A stretch of 40,392 bases of DNA from a bacterium (GTDB lineage: Bacteria; Planctomycetota; UBA1135; GCA-002686595), in the NCBI GenBank assembly GCA_030428395.1, contig JAUIDW010000014.1, positions 1 through 40,392 on the forward strand. The letters are read 5' to 3'. Positions within the stretch are counted from its first letter, which is position 1, and each line of letters opens with the position of its first letter. The notes under the pieces were generated by a model. It was given only the letters and a program-made list of their open reading frames with translations. It made no database searches and was not told the DNA's origin. A program made the translations under genes and the position numbers. This document shows, one piece after another, positions 1 through 40,392 of this stretch.

Positions 1-717
1 CAGGAAGAAGTGCCGGAGGCCGGCCGTGCGGAACTGCATCACCAGGTTTTTGGCCCGCTGGCCGTCGTAGCCCTCGATGCTCAGCTTGAGCCAGTCGGCG
101 ACGTCGAAGCTCTTCGGCCCGCCGGGTTGCAGGTTCTTGAGAGCGTCGAGGCCGGCCTTGGTCACGTCCGACTTCGCCTTGTGCGACCAGGGCACCGCGT
201 CCCGGGACAGCCAGAGCAGGCTGACGCAGCAAAGCAGCCCGACCGCGAGCGCGGGCAGCACCATCCGTCGCCCGGGCACGCCCTGGGCGCGCAGGGCGAC
301 CAGCTCGCCATCGGCCTCGAGCCTGCCGAAGGTCAGCACGGTGCCGAGGAACAGGGCGATGGGGAGGATGTAGGGGACGGTGACCAGCAGGCTGGGGGGC
401 AGGATGAAGGCCACCGTGACCAGGCTGATCTCCTTGTGCAGCCGCGCGCGCGCGACGCGCGCCAGGGCTGCGTGGAAGAGCGGCGGCCAGGGGACGGCGG
501 CTCCCGCCGGCGCGCCGAGGAAGCGGTCGTGGCGCGGCGCGCGGCCCGAGGCGAGCGTGAGCTCCACCAGCCGCGTGCGGTACGCCGAGGCCGCGTCCGG
601 CGCCGGAGCCGCCCGGTCGGCCGTCGAGTCGGCCGCGCCCCCGCGCGCGAGCAGCGCGAGCAACGCGAGGGCCACCAGGGCGAGACCCGCGAGGGGGCCC
701 GCGAGACGTCGCCTCAC
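1..717 (-). CDS. LptF/LptG-family (YjgP/YjgQ) LPS export permease, N-terminal part; runs off window
   Basis: The minus strand from 717 to 1 is open for 239 codons without a stop. The family signature is clear around residues 140-160: a hydrophobic segment, then LTFGRLEADGELVALRAQGV, which matches the cytoplasmic loop of LptF/LptG, the inner-membrane permeases that extract LPS-type lipid for the LptB2FGC transporter. A further hydrophobic helix and the start of the periplasmic domain follow. The GTG start at 717 overlaps the TGA of the preceding gene (GTGA), suggesting translational coupling. Oddly, the usual first helix is replaced by a signal-like segment (LAGLALVALALLALLA) and about 80 residues rich in Ala, Pro and Arg before the first family helix. 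Which of LptF or LptG it is cannot be told without the C-terminus. An LptE-like gene lies at 8612. Confidence 0.82.
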   Translation of the reverse strand, partial: MRRRLAGPLAGLALVALALLALLARGGAADSTADRAAPAPDAASAYRTRLVELTLASGRAPRHDRFLGAPAGAAVPWPPLFHAALARVARARLHKEISLVTVAFILPPSLLVTVPYILPIALFLGTVLTFGRLEADGELVALRAQGVPGRRMVLPALAVGLLCCVSLLWLSRDAVPWSHKAKSDVTKAGLDALKNLQPGGPKSFDVADWLKLSIEGYDGQRAKNLVMQFRTAGLRHFFL

Positions 718-2615
718 GCCCCGTCCCGCGGCGGCGAGCCGCCCCCGCGAGGGTCGGAGCCCTCACGCGAGACGGATACGTCGTCCGAGCTGTCGCCCGC
801 GTCGGGGATCGAGCCGTCGTCCGCTTCGTCGTCCGCTTCGTCGTCCGAGCCGTCGTCCGAGCCGTCGTTCGCGCAGTCGTTCGCGCAGTCGTTCGCGCAG
901 TCGTTCGCGCAGTCGTTCGCGCAGTCGTTCGCGCAGTCGTTCGCGCAGTCGTTCGAGCCGTCGTTCGAGCCGTCGTCCGAGCCGTCGTTCGAGCCGTCGT
1001 TCGAGCCGGCGTCCGAGTCGGCGTTCGCTTCGTCGCCCAAGTCGTCGCCCAAGTCGTCGCCCAAGTCGTCGCCCGAGTCGTCGCCCGAGTCGTCGTTCGA
1101 GTCGTCGCCCGAGTCGTCGTCCGAGTCGTCGTCCGAGTCGTCGTCCGAGTCGTCGTCCGAGTCGTCGTCCGAGTCGTCGTCCGAGTCGTCGTCCGAGTCG
1201 TCGCCCGGGTCGCCGGCCGGGTCGCCGTCGGACGTGCGCGCGGGGGGTGTCTCCGGGGGGCGGGCGAGGAGCGCGGTGGCCCAGGTGCGGGTGGTGTCGG
1301 GGAGGTCGAGGTCGCCGAGCTGGGGGATGGCGTCGCCAGGCGCGTGCTGGATCCGGGGGTGCGCGGGCGCGGCGTCGGCGGCGGGGCCGACCAGGAGGAG
1401 GGGTGGGCCCGTTCCGTCGTCGTCCGGGCGGGGGGCGGCGGCGGTGAGGACGGCGCCGGCGAGCCGCGGGGGGGTGCCCGCGGCCAGGGCGGCGAGCAGG
1501 TGGGTCGAGGACATGCCCCGCGCGACCAGCACGACCGGCACGTCGGCGTCGAGGTCGCGCAGACCGGGCAGGTCCGCGAGGAACTCGGCCAGGCCGGGGC
1601 GGCCGCCCGAGCCCGGCGGGAAGGGCAGGCGAGCCGCGAGGACGCGCGCGCCGAGGGCCTCGCCCGCCGCGCGCCAGCGGGAACCGAGCGGCTCGCGGAG
1701 CACGGCCTCGGTCGCCTCCTCGGGCGGCGCGAGCAGGACGAGCGCCATGCGCGGGGCGCCGTCGGGGCGCAGGGACCACGACCACTCGTCGCCGCGCGGG
1801 TCCTCGTAGGCGAGGCCCAGGGGACGCCAGGCGTCGGGCGGCAGCGCGCAGCGGGTGCCGTCCTCGCGGAGCGCCGCCCAGCGCTCGGCGGCGAGCGCGA
1901 GGCGCGCGGCCCCGGCCGACCCGGGCTCCGGCGGGTCGCCGCCGGTCGCCGCCGGCGAGTCGCAGCACGGGACCGGGACGGGCACGGCGGAGACCGACGC
2001 GCCCCCGGTCTCGAGCGCGACGTCCAGGCGCCAGTCGCCCGGTCCCGAGAGCGGTGCGCGGACGTACATCTCGAAGCCGCGCGAGTTGAAGGCGCGCTTG
2101 CCGACCGGCTCGGTGCGCGCGCGCGTCGCCGCGCCGTCGGGAGCGAGCCACGTGAGCGTGACGACGACCTCGTCGGGCGTCTCGGTCGGCCGCGGCGTCG
2201 CCAGGCGGACCGTGAGCGGCGCCCCGAGGCCCTCGTCGGCGGGCGCGAACGCTCCCGGCACGACGCGCACGTCCAGGGCGTCGGCCAGCGCGCGCAGCGT
2301 CGCCTCGGCGTCGTCGGCGGGCGGGCCCGCCAGGGCGCGGCGGGCCGCGTCGAGCGCCGCGAGCGTCGGAGCGGCCCCCAGCGGCGCGCCGCGGGGCAGG
2401 GCGTCCGCCAGTGCGACGCGGGCGCGCTCGCGCGCCTCCTCGTCGGCGGCGTCGAAGGCCGTGAGCAGGGCCGAGGTGCGCTCCGCGCGGACGGCGCGCG
2501 CGTGCTCCAGGGAGACCTGGGCCGCCCCGGGGGCCGCCCCGGGGGCCGGACGAGGGGCCGCGCTCGGGGCCGGCGGCAGCGCGAGCGCGAGCAGGACCGC
2601 GAGGGAGCCGCTCAC
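714..2615 (-). CDS. Exported alpha/beta-hydrolase-like protein with long Asp/Ser-rich repeat tail
   Basis: This encodes 633 residues from a GTG that overlaps the hutI stop (GTGA). The N-terminus reads as a signal peptide (GSLAVLLALALPPAPSAA). A helical region and a beta-rich segment follow, then near residues 340-490 a hydrolase-like domain: a strand-like VPVVLVARGMSST element resembles a nucleophile elbow (GMSST rather than GxSxG), followed by ALAAG and a later LLLVGPAAD strand. Residues from about 500 onward are a low-complexity tail of four-residue units (SDDD, NDCA, SNDG, LGDD), encoded by a 12-bp tandem repeat at 817-1224. The tail is strongly acidic and may bind calcium or act as an extended spacer. 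Enzymatic function is unproven; the hydrolase call is weak, the export and repeat tail are clear. Its neighbours (hutI, LptF/G-like) give no functional clue. Confidence 0.7.
   Translation of the reverse strand: MSGSLAVLLALALPPAPSAAPRPAPGAAPGAAQVSLEHARAVRAERTSALLTAFDAADEEARERARVALADALPRGAPLGAAPTLAALDAARRALAGPPADDAEATLRALADALDVRVVPGAFAPADEGLGAPLTVRLATPRPTETPDEVVVTLTWLAPDGAATRARTEPVGKRAFNSRGFEMYVRAPLSGPGDWRLDVALETGGASVSAVPVPVPCCDSPAATGGDPPEPGSAGAARLALAAERWAALREDGTRCALPPDAWRPLGLAYEDPRGDEWSWSLRPDGAPRMALVLLAPPEEATEAVLREPLGSRWRAAGEALGARVLAARLPFPPGSGGRPGLAEFLADLPGLRDLDADVPVVLVARGMSSTHLLAALAAGTPPRLAGAVLTAAAPRPDDDGTGPPLLLVGPAADAAPAHPRIQHAPGDAIPQLGDLDLPDTTRTWATALLARPPETPPARTSDGDPAGDPGDDSDDDSDDDSDDDSDDDSDDDSDDDSDDDSGDDSNDDSGDDSGDDLGDDLGDDLGDEANADSDAGSNDGSNDGSDDGSNDGSNDCANDCANDCANDCANDCANDCANDCANDGSDDGSDDEADDEADDGSIPDAGDSSDDVSVSREGSDPRGGGSPPRDGA
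817..1224. repeat. 12-bp tandem repeat tract, 34 units
   Basis: Thirty-four consecutive 12-bp units, all in register with codons of the minus-strand gene, without a single frame-breaking indel. Plus-strand variants come in blocks: TCGTTCGCGCAG seven times at 865-948 (encoding NDCA-type units), TCGCCCAAGTCG three times at 1033-1068, and TCGTCCGAGTCG seven times at 1117-1200 (encoding SDDD-type units), with single-base variants between. Homogeneous blocks indicate recent slippage or unequal exchange; the length is probably variable between strains. Confidence 0.95.
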
Positions 2616-3892
2616 GCCGCCTCCTCCCCGCGGCGGTGCACGACCCGGCCGCGCTTGACGACGGCGCGGACCGGGTTGCGGCCGAACTCGTAGACGAGGA
2701 AGCGGTGGTCGGGGACGTCGAGCACGACGAGGTCGGCGTCCTTGCCCGGCTCGAGCGAGCCCAGACGGTCGCCGCGGCCGAGCGAGCACGCCGCGTTCAG
2801 CGTGGCGGCGGTCAGCGCCTCGCCCGCGGTGAAGCCGAGCCGCAGCGCGGCCCACGTCAGCACCTCGGGGATGCTCTGGCAGTAGCAGCTGCCGGGGTTG
2901 AAGTCGGTCGCGAGCGCGGGGGCCAGCCCCCCCGCGACCATCCGCCGCGCGGGCACCTCGCGCTCGACGCGCAGGTACAGCGGCACCAGCGGGCACAGCA
3001 CGGGCACGACGTCCGCGCGGGCGAGGGCCTCGATGCCCGCGTCGCTGACGAACTCGAGGTGGTCGGCGCTGGCCGCGCCGAGCTCCGCGGCCAGCTCGGC
3101 GCCGCCGAGGGCGGTCAGCTGGTCCACGTGCATGCGCACGCCGAAGCCGAGGTCGCGCGCGCGCTCCATGAGCCGGCGCGAGGACGCCAGGTCGAACACG
3201 TGCGCCTCCGTGAACACGTCGCAGTACTCCGCCAGGCCCCGCTCGCGGACGCGCGGCAGCATCTCGTCGTGCAGGAGGTCCACGTAGCGCTCGCGCGCGT
3301 CGCGGAACTCCGGCGGGAAGTCGTGGGCGCCGAGGAAGGTCGGTACGACCTCGACGGGGTGGCGCGCGCCGGCGGCGGCGATCGCCTCCAGGCACTTCAC
3401 CTCGTCCGCCAGCGTCAGCCCGTAGCCGCTCTTGGCCTCGACGGTCGTCGTGCCGAGCGCGAGGAAGCGGTCGAGGCGCTGGAGCAGCCCGGCCTCGAGC
3501 CGCTCGCGCGAGGCCGCGCGGACGCCGCGCACGCTCGACAGGATCCCGCCGCCCGCCTCGGCGATCTCGACGTACGTCGCCCCGCGGGTGCGCAGCTCGA
3601 ACTCGGCCTCGCGCGTCCCGTCGAACACCGGGTGGGTGTGCGCGTCGACGAAGCCAGGGACCACGGTCCCCCCCGCCGCGTCGAGGACCTCGCGGGGCGC
3701 GTGGCGCGGCGCCAGCTCGGCCTCGGGACCGACGGCGACCACCCGGCCGTCGTCGACGGCGACGGCGGCGTCGTCCACGAGCTGGAGCGCGTCCAGGTCC
3801 GCGCCCGTCCGCGGGGTCGAGCCCCGGGGCGTCGCGAGCTGGGCGATCCCGGTGACCAGGAGGTCCACCGGCTGCGGTCCGGCGCCGGCCAT
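2612..3892 (-). CDS. hutI: Imidazolonepropionase
   Basis: Hydrolyses 4-imidazolone-5-propionate to N-formimino-L-glutamate, the third step of histidine degradation, in the cytoplasm. At 426 residues it has the usual family length. Diagnostic motifs are all present: metal-binding DAHTHPVF (His85, His87), the strongly conserved GTTTVEAKSGYG, HDFPPEF, DVFTEAHVF, MHVDQLTALGGA, SADHLE and TDFNPGS, ending with the amidohydrolase strand ADLVVLD. The ATG start at 3892 gives a normal N-terminus. It follows the sigma-factor gene by 34 bases and overlaps the next gene by 4 bases. No hutU, hutH or hutG is in the window, so the rest of the pathway is elsewhere or absent. Confidence 0.96.
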   Translation of the reverse strand: MAGAGPQPVDLLVTGIAQLATPRGSTPRTGADLDALQLVDDAAVAVDDGRVVAVGPEAELAPRHAPREVLDAAGGTVVPGFVDAHTHPVFDGTREAEFELRTRGATYVEIAEAGGGILSSVRGVRAASRERLEAGLLQRLDRFLALGTTTVEAKSGYGLTLADEVKCLEAIAAAGARHPVEVVPTFLGAHDFPPEFRDARERYVDLLHDEMLPRVRERGLAEYCDVFTEAHVFDLASSRRLMERARDLGFGVRMHVDQLTALGGAELAAELGAASADHLEFVSDAGIEALARADVVPVLCPLVPLYLRVEREVPARRMVAGGLAPALATDFNPGSCYCQSIPEVLTWAALRLGFTAGEALTAATLNAACSLGRGDRLGSLEPGKDADLVVLDVPDHRFLVYEFGRNPVRAVVKRGRVVHRRGEEAA

Positions 3893-3900
3893 GGTCGGCG

Positions 3901-3929
3901 AGGGTACCGCGCCCCGCCGCGGGTGCCTA
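3901..3929 (-). promoter_or_regulatory. Candidate promoter for hutI, close to the start codon
   Basis: On the minus strand TAGGCA (3929-3924), a 17-base spacer and TACCCT (3906-3901) resemble -35 and -10 boxes; only 8 bases separate the -10 box from the hutI ATG, implying a leaderless or nearly leaderless message. The match is 4/6 and 3/6, so it is tentative. Confidence 0.3.
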
Positions 3930-4694
3930 CGCGGATCGGGACGCGCGCTCGAGCCCCATCCCCAGGCGCATGCGGTGCACGATGCGCTGGCGCGAGCGGA
4001 ACATGATCATCTTCATGTTGGAGGGTCCGACGCGCAGGCGCGCGCCGGTCTCGGCGTACGAGAGCCCGCGGACCTCGACCAGCTCGAGGGCGCGGCGGTC
4101 GCGCTCGCGGAGCGCGCCGTAGGCGCGGGCGTAGTGGAGCAGGAACAGGACCCAGGCCTGCTCGAGGCGCCGGCACTCCTCGCCGTCGAGCAGCCGCCGC
4201 AGGGGCGCCGCGCCGCGGTCGGCCGGCTCCTGCAGTCCCTCGGGCAGCTCCTGGAGCGAGAAGCGGCTGCGGCGCTGCGCCGCGCGGCGCAGCACGTTGG
4301 CCGCCACGGTGCGGACCCACACCCGGAAGCTGCTCGGCTGGGAGTCGCGGAAGCTGCCGGCGTACTGGAAGACGTTGACGTAGGTGTCCTGGAGCAGCTC
4401 GTGCGGGTCGAGGGCGACCCCGTAGCGCTGGACGAGACCCCGCAGCCAGTGCAGGACCTCCAGGCGAGTCCAGCGGTAGAGCTCCTGGAACGCCCCCTCC
4501 TCGCGCCCGTCGCGGAAGAGCGCCATCAGCGCCGTCGCGACGCGCTCGCGGTGGCGCGTGGCGTCCTCGTCGGGGCCGCGCGCGACCGCCACGCCGCGGG
4601 ACACGAGCGACGCGCGCACGGCCGGGTCCAGGCCGGGCGCGGCGGGGACGGAGGCGGGCGGGGGGGCGACGTCGAGGCTGGCGGTGGCGATCAT
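3927..4694 (-). CDS. ECF-type RNA polymerase sigma factor
   Basis: A 255-residue protein with the two-domain layout of ECF sigma factors. Sigma region 2 lies at about residues 68-145 (AFQELYRWT, then LDPHELLQDTYVNVFQY and the helix FRVWVRTVAANVLRR). Region 4 lies at about 190-245: LRERDRRALELVEVRGLSYAETGARLRVGPSNMKMIMFRSRQRI, with the helix-turn-helix GLSYAETGARLRVGPSNMK. The first 50-60 residues are Ala/Pro-rich and not family-typical, so a start downstream of the ATG at 4694 is possible. No anti-sigma factor gene is adjacent, which is unusual for classical ECF groups but common in Planctomycetota. It could head the minus-strand operon continuing into hutI. Target promoters are unknown. Confidence 0.85.
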   Translation of the reverse strand: MIATASLDVAPPPASVPAAPGLDPAVRASLVSRGVAVARGPDEDATRHRERVATALMALFRDGREEGAFQELYRWTRLEVLHWLRGLVQRYGVALDPHELLQDTYVNVFQYAGSFRDSQPSSFRVWVRTVAANVLRRAAQRRSRFSLQELPEGLQEPADRGAAPLRRLLDGEECRRLEQAWVLFLLHYARAYGALRERDRRALELVEVRGLSYAETGARLRVGPSNMKMIMFRSRQRIVHRMRLGMGLERASRSA

Positions 4695-4893
4695 CGTCCG
4701 GGGCGTGGAGCACGCGCCGTGCCGGCGCGCTTCGCGGGGGCCCTCGGGACACCCAAGCCTTTTTTTCGCAGGGGCTTCGGACCAGCGGGCACCGTCCGCG
4801 GGCGCGGGCTCGGCGGCCGGCGTTGTTACGACCTCGGAACAGCCTTGGACCGGCCTGCGCCAGCCTCCGCCCGGCGCCCCGGATCACGACCGA

Positions 4894-5105
4894 ACTGACT
4901 GGGTTCCGTGTGGAAGGCAGCCCCTGTGCACGTCGGAGACCCTTCGAGGGAAGGCACTTCGGGCCGTCGGTCGCCTCCCGACCGCCCCTCGTCCCCCGCC
5001 CGGACCGGGTCGGGGCGAACGCGCCCCCAGGAGCGGCACCGCCGGGCCCGGGGAAGGGCCCCCGGCCGGCCGCTCCGGGACGGTTCCACACGGAACCCAG
5101 TCAGT
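4894..5105. repeat. Intergenic element A: 22-bp perfect inverted repeats bounding 212 bp
   Basis: Left arm 4894-4915 contains GACTGGGTTCCGTGTGG; right arm 5084-5105 is its exact reverse complement over 22 bases. The 168-bp interior is GC-rich with further hairpins, for example CGGTCG-cctcc-CGACCG near 4968. The same ends, with a different interior, recur at 23685-23895. The element fills much of the 459-bp gap between the divergent sigma-factor and CorC/HlyC-like genes. The rest of that gap (4695-4893) shows no gene; it includes a T7 run at 4760-4766 without a convincing terminator stem. No clear target-site duplication is seen. A MITE-like element, a paired regulatory site, or a structured RNA are all possible. 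Confidence 0.85.
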
Positions 5106-5153
5106 CCGGATCGGGAACGCTTCCGGGGTGCCGCGGCTGGGGCATGGCTTAGG

Positions 5154-6584
5154 ATGGGGCCCGCTCCCTTCCGAAGGGAGCCCATCGACCCCGCCGCGGG
5201 GATCGGACCCGGCGCCCGCCGGGGTCCGCGCGGAGGGGCCGGAGCTGCCCCCGACCCCATCGCGTTGATCCTGGACCTGCTCGCGGCCTTCGAGCCGCCA
5301 TCTCTCACCGCTCCCTCGTCCGCCGTGCTCGCCACGGCCGCCCTGGCCTCCCTCGCGGGGGCCTGCGCCGTGGCCACGATGCGGACCGCCCTCTGGCAGT
5401 CGCACCCCGACCGGGTGCTCGCGAAGGCCGGGGAGGAGCACGCGCGGGCGCGGATCGAGCCGCTGCTCGAGCGCGTGGAGCGCCTGACCGCCTCCGCCCG
5501 TCTGATCGAGGCGCTGCTGGACTCGGTCTTCGTGCTGTGCGTGGCCACCGCCCTGTACGAGCACGTCGAGGCCTGGCCCGCGCGCCTGGCGGCGACCCTG
5601 GCCCTGGCCGCGCCGCTGCTGGTGCTGGCCGACTACACGATCCCGCAGGCCCTGGCGGCGCGCTGCGGCGACGAGCTGCTGCTGCGCGGGCTCGTGGCGT
5701 TCCAGGTCGCCCAGACCCCGTTCCAGCCCGTGGCGTTCGCCTACGAGGGCCTGCGGCGCGCGCTGCTGCGCATGCTCGGCGCGCCCGACCGGCCCCACGC
5801 CGCGCGACAGATCGTGGAGGGCCTGCGCGAGGTGATCCAGGAGACGGCGCTCTCCGGCGACCTCGGCGCGACCGAGCGCGAGATCATCGAGAACGTCATG
5901 GAGTTCCGCGACGTGGACGTCGCGGCGACCATGACCCCGCGGACCGAGATCCACGCCTGCGACGTCGAGGACGGCGTCGAGGGCGCCCTGCGGATCCTCG
6001 CGGACTGCGGCCACAGCCGCATCCCGGTGTACGAGGAGAGCCTCGACCGCATCATCGGCACGGTGTCCGCGCGGGACCTGGTGCAGGCGATGGCGGACGG
6101 CGCGATGGAGACCGCGGACCTGCGCGACATCGTGCGCGCGGCCACCTTCGTGCCGGAGACGAAGCGGGTCTCGGAGCTCTTCGTCGAGTTCCGCCGCGAC
6201 AAGAACAAGCACGCGATCGTCCTCGACGAGTACGGCGGCACGGCCGGCCTGGTGACGATGGGCGACATCCTCGAGGAGCTCGTGGGCGAGCTGCGCGACG
6301 AGTTCGACGCCACCGAGCCGCTCGCCGTGCGCCACGTCGACGAGCACACCGCGGAGGTCGACGCCCACGTCCACGTGTCCGACGTCAACGAGACGCTGGA
6401 GCTCGAGCTGCCCGAGGAGGAGGACTACGAGACCCTCGGCGGCTACGTCCTGGCCGAGCTGGGGCGCTTCCCGGAGCAGGGCGAGAGCTTCGCCCGCGAC
6501 GACGTGGAGTTCACCGTGCTCGAGGCGAACGACCGGCGGGTGCTGCGGGTGCGCGTGCGCAAGCTCGTCCCCGAAGGGGCCTGA
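5154..6584 (+). CDS. CorC/HlyC-type CBS-domain membrane protein (hemolysin family)
   Basis: A 476-residue protein with the three-part layout of the CNNM/CorC/HlyC family, inner-membrane proteins linked to magnesium and cobalt ion efflux. A divergent DUF21-like membrane region comes first (hydrophobic helices near SAVLATAALASLAGACAVA and LAATLALAAPLLVLADYTIPQALAA). The typical linker GDLGATEREIIENVMEFRD leads to TMTPRTEIHA and two CBS motifs (SRIPVYEESLDRIIGTVSARDL; KNKHAIVLDEYGGTAGLVTMGDILEELVGEL). The C-terminal CorC_HlyC domain ends at the stop. The start is uncertain: ATG 5154 gives 37 Pro/Gly/Arg-rich residues with less biased codons; an in-frame TTG at 5265 directly before the first helix is a good alternative. 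recO follows after one base. Confidence 0.88.
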   Translation: MGPAPFRREPIDPAAGIGPGARRGPRGGAGAAPDPIALILDLLAAFEPPSLTAPSSAVLATAALASLAGACAVATMRTALWQSHPDRVLAKAGEEHARARIEPLLERVERLTASARLIEALLDSVFVLCVATALYEHVEAWPARLAATLALAAPLLVLADYTIPQALAARCGDELLLRGLVAFQVAQTPFQPVAFAYEGLRRALLRMLGAPDRPHAARQIVEGLREVIQETALSGDLGATEREIIENVMEFRDVDVAATMTPRTEIHACDVEDGVEGALRILADCGHSRIPVYEESLDRIIGTVSARDLVQAMADGAMETADLRDIVRAATFVPETKRVSELFVEFRRDKNKHAIVLDEYGGTAGLVTMGDILEELVGELRDEFDATEPLAVRHVDEHTAEVDAHVHVSDVNETLELELPEEEDYETLGGYVLAELGRFPEQGESFARDDVEFTVLEANDRRVLRVRVRKLVPEGA

Positions 6585-6585
6585 G

Positions 6586-7425
6586 TTGGCCGCCGTCCGG
6601 CTCCGCGACCAGGCGCTGCTGCTGCGGCGCTTCCCCTACGGCGAGTCCTCGCTGGTCGTGCACGCCCTGACCCGCGACCACGGGCGCGTGCACCTGCTCG
6701 CGAAGGGCGTCTACCGGCCGAAGACGCCGTTCTACGCCGCGCTGGACCTGTTCGACACGCTCGAGCTCGAGTGGAGCGCGCGCGCCGGGCGCGACCTGGA
6801 TCCGCTGGCGGGGGCGCGCATCCTCGAGCGCCGCCACCTGGGGCGCGACCTGCCGCGGTACGAGGCCGCGGTCTGCGTGCTCGAGCTGCTGGGCATGGCC
6901 GCGCGCCCGGGGGCGCCCGCGCCGCGGCTCTTCGACCTCGGCGTGCGGGCCCTGGACGAGCTGGACGAGGGCCGCGAGCCGCCCGCGCGCGCGCTGGTCT
7001 CCTTCGAGCTGGGCTTCCTGGCGGCCCTGGGCCTCGCGCCCGCCCTGACCACCTGCGCCGCCTGCGGGGGCGACGCCCCGGCGCTCGAGCCCGACGCGCC
7101 GTCGCCCCGCGCGGCGTTCTCGGCCGGTGCGGGAGGGCGGCTCTGCCGATCCTGCGCGGAGGAGGCGCGCGCGGCGGGGCGCCGGGTCGGTACGCTGCCC
7201 GTCGCCGTGCTCGGGGCCGCCGCGGACCTGGCCCGCGACGCCCTGCGGGAGCGGGCCGCGGACGACCGGGGCCCCGCGCTCGACCCGGCCGGGCTCGACA
7301 ACGTCCGCGACGTCGTGGCCCGCTTCCTCGAATACCATCTCGAGGCGCGCCCGAAGTCCTACCGCGCCTTCCTGGCCTCGCCGCAGCGCAACGCGCCGCG
7401 GCGCGGCGCGACCGCCGCTCGATGA
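6586..7425 (+). CDS. recO: DNA repair protein RecO
   Basis: RecO works with RecR to load RecA onto SSB-coated DNA in gap repair. The 279-residue protein starts with the OB-fold pattern (RLRDQALLLRRFPYGESSLVVHALTRDHGRVHLLAKGV), followed by the helical domain and a four-cysteine zinc knuckle CAAC (about residue 151) with CRSC (about residue 186). The C-terminus keeps the family ending with a helix before ARPKSYRAFL. The TTG start at 6586 lies one base after the upstream stop; an ATGA overlap joins it to the next gene, so it is co-transcribed with envelope-assembly genes. Confidence 0.93.
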   Translation: MAAVRLRDQALLLRRFPYGESSLVVHALTRDHGRVHLLAKGVYRPKTPFYAALDLFDTLELEWSARAGRDLDPLAGARILERRHLGRDLPRYEAAVCVLELLGMAARPGAPAPRLFDLGVRALDELDEGREPPARALVSFELGFLAALGLAPALTTCAACGGDAPALEPDAPSPRAAFSAGAGGRLCRSCAEEARAAGRRVGTLPVAVLGAAADLARDALRERAADDRGPALDPAGLDNVRDVVARFLEYHLEARPKSYRAFLASPQRNAPRRGATAAR

Positions 7426-8615
7426 TCCGCACCCCGCACTCCGACTCCCCTCGCCTCGTCGTCGCGCGCGCCCTGGCCGCGCTGCTCGCGCTGCTCGCCC
7501 CGGTCGCGCTCCTGGCGACGGCGAGCTGCCGCTCGGCGGACACCTACTTCTTCGGCCCCGAGAAGACCGAGGACCCCGCCGCCGTCCCCGGGGTGCTCGA
7601 CCAGGCCGAGGCCGAGGCCGCCGCCGGCGACCTGAAGTACGCGCTGAACCTCGCGCTGGGGACGCGCGCCGCGCTCGGGCAGACCCCCGAGATGCGCGAC
7701 CGCGTGGAGCGCACCGTCGAGCGCATCGCCGCGCTGCGGATCGACCAGCTCGCCGAGGAGGGCACGAACCCCAAGGCGCTCGAGAAGATGCTCGACTACG
7801 ACCTGCCGCGGCAGCTCGCGGTCAGCGCCGGGATCTCCGCCGCGCGCCTGTGGTACGCGAAGGGCAAGTACGACCGGGCCTTCCGGCGCATCCGCGACCT
7901 CGACACCCAGTACCCCGCCCACCACGAGCGCATCGCGGCCGGAGAGATCCTCACCGACGTCGGGTTCACGCTGCTCGAGGCGCGCCCCACGTTCTTCGGC
8001 CTGTTCGGCGGCCCCAAGCGGGCGATCCCGTCGCTCGAGTACCTCGTGCTGCGCTACCCGTCCGCGCCGCGCTGCGACGACGCGTACGCGGAGCTGGCCC
8101 GGCTGTACCTGGAGGACCGCGACTACCGCACGGCCCGGCAGCGGTACGAGGACCTGCTGCTCTACCACCCCGAGAGCGAGCTCTCGATCTACGCCGAGGC
8201 GCAGGTGCCGCGGCTGCGCATGATCTCGCTGAAGAGCCCCGAGTACGACCGGCGCGAGCTGGTGCTGGCGCTGGGCGAGCTCGAGCGCTGGCTGGAACGC
8301 CACCCCGGCCACGAGCTGGAGCCCGAGGTGCGCCTGGACCTGGCCGACTGCCTCCTGCGGCTGGCGGAGAGCGACTTCGCCATCGCACGGTTCTACGTCG
8401 AGATCGAGGAGGAGCCGGGCGCGGTGCTGCACGGCGAGCGCGCGCTCGAGTTCGCCCGCCGCGCGCGCGACGACCGCCTGGTCGGCCGCCTGGAGCGCTT
8501 CCTGGAGGGCCTGCCGCCCGCCACCGGCGTCCCCCTGCCGCTCGACGGCCCGGCGGCCCCGGGCGTGAACCCGATCGAGCCGGCCGAGCCGGACGCCGCG
8601 GGGGCCGCCCGGTGA
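7422..8615 (+). CDS. TPR-containing BamD-like outer-membrane assembly lipoprotein
   Basis: 397 residues, starting with ATG inside the recO stop (ATGA). The N-terminus is a lipoprotein-like signal ending LLATASC, with cysteine near residue 36 as acylation site (the -3 residue is Thr, so the lipobox is imperfect). The rest is helical repeats: LWYAKGKYDRAFRRIRDLDTQYP, AIPSLEYLVLRYPSAPRCDDAYAELARLYLEDRDYRTARQ and YEDLLLYHPESEL match the TPR pattern of BamD/YfiO and related YbgF-type proteins, which act in beta-barrel assembly at the inner face of the outer membrane. It is longer than E. coli BamD (about 245 residues), so exact orthology is not claimed. Coupling to the LptE-like gene supports an envelope role. 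Confidence 0.72.
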   Translation: MIRTPHSDSPRLVVARALAALLALLAPVALLATASCRSADTYFFGPEKTEDPAAVPGVLDQAEAEAAAGDLKYALNLALGTRAALGQTPEMRDRVERTVERIAALRIDQLAEEGTNPKALEKMLDYDLPRQLAVSAGISAARLWYAKGKYDRAFRRIRDLDTQYPAHHERIAAGEILTDVGFTLLEARPTFFGLFGGPKRAIPSLEYLVLRYPSAPRCDDAYAELARLYLEDRDYRTARQRYEDLLLYHPESELSIYAEAQVPRLRMISLKSPEYDRRELVLALGELERWLERHPGHELEPEVRLDLADCLLRLAESDFAIARFYVEIEEEPGAVLHGERALEFARRARDDRLVGRLERFLEGLPPATGVPLPLDGPAAPGVNPIEPAEPDAAGAAR

Positions 8616-9202
8616 CCGCGCGCGCGCCGCGCCTGCTGACGCTCGCCGCGCTGGCGGCCGCGCTGGCCGCCGCGTGCGGCTACCGCACCGGCCTGACCGC
8701 GCCCGAGGGCCACCAGCGCGTCGGCGTCGAGGTGTTCGGCAACGACAGCAAGGAGCGCGACCTCGAGCGCGTGTTCCACGAGGAGCTGACGCGCTCGCTG
8801 ACGCGCCGGGTCGACGTGCGGCTCGTCAAGGTGGACAAGGCGGACCTCGTCCTGCGGGGCGAGATCGTCGACTTCCGCCGCCGCGGCGGCATCCGCAGCA
8901 TCGAGAACGAGCTGCTGGAGGCGGGCGTGCAGATCACCGTGCGGGCGCGCCTCGAGCGCCAGGGGCCCGAGGGCGTGGAGGTCCTGCGCGAGACCAGCTA
9001 CGCCACCGACAGCGGGTTCAACTTCGACACGCCGCCGTTCAACCAGGACGGCATCTTCCTCGACCCGCGCGCGCCGCCCTCGGGGCACCAGAACGTCCGC
9101 ATCAGCAACACGCCCGGGGAGTTCCCGGCGCGCCAGCGCGTGCTGCGCAACCTGGCGGACCGCGTCGTGCTGGAGCTGTTCGCCCCGACCGAGTCGCCCT
9201 GA
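8612..9202 (+). CDS. lptE: LptE-like LPS-assembly lipoprotein
   Basis: A 196-residue lipoprotein whose GTG overlaps the preceding stop (GTGA). The signal LLTLAALAAALAAAC has a good lipobox (AAC) followed by GYR, the classic LptE/RlpB start (CGYR/CGFH). The body has the alpha/beta pattern seen in LptE families: VGVEVFGNDSKERDLERVFHEELTRSL, then KADLVLRGEIVDFRRR, and a C-terminal helix NLADRVVLELFAPTE. LptE plugs LptD in the outer membrane during LPS insertion. The gene symbol rests on the lipobox, length, fold pattern and the presence of an LptF/LptG-like gene in the window rather than on high sequence conservation, which is always low here. Confidence 0.75.
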   Translation: MTARAPRLLTLAALAAALAAACGYRTGLTAPEGHQRVGVEVFGNDSKERDLERVFHEELTRSLTRRVDVRLVKVDKADLVLRGEIVDFRRRGGIRSIENELLEAGVQITVRARLERQGPEGVEVLRETSYATDSGFNFDTPPFNQDGIFLDPRAPPSGHQNVRISNTPGEFPARQRVLRNLADRVVLELFAPTESP

Positions 9203-9219
9203 GGCCGCCGGGGCGGGCC

Positions 9220-9240
9220 GGTCCCCGCCGCGGCGGGGCC
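9220..9240 (+). terminator. GC hairpin after the lptE-like gene
   Basis: CCCCGCC (9223-9229) pairs with GGCGGGG (9232-9238), extended by flanking G/C pairs with one bulge. It begins about 20 bases after the stop codon. No T-run follows, so it may only be a weak terminator. Confidence 0.3.
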
Positions 9241-9311
9241 GCCTGCGGAGCGCCCCGGGAGAGGCCCGCCGCGGGCCCCCGGGCGGACGGGCGGCACGGG
9301 GCACGGACTCC

Positions 9312-9340
9312 TTCTATATGCTGGGGGCTGCGCCTATAGG
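9312..9340 (+). promoter_or_regulatory. AT-rich promoter-like island upstream of ftsH
   Basis: In the 248-bp gap before ftsH, the only AT-rich stretch is TTCTATATG (9312-9320) and CCTATAGGG (9333-9341). TATAGG at 9335 is a good -10 box and TTCTAT lies 17 bases before it as a poor -35. The leader to the ATG would be about 100 bases and includes AGGAGGGG at 9419-9426. Confidence 0.4.
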
Positions 9341-9450
9341 GTTCCCCCCCACCGCCCCCGAGCCCTCCCGCGGCGGCGTCCCGGCCTCCTCGTGGGAGGG
9401 TGGCCCGGCCGCGCATCAGGAGGGGCAGCGCTCGGACGATACAAGACACC

Positions 9451-11829
9451 ATGCCCGAATCCCCCGGTCAGAACCCCGACTCCCCCCGCAAGAACCGCTC
9501 GTACGGGGCCTTCTTCCTGTTCCTCGCCGTGCTCGCGGCCATCCTCATCGCCGTCGGCGGCGAGACGATGCGCCCCCAGGCCGAGCTGACGCAGGACCAG
9601 TACGAGTGGTACCTGTACCAGGGCCTGGTCGACTCGCAGCAGTTCCGCGGGTCGAACGTGATCGAGGGCACCCTGAAGCCGGGCATCACCGAGCTGAAGA
9701 CCGACCAGTTCCGGGTCAGCTTCGCGGACCTGGGCGAGAAGGAGGAGCGCTACCGGCAGGTCAAGGCGGTGCTCAGCTACGAGGGCGTGTCGCAGAGCGC
9801 GCTCCTGGCCGCGCTCGCCGGCGACTGGTACCGGCCCGAGCTCGTGCGCACGCTCGTCGGCTACCGCCAGCAGAACACGTCCGGGGACGACGCCCCCGCG
9901 ACGACGACCGAGGTCGACAAGGTCGAGCTGACCTACGTGCAGGTGATCGCGCGCTCGGAGAGCGAGTGGCTCGCCGACCGCCAGGCCAGCGAGCCGGGCT
10001 TCGACCCCACCTCCGCCGAGCCGTCGTTCCCGCTGCCCCGCGACTCCGGGACCCTCTGGGTGGAGGTCACCGGGGACCGCGACGCCTCGACCCTGATCGG
10101 GCGCCTGACCGCGGCCGGGGCCCGGACGGAGCGGCTGTCGTTCGACCTCAGCAAGGGCAAGGGCTCGTCGTGGACCGACAACAACTCGTTCCTGACGTCG
10201 ATTCTGCTGATGTACCTGCCCTGGGTGCTGATCTTCCTGGTGCTGCTCTTCTTCATGCGCCAGATGCGCTCGCAGGGCGGCGCCGGTGGCGTGATGTCGT
10301 TCGGGCGCTCGCGCGCGCAGCTGTACACCAAGGAGAACCACACCAACGTCACCTTCAACGACGTCGCCGGCGCCGTCGAGGCCAAGGACGAGGTGCGCGA
10401 GGTCGTCGAGTTCCTCAAGAACCCGACGCGCTTCACGCGCATCGGCGGGCGCATCCCGCGCGGCGTGCTGCTCGTCGGCCCGCCCGGCTGCGGCAAGACG
10501 CTGCTCGCCAAGGCGATCGCCGGCGAGGCCGAGGTGCCGTTCTTCTCCATCTCCGGCTCCGACTTCGTGGAGATGTTCGTGGGCGTCGGCGCGAGCCGCG
10601 TGCGCGACCTGTTCAAGCAGGCGCGCGAGAACAGCCCGTGCATCATCTTCCTCGACGAGATCGACGCCGTCGGCCGGCGCCGCGGCAGCGGCATGGGCGG
10701 CGGCCACGACGAGCGCGAGCAGACGCTGAACGCGATCCTGGTCGAGATGGACGGCTTCAGCACCGACGAGGGCATCATCGTCATCGCGGCCACGAACCGC
10801 CCGGACGTGCTGGACCCCGCGCTGCTGCGCCCCGGGCGCTTCGACCGCGAGGTCGTGATCGACCTGCCCGACGTCGAGGGCCGCAAGGAGATCCTCGGCG
10901 TGCACATGAAGAAGGTGAAGTCCAGCAAGGAGATCGACCTGGACACGCTGGCGCGCTCGACGCCCGGCTACTCCGGCGCGGACCTGGCGGCGATCATCAA
11001 CGAGGCGGCCATCCACGCGGCGCTCCAGAAGCGCGACGCGATCCTGATGGACGACCTCGAGGAGGCCCGCGACAAGGTGCGCTTCGGGCGCCAGAAGAAG
11101 TCGCGCAAGGTCGAGCTCGAGGACCGCAAGATCACCGCGTACCACGAGGCCGGCCACGCCGTCGTCGCGGCCTCGATCCCCGAGGTCGACGCGCCGCACA
11201 AGGTCACGATCGTCCCGCGCGGCCGCGCCCTGGGCGCCACCATGACGCTCCCCGAGAAGGAGAGCTACCACATGCAGAAGAAGCGCCTCCTGGGCCAGCT
11301 CGCCGTCCTGTTCGGCGGGCGGGTCGCCGAGGCCGAGTTCTGCGGCGACATCTCCGCCGGCGCGTCCGACGACATCCAGCGCGCGACGGACCTCGCGCGC
11401 GCGATGGTCACCGAGCTCGGCATGAGCGACAAGATCGGCCCGATCAGCTACGCCGAGCGCCAGGGCAGCGACTTCCTGGGCACGGAGCTGATGCGCGGGC
11501 GCCAGCACTCCGAGGAGACCGCGCGCGAGATCGACCGCGAGGTCGCGCAGGTGCTCGACGACGCCTACGAGCGCGCCGCCACGCTGGTGAAGGACAAGCG
11601 CGCCGAGATCGAGAACCTGACCGAGGCGCTGCTGCGGTACGAGACGGTCTCCGGACGCGAGGTGCTGGCGCTGCTCGAGGGCACGTCCCTCGACGACCTG
11701 CGCCCCGACGAGCCCCCGACGCCCGAGCCCGACGTCGTGCGGCCCGGTCCGGCCGCGACGCCCAAGGCCGACGGGCGCGACGACGCCTCGGGCGAGATCG
11801 CCGGCGAGCCCGGCCTCTCCCCGGCGTGA
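9451..11829 (+). CDS. ftsH: ATP-dependent zinc metalloprotease FtsH
   Basis: Membrane-anchored AAA+ protease that degrades misplaced membrane proteins and regulators. From ATG 9451 it has 792 residues, longer than the usual 610-650 because of a roughly 210-residue periplasmic part between two helices (about residues 18-36 and 249-270). The AAA+ core shows Walker A GPPGCGKT (about residue 343), Walker [15 protein letters not shown], the second region of homology [20 protein letters not shown], and the zinc site HEAGH (about residue 565) with downstream [10 protein letters not shown] supplying the Asp ligand. A Pro/Asp-rich tail follows. An upstream in-frame GTG at 9400 exists but lacks a spaced ribosome site. 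The stop overlaps folP (GTGA), the same ftsH-folP-glmM order found in many bacteria. Confidence 0.97.
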
Positions 11830-12992
11830 CCGACCCCCGGCTGTTCGACGAACGCGCGCGGCGCCTGGCGCCGCGCGCGCTGCATTTCCCCCGGCCCGGC
11901 GACCCGTGGCGCCCCGCGCCGGACCGCGCCCGCGTGGTCGTGCGCGGCGACGCGCTCGAGCCGGCGGAGCGCGCCGCCCTCGCCGCGCTCGCGGGCGCGA
12001 GCCTCGGCGAAGGCCCCGGCGACGGCGAGCTGCTCGTCGAGGCCCCCGCCCGGGCGCTCGACGACGGGGCCGACTCCCCCGCCGTCGCGCTGCTCGCGGC
12101 CACGCACCGCGCGGCCACGGCCCCGCCCCGCCCGCCGCGCGTCCTCGGCGTCCTGAACGCCACCCCGGACAGCTTCTCCGACGGCGGCCGGCACCTCGAC
12201 CCGGGCGACGCCGTCGCCCACGGCCGCGCCCTGGCCGCCGCCGGCGCCGACGTGGTGGACGTGGGCGGCGAGTCGACGCGCCCGGGGGCGGAGCCCGTGC
12301 CTCCCGGGGTCGAGCGCGACCGCGTGCTGCCCGTGGTGAGCGCCCTGGCGGCCGAGGGCCTCGAGCTCTCCGTCGACACCCGCCGCGCCTCGGTCGCCGC
12401 GGCGGCCCTGGACGCGGGCGCGCGCTGGATCAACGACGTCAGCGCGGGACGCGACGACCCGGACATGCTGGCCCTCGCGGCCGAGCGCGACGTTCCGCTC
12501 GTGCTGATGCACCGCCAGGGGACCTCGCGGACCATGCAGACGGACCCGCGCTACGGGGACGTCGTCGCCGAGGTGCTGGAGTTCCTGCGCGACCGCGTCG
12601 CCGCCTGCCTGGCCGCCGGCGTGCGCCCCGAGCGCCTGGTGGTCGACCCCGGCATCGGCTTCGGCAAGCGCCTCCCCCACAACCTCGCGCTGCTCCGGCG
12701 GGTGGGCGAGCTGCGCTCCCTGGGCCTCCCCGTCCTCGTGGGGGCCTCCCGCAAGTCCTTCATCGCCGACGCCAACCGCGCGCTCGGCCACGCGGGCCCC
12801 GAGGACCGCCACGGGCGCGAGGCGGCGTCCCAGGGGGTCGCGCGGACCGGGGGCAGCCTGGCGGCGCTGACGGTCGCGGTGCTGGGCGGCGCGGAGCTCC
12901 TCCGCGTCCACGACGCGGCGGCCTCGGCCGAGGCGGCGCGGCTCGCCGCCCTCGTCCGCGACGCGGACGCCCTCGACGCGGCCCCGCGGTGA
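11826..12992 (+). CDS. folP: Dihydropteroate synthase
   Basis: Condenses p-aminobenzoate with 6-hydroxymethyl-dihydropterin pyrophosphate in folate synthesis (cytoplasmic TIM barrel). Family signatures start near residue 103: VLGVLNATPDSFSDGG, then DVGGESTRPGA, SVDTRRASVAAAAL, WINDVSAG, VLMHRQG, VVDPGIGFGK and VGASRKSF. At 388 residues it is about 100 longer than E. coli FolP; the extra N-terminal portion (VVVRGDALEPAERAAL...) resembles the small domain seen in other extended bacterial homologues and begins at a GTG overlapping the ftsH stop. Confidence 0.96.
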   Translation: MTDPRLFDERARRLAPRALHFPRPGDPWRPAPDRARVVVRGDALEPAERAALAALAGASLGEGPGDGELLVEAPARALDDGADSPAVALLAATHRAATAPPRPPRVLGVLNATPDSFSDGGRHLDPGDAVAHGRALAAAGADVVDVGGESTRPGAEPVPPGVERDRVLPVVSALAAEGLELSVDTRRASVAAAALDAGARWINDVSAGRDDPDMLALAAERDVPLVLMHRQGTSRTMQTDPRYGDVVAEVLEFLRDRVAACLAAGVRPERLVVDPGIGFGKRLPHNLALLRRVGELRSLGLPVLVGASRKSFIADANRALGHAGPEDRHGREAASQGVARTGGSLAALTVAVLGGAELLRVHDAAASAEAARLAALVRDADALDAAPR

Positions 12993-13004
12993 CGACCTCG
13001 ACAC

Positions 13005-13032
13005 TTGTCCGCCCCGCACCAGCCGGCAGAAT
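13005..13032 (+). promoter_or_regulatory. Candidate promoter for glmM, leaderless spacing
   Basis: TTGTCC (13005-13010), 16-base spacer, CAGAAT (13027-13032), each 4/6 to the housekeeping consensus. Only 7 bases separate the -10 box from the glmM ATG at 13040, so the message would begin at or next to the start codon. Confidence 0.4.
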
Positions 13033-13039
13033 CGACGCC

Positions 13040-14410
13040 ATGACGCCCGAGCCCACTCCCGCCAGCGCGCGCATCTTCGGCACCGACGGCGTGCGCGGTC
13101 GCGCGGGCGAGGGCTGGCTGTCCGACGGCGCGGTGTCCGCCCTGGGCCGCGCGGTCGCCGCCGTGCTGGCGTCCCGCCCCGGCGACGCGCCCCGCCGCGC
13201 GCTGCTGGGGCACGACGGCCGCGAGTCCGGGCCGCGGCTCGAGCGCGCGCTGTCGCGCGGGCTCGCCGCCGCCGGCTTCGAGGCGCTGTCGGTCGGCCTC
13301 ATCACCACGCCCGGGCTCGCCTGGCTGACGCGCGACACCGACTGCGCGCTGGGCGCGATGATCAGCGCGTCGCACAACCCCGCCGAGGACAACGGCATCA
13401 AGGTGTTCGGCGGCGAGGGCGAGAAGCTCTCCGACGAGCTCGAGCTGGCCATCGAGGCGGAGCTCACCGTCCGCGGCGACCCCGTGACCGAGGGGCCCGG
13501 GCCGCGCCGCGTCGAGGACCTCGAGGAGCGCTACGTCGCGCACCTCTCGCGGGACGCCGTGCCGGGGCTGCGGCTCGACGGCCTGCGCGTGGTCGTCGAC
13601 TGCGCCAACGGCGGCGGGAGCCGCGTCGCGCCGCGCGTCCTCGAGGGGCTCGGCGCGGAGGTCCGCGCGATCGCCGCGGCGCCGGACGGCCACAACATCA
13701 ACCACGCGTGCGGCTCGACGCACCCCGCCGCGCTCCAGCGCGCGGTGCTCGAGCACGGCGCGGACGTGGGCATCGCGCTCGACGGGGACGGCGACCGCTG
13801 CATCCTCGTCGACGAGGGGGGCGCGCTCGTCGACGGCGACGGCATCCTCACCGTCTGCGGCCGCCACGCGGCGCGCGCGGGCGAGCTGCCGGGCGCGCGC
13901 CTGGTGGCCACGGTGATGAGCAACTGCGGCCTGGCCCGCGCCCTCCGCGAGGTCGGCGTCGAGGTGGACACCGTCGGCGTCGGCGACCGCCGCGTCGTCG
14001 AGCGCCTCCGCGAGCAGCACCTGGGCCTGGGGGGCGAGCAGTCCGGCCACGTCGTGTTCGGCGCCGACAACGCGTTCATCGGCGACGGGACGTACACCGC
14101 CCTGCGCGTGCTGCGCGTGCTGCGGGAGACCGGCGAGACGCTCTCGGCCCTGACGGCGCCGTTCCAGCGCATGCCGCAGGTGCTGATCAACGTCCGCGTC
14201 GCGAGCCAGCCGTCGCTCACCGACGTCGAGGGCCTCTCCCACGAGGTGCGCCAGGTCGAGGACGCGCTGGGGACCTACGGCCGCGTCCTGCTGCGCTACT
14301 CGGGCACGGAGCCGCTCCTGCGGGTCATGGTCGAGGGGCCCGACGAGTCCACGATCGACGGCTTCGCGCGGCGCCTGGCGGCGCACGTCGAGGCGCGCAT
14401 CGGAGCGTAG
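13040..14410 (+). CDS. glmM: Phosphoglucosamine mutase
   Basis: Interconverts glucosamine-6-phosphate and glucosamine-1-phosphate for UDP-GlcNAc, needed for peptidoglycan and LPS. 456 residues, typical length. It opens with FGTDGVRG, has the phosphoserine loop ISASHNPAEDNGIKVFG (Ser near residue 110), the metal loop ALDGDGDRC (about residue 248), the sugar-binding GGEQSGHVVF and the C-terminal phosphate-binding RYSGTEPLLRVMVEG. The ATG at 13040 is 47 bases after folP and carries its own promoter-like boxes. ISASHNP plus GEQSGH identifies GlmM rather than a general phosphomannomutase. Confidence 0.97.
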   Translation: MTPEPTPASARIFGTDGVRGRAGEGWLSDGAVSALGRAVAAVLASRPGDAPRRALLGHDGRESGPRLERALSRGLAAAGFEALSVGLITTPGLAWLTRDTDCALGAMISASHNPAEDNGIKVFGGEGEKLSDELELAIEAELTVRGDPVTEGPGPRRVEDLEERYVAHLSRDAVPGLRLDGLRVVVDCANGGGSRVAPRVLEGLGAEVRAIAAAPDGHNINHACGSTHPAALQRAVLEHGADVGIALDGDGDRCILVDEGGALVDGDGILTVCGRHAARAGELPGARLVATVMSNCGLARALREVGVEVDTVGVGDRRVVERLREQHLGLGGEQSGHVVFGADNAFIGDGTYTALRVLRVLRETGETLSALTAPFQRMPQVLINVRVASQPSLTDVEGLSHEVRQVEDALGTYGRVLLRYSGTEPLLRVMVEGPDESTIDGFARRLAAHVEARIGA

Positions 14411-14421
14411 GGGCGGACGCT

Positions 14422-15102
14422 GTGCCGCCCGGGGACCCGCTCGTCGTCGCGCTGGAGACGTCCTCGCGCCGGCCCTCCGTGGCGCTCGCGCGCGGTCCGC
14501 GACGGGTGGCGCGCGAGCTCGACGGCGAGCGCTCGCACGCCAGCGACCTGCTCCCCGCCGTGGAGGAGCTGCTGGACTCGCTCGGCGCCGCGCCGCGCGA
14601 GCTCGACCACGTGTACGTCGGGACGGGCCCCGGCAGCTACACCGGCCTGCGCGTCGGCGTGGCCACCGCCCTCGGGCTGCACCGCGGCGCCGGCGCGAGC
14701 CTGGTCGGCGTGCCCTCGCTCGCGGTGCTCGCGTTCGCCGAGCTGCGGCCGGGCGAGCGCGCCGCGTGCGTGCTGGACGCGCGCCAGGGCGCGTACTACG
14801 CCGCGGTGTACGCGCGCACCGCGCGGGGCGTCGACGCGCAGCGCGAGCCGGAGGCCGTGCCGCGCGACCGCCTCGACGAGCACCTGCCGCGCGGGCTGCC
14901 GCTCCTCGTCGACGAGGCCTCGGCCCGCAGCTTCGCCTGGGACGACGAGCGCCGCGCCGCGCTGGTCGTCGGCCGCGTCCCGACGGCCGCGGCGCTGCTC
15001 GAGCTCGGCGACGCGCAGCTCGCGGCGCGCGGACCGACTCCGCCGGAGCAGCTCGAGCCGCTCTACCTGCGTCCGTTCGCCGCGCGTCGACGCGCGCGGT
15101 AG
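14422..15102 (+). CDS. tsaB: tRNA N6-threonylcarbamoyladenosine biosynthesis protein TsaB
   Basis: Non-catalytic ASKHA-fold partner of TsaD in making t6A37 of ANN-decoding tRNAs. 226 residues, as usual for the family. Motifs: VVALETSSRRPSVALA at the N-terminus, the HASDLLPAVEELL helix, VGTGPGSYTGLRVGVATALGL, and VLDARQGAYYAAVY. GTG start at 14422, 11 bases after the glmM stop. It is the last gene of the ftsH-folP-glmM-tsaB run; a strong hairpin follows at 15196. Confidence 0.95.
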   Translation: MPPGDPLVVALETSSRRPSVALARGPRRVARELDGERSHASDLLPAVEELLDSLGAAPRELDHVYVGTGPGSYTGLRVGVATALGLHRGAGASLVGVPSLAVLAFAELRPGERAACVLDARQGAYYAAVYARTARGVDAQREPEAVPRDRLDEHLPRGLPLLVDEASARSFAWDDERRAALVVGRVPTAAALLELGDAQLAARGPTPPEQLEPLYLRPFAARRRAR

Positions 15103-15195
15103 CCGCCACGCGTCGGCGCGCGCGGTGGCGCTCCTCGCGGAGGACGCACGCGCGCGACGCGCCCCGCGCGGACCGGAACGCGCCCGGAACGAAGA

Positions 15196-15226
15196 GCGCC
15201 CCGACCCTGGAAGGGGGTCGAGGCGC
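15196..15226. terminator. Bidirectional hairpin between convergent tsaB and histone genes
   Basis: GCGCCCCGACCC (15196-15207) pairs with GGGTCGAGGCGC (15215-15226), 11 of 12 positions, loop of 7. It lies in the 191-bp gap between two convergent stops. There is no T-run, but position and stability make it a likely shared terminator. Confidence 0.55.
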
Positions 15227-15293
15227 TGGAGTCGGTTCGCTTCGCGCGGCGCCGCCCTCGCGGTCGCCGCGCGGAACCCGCGGGAACGAGGTC

Positions 15294-15539
15294 CTACAGG
15301 TCCTGCGGGCGCAGGGTGCGGCGGCCGTTCATCTCGGCGCGCTGCTCGGCGCGGGAGATCATGTCGCGCACGGCGCCGTCGAGAGCCGCGTAGAAGTCGC
15401 CGGAGACGTTCAGGCTGGACGCACCCTTGGTGCGGCTCTTGCTGATGATCATGTCGGCGGGGGCCTTCTTGCGACGGGCCGTGGTCTTCCGCGCCGGCTT
15501 CTTCCGGGCGACCTTCTTGCGCGCTTTCTTCTTAGCCAT
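15294..15539 (-). CDS. Bacterial histone-fold protein with Lys/Arg-rich N-terminal tail
   Basis: 81 residues. The first 27 are a basic tail (AKKKARKKVARKKPARKTT...). From residue 28 it fits the histone fold: short helix 1 (ADMIISKSRTKG), loop, NVSGDFYAALDGAVRDMISRAEQRAEMNGR as the long helix 2, then the loop RRTLRPQDL, the conserved R-T contact of loop 2 followed by the Asp-Leu that begins helix 3. The protein ends there, so helix 3 is missing or reduced, as in the truncated alpha3-type prokaryotic histones. It probably binds DNA as a dimer; the tail should add charge contacts. ATG 15539 is preceded by an AC dinucleotide run and AAAGG about 12 bases upstream. It is convergent with tsaB and divergent from alr. 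It is not HU or a classic H1/Hc1 protein because of the fold motif. Confidence 0.88.
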   Translation of the reverse strand: MAKKKARKKVARKKPARKTTARRKKAPADMIISKSRTKGASSLNVSGDFYAALDGAVRDMISRAEQRAEMNGRRTLRPQDL

Positions 15540-15907
15540 GTGTGTGTGTTGCCTTTGTCCGGGACCCTTCGTGTCCACCTCCGGCGCGTCTGCGTCGGGC
15601 GTGTATGCGTCGGGTTCGGTGGTTCTTGCTCCGGTCCTCCGGGGTGTCGACCTCGCGAGCGAGGGGTCGGGCGCAGGGTGCCTGCCGCGAACGCAGCGCG
15701 TCCGCACGACGCCGGAGAGCCGAGAGCTCTGATGTCAAAAGGGACGAAAGAGCCGTAACGCGGAGGCGAGGATGCCCCCGCCGCAGGAGCGTGTCAACGC
15801 TCCGATCCAGCCGAATCCGGCCTTTTCCGGCCGATTCGAGCCCGGTCTCGGGCAGCTGCGCGAACCGCTCCACGCGCTCGAACGGCCGCGCGCCGAGCGC
15901 GCGACGC
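15540..15907. other. Intergenic region between divergent histone and alr genes
   Basis: About 370 bp with codon use unlike coding DNA here. On the minus strand it holds the histone leader, ending in (AC)6 just before the ATG, and a perfect TTGACA at 15738-15733 for which no -10 box is evident 15-19 bases downstream. On the plus strand an ATG at 15772 is in frame with alr, but the 57 codons from it to 15943 contain many A/T third positions, so this part is treated as non-coding. Confidence 0.6.
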
Positions 15908-15936
15908 TTGATCGGCGACGCCGGGACGGACACGAT
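15908..15936 (+). promoter_or_regulatory. Candidate promoter for alr, leaderless spacing
   Basis: TTGATC (15908-15913), 17-base spacer, CACGAT (15931-15936); the GTG chosen as alr start is 6 bases downstream at 15943. Matches are 4/6 and 3/6. Confidence 0.35.
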
Positions 15937-15942
15937 CCCGGC

Positions 15943-17148
15943 GTGGAGCAGCATCGCGTCTGGGCCGAGGTCGACCTCGGGGCGCTGGCCCGCAACCTGC
16001 GCGCGGTGCGCGCCCGCGCCGGCACGGGCCGGGCGGTGATGCTGGTGGTGAAGGCGGACGCCTACGGACACGGCGCGGTGGCCGTGGCCCACGCGGCGGT
16101 GCGCGGGGGCGTCTCCGCGCTGGGAGTGGGCAACTCGGCCGAGGCACTCGAGCTGCGCCAGGCGGGCGTCTGCGCGCCCATCCTCGTGCTGGGCACGATC
16201 GTGGAGGACGAGGCCGCCCCCTGCGTCCGGCACGAGGTCGAGATCGGCCTCCACTCCCGCGACCGGGTCCGCCGGCTCGAGTCCCTGTGCCGCCGGCTGG
16301 GCACGACCGCCCGGGTGCACCTGAACGTCGACACCGGCTGGGGCCAGCTCGGGGTGCCGCCGGCGCGCGGCCTGGAGCTGCTCGAGCACGTGCACCGCTC
16401 GAACCACCTGGACCTCGCCGGCGTGATGACCCACTTCAGCTCGTCCGCGGGCGCCGCCGACCCGCTGACGCGCACGCAGATCGCGCGGCTCGAGGCGTTC
16501 CTGGAGGAGGCCCGCCGGCGCGACCTGCCCGCGGGGCCCGTCCACGCCGCGAACTCGGCCTTCCTGTTCTCTGGCGGCTCCCCGCTCTACGACATGGTCC
16601 GCCCGGGGATCGCGGCCTACGGCATCCTCCCCGGAGGGCTCGCCGCCGGCGAGCTCGAGCCCGTCCTGTCCGTGCACACCCAGGTCGTGTTCGTGAAGGA
16701 CCTGCCGCGCGGCGCCAGCCTGGGCTACGACGCGACGTGGCGGGCGACGCGGCCGACGCGCATCGCGACGCTGCCGGTGGGCTACAAGGACGGCCTGCCG
16801 TTCCGGCTGTCGAACGCGGGCGAGGTCCTGGTGCGCGGCCGGCGCGCGCCGGTCCTGGGGCGGGTGTCGATGGACTACGTCAGCGTCGACGTCGGGCACA
16901 TCCCGGACGTGCGCGTGGGCGACCGCGCCACGCTCGTCGGGGCGCAGGGCGAGGACGCCGTCACCGTGCAGGACGTGGCCGGGGCCGCGGGCACGATCCC
17001 CTACGAGATCACCTGCGCGCTCGGCCGCCAGGTGCCGCGGTTCTTCCGCGAGAGCGGCGAGCCCGCGGACTCCCCGCGGACGCCCGCGCCCGGCGCCCGC
17101 GCGGCACCCGCGCCGGCGCCCGCGGTTCCGCCACGGGCCGGCGCCTGA
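15943..17148 (+). CDS. alr: Alanine racemase
   Basis: PLP enzyme making D-alanine for peptidoglycan. 401 residues from GTG 15943. It opens with the standard WAEVDLGALARNLRAVR; the PLP-lysine motif is VVKADAYGHGA (Lys about residue 37); VHLNVDTGWGQLG, MTHFSSSAG and HAANSAF follow; the second catalytic residue is Tyr in GRVSMDYVSVDV (about residue 312). After the C-terminal domain comes a Pro/Ala-rich tail of about 30 residues. Starting at ATG 15772 would add 57 residues with atypical codon use, so GTG 15943, in the family-typical place, is preferred. Confidence 0.95.
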   Translation: MEQHRVWAEVDLGALARNLRAVRARAGTGRAVMLVVKADAYGHGAVAVAHAAVRGGVSALGVGNSAEALELRQAGVCAPILVLGTIVEDEAAPCVRHEVEIGLHSRDRVRRLESLCRRLGTTARVHLNVDTGWGQLGVPPARGLELLEHVHRSNHLDLAGVMTHFSSSAGAADPLTRTQIARLEAFLEEARRRDLPAGPVHAANSAFLFSGGSPLYDMVRPGIAAYGILPGGLAAGELEPVLSVHTQVVFVKDLPRGASLGYDATWRATRPTRIATLPVGYKDGLPFRLSNAGEVLVRGRRAPVLGRVSMDYVSVDVGHIPDVRVGDRATLVGAQGEDAVTVQDVAGAAGTIPYEITCALGRQVPRFFRESGEPADSPRTPAPGARAAPAPAPAVPPRAGA

Positions 17149-17165
17149 GCCCGTTCGCCGGCCCG
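17134..17165 (+). terminator. Hairpin enclosing the alr stop codon
   Basis: CGGGCCGGCG (17134-17143) and CGCCGGCCCG (17156-17165) form a perfect 10-bp stem; the 12-base loop contains the alr TGA (17146-17148). No T-run follows. It may attenuate read-through into the downstream gene or protect the message end. Confidence 0.4.
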
Positions 17166-17182
17166 GCCGCGACCTGCCACCC

Positions 17183-17218
17183 GCCCCGGGATCTGCCCCG
17201 GGATCTGGCCCGGGACCC
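17183..17218. repeat. Short 12-bp direct repeat, two exact copies and one degenerate
   Basis: GCCCCGGGATCT occurs at 17183-17194 and 17195-17206, followed by the related GGCCCGGGACCC. It lies in the 214-bp gap before the AsmA-like gene; function unknown. Confidence 0.6.
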
Positions 17219-17362
17219 GGACCGCGCGCGGCCACTCCGCCCCCGCCGGGAGGGCCTTCGGGGCGGCGCGGGTTGCATTCCGCGCGGAGCGCGAGGAGCA
17301 TCGTGCATCGCGCGGGTCCGGTCCGCCGGCGCGGCGCGCGGGGACGCCTCGTCCCTCCCTCC

Positions 17363-20300
17363 ATGTCGTCTCGCTGGAATCGTGTCGCGACGTCCGGCCG
17401 CTGGCTCGCGTTCCTGCTGGCCGTGCTGCTGCTCGCCGGCGCCGGCCTGCTGCTCGTCGTCGAGCAGACCGGCCTCCTGCGCCGGCGCGTCGAGAGCGAG
17501 CTCGCCGCCCGCCTGGGCGACCTCGGGCAGGACCTCTCGATCGAGTCGGTCGAGCTGCGCTGGTTCGCGCTCGCCCTCGAGCTCCGCGGCCTGTCGATCG
17601 GCCCCGGCGGCGAGACGCTGCGCCTGCGGCGCGTGGCCCTCGCGGCGGGGCTCCGCGGCGGACGGCCCGGCCTGCGGCGCGTCGACGTCGAGGAGGGCCA
17701 CCTGCGCTTCGGCGACGGCCTGCTGACGGCGCTGCGGGAGCTGTCGCTCGCCGAGGACGACCCGGAGGAGGAGGACGAGGCCCCCGTCCCGCTGCCCGAC
17801 GTCACGGTGCGCGCGGTGCAGCTCGACCTCGCGCACCGCGAGTGGGGTGAGATCCCCATCGGCCGCGTCGACCTGCGCCTGCGCGGCGACGCGGGCGAAG
17901 GGCAGCCCGAGCTCGAGGGCCGCCTGCTGCCGACGCTCGCCGCCTCGGACGCCGCGCGGCCGGAGATCTACCTGCTCGGGCGGCGCATCGACCACGACCA
18001 GTTCGACGTCGAGGCCTCGGCCGAGAACCTCCCGGTCGCGCTGGAGTCGCTGCCGAGCGGCACCGCGCTCGAGCGCCTGCGGGCCTTCGCGCCGCAGGGC
18101 TTCCTCACGCTCGAGGCGGGCGCGCACGTGCACCTCTCCGCGGGCGCCGAGGTGCCGTACCGCGGGCGCGTGCGCGCGTCGCTGACGCGCGCCTCGTTCG
18201 TGCCCCCGACGACCGACCTCCCGGCCGAGAACCTGCGGGCCGAGGTCGAGCTCGAGCTCGAGCCGCGCGCCGGCGCGGACGCGTGGGACCCCGACTCGTG
18301 GACGGGCCTGGCGCGCTTCGAGGGGACCTGGAACGGCACGCCGATCGAGGGCGCGGGCCGCCTCGGCCGCGCGGCCGACCCCGGCGACGTGTTCGCGGGC
18401 TGGGCGCGCGCGGAGCGCCTGCCGCTGTCGGAGGCCACGCTGCGCGCCACCGGCTTCCAGGACAGCCAGCGGCGGACGTGGGACGCCCTGGGCGGCGAGG
18501 GCTTCGTCGAGCTCCTGATCGGCGTGGCGCTGCCCGACCGCTCGCTGCCCGGCAACGCGGACCGGCCCCTGGAGCTGACCGCGGACGTGGTCGGGCAGGG
18601 CGAGCTCACGATGGCCTACTTCGGCTGGCCGGAGGGCCCGGACCTCCCGCGGGGCTTCCCCATGCCGGTCGACGCCATCGAGGGCCGCTGCCTCTCGCTC
18701 GTGTCCCCGGGGCACCCCGTGCAGACGCACATGGGCATCCTCGACGGCCGCGGGTTCGGGCGCCTGGGCGGCGAGGCGGAGATCGACGGCCTGATCGCGT
18801 GGCTCGAGCCCGGCGAGGGCCAGCCCGCGCTCGACCTCTCCATCCGCGCGCGCGACGTGCCGATGCGCGCGGAGGTCCTCGAGGCGCTCGACGGCTACTG
18901 GCGCGCGCGCTGGGTCCGGCCCACGTTCGACCCGCGCCACGGCGAGGCCGACGTCGAGGCGCGCTTCGTCAAGACCACGGGTTACGGCCCGACCGCGGCG
19001 CGGCTCGACATCGAGTTCGAGGGCGTCGACGCGCGCTGGAACACGCTGCCGGTCGACGTGCGCGCGGCCACCGGGCGGATCGAGCTGACCGTGGAGGGCG
19101 GCGCGGGCACCGCGGTCGCGTTCCGCGCGGACGGCGAGCTCGCCACGGCCGACTCGATCGAGGTCGCCGGCCGCCTGCAGGACGACCCGGCGCTCCAGGA
19201 CCGCTCCGGCGTGGCGCGGCGCACCGAGGCGCTCGAGGTCGTGGTGCGCAACGTCTCGCTCCGCGGCGCCGACCGCGACACGCTGGTCGAGACGTGGCCG
19301 GTGGTCGGCGCCGCGCTCGACGCCGTGCAGCCCGCTGGCAAGGTCGACGTGCGCGTCAAGGGCCGCCGGCCCCGGCCGGGGGCCGCCTTCGACTGGAACG
19401 CCGAGGTCGCCCCGCGCGAGGTGCGCGTCACGCCCGCCGCCTTCGCGATCCCGGTGCAGGACGTGCGCGGCCGCGTGCTGGTCGAGGGCTCGCTGGGCGG
19501 CGCGGACGCCGAGGGCGAGTCCGCCGAGGCGGGCAACCGGGTCGTGACCCGCGTCGCCCCGCTGCTCGGGGAGTGGGCCGGCGACGTGTCGATCGCCGCG
19601 CGCGGGCAGCTGCGCGCGCCGCGGGCGCCGGGCGAGGAGGACGTGCTCACGATCCGCGGCGCCGGGATCGACCCGTCGAACAAGAACTTCGTGGCCGTGC
19701 TGGCCGGCGCCCTGGCGGGCACGCGCTCGTCCGCGACCCTCGACCTCTCGAACCTCGAGATCGGCGGGCGCGTGGACGCGGGGATGGACGTCGCCTTCGC
19801 CGACGCGGCCGCGCCCCGGCTGGCCACGCGCATCCACCTGCGCGACAACGACCTGACGGTGCGCTCGAACGAGAGCGCCGGCCGCGAGGTGTTCCGCCTG
19901 GACCGCCTGCGCGGCGTGCTCGAGCGCTCGGAGGGCGAGGTCCGCGGCCCGCGGATCACGGCCGAGCTGGGCTCGACCCCCGTGGAGCTGCTCGAGCCGC
20001 GGCTGCGCTCGGTCGGCGGTGGGTTCGAGCTCGTGACCGGCTTCGAGGGGCTCGTCCCCATCGACCGCGAGCACCTCGGGTACTTCCTCGACGACGAGAT
20101 GGTCGAGCTCCTGATCGACCGCGTCGGCTGGGGCGGGTCCCTGGAGGCCCGCGGCACGCGCCTGCGCCTGTCGGGCTCGCCGGGCGGGCGCCCGCGCATC
20201 GAGATCGACGGCGAGGTCCTGCCGGTCAACATGGTCGCCCGGCTGGGCCTGCCGATCTCGATCGGCTCGGCGTCGGTCCAGCTCCAGCGCTTCGTGGTCG

Positions 20301-21127
20301 AGGGCGGCCAGGTGCAGTCCTGGGCCCGCGTCGAGGGGCTCTACGGCCAGGTCGCCGGGCGCGAGCTGTCGAACGCCTCGATGACGCTCGGCTACGTGCA
20401 GCCGCGGCTCAGCATCCTCTCGCTCGACGGCGAGCTCGAGGGCGGGCGCGTCTCGGACGAGCGCAGCGACGACACGCGCGTCGCCGCGCCGCTGCACGTC
20501 GACCTGATGCCGCCCTTCCCGTTCACGCTGGCCCTGCAGCTCGACGAGGTCGAGGTCGAGGGCCTGCTGCGCGACGTGGTCGAGTCCAACCTGGCCAACG
20601 AGGGCACGCTGTCCGGCGTCGTGCGCCTGGCCGGCGACCTCGAGAACATCGGCGAGGTGTACGGCAGCGGCTGGGCGGACATCGACGACGCGCGCCTGTG
20701 GTCGATCCCCGTGGTGCGGGACCTGCTGTCGCTGTTCGGCCTCGACGGCTCGGCGGTGTTCGAGGCCATCCGCACGTCGCTGCGGCTGCGCGGCGGCGTG
20801 GTCGAGCTGCGCGAGTTCCAGGCCCGCAGCCCCATCCTGCAGCTCGTCGGCCAGGGCTCGGTCGACCTCGACGGCACCCTCGCCTTCGAGCTGCGCCCGC
20901 GCTTCAGCATCGTCGAGAACCTCGGCTTCCTGGCGCGCGTCGGCCGCAAGCTGCAGGACTCGCTGCTGACGCTCGAGGTCGGCGGCGACCTCGCGCGCCC
21001 GCGCGTGCGCCGCCGCGTGCTGCTGCTGAACCGGCTCGTCCAGGAGGCGCCGCGACCGCGGAAAGCCGACAAGAAGGACCGCGACCTCCCGGTGCCCGCC
21101 TACACTCCGCTGCCCGAGCGCTTCTGA
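17363..21127 (+). CDS. AsmA-superfamily (YhdP/TamB-like) envelope bridge protein
   Basis: 1254 residues with one N-terminal membrane helix (LAFLLAVLLLAGAGLLLVVEQ, about residues 12-32) followed by a very long beta-rich periplasmic portion without enzyme motifs. The AsmA-type opening is visible (LLRRRVESELAARLGDLGQDLSIESVELRWFALALELRGLSI), as is the AsmA_2/YhdP-like C-terminal part: GTLSGVVRLAGDLENIGEVYGSGWADIDDARLWSIPVVRDLLSLFGLDGS, then FQARSPILQLVGQGSVDLDGTLAFELRPRF. Such proteins are thought to form hydrophobic grooves that carry phospholipids between the two membranes. ATG 17363 is chosen as it places the helix at the very N-terminus; a TTG at 17273 is in frame but adds Arg-rich residues. 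Followed by manC after 44 bases. Confidence 0.83.
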   Translation: MSSRWNRVATSGRWLAFLLAVLLLAGAGLLLVVEQTGLLRRRVESELAARLGDLGQDLSIESVELRWFALALELRGLSIGPGGETLRLRRVALAAGLRGGRPGLRRVDVEEGHLRFGDGLLTALRELSLAEDDPEEEDEAPVPLPDVTVRAVQLDLAHREWGEIPIGRVDLRLRGDAGEGQPELEGRLLPTLAASDAARPEIYLLGRRIDHDQFDVEASAENLPVALESLPSGTALERLRAFAPQGFLTLEAGAHVHLSAGAEVPYRGRVRASLTRASFVPPTTDLPAENLRAEVELELEPRAGADAWDPDSWTGLARFEGTWNGTPIEGAGRLGRAADPGDVFAGWARAERLPLSEATLRATGFQDSQRRTWDALGGEGFVELLIGVALPDRSLPGNADRPLELTADVVGQGELTMAYFGWPEGPDLPRGFPMPVDAIEGRCLSLVSPGHPVQTHMGILDGRGFGRLGGEAEIDGLIAWLEPGEGQPALDLSIRARDVPMRAEVLEALDGYWRARWVRPTFDPRHGEADVEARFVKTTGYGPTAARLDIEFEGVDARWNTLPVDVRAATGRIELTVEGGAGTAVAFRADGELATADSIEVAGRLQDDPALQDRSGVARRTEALEVVVRNVSLRGADRDTLVETWPVVGAALDAVQPAGKVDVRVKGRRPRPGAAFDWNAEVAPREVRVTPAAFAIPVQDVRGRVLVEGSLGGADAEGESAEAGNRVVTRVAPLLGEWAGDVSIAARGQLRAPRAPGEEDVLTIRGAGIDPSNKNFVAVLAGALAGTRSSATLDLSNLEIGGRVDAGMDVAFADAAAPRLATRIHLRDNDLTVRSNESAGREVFRLDRLRGVLERSEGEVRGPRITAELGSTPVELLEPRLRSVGGGFELVTGFEGLVPIDREHLGYFLDDEMVELLIDRVGWGGSLEARGTRLRLSGSPGGRPRIEIDGEVLPVNMVARLGLPISIGSASVQLQRFVVEGGQVQSWARVEGLYGQVAGRELSNASMTLGYVQPRLSILSLDGELEGGRVSDERSDDTRVAAPLHVDLMPPFPFTLALQLDEVEVEGLLRDVVESNLANEGTLSGVVRLAGDLENIGEVYGSGWADIDDARLWSIPVVRDLLSLFGLDGSAVFEAIRTSLRLRGGVVELREFQARSPILQLVGQGSVDLDGTLAFELRPRFSIVENLGFLARVGRKLQDSLLTLEVGGDLARPRVRRRVLLLNRLVQEAPRPRKADKKDRDLPVPAYTPLPERF

Positions 21128-21171
21128 CGCGCCCGGACCCCCGCCGTCCCCCACCGCCGCTCCCACCGTCC

Positions 21172-22287
21172 ATGGTCTCCGAGGTCTACGCCGTCGTCCT
21201 CGCAGGGGGCGTCGGCACGCGCTTCTGGCCCGCCAGCCGTCGCTCCCTGCCCAAGCAGTTCCTGCCGCTCGCGGGCGACGCGACCCCGTCGGGCGCCCCG
21301 CGCGCGGAGGGCGGAGCGGGCCCGTCCCTGCTCGCGGCGACGGCCGCGCGCCTCGGCGGGCTCGTGCCGCCCGAGCGCGTGATCGTCGTCACCGGCGCCG
21401 ACCAGCTCGAGCTCGTGCGCGCCGCCCTGCCGGACGTGCCGGCCGCGAACGTGCTGGCGGAGCCGCACGGGCGCAACACCGCGGCCAGCGTGGCGCTCGC
21501 CGCCTGGGAGGTCAGCCGGCGCCGCCCGGACGCGGTCCAGGTCGTGCTGCCGGCGGACCACGTCATCCGGCCGGCCGACGAGTTCCGCCGGGCCCTGCGC
21601 GCGGCGATCGCCGCGGCCGAGGCGGAGGACGTGCTGGTCACCTTCGGCGTCCGCCCGAGCCACCCCGCCACCGGGTTCGGCTACGTCGAGGTCGGCGACG
21701 TGCTCGAGCGCCGCGAGGGCCACGAGATCCGCGCGGTGCAGCGCTTCGTCGAGAAGCCCGACGAGGAGCGCGCGCGCGAGTTCCTCGCCGGCGGCCACCA
21801 CCTGTGGAACTCGGGGATGTTCGCGTGGAGCACGCGCGCGATCCGGGAGGCGCTCGAGAAGCACCTGCCCGAGGCCTGGGACGCGCTCGAGCGCCTGCAC
21901 GGCGGCGAGCTGCTGGCGGAGGTGTGGCCCGCCTTCCCCCGCGTCGCCGTCGACGTCGGCGTGCTCGAGCGCGCGGACAACGTGCGCGTCGTGCCGATCG
22001 ACTTCTTCTGGAGCGACGTCGGCGCCTGGTCGGCGCTCCCGGAGGTGCTTCCCGCCGACGGCGACGGGAACGTGCGCGCCGGTGGCGCGCTGCTCGAGGC
22101 GCTCGACGCGCGCGGCTGCGTGGTCTACGGCGAGCCCGGCACGCTGACGGCGCTGATCGGCGTCGAGGACCTGGTCGTCGTGCGCGCGGGCGACGCCGTG
22201 CTCGTTTGCCCGCGCGACCGCGCCCAGGAGGTCCGCGACGTGGTCGAGCGCCTGGGTGGCGCGCGCGACCGCGACGCGTTCCGCTGA
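21172..22287 (+). CDS. manC: Mannose-1-phosphate guanylyltransferase
   Basis: Makes GDP-mannose from mannose-1-phosphate and GTP for polysaccharides and glycans. 371 residues: the nucleotidyltransferase domain only, without the phosphomannose isomerase half found in bifunctional enzymes. Signature GGVGTRFWPASR with PKQFLPL at the N-terminus, EPHGRNTAASVALAA, LPADHVI, the mannose-binding RFVEKPDEERAREFL, HHLWNSGMFAW and the metal site DFFWSDVGAWSAL. A short insertion of about 15 residues lies between PKQFLPLAGD and SLLAATAARL. Start ATG 21172. Confidence 0.95.
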   Translation: MVSEVYAVVLAGGVGTRFWPASRRSLPKQFLPLAGDATPSGAPRAEGGAGPSLLAATAARLGGLVPPERVIVVTGADQLELVRAALPDVPAANVLAEPHGRNTAASVALAAWEVSRRRPDAVQVVLPADHVIRPADEFRRALRAAIAAAEAEDVLVTFGVRPSHPATGFGYVEVGDVLERREGHEIRAVQRFVEKPDEERAREFLAGGHHLWNSGMFAWSTRAIREALEKHLPEAWDALERLHGGELLAEVWPAFPRVAVDVGVLERADNVRVVPIDFFWSDVGAWSALPEVLPADGDGNVRAGGALLEALDARGCVVYGEPGTLTALIGVEDLVVVRAGDAVLVCPRDRAQEVRDVVERLGGARDRDAFR

Positions 22288-22294
22288 GGTCCCC

Positions 22295-22747
22295 GTGGGC
22301 GAGCCCCGACCGAAGCCCCGCCGCGGGGGCGTGCTGGCGATCGACCACGGCTCGAAGCGCTGCGGCTTCGCGGCCGCCGACCCGCTGCGCATCGCGGTCC
22401 GGCCGCTGGACGTCTGGGAGGGGCCCGGCGACGGCGACGAGGTCGTCGAGCACGTCGCGGCGCTCGTCGCCGAGCGCGACGTGGACACGCTGCTGGTGGG
22501 CTTCCCGTTCAACATGGACGGCACCGCGGGCCCGCGCGCGGACGAGGTGAACGCGTTCCTCGACCGCCTGCGCCGGCGCCTGCCGGAGCTGCGGGTGGTC
22601 GCCCAGGACGAGCGCCTGAGCACCAAGGAGGCCGAGGAGCTGCTGCGCGCCGAAGGCTACGACTGGCGCGAGCGCAAGGCGCGGCGCGACAGCTGGAGCG
22701 CGCTGGTCGTGCTGCGCGACTGGATCGCCGCCGGCGAGCCGTCCTGA
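22295..22747 (+). CDS. ruvX: Pre-16S rRNA nuclease RuvX/YqgF
   Basis: RNase H-fold nuclease that matures the 5' end of 16S rRNA (also called putative Holliday junction resolvase). 150 residues from GTG 22295, 7 bases after manC. Motifs: VLAIDHGSKRCGFAAADP with the first catalytic Asp, LLVGFPFNMDGTAGPRADEV, and QDERLSTKEAEELL with the conserved Asp-Glu-Arg. An in-frame ATG-like start further upstream would overlap manC and is rejected. Confidence 0.93.
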   Translation: MGEPRPKPRRGGVLAIDHGSKRCGFAAADPLRIAVRPLDVWEGPGDGDEVVEHVAALVAERDVDTLLVGFPFNMDGTAGPRADEVNAFLDRLRRRLPELRVVAQDERLSTKEAEELLRAEGYDWRERKARRDSWSALVVLRDWIAAGEPS

Positions 22748-22748
22748 G

Positions 22749-23633
22749 TCACCCGGCGACGCGGGCGAGCCAGGCCTTCAGCGCCTCGAGCGCCTCGGCC
22801 TCGCCGGCGTCGTGCAGCACGTCGTGGCGGCTGCCGGCGAGCACGCGCACCTCGAGCCGGTCCCCCTCGAAGGCGCGCACGTCGTCGGGCGAGGCCAGCG
22901 TGTCGTCGGCGCCGTAGAGGCACAGCACCGGGACGCCGAGGTCGGCGAGCCGCAGGCGCGCGGCCTGCGCGCCCTCGACGGCCTGCTCCGCCGCGCGCAG
23001 CGTGATCACGTCGTGGGTCAGCTCGTCCTCGCGCCAGGCGCGCTGCTCCCCGGGCAGCGACGTGAGCTGCTCGGCGGAGAAGCCCGTGCGCCCGGGCGAG
23101 GTCGGCCCGACCTTCCTGAACAGCTTGCGCAGCCCGCCGGGGGCCTGCGGCGGCTCGAAGCGCGGGGAGAGCAGCGGCGAGACCAGCGCCAGCGCCGCGA
23201 CCGAGCCGGGGCGCTCCGTGGCGAGCGTCAGGGCGTACACCGCGCCGAGCCCGACGCCGACGAGCACCTTGGGGGCGTCAGGCAGGCGGTACGCGACGTG
23301 GTCCTGGACGGCCCCGAGGTCGCGGACGACCTCCTTCAGCCCGGCGCTGTGCCCGCGCTCGCCCTCGGACCGCCCGTGGCCCCGCAGGTCGGGCAGCGCC
23401 ACCGCCCACCCCGCGTCCGCCAGCGCGTTGCCCGCGCGCAGGTACCGACCCCCGTGGTCCCCCGCCGTGTGCACGAGGGTCAGACCCCCGACCGGCTCGC
23501 CGTGGGAGGCGAGCTCCTGCACGTGCACGAGGACCAGGCCCTCGGCGGAGTGGGAGAGCCCGGCGGCCTCCTCGCCCTCCGCGTTCGAGGAGCGCTGCTC
23601 GAGGTACGTGGCGATGGCTTCGCGGTCGGTCAT
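22749..23633 (-). CDS. Alpha/beta-hydrolase-fold protein lacking the nucleophile serine
   Basis: 294 residues with the layout of monoacylglycerol-lipase-like (Hydrolase_4) proteins: LTLVHTAGDHGGRY as oxyanion strand-loop, GWAVALPDLRGHGRSEGERGH, LVSPLL, and VPVLCLYGADDTLASP for the acid residue, then LAGSRHDVLHDAG for the His. The nucleophile elbow, normally GHSMGG, reads VGVGLGAV: the serine position is glycine and the preceding His is valine. The bases there are unambiguous GGC-GTC-GGG-CTC-GGC. It is therefore either a non-catalytic relative or an enzyme with a changed mechanism. It is convergent with ruvX (1-base gap), and starts 52 bases from element B at 23685. Confidence 0.85.
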   Translation of the reverse strand: MTDREAIATYLEQRSSNAEGEEAAGLSHSAEGLVLVHVQELASHGEPVGGLTLVHTAGDHGGRYLRAGNALADAGWAVALPDLRGHGRSEGERGHSAGLKEVVRDLGAVQDHVAYRLPDAPKVLVGVGLGAVYALTLATERPGSVAALALVSPLLSPRFEPPQAPGGLRKLFRKVGPTSPGRTGFSAEQLTSLPGEQRAWREDELTHDVITLRAAEQAVEGAQAARLRLADLGVPVLCLYGADDTLASPDDVRAFEGDRLEVRVLAGSRHDVLHDAGEAEALEALKAWLARVAG

Positions 23634-23684
23634 GGGCCAGGGAACGTAGGGGGGGCCGGCCCGGCCGACAAGTCGCACCCCGAC

Positions 23685-23895
23685 CTGACTGGGTTCCGTG
23701 TGGACTCGCCGGAGCGGACCCGCCGTCGGCCCTCGCCCGGCGTCCTCGCCGGGGCCGACCGACGCGAGGCACCCGACCGGACCGGCCCCGGGCGGCGAGC
23801 GAAGGCCCTCCGCGGCGAGGGGAAGGCTCCAAGTCCCGTCGGCTGCGGGGATTCCGACGGCTGCGGGCCCCACGTTCCACACGGAACCCAGTCAG
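23685..23895. repeat. Intergenic element B: 20-bp perfect inverted repeats bounding 211 bp
   Basis: Left arm 23685-23704 contains GACTGGGTTCCGTGTGGA; right arm 23876-23895 is its exact reverse complement. The ends are the same sequence as in element A at 4894-5105, the overall length differs by one base, yet the interior is different. The interior folds well: CCCGGCG-tcct-CGCCGGG, and CCGTCGG ... CCGACGG around 23838-23860. The right arm ends 11 bases before the -35 box of the RNase P RNA promoter. No gene is seen in 23634-23941. Confidence 0.85.
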
Positions 23896-23906
23896 TCCCG
23901 GGGGGC

Positions 23907-23935
23907 TTGGTGGCGCCGCCCGGCCGACCTAAGCT
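23907..23935 (+). promoter_or_regulatory. Promoter of RNase P RNA
   Basis: TTGGTG (23907-23912), 17-base spacer, TAAGCT (23930-23935). The predicted first transcribed base, about 23942, is exactly the first base of the P1 helix of the RNA, which supports the assignment although the boxes match consensus only partly. Confidence 0.55.
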
Positions 23936-23941
23936 GTCCGC

Positions 23942-24323
23942 GGCGTGAGAGGCCCGGGCGGCCGCCGCGTTCCCCCGGGAGCGCGGAGGAAAGTCCGGAC
24001 TCCGCGGGCCAGGGTGGTTGCTAACGGCAACCGGCCGCGAGGCCAGGGAAAGTGCCACAGAGAACAGACCGCCTACCCCGCCGGCTCGCCGGTGGGCGGC
24101 AAGGGTGAAACGGTGCGGTAAGAGCGCACCGCGGCTCCGGTGACGGCGCCGGCAGGGCAAACCCCACCCGGAGAAAGACCGAATAGGGAGGGCAGGCGAC
24201 GGCCCGCGCCATGGCCCTCCGGGTAGGTCGTTGGAGGCCGGGGGCGACCCCGGTCCCAGAGAAATGGCCGCCCCTCCCTCCGGGGAGGCCAGAATCCGGC
24301 TTACAGGGCCTCTCACGCCTTTT
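23942..24323 (+). ncRNA. rnpB: RNase P RNA, bacterial A-type
   Basis: Catalytic RNA that removes 5' leaders from pre-tRNAs. P1 is a perfect 14-bp pairing of GGCGTGAGAGGCCC (23942-23955) with GGGCCTCTCACGCC (24306-24319). Universally conserved parts are present in order: GAGGAAAGTCCGGACTCC near 23986, GCCACAGAGAACAGACCGCC near 24052, GGGTGAAACGGTGCGGTAAG near 24104 with its GAGCGCACCGCG, GGCAAACCCCACCCGGAG near 24157, GAATAGGGAGGGC, and the 3' CCAGAATCCGGCTTACAG. TTTT follows P1 immediately (24320-24323), so P1 may also act as the terminator stem. Neighbours: element B upstream, NUDIX gene downstream. Confidence 0.97.
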
Positions 24324-24450
24324 CCATCCCCTTGGGGTTCCCTTGGGCCCCGGTTGGCCCTCCCTCCGACATGGCGTCGCTGTGGAGGGCCTGTCGAGAA
24401 CCCGGGCAGAATCCGTGGACGGGGGTGGAGATCCGCCGGTCCGTGGGCGC

Positions 24451-24468
24451 ACCACAAGATGTTGTGGT
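24451..24468. promoter_or_regulatory. Operator-like dyad upstream of the NUDIX gene
   Basis: ACCACAA-gatg-TTGTGGT is a perfect 7-bp inverted repeat in an otherwise GC-rich 361-bp gap, 26 bases upstream of the TTGACA box at 24494. It looks like a transcription-factor site. The rest of 24324-24684 shows no gene. Confidence 0.4.
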
Positions 24469-24493
24469 CCGGCCCCGGAAACGACCCAGCATC

Positions 24494-24521
24494 TTGACAG
24501 ATTCTTGAGGCCGGGGAGAAT
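24494..24521 (+). promoter_or_regulatory. Promoter for the NUDIX/LSm-like genes
   Basis: Perfect TTGACA at 24494-24499, 16-base spacer and GAGAAT (24516-24521; 4/6). This is the best housekeeping-type promoter in the window. The leader to the NUDIX ATG would be about 155 bases. Confidence 0.55.
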
Positions 24522-24684
24522 CCCCTCTTCCCGCGCTCGCCTCGGTTCCCCGCGCCGAGGGCCCCCCGCGCTCGACTTCCCGCGCACGCCGGCCCTCCTT
24601 TGCACCGGGGGATCCTCCGTCCGGCCTCCGCCGCGACCGGGGCACACCGACCCCCGAGCGCGACCTCACCACGGCCAGCCACGG

Positions 24685-25335
24685 ATGGAGTTCGTCTACG
24701 TCACGCCCCGGGAACGCTTGTTCCCCGAGTTCTACCCCCACGGGCTCGTCCTCTTCGGAAGCGAGTCCTGGCAGGAGGAGGACTTCGTCGCGCACGTCCG
24801 CGACGAGGGTTTCTTCGTCGAGCGAGCCTACGCCGAGCGCACCCCGTCCTTGAAGCAGGTCATCCCGTACTGCGTCGTCGCCCGCGGCGACGAGGTCTTC
24901 CTCATCCGCCGCACGCGGAGCGGGGGGGACGCACGACTGTTCGACAAGCTGTCGATCGGCATCGGGGGGCACGTGAACCCCGAGGACGCCGTGTCCGAGG
25001 GCGCGGCCGACGTTCCCGCCTGCCCCATCGAGGCGGGCACCCGACGCGAGCTCCACGAGGAGCTCGTGCTCACAGGCTCGTTCGAGACCCGCTCGGTGGG
25101 GATTCTGAACGACGACTCCAACTCGGTCGGGGCCGTGCACGTAGGCCTCGTCCGGGTGGTCACCGTGGAAGGCGACGCCGCCATCCGCGAGACGGACGTC
25201 CTCGAGGGACGCTGGGTCTCCCACGCGGAGCTCCACCGCCTCCGGGACGAAGGGGCCAACTTCGAGACCTGGTCCGCGCTGCTCCTGGAGCGTCTGGACG
25301 AGTTGCTCCCGGAGACCGCCGCCGCGACGCGCTAG
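24685..25335 (+). CDS. NUDIX hydrolase family protein
   Basis: 216 residues. After a family-specific N-terminal part (FYPHGLVLFG) comes the NUDIX fold: VIPYCVVARGDEVFLIRRTRSGGDARLFDKLSIGIGGHVNPED, then the box helix EAGTRRELHEELVL. Compared with GX5EX7REUXEEXGU, the REL-EE core is intact but the Gly near the end of the box is Val, and about 15 residues (VSEGAADVPACP) are inserted between GGHVN and the helix. The substrate, a nucleoside diphosphate derivative in this superfamily, cannot be inferred. Start ATG 24685. The LSm-like gene follows after 59 bases, likely the same transcript. Confidence 0.85.
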   Translation: MEFVYVTPRERLFPEFYPHGLVLFGSESWQEEDFVAHVRDEGFFVERAYAERTPSLKQVIPYCVVARGDEVFLIRRTRSGGDARLFDKLSIGIGGHVNPEDAVSEGAADVPACPIEAGTRRELHEELVLTGSFETRSVGILNDDSNSVGAVHVGLVRVVTVEGDAAIRETDVLEGRWVSHAELHRLRDEGANFETWSALLLERLDELLPETAAATR

Positions 25336-25394
25336 CGCCCCCCCGCGTCCCCTCCACGCCCTGCCCGCCCGATCCGCCAGCCAATCGAGATTCC

Positions 25395-25619
25395 ATGAGC
25401 ACCACGAAACGAAGCCGCGCCATGAGCGCGCAGAAGATCTACGACATGCTCCTCGGCGTTCGAACCGCCGACAAGGTGACGCTGTACTTCAAGGACGGCC
25501 GCATCCTCTCGGGAGCCCTGATCTTCAACCAGTTCAAGGGCACCGGCCGCCTCATCAACATCGACGAGGAGCTCAGCGTCGACTTCGGCGTCGACGATCT
25601 GCGCGACCTGAAGCTCTAG
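25395..25619 (+). CDS. Small Hfq/LSm-like protein (putative RNA-binding)
   Basis: 74 residues (65 from the second Met at 25422). An N-terminal helix (AQKIYDMLLGV) is followed by a compact all-beta pattern: DKVTLYFKDGRILSGALIFNQF, TGRLINIDEEL, VDFGVDDLRDLKL. The KDGRxLxGxL core is the Sm1 motif of LSm proteins, and VTLYFKDG...LSG.L..FNQF parallels Hfq's VSIYLVNG...LQG.I..FDQF. This suggests a small-barrel RNA chaperone, but the Hfq YKHA motif is absent and no family is recognised with certainty. Its TAG shares bases with the TAG of the convergent gene in a CTAG palindrome. A strong terminator follows at 25647. Confidence 0.65.
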   Translation: MSTTKRSRAMSAQKIYDMLLGVRTADKVTLYFKDGRILSGALIFNQFKGTGRLINIDEELSVDFGVDDLRDLKL

Positions 25620-26416
25620 CGGGCTTCGCTCGCCGACCAACCACGGGCGCCCCGCGCGATCTTCTCGCGCGCGGGGCGCTCGCCCTTTTGGGCCGCGCGC
25701 AGGAGCGCTGCGTTCGCGAGCATGACGGCGACGTAGGCCAAGCCGGCGAGCGCGTCCTCGGGCCGCTCGGGGTAGAGGAAGTACATCAGGTCCACCGCCA
25801 GGGCGCCGGACAGCACGCCGTAGTGCAGGCGGTCGTAGGTCAGCTCGAGCGTGCCGAGGCCGAGGGCCCACGTCACGACCAGCGCGGGCGTCAGCACCGC
25901 GGAGAGCACGGCCGCGAGGACCGGTCGCCCCCGCCGCCCGCAGGCGGTCGCCAGCCCCGCGTTCAGCGCGGCGAGCACGGCGACGAAGGCCAGCTCGAGC
26001 GCCTGGACGCGCCCGGTGCCCCAGCCCTCGACCCAGGCCTGCCGGCGCGCGACCTCCGCCGCGTCGGCGAAGGGCGAGTCGTGGGGATGCCGCCAGTAGG
26101 GTCCGCAAATCACCTCCCACGTCGGGTCGTCGAACCAGCCGTACAGCTTGCGGCGGGCGAGGACGAGCACGAGCACGACCGCCGCGAGCGCCGCCGTCCA
26201 CGCGCCGAGCACGCGCCACGGGCCGAGCCGCCCCGCGCCGATCTCCCGGGCGACCCGCGCGACGCCCACGGCCAGCAGGAACCAGATCAGCCACTTGCAG
26301 ACCGGCAGCAGGATCCAGGCCTCCCCGAAGTGCGAGCTCGAGCCCCAGCGGAACGCGACGTACGCGAGCGCGAAGGCCCAGCCCCAGCGGACGTAGTCGT
26401 CGCCGAGGTTCCTCAC
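25616..26416 (-). CDS. Polytopic membrane protein of unknown function (paralogue of the upstream gene)
   Basis: 266 residues from a GTG overlapping the upstream gene's TGA (GTGA). About six or seven hydrophobic helices, e.g. WAFALAYVAFRW, ILLPVCKWLIWFLLAVGVA, VLGAWTAALAAVVLVLVLA, LELAFVAVLAALNAGLAT and a C-terminal LAGLAYVAVMLANAALLRAA. Between helices 3 and 4 is a soluble loop of about 40 residues with YWRHPHDSP. The second half aligns with the upstream protein (TYDRLHYGVLSGALAVDLMYFL against TYDEFHGGVLSSQLSLDLALFF), so the two arose by tandem duplication. No known transporter or enzyme motif is recognised. The strict coupling to the selenoprotein-like gene two upstream suggests a shared process. 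Confidence 0.75.
   Translation of the reverse strand: MRNLGDDYVRWGWAFALAYVAFRWGSSSHFGEAWILLPVCKWLIWFLLAVGVARVAREIGAGRLGPWRVLGAWTAALAAVVLVLVLARRKLYGWFDDPTWEVICGPYWRHPHDSPFADAAEVARRQAWVEGWGTGRVQALELAFVAVLAALNAGLATACGRRGRPVLAAVLSAVLTPALVVTWALGLGTLELTYDRLHYGVLSGALAVDLMYFLYPERPEDALAGLAYVAVMLANAALLRAAQKGERPAREKIARGARGWSASEAR
25647..25689 (+). terminator. Intrinsic terminator for the NUDIX/LSm-like transcript, inside the convergent gene
   Basis: Perfect 12-bp stem GCGCCCCGCGCG (25647-25658) and CGCGCGGGGCGC (25668-25679), 9-base loop, followed by TTTT at 25686-25689. It begins 28 bases after the LSm-like stop and lies within the last codons of the opposite-strand gene. Confidence 0.65.
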
Positions 26417-27258
26417 GCCGGCGCCTCCGCGCGCGCGCCGGAGCCGCCCGACGCGAGCGCGCGCGTCCGCGCCGCGACGGGCCTCGACGCGCCGGCGGAC
26501 CGCAGCAACCACGCGTTGGCGGCGAGCACGGCCAGGTAGACCAGGCTCGCGTGCGCGGCCTCGAGGCGCCTGGGGAGGAAGAACAAGGCCAGGTCGAGCG
26601 ACAGCTGGCTCGAGAGCACGCCGCCGTGGAACTCGTCGTAGGTGGCGACCAGCAGACCCAGCTGCTGGGACCAGACGAGGGCGAGCAACGGATTCGCGAA
26701 CAGGGCCGCGGCGGCGGCCACCCAGCGACGCCTCCCCAGCGTGACGCCGAGGAACGTGTTCAGCGACGCGAGGAGGAGCACGAAGGCGACCTCCAGCCCC
26801 GGGACGACTCCACGGGCCCAGCGGTCGCGCCACGACGCGTTCATGGCCGCGTCCTGCTCGCCGACGACGGCGTTCGGATGGTCCGCCGGATACCCGCGGT
26901 AGTCGTGGGACAGCACATGGCTGGTCGCCTCGTCCAGCAGGTTCGCGACAGGTCCGCGCAGGACCATCAGCGGCACCAGCACGGCGAGCAGCGCCACGCA
27001 CCAGGTCGCTAGCACCCGGAAAGGCGCGACCCGCCCGCGCGCCAGGAGGGTGTAGACCCGCAGGAGACTCGCCAGGACCAGCGCGAGCATCCCGAGCTTC
27101 ATGCCCCCCAGACCGACCCAGTAGAAGGCGTCCCAGGTCTCCTCCGGGAGGAGGCCGACGGGGAGCAGCATCGCGTACCCCGGCCCCCACCAGAGCAGCG
27201 CGTACACCAGCGCGACGAGCCACGCGTGGTCGACCAGCTTGCGGAGGAGCTCCCTCAT
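26413..27258 (-). CDS. Polytopic membrane protein of unknown function
   Basis: 281 residues; the ATG at 27258 overlaps the stop of the AhpD-like gene (ATGA), and its own stop overlaps the next start. Predicted helices include AWLVALVYALLWWGPGYAMLL, MKLGMLALVLASLLRVYTLL, VLATWCVALLAVLVPLMVL, LEVAFVLLLASLNTFLGVTL, WVAAAAALFANPLLALVW and SLVYLAVLAANAWLL. A loop of about 45 residues (HDYRGYPADHPNAVVG) separates helices 3 and 4 and corresponds to the loop in the downstream paralogue. The last 30 residues are Ala/Arg-rich. Family not recognised. Confidence 0.75.
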   Translation of the reverse strand: MRELLRKLVDHAWLVALVYALLWWGPGYAMLLPVGLLPEETWDAFYWVGLGGMKLGMLALVLASLLRVYTLLARGRVAPFRVLATWCVALLAVLVPLMVLRGPVANLLDEATSHVLSHDYRGYPADHPNAVVGEQDAAMNASWRDRWARGVVPGLEVAFVLLLASLNTFLGVTLGRRRWVAAAAALFANPLLALVWSQQLGLLVATYDEFHGGVLSSQLSLDLALFFLPRRLEAAHASLVYLAVLAANAWLLRSAGASRPVAARTRALASGGSGARAEAPA

Positions 27259-27836
27259 TCCGGGTACGGCGGCATCTCCGGCTCCAGGTCCACGTGGACG
27301 GCGTCGGCGATGCGGTTGATGTAGTTGAAGTAGGAGACGACCTGGATGCAGTCGTGGATGGCCACGTCGTCCAGGCCCTGGGCGCGCAGCGCGTCGGCGT
27401 CGGCGGCGGTCATCGCGGCGGGCGTGCGGGTGAGCTTCTCGGCGTAGGCGCAGAGCGCGCGGTCCACCCCGGCGAGCGGCGCCGCGCGCCAGTCCTCGAG
27501 CACGGCGCGCACGAAGGGCTCGCGCTCGGCCTCGGGCAGGTGTCCGACCTCGGCACGGAGGTCCGCCGCGTGGGCGTGGCGTCAGTAGTGGCAGGCGTTC
27601 GCATCGCTGACGACCACGGCGAGCATCTCGCGCTGGTAGCGGGCCAGGCCCTCGCGGGCGAACATGACGCGCGCGTAGAACGCCATCGAGGCGTCCAGCA
27701 CCGCCGGTGCGAGGCTCATGGCCCGCACGATGCCGTACACGCGGCCGGCGCGCTCGACGGCGGCGTCGTAGCTCCTCCTCAGCGGCCCCTCGGCCTCGTC
27801 GGGCCGCACCGTGCGGATCCAGGTGCCCGCGGACAT
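27255..27836 (-). CDS. AhpD/carboxymuconolactone-decarboxylase-family peroxidase-related protein, probable selenoprotein (in-frame TGA)
   Basis: Read as one 193-residue protein with TGA at 27584-27582 as selenocysteine 85. Both sides are in the same frame and together give the uncharacterized peroxidase-related AhpD-like family: REMLAVVVSDANACHY-U-RHAHAADL, then ALCAYAEKLTRTPAAMTAADADALRAQGLDDVAIHDCIQVVSYFNYINRIADAV. In AhpD the active site is Glu-x11-Cys-x2-Cys-x3-His; here Glu70, Cys82, Sec85 and His89 keep that spacing exactly, with the TGA at the second cysteine. A hairpin suited to a SECIS lies 18 bases downstream of the TGA. Such CxxU AhpD-like proteins are known selenoproteins. If no selenocysteine is made, only an 84-residue fragment results. 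ATGA overlap couples it to the membrane gene. Automated annotation would split it into two ORFs or call a pseudogene. Confidence 0.82.
27546..27584 (-). promoter_or_regulatory. Candidate bacterial SECIS element after the TGA codon
   Basis: On the minus strand TGA (27584-27582) is followed by 18 bases and then GACCTC-CGTGCC-GAGGTC (27563-27546), a perfect 6-bp stem with a 6-base loop whose second base is G. Bacterial SECIS hairpins sit at about this distance downstream of UGA and need a G in the first two loop positions. Confidence 0.6.
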
Positions 27837-27956
27837 GCCCCCAGGCTCGCCGCCCGCGCCCGCGCCGTCAACCAGGGCCCACGCCTCCGACCGGGCGCGA
27901 TCGGCGCGGTCCGCCGCGGGCGGCGGGACGGGCCGGCCGCGGGCCCGCCGGCGCGC

Positions 27957-28418
27957 TCACCCGCGGGGCGTGTTGCGGGCCCAGGTATCGAGCAGCTGCG
28001 AGTGGCGCGCCTTGGTGACGCTCAGGTGGTGGCAGAGCTCGGCGCGGTCGCGCTCGCCGCAGGAAGCGAAGTACTCGGCGAAGTGGCCGTACCAGCGCGA
28101 GGCCTTGTCCTCGGCCGTGACGCACGTGCGCAGCACGAAGGGCACGCCCGCGAACCAGGCCGTGCGCGCGAAGAGCCACGCGAGCGCGCGCCGGCGCAGG
28201 GACCGGCGGCGCGGGCGCAGCCCGAGCCCGGCCATGAGCCCGCGCAGGCCGGCGAGCTGGTCGCCCTCCTCCTCGACCATGCGCGCGAGCACGCGGCGCA
28301 GCTCGTCGTCGCGCGTGATCCGCTCGAGGTCGCCGTAGATCGCGCGCGCGCCGAACTCGGCGAGGAGCGCGGTCTCGAGCTCGACGCGCAGCGCGCGCGG
28401 GACGTCGGGTCCGGCCAC
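27957..28418 (-). CDS. Ferritin-like-fold helical protein
   Basis: 153 residues from GTG 28418, 8 bases after the aminopeptidase gene stop. The sequence reads as two helix pairs: VELETALLAEFGARAIYGDLERI / DDELRRVLARMVEEEGDQLAGLRGLM and AEDKASRWYGHFAEYFASCGERDRAELCHHLSVTKARHSQLL. This resembles rubrerythrin- or COQ7-like ferritin-fold proteins (ETALLAEFGARAIY; EEEGDQL in the place of ExxH; KARHSQLL as second metal helix). The first ExxH has Asp for His, and the second Glu is Lys, so metal binding may be altered or lost. A link to peroxide handling would fit the selenoprotein gene 120 bases downstream. Moderate confidence in fold only. Confidence 0.55.
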   Translation of the reverse strand: MAGPDVPRALRVELETALLAEFGARAIYGDLERITRDDELRRVLARMVEEEGDQLAGLRGLMAGLGLRPRRRSLRRRALAWLFARTAWFAGVPFVLRTCVTAEDKASRWYGHFAEYFASCGERDRAELCHHLSVTKARHSQLLDTWARNTPRG

Positions 28419-28426
28419 GGCGCGGC

Positions 28427-31018
28427 TCAGAGCCCCGCGCCCGCGGGCTGCGGCTGGAGCGCGCGCACCCAGTCCAGCTCGAACACGGCCTCGACCGCGC
28501 GGCGGTCGCGCGAGTGCACGGTGGTCGCGTGCAGTTCCTTCAGGTGCGGCAGCGCGGCGGGCTGCTCCAGCCGGCCCAGCGCCTCGACGGCCGCGCGGCG
28601 CACGCGGCCCGAGGGCGAGTCGAGCGCGCCCACCAGGACCCGCGCGGCCTCGTCGCGGCGGACCTCGACGCGCCCCAGCGCGGCCACGGCGGCCTCCTGC
28701 ACGCCCTCGCGCGCCGAGGCGTCCTGCGCGCGGCGCAGCAGCTCGGTCACGGCGCCCTGGGACTTCAGCGCCGCCAGGTGTCCGACCATCCCGGCCTCGA
28801 GCACGTCGTGCGGGGACGGCAGGTCCAGGCGCTCGACCAGCCAGCCCTGGGCGCCCCACGGGTCCGCGGCGCAGACCAGCCCCGCCGCGGCCGCCTTCGT
28901 CGACCAGGTCGGGGCGCGGTCGAACTCGGTCTTGCCGAAGGCCTCGAGCTCGCCGCTGCGGCCCCACCGCGTCAGCGCCTCGAAGGCCGCCACGCGCACG
29001 CCCGGGTCGTCGTCCCAGGCCGCGCCGTTGCGCAGCACCTCGAGCACGGCGCCGCCGAGCTGCAGGCCGGACTCCGCCCGCAGGCGCCCGAGCTGCCGCG
29101 CACACTCGCGCCGCACGAAGCGGCTGTCGTCCTCGAGCAGCGCGCGCCCGATCACGGAGAGGCAGCGCTCGACGATGGCGGAGACGGGCTCGGTCTCGGC
29201 CACGCGCGCCAGGGCCCGCATCGCGTCCCGCCGGCCGCCGACGTCGTCGTCCTCGCGGGCGATCAGGATCCACTCCTCGACGTCCTTCTCGGCCACGTGC
29301 CGGGCCGGGATCGCGCCGCCCTTGTCGAAGCGCACCCACAGGGGCTCGCCGTCGCACTCGAGCGAGAACAGCTCGCGGCGCTTGGTCACCTCGACGCGGT
29401 GGACGCGCCGGCCCGAGGCGGTGCGCACCTCGACGTCGACGGGCACCGCGAAGGCGGCGGGCGTGCCGTCGTCGACGGCCTGGGTCTGGTGGACGCTGAC
29501 GTGCACCAGGCGCCGCGTCGGGTCCCAGCGCCACTGCGTGGCGAACTCGGGGTAGCCGGGCGCGTGGAGCCACTGCTGGAAGAACGTCTCCAGGTCCTGC
29601 CCCGAGGCGCCCTCCATGGCGGCGCGCAGGTCGGCGGTCGTCACGCTGGAGTTCGCGTTCTCCGCCACGTAGCGGCGCAGCCCCAGGAAGAACGCCTCGT
29701 CCCCCACGACGTGGCGCAGGAGGTGCAGCCGCGCGGCGCCGCCGGAGTACGTGTGCCCGCCGGGGAAGAGGTCCAGCGGGGCGCGGTAGCGGTCCCACAC
29801 CGTCGGGCGCCGGTTCGCGCCGACGTCGCCCTCCAGGTACGCCTCCTGCGCGTCGCGCAGGCGCCCGCGGAACTCGTCGCGGCCGTCGCGCGCCCCGAAG
29901 AAGAGCAGCGTGGCGTAGGTCGCGAAGCCCTCGTTCAGCCAGACGTGCGCCCACTCGCGGCAGGTCAGCAGGTCGCCGAACCACTGGTGCGCGGCCTCGT
30001 GGACCACGAGGCCCGTGGTCGGCGCGTCGCGCAGCCCGCGCTCGTCCAGCAGGCACCGGTCGGTCAGCGTCGAGGCCGACACGTTCTCCATCCCGCCGAA
30101 GGGGAAGGCGTCCACGCAGGCCTGGGCGTACTTCGCGTACGGATAGCGCACGCCGGTCAGCTCCGACAGGAACGCCAGGGCGGCGGGCGTGTCCCCCAGC
30201 GAGGCGGGCACGGCGTCGACCAGCTCCTCCGCGACGAGGTACGAGAGCGGCACGCCGTCCCAGGAGTCGTCGAGCACCTCGAACTCGCCGGCGACGAGCG
30301 TCAGCAGGTACGGCGGGTGCGGCGCGGTCATGCGCCAGTGCTCGGTGCGCGTGCCGTCGCCGTGGTCCAGGGCGTCGATCCGCTCGCCCGCGGCGACCGA
30401 CACCCAGTCCGCCGGGATGCGGACGCGCAGCTCGGAGGTGGCGCGGTCGGAGGGGTCGTCGATGCAGGGGAACCACCAGCGCGCGTCCTCGCACTGCCCG
30501 TGCGTGAACACCTGGGTCGGCACCCCGTCCACCGGGCGGGCGAAGAGCAGCCCCTTCGCCGGCGTGCCGCGGTAGTCCACGGCGAGCTCCACGAAGTCCC
30601 CGCGCGCGAGCGGCTCGGCCAGGGTGACGCGCAGCTTCCCGTCCTCGTGGTCGAACAGCAGGTTGCGGCCGCGGTCGTCGGTGACGCTGCCGACCAGCAG
30701 GCCGACCAGGTCGAGCTCGACGCGCTCGACGCCCCCGCGCAGGGCGTGCAGCCGCACGGTGCAGAGCCCCTGGAGCGCGCGCGTCCGCGGGAGCACCGCC
30801 AGGTCGAGCGAGTAGTGCCCGGCGTCGACGTCCGCCGTGCGCGGCGGGTGGGGCACCGCGGGCGGCACCGCGAGCACCGGCCCGCGGGTCGCGACCCGCG
30901 GCTCGGGCGCGGAGCCGCAGGCGGCCAGCAGGAGGGCGGCCAGCGCCCCGGCCGCCGCGGGGGCCCGCGCGGCGCGGCGGCGGCCGGTCGGCCGGCAGAA
31001 CGGGGCTCGTCGCAACAT
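28427..31018 (-). CDS. M1-family aminopeptidase lipoprotein with C-terminal HEAT repeats
   Basis: 863 residues. Signal ALAALLLAAC gives a lipobox with Cys34. The M1 catalytic domain shows the exopeptidase motif GGMEN (308-312) and zinc site HEAAHQWFG (340-348) with the second ligand Glu363 in LNEGFATY, followed by the conserved Tyr region (HTYSGGAARLHLLR). After about residue 560 come helical HEAT-like repeats (AVAALGRVEVRRDEAARVLVGALDSPSGRVRRAAVEALGRLEQPAALPHLKEL). It probably trims peptides from amino ends on the cell surface or in the periplasm. ATG 31018 is chosen as it places the signal peptide properly. It begins the minus-strand run through the selenoprotein-like gene; its ATG overlaps an in-frame ATG of the divergent gene (CATG). 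Confidence 0.92.
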   Translation of the reverse strand: MLRRAPFCRPTGRRRAARAPAAAGALAALLLAACGSAPEPRVATRGPVLAVPPAVPHPPRTADVDAGHYSLDLAVLPRTRALQGLCTVRLHALRGGVERVELDLVGLLVGSVTDDRGRNLLFDHEDGKLRVTLAEPLARGDFVELAVDYRGTPAKGLLFARPVDGVPTQVFTHGQCEDARWWFPCIDDPSDRATSELRVRIPADWVSVAAGERIDALDHGDGTRTEHWRMTAPHPPYLLTLVAGEFEVLDDSWDGVPLSYLVAEELVDAVPASLGDTPAALAFLSELTGVRYPYAKYAQACVDAFPFGGMENVSASTLTDRCLLDERGLRDAPTTGLVVHEAAHQWFGDLLTCREWAHVWLNEGFATYATLLFFGARDGRDEFRGRLRDAQEAYLEGDVGANRRPTVWDRYRAPLDLFPGGHTYSGGAARLHLLRHVVGDEAFFLGLRRYVAENANSSVTTADLRAAMEGASGQDLETFFQQWLHAPGYPEFATQWRWDPTRRLVHVSVHQTQAVDDGTPAAFAVPVDVEVRTASGRRVHRVEVTKRRELFSLECDGEPLWVRFDKGGAIPARHVAEKDVEEWILIAREDDDVGGRRDAMRALARVAETEPVSAIVERCLSVIGRALLEDDSRFVRRECARQLGRLRAESGLQLGGAVLEVLRNGAAWDDDPGVRVAAFEALTRWGRSGELEAFGKTEFDRAPTWSTKAAAAGLVCAADPWGAQGWLVERLDLPSPHDVLEAGMVGHLAALKSQGAVTELLRRAQDASAREGVQEAAVAALGRVEVRRDEAARVLVGALDSPSGRVRRAAVEALGRLEQPAALPHLKELHATTVHSRDRRAVEAVFELDWVRALQPQPAGAGL

Positions 31019-31049
31019 GGCGGGACCGCGGAGGGTACCGTACGGGCCG

Positions 31050-31871
31050 GTGGACTTCCTGCTGGAGTGCATCGGCTTCCCGCCGGAGGGCTCGGTCGAG
31101 GCCCTGGTCGACCGGGCCCGCGCCCAGGGTGAGCCCGTGGCCTGGAGGGGCCCGGCGGGCGAGCACCTGCGCCTGAAGCTCGGCGGAGGCCTCGAGGTGC
31201 GCTACGACCGCGAGGACGGCCACGAGCACGCCTCCGTGCTGCCGTACTTCCAGTCGCCGCACCGCCTGCGCGTCGCCGTCGTCGAGGTGCTGCGGCCGGA
31301 CGACTCGCCCTACGACGCGGTGGTCCGCGGCTGGGCCGACCCGCCCCCGGGCCCGCCGCCGTGGGAGGTCCCCCAGCGCCGCGCCGACCCCGCCGCGCAG
31401 CCCACGGGCGCGTACCGCGTCGCGGCCCAGCTCTACGACGGCCGGCGCCTGCCGCGGCGCCTGCCCTGCGGCCACGTCGTGGCGCTGTGCCTGACCGGGT
31501 TCGCGCTGGACGTGGACTACCTCGGGCCGAACGAGGGCGTGCGCGACCCCGACATCCTCGAGCGCCCGCGCGGCGCCTGGATCGAGCCGCTGGGCGGCCT
31601 GGACGACCCCGGCGGCTGCGTCGAGGTCTCGCTGCGGGTGCGCGCGGTGCGCAAGCTCGTGAACCCGGTCACGGGCATCGGCGTGGACGCGCTCGAGACC
31701 GACGCCCCGGAGCGGCCGCTGCTGCTCTTCCTGAGCCAGTGGCAGCTGGACCAGGACGAGCTGCCCGCGCCGCGCCCCGGCTGGCGGGTCGAGGGCACGT
31801 TCCTGCTGACCGGCCACGTCGCCGGCGGCCTGCCGAGCCCCGCGCGTCGCGTCGGCCGCGCCTTCGGCTGA
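31050..31871 (+). CDS. Protein of unknown function
   Basis: 273 residues from GTG 31050. No family is recognised. It is a soluble alpha/beta-looking protein: FLLECIGFPPEGSVEALVDRARAQG, an Asp/Glu-rich KLGGGLEVRYDREDGHEHASVLPYF, then Pro-rich DPPPGPPPW, beta strands such as HVVALCLTGFALDVDYLG, SLRVRAVRKLVNPVTGIGVDALET, and a final GWRVEGTFLLTGHVAGG. GGAGGG at 31030 is a possible ribosome site, 14 bases upstream. An ATG at 31017 is in frame but overlaps the start codon of the divergent aminopeptidase, so GTG 31050 is preferred. It is convergent with the metalloprotease gene (7-base gap). Confidence 0.7.
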   Translation: MDFLLECIGFPPEGSVEALVDRARAQGEPVAWRGPAGEHLRLKLGGGLEVRYDREDGHEHASVLPYFQSPHRLRVAVVEVLRPDDSPYDAVVRGWADPPPGPPPWEVPQRRADPAAQPTGAYRVAAQLYDGRRLPRRLPCGHVVALCLTGFALDVDYLGPNEGVRDPDILERPRGAWIEPLGGLDDPGGCVEVSLRVRAVRKLVNPVTGIGVDALETDAPERPLLLFLSQWQLDQDELPAPRPGWRVEGTFLLTGHVAGGLPSPARRVGRAFG

Positions 31872-31878
31872 GGCCGCC

Positions 31879-33270
31879 CTAGCGCGCGGGCCGCTCGCGG
31901 TGCTGCAGCGCCGCGTCGAGGTCCTTCACCACGCTCTTGCGCATGCCGAAGGCCAGGGTGAGCACGACCTCGTCGTCGCGCTCGCCGTACTCGAGCCGCA
32001 GCGTGCGCCGGCGGGCCTTCGCGCTGGTGACCTCGGCGTTCGCGACGGCCTTCAGCTGCTCCTCCAGGTCGGGCAGCAGCACCAGCATGGCGCCGTAGAA
32101 CTCGCCGGCGTCGCGCGGCGAGTCCCACACGGTCACCAGCCGCAGGAAGCGCTGGTCCTCGTGGCCGAGGAGCGCCACCCGGTCGCCGCCCCAGCCGGCG
32201 GACGCGTCGTGGGTGTACGCGACGCCCATCACGGCCTCCTGGGACATCGTCACGCCGCCGCGCTCGGAGTACGGCACGGTCAGGATGCCGAGGACCAGCT
32301 CGCCGAGGACGTCCTCGTGCAGGATCTCCCAGCCCTCGGGCAGGTCGCCCTCCAGCGCGAACTCGATCTGCCGCGGCTCGTCGCGCTGCGCGGGGTCCCA
32401 GTACTTCTCGGGGTGCAGCACCTGCTCGCTCGAGCGCGGCGGGTCGGCGTAGGCCTCGTCGTAGGGGATCGGGGTGCCGTCGCGCGCGGCGCGGGCGATC
32501 TTCATGCCCGCCGCCAGCACGGAGTCCTCCTCCACGAGGAACTGCATGCCCGCGATGTAGGGCGCGAGCAGCGGCAGCCACAGGTAGCGCGGCGCGTCCT
32601 CGAGCGACTGCGCCTGCGCGCGGTCGGCCTCCTGCATGTCGGCCATGCTGATCTCGCCGTCGACGACGTGCTGGGTCGCCCACTGGGTCATGAGCACCGA
32701 GGCGGTGCCCTCGACCACCGCCATGAACGCCAGCGCCGCGTCCGAGTTGCCGAGGCGCGCCTGCAGGGACGCGTCCAGGTCGAAGTGCTGGTCGTCCAGC
32801 GCGTGGGTCAGCTCGTGCGACAGGATCACCTTGGCGACGCCGCCGGTGAACGACTCCATCAGGTAGAACGTGTCGGTCCCCGGCAGGTAGAAGCCGCCCA
32901 CCTGGTCGCGCACGAAGTCGAGGGTGGCCTGCTTGTAGTCGGCGTCGGGCGGCAGCAGGCCCAGCATGCGGGCCGTGACGTCGATGCCCGCGATCTTCTG
33001 GTCGGAGTAGTCCTCGGCGAACTCGTCCAGCAGGACCTGCACGAGCCCCTCCTTGTCCATGAGGCGGACGGCGACGTCGCGCTGGAACGCGCGGCCGCGC
33101 AGCTCCTCGACCTGGACGCGGATGCGCTCGGAGACGGCCTCGAGCTCCTCCTGGGACCAGACCTCGGCGTCCGCGGCGGCTTCCTGGACCGGGGGGTCGG
33201 CGGGGACGACGAGGGACGCGGGGGCGCACAGCGCGCAGGCGATCGCGAGGGGCGGAGCGAAGACGTTCAT
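31879..33270 (-). CDS. Exported gluzincin-like zinc metalloprotease
   Basis: 463 residues. The N-terminus is a signal peptide (FAPPLAIACALCAPASLVVPA). The zinc motif HELTH (152-156) sits in VILSHELTHALDDQHFDL, and VVEGTASVL supplies Glu187 as the likely third ligand, the pattern of gluzincins. Other parts: DQVGGFYLPGTDTFYL before the zinc helix, and a C-terminal globular part (GWGGDRVALLGHEDQRFLRLVTVWDSPRDAGEFYGAML). The ATG at 33270 has GGAA upstream; ATG 33279 (three residues longer) is an alternative. The family is common in myxobacteria and Planctomycetota; substrates are unknown. Divergent from the symporter gene. Confidence 0.83.
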   Translation of the reverse strand: MNVFAPPLAIACALCAPASLVVPADPPVQEAAADAEVWSQEELEAVSERIRVQVEELRGRAFQRDVAVRLMDKEGLVQVLLDEFAEDYSDQKIAGIDVTARMLGLLPPDADYKQATLDFVRDQVGGFYLPGTDTFYLMESFTGGVAKVILSHELTHALDDQHFDLDASLQARLGNSDAALAFMAVVEGTASVLMTQWATQHVVDGEISMADMQEADRAQAQSLEDAPRYLWLPLLAPYIAGMQFLVEEDSVLAAGMKIARAARDGTPIPYDEAYADPPRSSEQVLHPEKYWDPAQRDEPRQIEFALEGDLPEGWEILHEDVLGELVLGILTVPYSERGGVTMSQEAVMGVAYTHDASAGWGGDRVALLGHEDQRFLRLVTVWDSPRDAGEFYGAMLVLLPDLEEQLKAVANAEVTSAKARRRTLRLEYGERDDEVVLTLAFGMRKSVVKDLDAALQHRERPAR

Positions 33271-33428
33271 GGGTTCCATTCCGTGCCGGGGGCGAGGGTG
33301 AAGGGGACCGTACCCCGAGGGGGTGCGCGCTATTCGCGGCAGTCGCCGAATCCGGCGGCGAGCGAGTTTGCACCCCGGGAGCGGCGTTGGCACGATTCCC
33401 CCGCGTTCGCGCCCTGTCGGAGGAATCC

Positions 33429-35087
33429 ATGACGTTCTCGCGCCTGCTCGCCTGCCTCGCCCTGGCCCTCACGACGGCCCTCGCGCCCGCGGCGCAGGCC
33501 GCCGGTCCGGCGGCGGGGGCGGCCGCGCTACCCGCCGTTCAGGACGAGGGAGCGGCCCTGCCGGACCCGCAGGCGGACGAGCGCTCGGACTGGGAGAGGT
33601 TCAACGCCGCCGCCAACGACCTGTTCGGCAGCGTGAACGAGGCCTTCATGGCCGTGATCTTCTTCGACGTCTGGCCCTTCGACAACACGACGAACCCCGA
33701 CGGCTCGGTCGACAAGGGGCCGCTGAACATCCGGCTGGCGGTCATCTGGCTCGTCGCGGGGGCGGTCTACTTCACGCTGAAGATGCGCTTCGTGAACCTG
33801 CGCGCCTTCCGCCACGCGATCCGGGTCACCCGCGGGGTGTACGACAACCCCGACGACGAGGGCGAGGTCAGCAGCTTCCAGGCGCTGTCCGCGGCCCTGT
33901 CGGCCACCGTCGGGCTGGGCAACATCGCCGGCGTGGCCATCGCCGTCGGCACGGGTGGGCCGGGCGCGACGTTCTGGATGATCCTGGCGGGCCTGCTGGG
34001 CATGTCCTCGAAGTTCACCGAGTGCACGCTCGGGCAGATGTACCGCGAGGTGCGCCCCGACGGCCGCGTCATGGGCGGGGCCATGTTCTACCTGTCGAAG
34101 GGCCTGAAGGAGATGAAGCTCGGCGGCCTGGGGATGTTCCTCGCCGGCGCCTTCGCCTTCCTCTGCATCGGGGGCTCGATCGCCGGCGGCAACGCCTTCC
34201 AGGTCAGCCAGTCGCTCGGCGCCCTCCAGCTGAAGTTCCCCGTCTTCGTCGACCACCCGTGGCTGTACGGGCTGGTGATGACGGTCCTCGCCGGCGTCGT
34301 GATCATCGGCGGCATCCGCCGCATCGCCGCCACGGCCTCGAAGGTCGTGCCGCTGATGTGCGTGATCTACGTGCTGGCCTGTTTGTTCATCCTGGTGACG
34401 CACGCCTCCGAGGTGCCCGCGGCCATCGGCACCATCGTCAGCAGCGCCTTCTCGCCCGACGCCGCCTTCGGCGGGGCGATCGGCGTGCTGATCCTCGGGT
34501 TCCAGCGCGCGGCCTTCTCCAACGAGGCGGGCTGCGGCTCGGCGGCCATCGCCCACTCCGCGGCCAAGACGCCGCACCCCGTCCGCGAGGGCATCGTCGC
34601 CCTGCTGGAGCCGTTCATCGACACCGTGGTGGTCTGCACGATGACCGCCCTCGTGATCGTCATCACGCAGGCCTACGACGCGACGGCCCACCCGGAGTGG
34701 CAGGAGCTGATCCGCGCCGACCGCGGCGCCGCGCTCACCATGCTCGTGATGGAGTCCGAGATCTCCTGGTTCCCCTGGATCCTGTCCGTCGCCGTCGTGC
34801 TGTTCGCCTTCTCGACCATGATCTCGTGGTCCTACTACGGCGAGCGCTGCTGGGCGTGGATGTTCGGGGACCGCTCCTCGATGATCTACCGGATCATCTT
34901 CCTGGTGTTCGTCTTCCTGGGCTCGATCGTCACCGCGACGAACGTGCTGGCCCTGGGAGACCTGATGATCCTCGGGATGGCGCTGCCGAACATCGTCGGC
35001 GTGGTGCTGCTCTCCGGGAGGGTTCGCCAGCAGCTCGACGACTACATGCAGAAGCTGCACGCGGGCGAGTTCAAGACCTACAAGTGA
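33429..35087 (+). CDS. AGCS-family sodium:alanine/glycine symporter
   Basis: 552 residues with about 11 membrane helices. The ATG has a good ribosome site, GGAGGA at 33419-33424. After a signal-like start and an extra periplasmic stretch of about 45 residues, the family motifs follow: FRHAIRVTRGVYD, SSFQALSAALSATVGLGNIAGVAIAVGTGGPGATFWM (the AGCS sodium/substrate signature), LGQMYREV, NEAGCGSAAIAHSAAKTPHPVREG and a final WSYYGERCWAWMFG. It imports a small neutral amino acid with Na+. Substrate (Ala, Gly or Ser) is not resolved. The long N-terminal extension before the first family helix (SDWERFNAAANDLFGSVNEAF) is typical of several marine homologues. Confidence 0.93.
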   Translation: MTFSRLLACLALALTTALAPAAQAAGPAAGAAALPAVQDEGAALPDPQADERSDWERFNAAANDLFGSVNEAFMAVIFFDVWPFDNTTNPDGSVDKGPLNIRLAVIWLVAGAVYFTLKMRFVNLRAFRHAIRVTRGVYDNPDDEGEVSSFQALSAALSATVGLGNIAGVAIAVGTGGPGATFWMILAGLLGMSSKFTECTLGQMYREVRPDGRVMGGAMFYLSKGLKEMKLGGLGMFLAGAFAFLCIGGSIAGGNAFQVSQSLGALQLKFPVFVDHPWLYGLVMTVLAGVVIIGGIRRIAATASKVVPLMCVIYVLACLFILVTHASEVPAAIGTIVSSAFSPDAAFGGAIGVLILGFQRAAFSNEAGCGSAAIAHSAAKTPHPVREGIVALLEPFIDTVVVCTMTALVIVITQAYDATAHPEWQELIRADRGAALTMLVMESEISWFPWILSVAVVLFAFSTMISWSYYGERCWAWMFGDRSSMIYRIIFLVFVFLGSIVTATNVLALGDLMILGMALPNIVGVVLLSGRVRQQLDDYMQKLHAGEFKTYK

Positions 35088-35118
35088 GCCCGCCCCGCGC
35101 CGGGCGGACCGAGACACC

Positions 35119-36267
35119 GTGACCGACACCACGCCCCGCACCGACACCCCGCCCCCCGTCCAGCCCGTCGACCTCGAGGCCGAGCGCCGCGCCGTCGGCC
35201 CCGCGCTCGAGGAGGCCGTCCTGAACGTGCTGCGCAGCGGCCGCTACGTGCTCGGCCCCGAGGTCGAGGCCTTCGAGCGCGAGTTCGCCGCCTACGCCGG
35301 CGTCGCCCACGCGGTCGGCGTGGCCTCCGGCACCGACGCGATCGCCGTCGGCCTGCGCGCGCTCCGAGTCGGCCCCGGCGACGGCGTCGTCACGTCGCCG
35401 TTCACCTTCTTCTCGTCCGCGGGCGCCGTGGCCTGGATCGGCGCGCGCGTGCAGCTGGCGGACGTGGACCCCGAGACGGCGCTGCTCGACCCCGAGCGCG
35501 CCGCCGCGGCCGTCGACGGCACGACCCGCTGCATCCTGCCCGTCCACCTGTACGGCCAGCTCTGCGACGTGGTCGCGCTGCGCGCGCTGGCGGACGAGCG
35601 CGGCCTGGCCCTGCTCGAGGACGGCGCGCAGGCCGCCGGCGCGACCCGCGACGGGCGCTCGTGCGGGACGGTCGGGCACGCGGGCACCTACTCCTTCTAC
35701 GTCACGAAGAACCTCGGCGCCGCCGGCGAGGGCGGCCTGGTCGTGACGCAGGACGAGGAGACCGCGGCGCGCCTGCGCCGCCTGCGCGACCACGGCAGCC
35801 CGGCGAAGTACGTGCACGACGAGGTCGGGACCAACTCGCGCCTCCACGCCCTGCAGGCGGCGGTGCTGCGGACCAAGCTGCCGCACCTCGAGGCGTGGAA
35901 CGAGCGGCGCCGCGCCGTCGCGGCGCGCTACGACGACGCCTTCGCAGGCTCCGAGCGCGTCCGGCCCCTGGCCCGCGTGCCCGGGGGCGTGCACGCGTTC
36001 CACCAGTACACCGTGCGCGTCGTCGGTGCGGAGCGCGACGCCGTCCTGGCGCGGCTCGCGGAGCAGCGCATCGGCGCCGGGGTGCACTACCCCCGCCCCG
36101 TGCACCTGCAGGAGGCGGCCCGCGGCTGGGGGTACGGGCCCGGGGACTTCCCGGCGGCCGAGGCCCTCGCCGAGCGGGTCCTCTGCCTGCCCGTGCACCC
36201 CTTCCTCGCCGACGCCGACGTCGAGCGAGTGGCCGGCGCGGTCCTGGACGCCGCCGGGCGCGCGTAA
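35119..36267 (+). CDS. DegT/DnrJ/EryC1-family sugar aminotransferase
   Basis: 382 residues. PLP aminotransferase acting on nucleotide-linked keto-sugars in glycan synthesis. Motifs: LRSGRYVLGPEVEAFEREFAAYAG, GVASGTDAIAVGLRAL (phosphate binding), VTSPFTFFSSAGAVAW, LPVHLYGQLCDV, LLEDGAQAAGA (Asp for the pyridine ring), SFYVTKNLGAAGEGGLV with the PLP lysine, and the C-terminal GVHYPRPVHLQEA. It starts at a GTG 31 bases after the symporter. Exact sugar is not resolved; FdtB/QdtB- or WecE-type enzymes have this pattern. With manC it points to surface glycan synthesis. Confidence 0.93.
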   Translation: MTDTTPRTDTPPPVQPVDLEAERRAVGPALEEAVLNVLRSGRYVLGPEVEAFEREFAAYAGVAHAVGVASGTDAIAVGLRALRVGPGDGVVTSPFTFFSSAGAVAWIGARVQLADVDPETALLDPERAAAAVDGTTRCILPVHLYGQLCDVVALRALADERGLALLEDGAQAAGATRDGRSCGTVGHAGTYSFYVTKNLGAAGEGGLVVTQDEETAARLRRLRDHGSPAKYVHDEVGTNSRLHALQAAVLRTKLPHLEAWNERRRAVAARYDDAFAGSERVRPLARVPGGVHAFHQYTVRVVGAERDAVLARLAEQRIGAGVHYPRPVHLQEAARGWGYGPGDFPAAEALAERVLCLPVHPFLADADVERVAGAVLDAAGRA

Positions 36268-36472
36268 GTCCTTGTCCGGGCGCCCCCCGGCCTCCGGCCC
36301 CTGCCTTCAACCCCTTTTCGGGCCGGCACTTGGGGCTAGGAGCCGGGCCGCGGAGCCAGCGCGCCCCGACCCGCCCGAAGGCGATTCGTCCGCAACCCGC
36401 GGGCTCCCGCCGGTCGAGTAGGAGGGCGGGGGTCGGGACACGCCGTCCTGGCTCGCGCCGGCCCCTCCCGCG

Positions 36473-38863
36473 ATGCCTCGACCGACTCCCCGACATCTCC
36501 CCGTCCTGCCCCTCGCGGAGGCCGTCGTCCTGCCGGGCGGCGCCACCCGCCTGGTCCTCTCCGCCGGCCTGCCCGCCGCCCAGGCCCGCGAGCTCCTGGC
36601 CGCCCCCCTGCGCGACCCCGCCGAGGCCGCCGGGCGCGGCAACCTCGAGCCCACCGCCACGCGCTGCCGCGTGGTCGACGCCCTGACCGTGGAGGAGGGC
36701 AAGGTGGAGCTCCTGCTGTGCGGCGAGCAGCGGGTCGCCCTGGGCGACGTTCGGGGCCACGACGGGACCCTGTGGGCCGTGCCCCGCGCGCGGCGCGCGG
36801 AGCGGCGCGCGGCGGAGGACCTCGACACCGCCGCGGCCCGCTGCCGGGGGCGCCTGGAGGCCCTCCTGGAGGTCGACCCGCGCCTGCCGCGCGAGCTGAC
36901 CGACCGCCTGGCCGAGGTCGAGCCGGAGCGCCTGCCCGACCGCGCCGCCGACGACCTGCCGCTGCCCCCCACCGCCCGCCGCCGCCTGCTGGCCGCGCTC
37001 GACCCGCTCGAGCGCCTGACGGTCCTCGAGGAGGCGCTGGTCGCCGAGGAGGCCCACGCCCGCGGTCGCGTCCTGGGGCGCCTGGGCGCGACCGGCCCCG
37101 GGGCGCGCTCCCACCCCCACCTCGACGCGGAGGCGGAGGCCTACGAGCGGCGCATCGAGAGCAGCGCCATGCCCGAGGAGGCCCGCCGCCTGGCCTGGCG
37201 CGAGCTCGCCCACTTCCGCCTGGCGGCGCCGGGCTCGCGCGACGTGGGGCGGCTGCGCACCTGGCTCGAGTGGGTCCTCGAGCTGCCCTGGCACGCCGCG
37301 CACCCCGGTCCCGAGGACGCCGAGGCCGGCTTCGAGGAGGTCGCCGAGAGCCTGGACGCCAGCCACGTCGGCCTGAGCGATGCGAAGAGCCGGGTGGTCG
37401 AGTTCCTGGCCGTCCGCCGCCTGCGCGGCGAGACGGGCGGCGGCGCGCTCTGCTTCCTCGGCCCGCCGGGCACCGGCAAGACCAGCATGGCGCGGGCGCT
37501 GGCCCGCGCGCTGGGACGCGAGTTCCTGCACGTGCCGCTCGGCGGCATCACCGACGAGGCCGAGCTGCGCGGCTACTCCCACGCGCTGCCCGACGGCGTG
37601 CCCGGCGCGATCCTCGCCGGCCTGCACCGCACCGCGGCGCGCAACCCCGTGGTCCTGCTGGACGAGATCGACAAGGTGCAGTTCGGCAGCGAGGGCGACA
37701 CCGGCGGCGTGCTGCTCGAGATCCTGGACCCGGATCAGTCGCGCGAGTTCTTCGACCCGTACCTCGGCGTGCCGTTCGACCTCTCGCAGTGCCTGTTCGT
37801 GGCGACCGCCAACGACACCGAGGGGATGCCCGAGGCGCTGCTCGACCGCCTGGACGTGATCGAGTTCCACAGCTTCACCGAGAAGGAGAAGCTGCGCATC
37901 GCGCGCGATCACCTGCTGCCGCGCGCACGCGAGAACGCCGGCCTCGAGCGCGCCCAGCTGCGCATCAGCCACGGCGCCATGGTCGACGTCGTGCGCAAGT
38001 ACACCGAGGAGGCCGGCGTGCGCCGCTTCCAGCGCGTGCTGGACAGCCTGGCGCGCAAGGCGGCCCTGCAGGTGGTGCGCACGGGGTGCGGGCTGAACGT
38101 CAAGAAGGCGGAGCTGCTCGACCTGCTGGGCCCGGCGCTGGTCGACGAGGAGCTCAACCTGCGCGGCCCGCGCATCGGCTTCACCGTGGGCCTCGCCTGG
38201 ACGTCGGTCGGCGGCTCGCTGCTGCCGATCGAGGCGCTGGCCATGCCCGGCAGCGGGCGCACGATCCTGACCGGCTCGCTGGGCGACGTCATGCGCGAGT
38301 CCGTGCAGACCGCGCTGTCCTACGTGCGCTGCTCGTTCCGGGACTTCGGCATCGCCAGCGACCTGCTGGACTCGCTCGACCTGCACCTGCACTTCCCCTC
38401 GGGCGCGACGCCCAAGGACGGGCCCTCGGCCGGCGCCGGCATCGCCACGTCGCTGATCTCGCTCTTCACCGGGACGCCGGTGCGGCACGACGTGGCCGTC
38501 TCCGGCGAGGTGTCCCTGCACGGCGCGGTGCTGCCCGTCGGCGGCCTGCGCGAGAAGATCCTGGCCGCCCAGCGCGCCGGCATCCGGACCGTGATCGTCC
38601 CGGGCCGCAACGCGGAGGAGCTGATGCGCCTGCCGCCGGAGGTGCGCAGCGACGTCCGGCTCGTGCTGGTGGACCACGTCCGCGAGGTGTTCGCCGAGGC
38701 GCTCGCCACGAGCCGCCGGACCCGGCTCGGCCGCCTGCTGGCCGACCAGGCCCGGAGCCGGCGCCTGGCGTTCCGCTCGGAGGACACCCTCCGCAAGGCC
38801 CGGCCGCGCCGCGGGCGCCGGGGGCGCCGGCGCGACGACGGCAGGCTAGACTCGACGGCATGA
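36473..38863 (+). CDS. lon: Lon-type ATP-dependent protease
   Basis: 796 residues, close to the 780-810 of LonA. N-domain is diverged (HLPVLPLAEAVVLPGG). AAA+ part: Walker A GPPGTGKTSMARALAR (about residue 330), VPLGGITDEAELRGY, Walker B VVLLDEIDK, ATANDTEGMPEALLDRLDVIEF. Protease part: VGLAWTSVGG, HFPSGATPKDGPSAGAG with the catalytic Ser (about residue 652), and GGLREKILAA with the catalytic Lys (about residue 695). Unusual: the loop after DEAELRG, normally HRRTYIGAMPG, reads YSHALPDGVPG, so the pore-loop aromatic is missing. The C-terminus ends in an Arg-rich tail. It may be a second, specialised Lon. Its TGA overlaps the EF-hand gene start (ATGA). Confidence 0.92.
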   Translation: MPRPTPRHLPVLPLAEAVVLPGGATRLVLSAGLPAAQARELLAAPLRDPAEAAGRGNLEPTATRCRVVDALTVEEGKVELLLCGEQRVALGDVRGHDGTLWAVPRARRAERRAAEDLDTAAARCRGRLEALLEVDPRLPRELTDRLAEVEPERLPDRAADDLPLPPTARRRLLAALDPLERLTVLEEALVAEEAHARGRVLGRLGATGPGARSHPHLDAEAEAYERRIESSAMPEEARRLAWRELAHFRLAAPGSRDVGRLRTWLEWVLELPWHAAHPGPEDAEAGFEEVAESLDASHVGLSDAKSRVVEFLAVRRLRGETGGGALCFLGPPGTGKTSMARALARALGREFLHVPLGGITDEAELRGYSHALPDGVPGAILAGLHRTAARNPVVLLDEIDKVQFGSEGDTGGVLLEILDPDQSREFFDPYLGVPFDLSQCLFVATANDTEGMPEALLDRLDVIEFHSFTEKEKLRIARDHLLPRARENAGLERAQLRISHGAMVDVVRKYTEEAGVRRFQRVLDSLARKAALQVVRTGCGLNVKKAELLDLLGPALVDEELNLRGPRIGFTVGLAWTSVGGSLLPIEALAMPGSGRTILTGSLGDVMRESVQTALSYVRCSFRDFGIASDLLDSLDLHLHFPSGATPKDGPSAGAGIATSLISLFTGTPVRHDVAVSGEVSLHGAVLPVGGLREKILAAQRAGIRTVIVPGRNAEELMRLPPEVRSDVRLVLVDHVREVFAEALATSRRTRLGRLLADQARSRRLAFRSEDTLRKARPRRGRRGRRRDDGRLDSTA

Positions 38864-39750
38864 ACCTCGCCCTGCTCGTCCTGTCCACCCTCCTGGCGCA
38901 CCCCGCCGCGACCGCGCCGCGGCCGCAGGAGCCCGACCCCGAGGTCCCCCAGGAGACGACCCGCGGCGGCCGCGTCGACGAGGCGAACCAGCACGCCCGC
39001 CGCGAGGAGGAGTACTTCGCGATCTGCGACCACGACGGCGACGGCTGGATCTCGTTCCGCGAGGCCTCGGAGAGCCTGCGCGTGGACCGCAAGGGGTTCG
39101 CCCAGTTCGACACCGACCAGGACGGCCGCATCACGCGCGAGGAGTTCGGCGAGCGCTACCGCGAGATCGTCGCGACCGCCGGCGGCTTCCGCCCGCCCCA
39201 GGAGCCCCAGGAGCGCAAGCTGGTCCCGCGCCGCAACCCCGAGCAGCTGCGCAACGCCTACGACCGCGACGGCGACCGCGCGCTGGACCTCGACGAGCTG
39301 CAGGGCCTGCTCGAGGACTACGACCGCGGCGAGCTGCCGGTGGACGTCGTGATGGACAAGCTCGACTCGGACGGCAACGGCCGCCTCGAGCTCGGCGAGA
39401 TGGAGCTGATGAGCCGGCTCCTGTCGATCACCTGGGAGGAGGCCTCCGAGGACGACTCGTTCGAGCTGGTCCCGTCGGTCGAGGCCCTCTACGGGCAGGC
39501 CATCCCGCGCGAGGACTCCTTCAACGCGCAGCCGCTCCCGCCCTTCATCCCCGGGCCGGTGCCGCACTTCCGCCGCCTGGACCTGGACGACGACGGGTTC
39601 ATCTCCACCGAGGACCTCGTCAACCTCCAGCGCCCCGTCCAGCTGCCCATCCGGGCGCACGCCGTGGTGTCCGCCCTGGACACCAACGCGGACGGAGTCG
39701 TCGACCGCCGCGAGCTGCGGGCGTCGATGGAGAGCAAGGCGCGCCCGTAG
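38860..39750 (+). CDS. Exported protein with six EF-hand calcium-binding motifs
   Basis: 296 residues; the ATG overlaps the lon stop (ATGA). N-terminal signal-like MNLALLVLSTLLAHPAATA. Six canonical 12-residue EF loops: DHDGDGWISFRE, DTDQDGRITREE, DRDGDRALDLDE, DSDGNGRLELGE, DLDDDGFISTED and DTNADGVVDRRE, in three pairs spaced along the protein. A Pro-rich linker (AQPLPPFIPGPVP) precedes the last pair. It should be a secreted or periplasmic calcium-binding protein, a class common in Planctomycetota. Coupling to a cytoplasmic protease is unexpected. Confidence 0.9.
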   Translation: MNLALLVLSTLLAHPAATAPRPQEPDPEVPQETTRGGRVDEANQHARREEEYFAICDHDGDGWISFREASESLRVDRKGFAQFDTDQDGRITREEFGERYREIVATAGGFRPPQEPQERKLVPRRNPEQLRNAYDRDGDRALDLDELQGLLEDYDRGELPVDVVMDKLDSDGNGRLELGEMELMSRLLSITWEEASEDDSFELVPSVEALYGQAIPREDSFNAQPLPPFIPGPVPHFRRLDLDDDGFISTEDLVNLQRPVQLPIRAHAVVSALDTNADGVVDRRELRASMESKARP

Positions 39751-39764
39751 GGCGGCCCCGCGGG

Positions 39765-40392
39765 TCAGGAGTCGAACAGCGCCACGCAGGTCTCGTGGCG
39801 CGGCCCCCCCTCCGGGTCGGCCACGGCGAACTTGCGCTCGCCCCGCAGCGTCACGCCGGCCCACGAGCCGTCCAGCGCCAGGCAGTAGAAGTTGACGTCG
39901 AACGACGGGGTGCCGTCCTCGCGCAGCAGGCCCGGCTGCCAGGCCGCCATGCGCCGGGTCTGGCGCGCGATCCGGCGGAGGACCTCGAGGCCCGCGTCGA
40001 GGGGGGCGTCGCCCTGGCGCAGGCGCTCGACGATCGTGGCGCTGCCCGCGGCCAGGATGGCCGCCTCGCCGCGGCCGGTGGAACCGGCGCTGCCCGCCTC
40101 CTGGTCGCAGTAGAGCCCGGCGCCGACGATCGGCGAGTCCCCGACGCGCCCGGGGATCTTGAAGGCCAGGCCGGAGGTCGTGGTCGTGCAGGCCACGCCG
40201 CCGTCGGCGGCGAGCGCGGAGCAGTGGATCGTGCCGGTCGGCCGGGACTCGAAGGCCGCGGCGGCGACCGCGTCGGCCGCCCCCGGATCGGAGGCGCGGC
40301 CGTGGCCCTCGCCCGTGGCGGGAGGCGGCAGGCGGTCGTCGCGGTCGCTCATGGTCTCGCGCCAGCGCAGCCAGGCGCGCCGCGCCTCCTCC
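39765..40392 (-). CDS. N(4)-(beta-N-acetylglucosaminyl)-L-asparaginase / Ntn-hydrolase, partial (5' end beyond window)
   Basis: The C-terminal part of a glycosylasparaginase/isoaspartyl-peptidase-type Ntn hydrolase. The beta-chain starts at the autoprocessing threonine in GTIHCSALAADGGVACTTTTSG; KIPGRVGDSPIVGAGLYCDQ and GSTGRGEAAIL are the conserved substrate-binding loop. The frame is open to the window edge: upstream codons (EEARRAWLRWRETMSDRDDRLPP) fit the end of the alpha-chain, so the ATG at 40352 is internal. Such enzymes cleave Asn-linked GlcNAc or isoaspartyl bonds and mature by self-cleavage before Thr. Here the nucleophile is preceded by Gly. Confidence 0.88.
   Translation of the reverse strand, partial: EEARRAWLRWRETMSDRDDRLPPPATGEGHGRASDPGAADAVAAAAFESRPTGTIHCSALAADGGVACTTTTSGLAFKIPGRVGDSPIVGAGLYCDQEAGSAGSTGRGEAAILAAGSATIVERLRQGDAPLDAGLEVLRRIARQTRRMAAWQPGLLREDGTPSFDVNFYCLALDGSWAGVTLRGERKFAVADPEGGPRHETCVALFDS

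Follow-up and report, generated by a model that had tools for sequence, protein, structure and literature searches.

Short repeated elements in a planctomycete genome interpreted as MITEs of an IS1-like insertion sequence

The two short repeated elements, A and B, of a 40,392-nucleotide stretch of planctomycete DNA (contig JAUIDW010000014.1; the whole stretch is called the window) are, with near certainty as far as sequence can tell, MITEs of a 1.24-kb IS1-like insertion sequence (IS). The assignment is based on ends and a left ~95 bp common to both kinds of element, on a 9-bp duplication register that some copies show, on the scattering of copies between genes and on the presence of a matching transposase. 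The explanation that best accounts for the family as a whole, and that is considered likely, is a MITE population mobilised by the IS transposase, long-lived as a population and with fast turnover of its members; that mobility and turnover, and not host use, keep the ends invariant is somewhat favoured.

Elements A and B and their family in the genome

The core GACTGGGTTCCGTGTGG is present in the window as exact matches at 4897-4913 (+), 5086-5102 (-), 23687-23703 (+) and 23877-23893 (-), and no further core is found there when as many as 3 mismatches are allowed (chance expectation 0.24; none of 100 shuffles reaches four). These inverted cores, 17 bp and perfect in both A and B, bear out the earlier note's description of a repeated intergenic element with conserved inverted ends, and the complete inverted end, [C]GA(A/C)CTGACTGGGTTCCGTGTGGA, is slightly longer than was then given. 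The features of the two loci are as follows.

3927-4694, - strand: sigma-70-family (ECF-like) gene, start ~196 bp from A (Pfam Sigma70_r2 and Sigma70_r4_2)
4882-4890, + strand: presumed left target-site duplication of A, GATCACGAC, 6/9 identical to the right one
4891-5108, + strand: MITE copy A, forward orientation, with the IS-like left block on the left
4892-4914, + strand: left terminal inverted repeat of A, GAACTGACTGGGTTCCGTGTGGA
4914-4987, + strand: left subterminal block of A, common to the autonomous IS (match to model R1, E 1.3e-13)
5085-5107, - strand: right terminal inverted repeat of A
5109-5117, + strand: presumed right target-site duplication of A, GATCGGGAA
23681-23899, - strand: MITE copy B, reverse orientation
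23682-23704, + strand: left terminal inverted repeat of B
23803-23875, - strand: left subterminal block of B, common to the IS (E 1.2e-10)
23876-23898, - strand: right terminal inverted repeat of B
23946-24319, + strand: rnpB (RNase P RNA gene), 46 bp downstream of B (Rfam RF00010, 274 bits)

A and B had seemed unrelated because they lie in opposite orientations and are only 68% identical over the element. The earlier note's statement that their interiors are clearly different is correct as to strong divergence, but the identity that appears once B is flipped shows that they are not unrelated, and both share the left ~95 bp of the IS. Searched for across the genome, the locus around A was not found a second time, the only matches being other elements. 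Elsewhere in the window, within a - strand gene (714-2615), a 12-bp tandem repeat in ~40 copies (714-1250) encodes the C-terminal four-residue acidic repeats (DDDS, DGSN, NDCA) of a protein of unknown function.

Across the genome (G000), whose assembly is fragmented into 554 contigs, the core has 94 matches, mostly perfect, when no more than 2 mismatches are allowed, compared with one for the reversed control. The possibility raised earlier, that A and B might be the only two copies and have no equivalents in relatives, is not borne out: 31 short elements are complete, 22 of them measuring 210-214 bp in a range from 68 to 271 bp, and related genera carry families of their own. Five complete 1.24-kb insertion sequences have the MITE ends, each with an intact open reading frame of ~350 aa, and the remaining cores are cut by contig ends, stand as single ends, or belong to one locus where three ends follow each other as tandem direct copies. 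This last arrangement lies between plsY-like and hydantoinase-like genes and is found on two contigs that are strain variants (L068:390-474 and L059:205-290; G000:C156 and C94).

When flipped to one orientation, the short elements all have a left block that is also found at the left end of the IS, CGTCGGAA..CCC...CTTGG.GC...GAGGGCCC. A model of the interior block, built without the ends, gave 40 strong genome matches (E<1e-5), all of them at terminal inverted repeats already known and with either an intact core or a near-intact IS end. Since this model recovers the same set, the conservation of the ends is not merely a product of searching by ends, and an artefact of the end-motif query was rejected on this ground. 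The elements vary in length by 1-2 bp and thus keep no reading frame. They are short and non-coding, with terminal inverted repeats and with ends common to an autonomous element of the same genome, as is characteristic of MITEs; the view that they are unlike MITEs is contradicted by the 1.24-kb partner, which has the same ends and left block.

The IS protein has an N-terminal zinc ribbon with invariant cysteines (C9, C14, C45, C48), and its fold model (pLDDT 84) shows a DDE/RNase H fold whose top PDB matches are the ISCth4 transposase and TnsB; its sole named relative comes from a Planctomycetota MAG (39%). The IS copies differ at dS 0.24-0.47 with dN/dS of 0.11-0.16 and intact reading frames, a pattern of old lineages in which selection maintains the function of the transposase. 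One further intact transposase copy (L063; G000:C99:28925-29923), 69% identical and with a single degenerate end motif beside it, is a relative that has diverged or may have been domesticated.

Insertion sites and related genera

The flanks of 35 elements show direct repeats at one register only, of 9 bp and lying 6 bp outside the core, with an identity in G000 of 0.44 compared with 0.27 (z 6.5); the same register is found in two other genomes, G083 (z 3.4) and G081 (z 3.7). In a mixture fit about one third of copies carry a duplication, at ~80% identity, and two thirds have no recognisable one, as is the case for B, whose flanks are 3/9 identical. Decay of the duplications was tried as an age clock, which at first suggested strong constraint after insertion, and was dropped: in G083 even nearly identical copies have imperfect duplications, and nearly identical related IS copies in G120 mostly lack them, and the duplications are therefore not read as a measure of age. 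In G120 there are twelve related IS copies (L295-L306), 95-98% identical and with ends GAAACTGGCACAAA, of which one has a duplication, suggesting that insertion by this transposase group often produces no duplication or is followed by rearrangement of the flanks.

Placement upstream of divergent genes does not hold as a general rule, in that 13 of 38 sites lie between divergent, 15 between tandem and 10 between convergent genes (gene calls beyond Pfam and Rfam matches come from a simple codon-usage script). Among element sides that face gene 3' ends, 14 of 34 lie no more than 10 bp from the stop codon, compared with 1 of 34 among those that face starts; copies would settle preferentially just behind stop codons, where the harm is small.

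Related families have their own fixed lengths, 157 bp in G083 and 181-189 bp in G081. These ends are carried by 10 of the 15 family genomes that have a transposase at least 50% identical, whereas the other 66 family genomes together yield one single degenerate end match, and nearly every genome with the ends also has a matching transposase. Sites common to different genera are few. In G021, which belongs to another genus, a 162-bp element (L078:1360-1521; G021:C214) lies upstream of rnpB at an offset equal to that of B, both being 99 nt from the same rnpB anchor; no such element was found in the 67 other family members checked. The G000 and G021 elements have genome-specific lengths and interiors without a match by eye, and independent insertion is possible. 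One site is common to G081 and G083, with both flanking genes orthologous, and one to G000 and G081, beside the 3' end of the same gene; a further, weaker case links G000 and G021. The 3-4 shared sites seen, set against ~0.5-1.2 expected by a rough chance estimate, are a modest excess, and nearly all remaining sites are not common between genera.

Conservation of ends and length

Interiors are much less conserved than ends, as the earlier note observed. Of the 1020 core sites in 30 elements only 4 are off consensus (0.4%), whereas 24 full-length interiors differ by 37% pairwise and by 23% from the nearest neighbour; the terminal-branch rate of the interiors predicts ~233 core differences for these 24 elements, and 2 are seen. 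No copies with decayed ends were found, the interior-only search having returned only intact or near-intact ends. In G083 all 27 measured elements are 156-158 bp long, with interiors that differ by 47% on average around short motifs (CTTG, AGGCCCT, ACTTA) at fixed places. The end positions that tolerate change vary by genome, while CTG.CTGG.TT..GTGTGG is nearly invariant. The ends of G081 are the most variable (2.3% compared with 0.5-0.9% at constrained positions), and no uninterrupted full-length transposase was found in that fragmented assembly, a combination that would fit ends kept by mobilisation.

The favoured explanation is as follows. The MITEs, which carry no gene, would be moved in trans by the transposase of the IS in the same genome, an enzyme that presumably binds the ~23-bp ends and requires a defined spacing between them. 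Selection for mobilisation would then hold ends and length while the interior drifts: only elements that the transposase can use would leave descendants, and others would be lost. Copies would be born and lost fast enough to leave no decayed copy, although the lineages themselves are old. Selection in place on several redundant transposase genes is implausible, and each IS copy is thus probably young at its present site and of an old lineage; turnover of this kind would explain the ends and length of the MITEs as well as the IS. Some observations weigh against this explanation. Loss would have to be very fast for almost no decayed copies to remain, most copies have no recognisable target duplication and the rest have imperfect ones, and one strain-variant locus together with a few shared positions hints at retention in place.

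Those last observations are the ground for an alternative, that the ends are kept in place as binding sites of a host or domesticated-transposase protein, in elements that are old, vertically inherited and exapted. At the strain-variant locus, the plsY/hydantoinase gap, 1 of 66 end sites differs between the two contigs compared with 13 of 73 sites in the nearby spacer (Fisher p 0.0013 against the spacer, 0.022 against the whole gap), and the sole differing end site is a position that is variable elsewhere. Five partnerless single ends have perfect cores, and the equal rnpB distances in G000 and G021 and the sites shared by G081 with G083 and with G000 point the same way. However, the rnpB elements may have been inserted independently, nearly all other sites are unshared, the duplications are unusable as a clock, and intact IS genes at the observed dN/dS fit mobility better than in-place use of five copies. 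Constraint in place remains a minority reading because 0.5-1.2 shared sites are expected by chance, and it is considered unlikely. A further proposal, regarded as quite unlikely, is that the IS1-like transposase or a single-copy relative doubles as a DNA-binding regulator, with MITEs, single ends and tandem arrays as its dispersed operators; if true, this would be a DDE counterpart of the regulatory role speculated for REPIN/RAYT.

That the elements are structured small RNAs or hairpin terminators is very improbable. The perfect ~23-bp terminal stems and the excess of copies just behind stop codons would suit such a function, but RNAalifold predicts no conserved pairs in the interiors of G000 or G083, the arms keep their sequence and do not covary, and single ends are unable to form a stem. 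The interiors, described earlier as hairpin-rich, have folding energies equal to those of dinucleotide shuffles (mean z 0.02). Back-to-back outward ECF sigma promoters, proposed earlier on the correct observations that GGAACC faces outward in every arm and that A neighbours a sigma-factor gene, can hardly be entertained, given that there is no conserved -10 element ~16-17 bp downstream of GGAACC (outward positions 12-18 reach at most 0.8 bit, the strongest column being one C outside the duplication), that sequence outside the ends differs from copy to copy, that the sites between convergent genes are places where outward promoters make no sense, and that the IS is flanked by the same ends, making GGAACC a part of the transposon end that needs no promoter.

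Relation to known systems

A search of one literature library found no paper describing the present MITE/IS family, and its position is best seen by comparison. The IS resembles the IS1 family in its N-terminal zinc ribbon, DDE transposase and 9-bp duplication register, and matches the NCBIfam IS1 model NF033558 weakly (25 bits), far under the cut-off of 100; it differs in having a single ~350-aa reading frame, a length of 1.24 kb and its own end, GAACTG... The Correia elements (CREE/NEMIS) of Neisseria, the first described of which is 204 bp (PMC10969869, PMC2649163), are likewise IS-derived MITEs of similar size with inverted ends, intergenic and in many copies. They have a conserved core, promoters, an IHF site and RNase III cleavage, whereas the interiors of the present family differ by 37-47% and neither promoters nor RNA structure are in evidence.

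In population behaviour the family is like the REPINs. Their ends are two invariant 16-bp motifs and length is a critical feature of the spacer (PMC3116915), and their populations persist for millions of years (PMC8049555); the present family has likewise two near-invariant inverted end motifs, a variable spacer of conserved length and a long-persisting intragenomic population. REPINs differ in being shorter, with 71 bp separating the 16-mers in the GI type, in forming hairpins whose changes are compensatory and in being moved by a single-copy RAYT (Y1/HUH); the present elements measure 157-212 bp, show no covariation and have a multi-copy DDE transposase. Membership of the REPINs is excluded by the DDE partner enzyme and the lack of hairpin covariation (0 predicted pairs), and the family, a MITE by anatomy, is close to REPINs in its dynamics and unlike them in its enzyme. 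In at least three genera it forms a DDE-transposon MITE population with ends and length nearly fixed, interiors almost free, no fossils and genome-specific lengths, and it makes the persistence of small sequence populations in bacteria testable outside REPIN/RAYT.

Follow-up and report, generated by a model that had tools for sequence, protein, structure and literature searches.

The question raised by this locus is what to make of a small, basic bacterial protein that resembles a histone fold and seems to stop before helix 3. A sequence-only reading of the window (the whole 40,392-nucleotide stretch analyzed here, from a planctomycetal genome assembled as 5.8 Mb in 554 contigs) had proposed a bacterial histone at 15294-15539, without naming a strand, in which a Lys/Arg-rich tail of 27 residues precedes a fold that runs up to RRTLRPQDL. 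We found this to be correct in both sequence and model and the gene to lie on the minus strand, with its ATG at 15539 and its stop codon ending at 15294 (Table 1). The product, MAKKKARKKVARKKPARKTTARRKKAPADMIISKSRTKGASSLNVSGDFYAALDGAVRDMISRAEQRAEMNGRRTLRPQDL, has 81 residues (27 of tail and 54 of histone fold, with RRTLRPQDL as the last stretch) and a pI of 11.6.

The same frame occurs in 45 of 60 related genomes at 48-73% identity (E < 1e-14); the tally of 47/61 also counts the genome of the window itself and a spurious match (G012, E 0.0015), which was dropped as a homolog and whose locus is empty. When the homologs are aligned, the fold is nearly constant in length and its end position is fixed, whereas the tail varies in length and keeps its make-up. 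All homologs read, bar one, end at the same Asp-Leu or Asp-Ile. Hence, conservation in relatives and the shared end point identify a real gene, and conservation rules out a chance frame. The overlapping plus-strand frame at 14766-15758 is unsupported, the conserved frame being that of the minus strand.

The window protein has no significant family match in Pfam (none at E 10) or NCBIfam, and single homologs match unrelated models weakly. No second histone was found in the window's genome with PF00808 or with the protein itself (next match E 2.8), and a promoter scan at the locus found nothing. A second histone paralog, of 160 aa, is present in 8_bin.21 (L101, 2409-2888); its long C-terminal extension past the usual end makes it the sole homolog read that does not stop there.

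Table 1. Features of the histone locus, in positions of the window.
Feature	Position	Strand	Remarks
81-aa alpha3 (face-to-face) histone gene with N-terminal basic tail	15294..15539	minus	Frame, conservation, profile, model
N-terminal tail, residues 1-27	15459..15539	minus	15 K/R, no acidic residue; length and sequence variable among relatives
Helix alpha1, residues 34-40	15420..15440	minus	Invariant K34, K38; R36 nearly invariant; model and alignment
Helix alpha2, residues 47-70	15330..15401	minus	R67, predicted tetramer-interface residue, near helix end; model and alignment
Face-to-face signature R67-N71-R73-T75-D80 (RxxxNxRxTxxxxD), loop L2, one-turn alpha3 (78-80), C-terminal L81	15297..15341	minus	
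Phosphoglucosamine-mutase-like gene (glmM), in conserved block	13046..14410	plus	
tsaB-like gene (Pfam TsaD-family match), convergent neighbor	14413..15102	plus	
13-bp GC-rich hairpin between convergent tsaB and histone genes	15195..15227	none	Region z -3.55
Alanine racemase gene (alr), divergent neighbor	15772..17148	plus	

Structure prediction, which had been suggested as a check, gave a histone fold for residues 26-81 (57 sequences, mean pLDDT 92). In this model, alpha2 spans 24 residues, and helix 3, which had been called absent, is still there as one turn (residues 78-80) before the protein ends at residue 81. With VIA-align, the model matches HLp of Leptospira perolatii (PDB 9QT0; Z 7.7, rmsd 1.1 over 53 residues), HTkC of Thermococcus kodakarensis (Z 7.5, rmsd 1.0 over 52 residues) and HBb of Bdellovibrio bacteriovorus (Z 7.3-7.6, rmsd 1.3-1.5), and nucleosomal histones score well below these alpha3 structures (Z 5.5 or less). 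Foldseek returned the same order of kinds, with E-values that never passed 0.001 for so small a fold; we therefore base the fold assignment on ranking, rmsd and sequence in combination.

The sequence profile, run against the PDB, placed HTkC first (1.5e-8) and HLp second (6.5e-6); aligned identity is about 33% for HTkC and about 33-34% for HLp. HU, which had been raised as a possible best match, is thereby rejected, and PF00216 (Bac_DNA_binding), the HU/IHF model, has no match in the window protein at E 10. The closest solved relatives, HTkC (9F2C) and HLp (9QT0), are both face-to-face (FtF) tetramers; this kind of alpha3 histone was described recently and occurs in Leptospira and in archaea.

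The defining trait of the alpha3 superfamily is a helix 3 shortened from about 10 residues to 3-4, and alpha2 in this superfamily is shorter by 4-5 residues than that of nucleosomal histones (Schwab et al. 2024, PMC11390915); in HLp, alpha3 is a single turn made of the last four residues (PMC12701072). The truncated helix 3 of the window protein, at residues 78-80 only and shared in its end point by the homologs, is thus no peculiarity. Within the superfamily, FtF histones are tetramers in which R48 and N52 are conserved where the two dimers meet, as are R54, T56 and D61 around loop L2 (HMM positions; PMC11390915). Their counterparts here, R67, N71, R73, T75 and D80, are all present in matching spacing and invariant in 57 homologs, and the basic alpha1 residues of FtF histones are likewise conserved (Table 1). 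We place the protein with the FtF histones because of these five residues in the same spacing, the first two of which bacterial dimer histones lack. Hence, as judged from its sequence, the protein is a new Planctomycetota member of the known FtF alpha3 family, and its apparent anomaly is the family's definition.

HLp (PDB 9QT0, 9QT1, 9QT2) is like the window protein in being bacterial and FtF with a one-turn helix 3. Its R49, N53, R55 and D62 (PMC12701072) stand at the same distances from the C-terminus as R67, N71, R73 and D80, and the threonine is shared too; in contrast, its N-terminal extension is short, whereas the tail here is longer and rich in Lys and Arg. HTkC, the best PDB sequence match, shares the fold; it is archaeal and FtF and has no long tail. 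By profile alignment, the alpha1/L1 stretch of the window protein is shorter than that of HLp by about 3 residues and than that of HTkC by about five; this is one modest departure from known FtF histones, and it could alter DNA contacts. From the Planctomycetota FtF histones of Schwab et al. 2024 (PMC11390915), which belong to the same phylum and family and were compared by description rather than as individual sequences, we found no difference of kind; earlier work had already described FtF histones with basic tails and FtF histones hosted by Planctomycetota. Planctomycetota histones have also been noted as persistent (Hocher et al. 2023, PMC10627809), and the invariant S33-K34 recalls the serine-lysine motif of bacterial singlet histones described in the same study.

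Very probably, then, the protein is an FtF alpha3 histone that forms a tetramer wrapping about 60 bp and is nucleoid-associated, with a tail that adds DNA contact. By analogy with HLp and HTkC, tetramer formation and wrapping are most likely, and the signature residues also predict the tetramer; tetramers of HLp are stable, with about 60 bp of DNA wrapped around them and nuclease protection of 35-72 bp (PMC12701072). Two chains would pair via crossed alpha2 helices, and R67, N71, R73 and C-terminal residues would join two such dimers into a closed ring. The positive rim would wrap about 60 bp of DNA with no sequence preference, and K34, K38 and R36 on alpha1 are likely DNA contacts, on the roles described in PMC11390915. 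The disordered basic tail probably makes extra non-specific contact with DNA or joins neighboring DNA; its role here, like the protein's abundance in the cell, is presumed.

The sequence-only reading had likened the tail to those of eukaryotic histones. We found that 15 of its 27 residues are Lys or Arg (56%) and none is Asp or Glu, so its basic character stands; the likeness is only general, this being a K/A/R/T-rich stretch of variable length. The full-length model has low confidence over residues 1-30 and is confident only in the fold. Positively charged tails are common in bacterial FtF histones (PMC11390915). It is conceivable, and we consider it unlikely, that the tail does the main work in the manner of H1 or HC1 and that the fold is a mere dimerizing handle. 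Such a role would agree with the high Lys/Arg content, with a composition that is kept among homologs while the sequence drifts, and with one relative that weakly matches the model of the chlamydial H1-like HC2 (E 4e-4). However, some homologs are almost tail-less (L094, and L061 and L110 as called) with the fold unchanged, and the putative DNA-contact residues K34, K38 and T75 are invariant.

That the protein is instead an HBb-type histone, bending or coating DNA as a dimer, is quite improbable. HBb (PDB 8FVX, 8CMP) shares the alpha3 fold, the truncated helix 3 and the RD clamp, the fold scores for HBb are nearly as high as those for HLp, and bacterial dimers occur in Planctomycetota too (PMC11390915). 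Nevertheless, HBb belongs to a group without the FtF interface residues R48 and N52 (PMC11390915), whose equivalents R67 and N71 are invariant in the 57 sequences; identity to HBb is about 21%, versus about 33% to HLp and HTkC, and HBb has no long tail, unlike the window protein.

As an FtF histone, the protein would act as a nucleoid-associated protein beside HU. We found two HU/IHF-type genes (PF00216) in the window's genome, on other contigs than the histone gene, whereas the host of HLp is reported to lack HU (PMC12701072); at least one such gene is present in 60 of the 61 genomes of the relatives set. Hence, chromatin proteins other than the histone are present as well. The least probable alternative, a histone-fold protein with a non-chromatin function as a regulator or as partner of another protein, would fit with these two HU/IHF proteins and with relatives that have no histone, since the histone is then not strictly needed, yet the protein is strongly basic, its putative DNA-contact and tetramer residues are invariant, and HLp, its nearest characterized bacterial relative, wraps DNA (PMC12701072). 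Separately, one ordinary HU-type protein of the window's genome (L153) is extended at its C-terminus by a stretch that is rich in proline and ends in NSPF; the extension recurs in L156, L157 and L158 and is common to genomes G000, G006, G030 and G034.

In a phylum-wide sample of 294 genomes, 104 have profile matches to the histone. Among the close relatives that bear names, most are metagenome bins of Planctomycetota, and the strains Pla163, Pla86 and Poly30 are represented by complete chromosomes. Three close homologs (L094, L100, L103) lie on contigs labeled Eisenbacteria, Myxococcota and Methylomirabilota, possibly through transfer or wrong binning.

Near the histone gene, Pfam assigns ftsH, a folP-like pterin-binding gene, the glmM-like gene, the tsaB-like gene and alr; these neighbors are housekeeping genes, and we claim no functional link between them and the histone. 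The order and orientation of tsaB, the histone gene (on the opposite strand) and alr recur in most family loci on long enough contigs, which argues for vertical inheritance of a gene that has been kept. The hairpin in the convergent intergenic region folds better than shuffled sequence and has no T run; it is a possible two-way terminator, although the terminator scan did not pick it up.

The histone is patchily absent: 55 of the 81 genomes of the window's family have a match. At the tsaB-alr junction, we checked 14 histone-less relatives (L128-L141) and found that in 12 of them (11 of the family and one outside it) the tsaB and alr matches are at most 91 bases apart with no histone between, compared with about 670 bases in the window. 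Hence, the absence is real in those 12 and is no assembly gap, and the histone, missing from some close relatives, is dispensable in the family.

Seven of these genomes have a divergent HU-family protein (PF00216; HU-variant loci L142-L148) with its own K/A-rich N-terminal tail; among the HU-variant copies that were read, those of G007, G024 and G031 are tail-less as called. A profile of this HU variant matched 19 of the 26 family genomes without a histone match and 3 of the other 55, which have one (Fisher p 5e-10, kinship disregarded); the profile was built from seven histone-less genomes, so the count is biased, although the pattern had already emerged from a general search with PF00216. 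Seven genomes have neither protein, and several of these are incomplete or have congeners bearing the histone or the HU variant.

The RpoB tree requires six changes of histone state when one 67%-complete genome is omitted; in it, the window's genome shares a clade with one further carrier and with four genomes that have the HU variant and no histone. The alr tree is poorly resolved. In a pairs test on the RpoB tree, an average of 4.5 pairs ran in the opposite direction and none ran in the same direction (p 0.06-0.125; two genomes were counted as HU-bearing on the strength of a congener). The pattern is therefore suggestive of replacement and is not significant once kinship is considered. Tentatively, and with more doubt than confidence, we propose that the histone and an unrelated divergent HU variant replace each other, the histone being lost at tsaB-alr and the HU variant lying elsewhere in the genome.

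Bacterial histones have been studied in only a few cases, and planctomycete FtF histones are numerous; unlike in Leptospira, they live beside HU. Since orthologs are present in the complete chromosomes of Pla163, Pla86 and Poly30 and not only in metagenome bins, the histone may be testable in culture. Its patchy absence, with an HU variant in most genomes that do not have it, makes it possible to ask which need a bacterial histone serves. If the replacement is true, the family would be a natural experiment in which one chromatin protein is swapped for another that is unrelated to it.

Follow-up and report, generated by a model that had tools for sequence, protein, structure and literature searches.

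A conserved in-frame TGA in an AhpD-like gene of Planctomycetota is predicted to encode selenocysteine

Under the standard code, two short open reading frames follow one another on the minus strand of the window, by which we mean the whole stretch of 40,392 nucleotides of planctomycete DNA that was analysed. With translation table 11 the first spans 27582-27836 (84 amino acids) and the second 27255-27512 (85 amino acids). Are these two genes, the remains of one broken gene, or a single gene whose internal TGA is decoded as selenocysteine (Sec)? We predict with high confidence that 27836-27255 (minus strand) encodes one AhpD-like selenoprotein of the TIGR01926 family, with the UGA at codon 85 read as Sec.

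A single reading frame and its family

The gene with its one in-frame TGA occupies 27255-27836 on the minus strand and encodes 193 residues plus a stop. It starts with ATG at 27836-27834 and ends with TGA at 27257-27255 (coding part 27836-27258), and with the internal TGA read as U no stop interrupts residues 1 to 193. This TGA (27582-27584, minus strand) is residue 85, the second redox position of a C-x-x-U motif. Its partner in the C-H-Y-U sequence is Cys82 (27591-27593), found in at least 90% of the rows of the homologue alignment (A1). Glu70 (27627-27629) and His89 (27570-27572), both on the minus strand like Cys82, are putative proton-relay residues and complete the active-site pattern E70-x11-C82-x2-U85-x3-H89; Glu70, position 85 and His89 are invariant in the alignment. 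The initial annotation had placed the TGA at the second redox Cys of a Glu-x11-Cys-x2-Cys-x3-His site, and translation puts all four residues where it had stated; it had named no strand, and the gene proves to lie on the minus strand. It had also proposed that a single gene was misread as two ORFs, with coding in the same frame on either side of the TGA. Both proposals held: the flanking frames are intact in nearly all homologues, and only the joined frame scores above the Pfam cut-off for the carboxymuconolactone decarboxylase (CMD) domain.

That domain (PF02627) matches the joined protein with 30.4 bits against a cut-off of 23, while the N-terminal half by itself stays below the cut-off (18.4 bits) and the C-terminal half has no match to it in the Pfam profile search. 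The read-through protein matches TIGR01926 (“peroxidase-related enzyme”) with 137.1 bits over residues 6-186, where the cut-off is 81.8. Scores lie below the cut-offs for NF041238 AhpD_rel_CFYUT (71.0 bits over residues 5-188; cut-off 175) and for AhpD proper, TIGR00777 (16.9 bits; cut-off 191.95). AlphaFold2, run with 32 sequences and with Sec modelled as Cys, folded the read-through protein with a pLDDT of 97.0. The nearest PDB structure is the AhpD-like protein of D. radiodurans (6k40; TM-score 0.84, 37% identity over the structural alignment), followed by further “peroxidase-related” structural-genomics entries. The AhpD-fold debrominase Bmp8 (6ohj) is a more distant match (E 9e-6, 18% identity), and AhpD of M. 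tuberculosis (1gu9) matches the fold weakly (E 0.04).

Predicted decoding of the TGA codon

The source genome (5.8 Mb in 554 contigs, about 92% complete) contains selA (E 1.5e-124), selB (E 1.1e-98), selD (E 1.4e-90) and selC, a tRNA-Sec detected at 74.2 bits with the anticodon TCA (UCA in RNA). Their absence had been named beforehand as one finding that would refute the selenoprotein reading, and all four were found. In the SelD gene (L018; G000:C130:2099-3043, minus strand), an in-frame TGA falls within the catalytic motif CAG-U-AGK, and SelD is itself a predicted selenoprotein. The genome thus appears to depend on UGA decoding for at least one further gene. In the AhpD-like gene, a SECIS hairpin would direct SelB and tRNA-Sec(UCA) of the same genome to decode UGA 85 as Sec, with SelA and SelD supplying selenocysteinyl-tRNA and selenophosphate. 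Comparative evidence strongly supports this predicted decoding step.

If the source genome read TGA as a standard amino acid (Trp or Gly), a TGA would likewise lie in frame within a conserved gene. We rejected this reassignment as having a negligible probability because ordinary window genes such as lon, M1 peptidase and alpha/beta hydrolase terminate at TGA; the SelA and SelB genes of this genome lack an internal TGA, no in-frame TGA was seen at non-Cys positions in the genes examined, and the aligned residue is Cys in 15 of the 17 homologues that lack the TGA.

Those homologues belong to a set gathered from 61 related genomes, a genome contig collection and 246 genomes sampled across Planctomycetota. 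With duplicates removed, 117 distinct homologues remain, and 100 of them have TGA at precisely the aligned codon; this ratio does not describe a random sample, since the genes were chosen from search matches and non-TGA ones were deliberately sought. The remaining codons are TGC (11), TGT (4), TTG (1) and GGG (1). Independent genomes share this TGA even where protein identity falls to about 35%, which in practice excludes a miscalled TGC or TGT. A nonsense mutation or sequencing error that makes a normal AhpD gene of the Cys type look like a split pseudogene would produce the two ORFs seen under the standard code, and the assembly is fragmented; this conservation of the TGA led us to reject both error and pseudogene as extremely unlikely. 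Their rejection is also favoured by the intact flanking frames, by the invariant active-site residues and by an RNA hairpin after the TGA that is conserved beyond coding constraint.

The hairpin, a predicted bacterial SECIS element at 27544-27565 (minus strand), has a 6-bp stem (GACCUC/GAGGUC, 27563-27558 paired with 27551-27546) and a 6-nt apical loop (CGUGCC, 27557-27552) whose second nucleotide is G. The distance from the UGA is about 16-18 nt to the start of the stem and 24 nt to the start of the loop; the folding energy is about -9.5 kcal/mol. In the published bSECIS model the loop has 3-9 nt with a G in its first two positions, the stem has 4-16 bp, the distance from the UGA is 16-37 nt and the energy is at most -7.5 kcal/mol (PMC13188914). 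The hairpin in the window agrees with all four criteria quoted in that source. The match between a SECIS element and its SelB can be specific to a species.

To control for coding constraint, we compared 99 genes with synonymous recodings that kept the codon use of each gene. In the real genes the best G-loop hairpin has a mean energy of -9.46 kcal/mol vs. -6.92 +/- 0.33 in the recodings, a difference of 7.8 SD; in eight control windows at other positions of these genes the difference stays within about 2.2 SD. A loop start at 24 nt is preferred (41 of the 99 genes vs. about 9 expected). In 94% of genes the pair that closes the loop is formed (75 C-G and 14 G-C), vs. 53 +/- 5% expected; the complete six-pair stem is present in 43% vs. 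12 +/- 3%. The minimum free energy of the whole region after the UGA is mildly lower than in synonymous shuffles (mean z -0.62), a signal no stronger than at one upstream position, and the single-sequence fold of the copy studied here does not stand out from its dinucleotide shuffles (z -0.54). Only the G-loop hairpin test with its control windows is decisive; the plain energy comparisons are uninformative. TGA conservation, the Sec machinery and this conserved SECIS-type hairpin together support the Sec reading of the AhpD-family gene with which the analysis began.

SelB decoding of UGA competes with release factor 2. Translation could mostly end at the TGA, leaving a functional N-terminal product of 84 residues and a read-through that is regulated or minor. 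Both outcomes are possible under selenium limitation, but we consider this account improbable: the C-terminal half is conserved as part of a folded domain (L135, T136, L150, G154, N174 and R175 are invariant in the alignment), and the AlphaFold2 model forms one confident domain.

Predicted Sec forms and Cys forms across Planctomycetota

Read as a selenoprotein gene, the TGA form occurs in at least 106 of the 246 sampled Planctomycetota genomes (about 43%). Among the matches listed, selB is present in 100 of these 106 genomes and in about 62 of the remaining 140 (Fisher p 5e-18, with approximate counts and a statistic that ignores kinship). Six genomes have the TGA form and no detected selB; a strong selA in five of them suggests that their assemblies are probably incomplete. 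The sixth (G119) has the TGA form, yet neither selB nor a strong selA was detected in it.

We built a maximum-likelihood tree from 97 TGA and 15 Cys sequences, with a midpoint root and a bootstrap that had not settled. A single large clade contains every TGA sequence, and the label changes three times in the whole tree. Three Cys sequences lie within this Sec clade. For two of them (L130 from genome G077 and L132 from G267) the genome has neither a selB match nor a strong selA, and for the third (L131 from G141) both are present. This pattern fits one ancestral Sec form with later replacement of Sec by Cys, in some cases in genomes that seem to have lost the machinery; given the midpoint root and the unsettled bootstrap, we infer the direction of change between Sec and Cys.

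The family was found in named records of Planctomycetota and in one Latescibacterota record. The latter, a contig labelled Latescibacterota (L058), carries a Sec form nested among planctomycete sequences, and reflects either horizontal transfer or a mislabelled assembly. The source genome has a second AhpD-like gene (L063; G000:C260:5376-5939, minus strand), about 39% identical, with a TGA at the same position in the motif CHYU-VVHHRRG. It falls in a second Sec clade that is present in many relatives. One locus (L133; G129:C155:92878-94027) holds AhpD-like genes in tandem: the Sec position is TGA in one copy (CHYU) and Leu in the other (CEYL). A further sequence (L138) has Gly there. The Leu copy and the Gly form are possible duplicates without the redox residue.

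Predicted reaction, gene neighbourhood and known relatives

Fold and motif suggest that Sec85 would be the attacking residue, activated through a Glu70/His89 relay, and would reduce either a hydroperoxide or a disulfide in a partner peroxidase. A selenenylsulfide between Sec85 and Cys82 would then form, with Cys82 as the resolving residue, and a cellular thiol such as dihydrolipoamide or thioredoxin could re-reduce it. We assign the attacking role to Sec85 and the resolving role to Cys82 because of mutant data from D. radiodurans, in which CxxC-motif variants of the AhpD-like protein complement poorly (PMC8945050), and because Glu70, position 85 and His89 are invariant. We infer the substrate and the electron donor from family membership, and somewhat favour direct peroxide reduction as the natural reaction.

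The same selenoprotein could instead be a thiol/selenol-disulfide oxidoreductase serving a peroxidase partner, or a reductive dehalogenase like Bmp8, alternatives to which we give a substantial though minor share of probability. AhpD proteins are able to act as reductants of AhpC (PMC8945050), Bmp8 is among the fold matches, and the conserved neighbours (M1 peptidase, ferritin-like and NUDIX-like) fix no substrate. On the other hand, the closest solved relatives are peroxidase-related, the match to Bmp8 has a low identity, and a D. radiodurans mutant without the AhpD-like protein is sensitive to H2O2 (PMC8945050); these observations argue against the two alternatives.

Antisense shadow ORFs were discounted when gene neighbourhoods were compared. 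Just upstream of the selenoprotein gene lies a gene for a ferritin-like (rubrerythrin/COQ7-like) protein of about 150 amino acids (27957-28406, minus strand, start codon provisional). A homologue is found in 18 loci including the window, in most cases a few hundred nucleotides before the TGA. Some of these homologues pass the Pfam cut-offs for rubrerythrin or COQ7, and the copy in the window does not. A ferritin-like neighbour would fit a role in peroxide or iron handling. By eye, the classical ExxH diiron ligands look incomplete in the copy in the window. Further upstream is an M1 aminopeptidase with C-terminal HEAT repeats (28427-31072, minus strand; PF01433, 144.8 bits), which occupies an upstream position in 36 loci, some of them one genome counted twice.

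On the other side, a gene for a hydrophobic, membrane-like protein of 281 amino acids without a match in the Pfam search (26413-27258, minus strand) starts within the selenoprotein stop (ATGA) and is probably cotranscribed with the selenoprotein gene. We considered it as an operon partner, but it is absent from the related loci compared. A NUDIX-like gene on the plus strand is convergent with the selenoprotein gene. It adjoins a gene for a conserved protein of 74 residues (25395-25619, plus strand) that is likewise convergent with the selenoprotein gene in several relatives and had no match in the Pfam search.

The initial annotation had described AhpD-like CxxU selenoproteins as known from metagenomic surveys, and the literature bears this out. 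They were reported from the Sargasso Sea in 2005 (27 sequences; PMC1088965) and from GOS in 2008 (AhpD-like 1, 299 sequences; PMC2398784), and a 2026 review places the family under TIGR01926 (PMC13188914). Since such proteins have been published since 2005, the protein studied here is not a new kind. It shares with AhpD-like 1 (COG2128) of Zhang and Gladyshev the TIGR01926 assignment of that review, a CxxU motif with Sec second and a downstream bacterial SECIS element. Those proteins came from metagenomic reads, whereas for this gene the host phylum and the gene neighbourhood are known, and its genome has complete Sec machinery and another Sec paralogue. The NF041238 family (AhpD_rel_CFYUT, alkylhydroperoxidase-related (seleno)protein) has a related fold and a CxxU Sec site, but its 357-position model describes a longer protein and our protein scores below its cut-off.

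The D. radiodurans AhpD-like protein (6k40), probably DR1765 of the mutant study (PMC8945050), has the same fold, a similar length and the same Glu/redox-pair/His layout of the active site, but its E-x11-CxxC-x3-H pattern carries Cys at the second position, where our protein would have Sec. More distant within the AhpD superfamily is AhpD of M. tuberculosis, set apart by its weak fold match and by a TIGR00777 score far under the cut-off. It has a CxxC active site with His and Glu.

Word searches found no mention of Planctomycetes in the GOS paper (PMC2398784) or the 2026 review (PMC13188914), and the main text of a genome study of planctomycetes with selenoproteins does not mention AhpD (PMC4807772). 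The near-fixation of Sec across the phylum may be the new part. Overall, what we add is modestly new: this near-fixation, another Sec paralogue, and a conserved neighbourhood that includes a ferritin-like gene. Tentatively, the TIGR01926 AhpD-like protein could be an ancient, near-obligate selenoprotein of Planctomycetota, with at least two Sec paralogues, reversion to Cys mainly in lineages that lose the Sec machinery, and an undescribed peroxide-handling operon with a ferritin-like (rubrerythrin/COQ7-like) partner.

Standard annotation splits what we predict to be one selenoenzyme gene in two, and the same misreading threatens about 43% of the sampled Planctomycetota genomes (at least 106 of 246). 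The near-fixation of Sec, together with Cys forms in lineages that seem to lack selB, offers a natural comparison of what selenium buys in an AhpD-fold enzyme.
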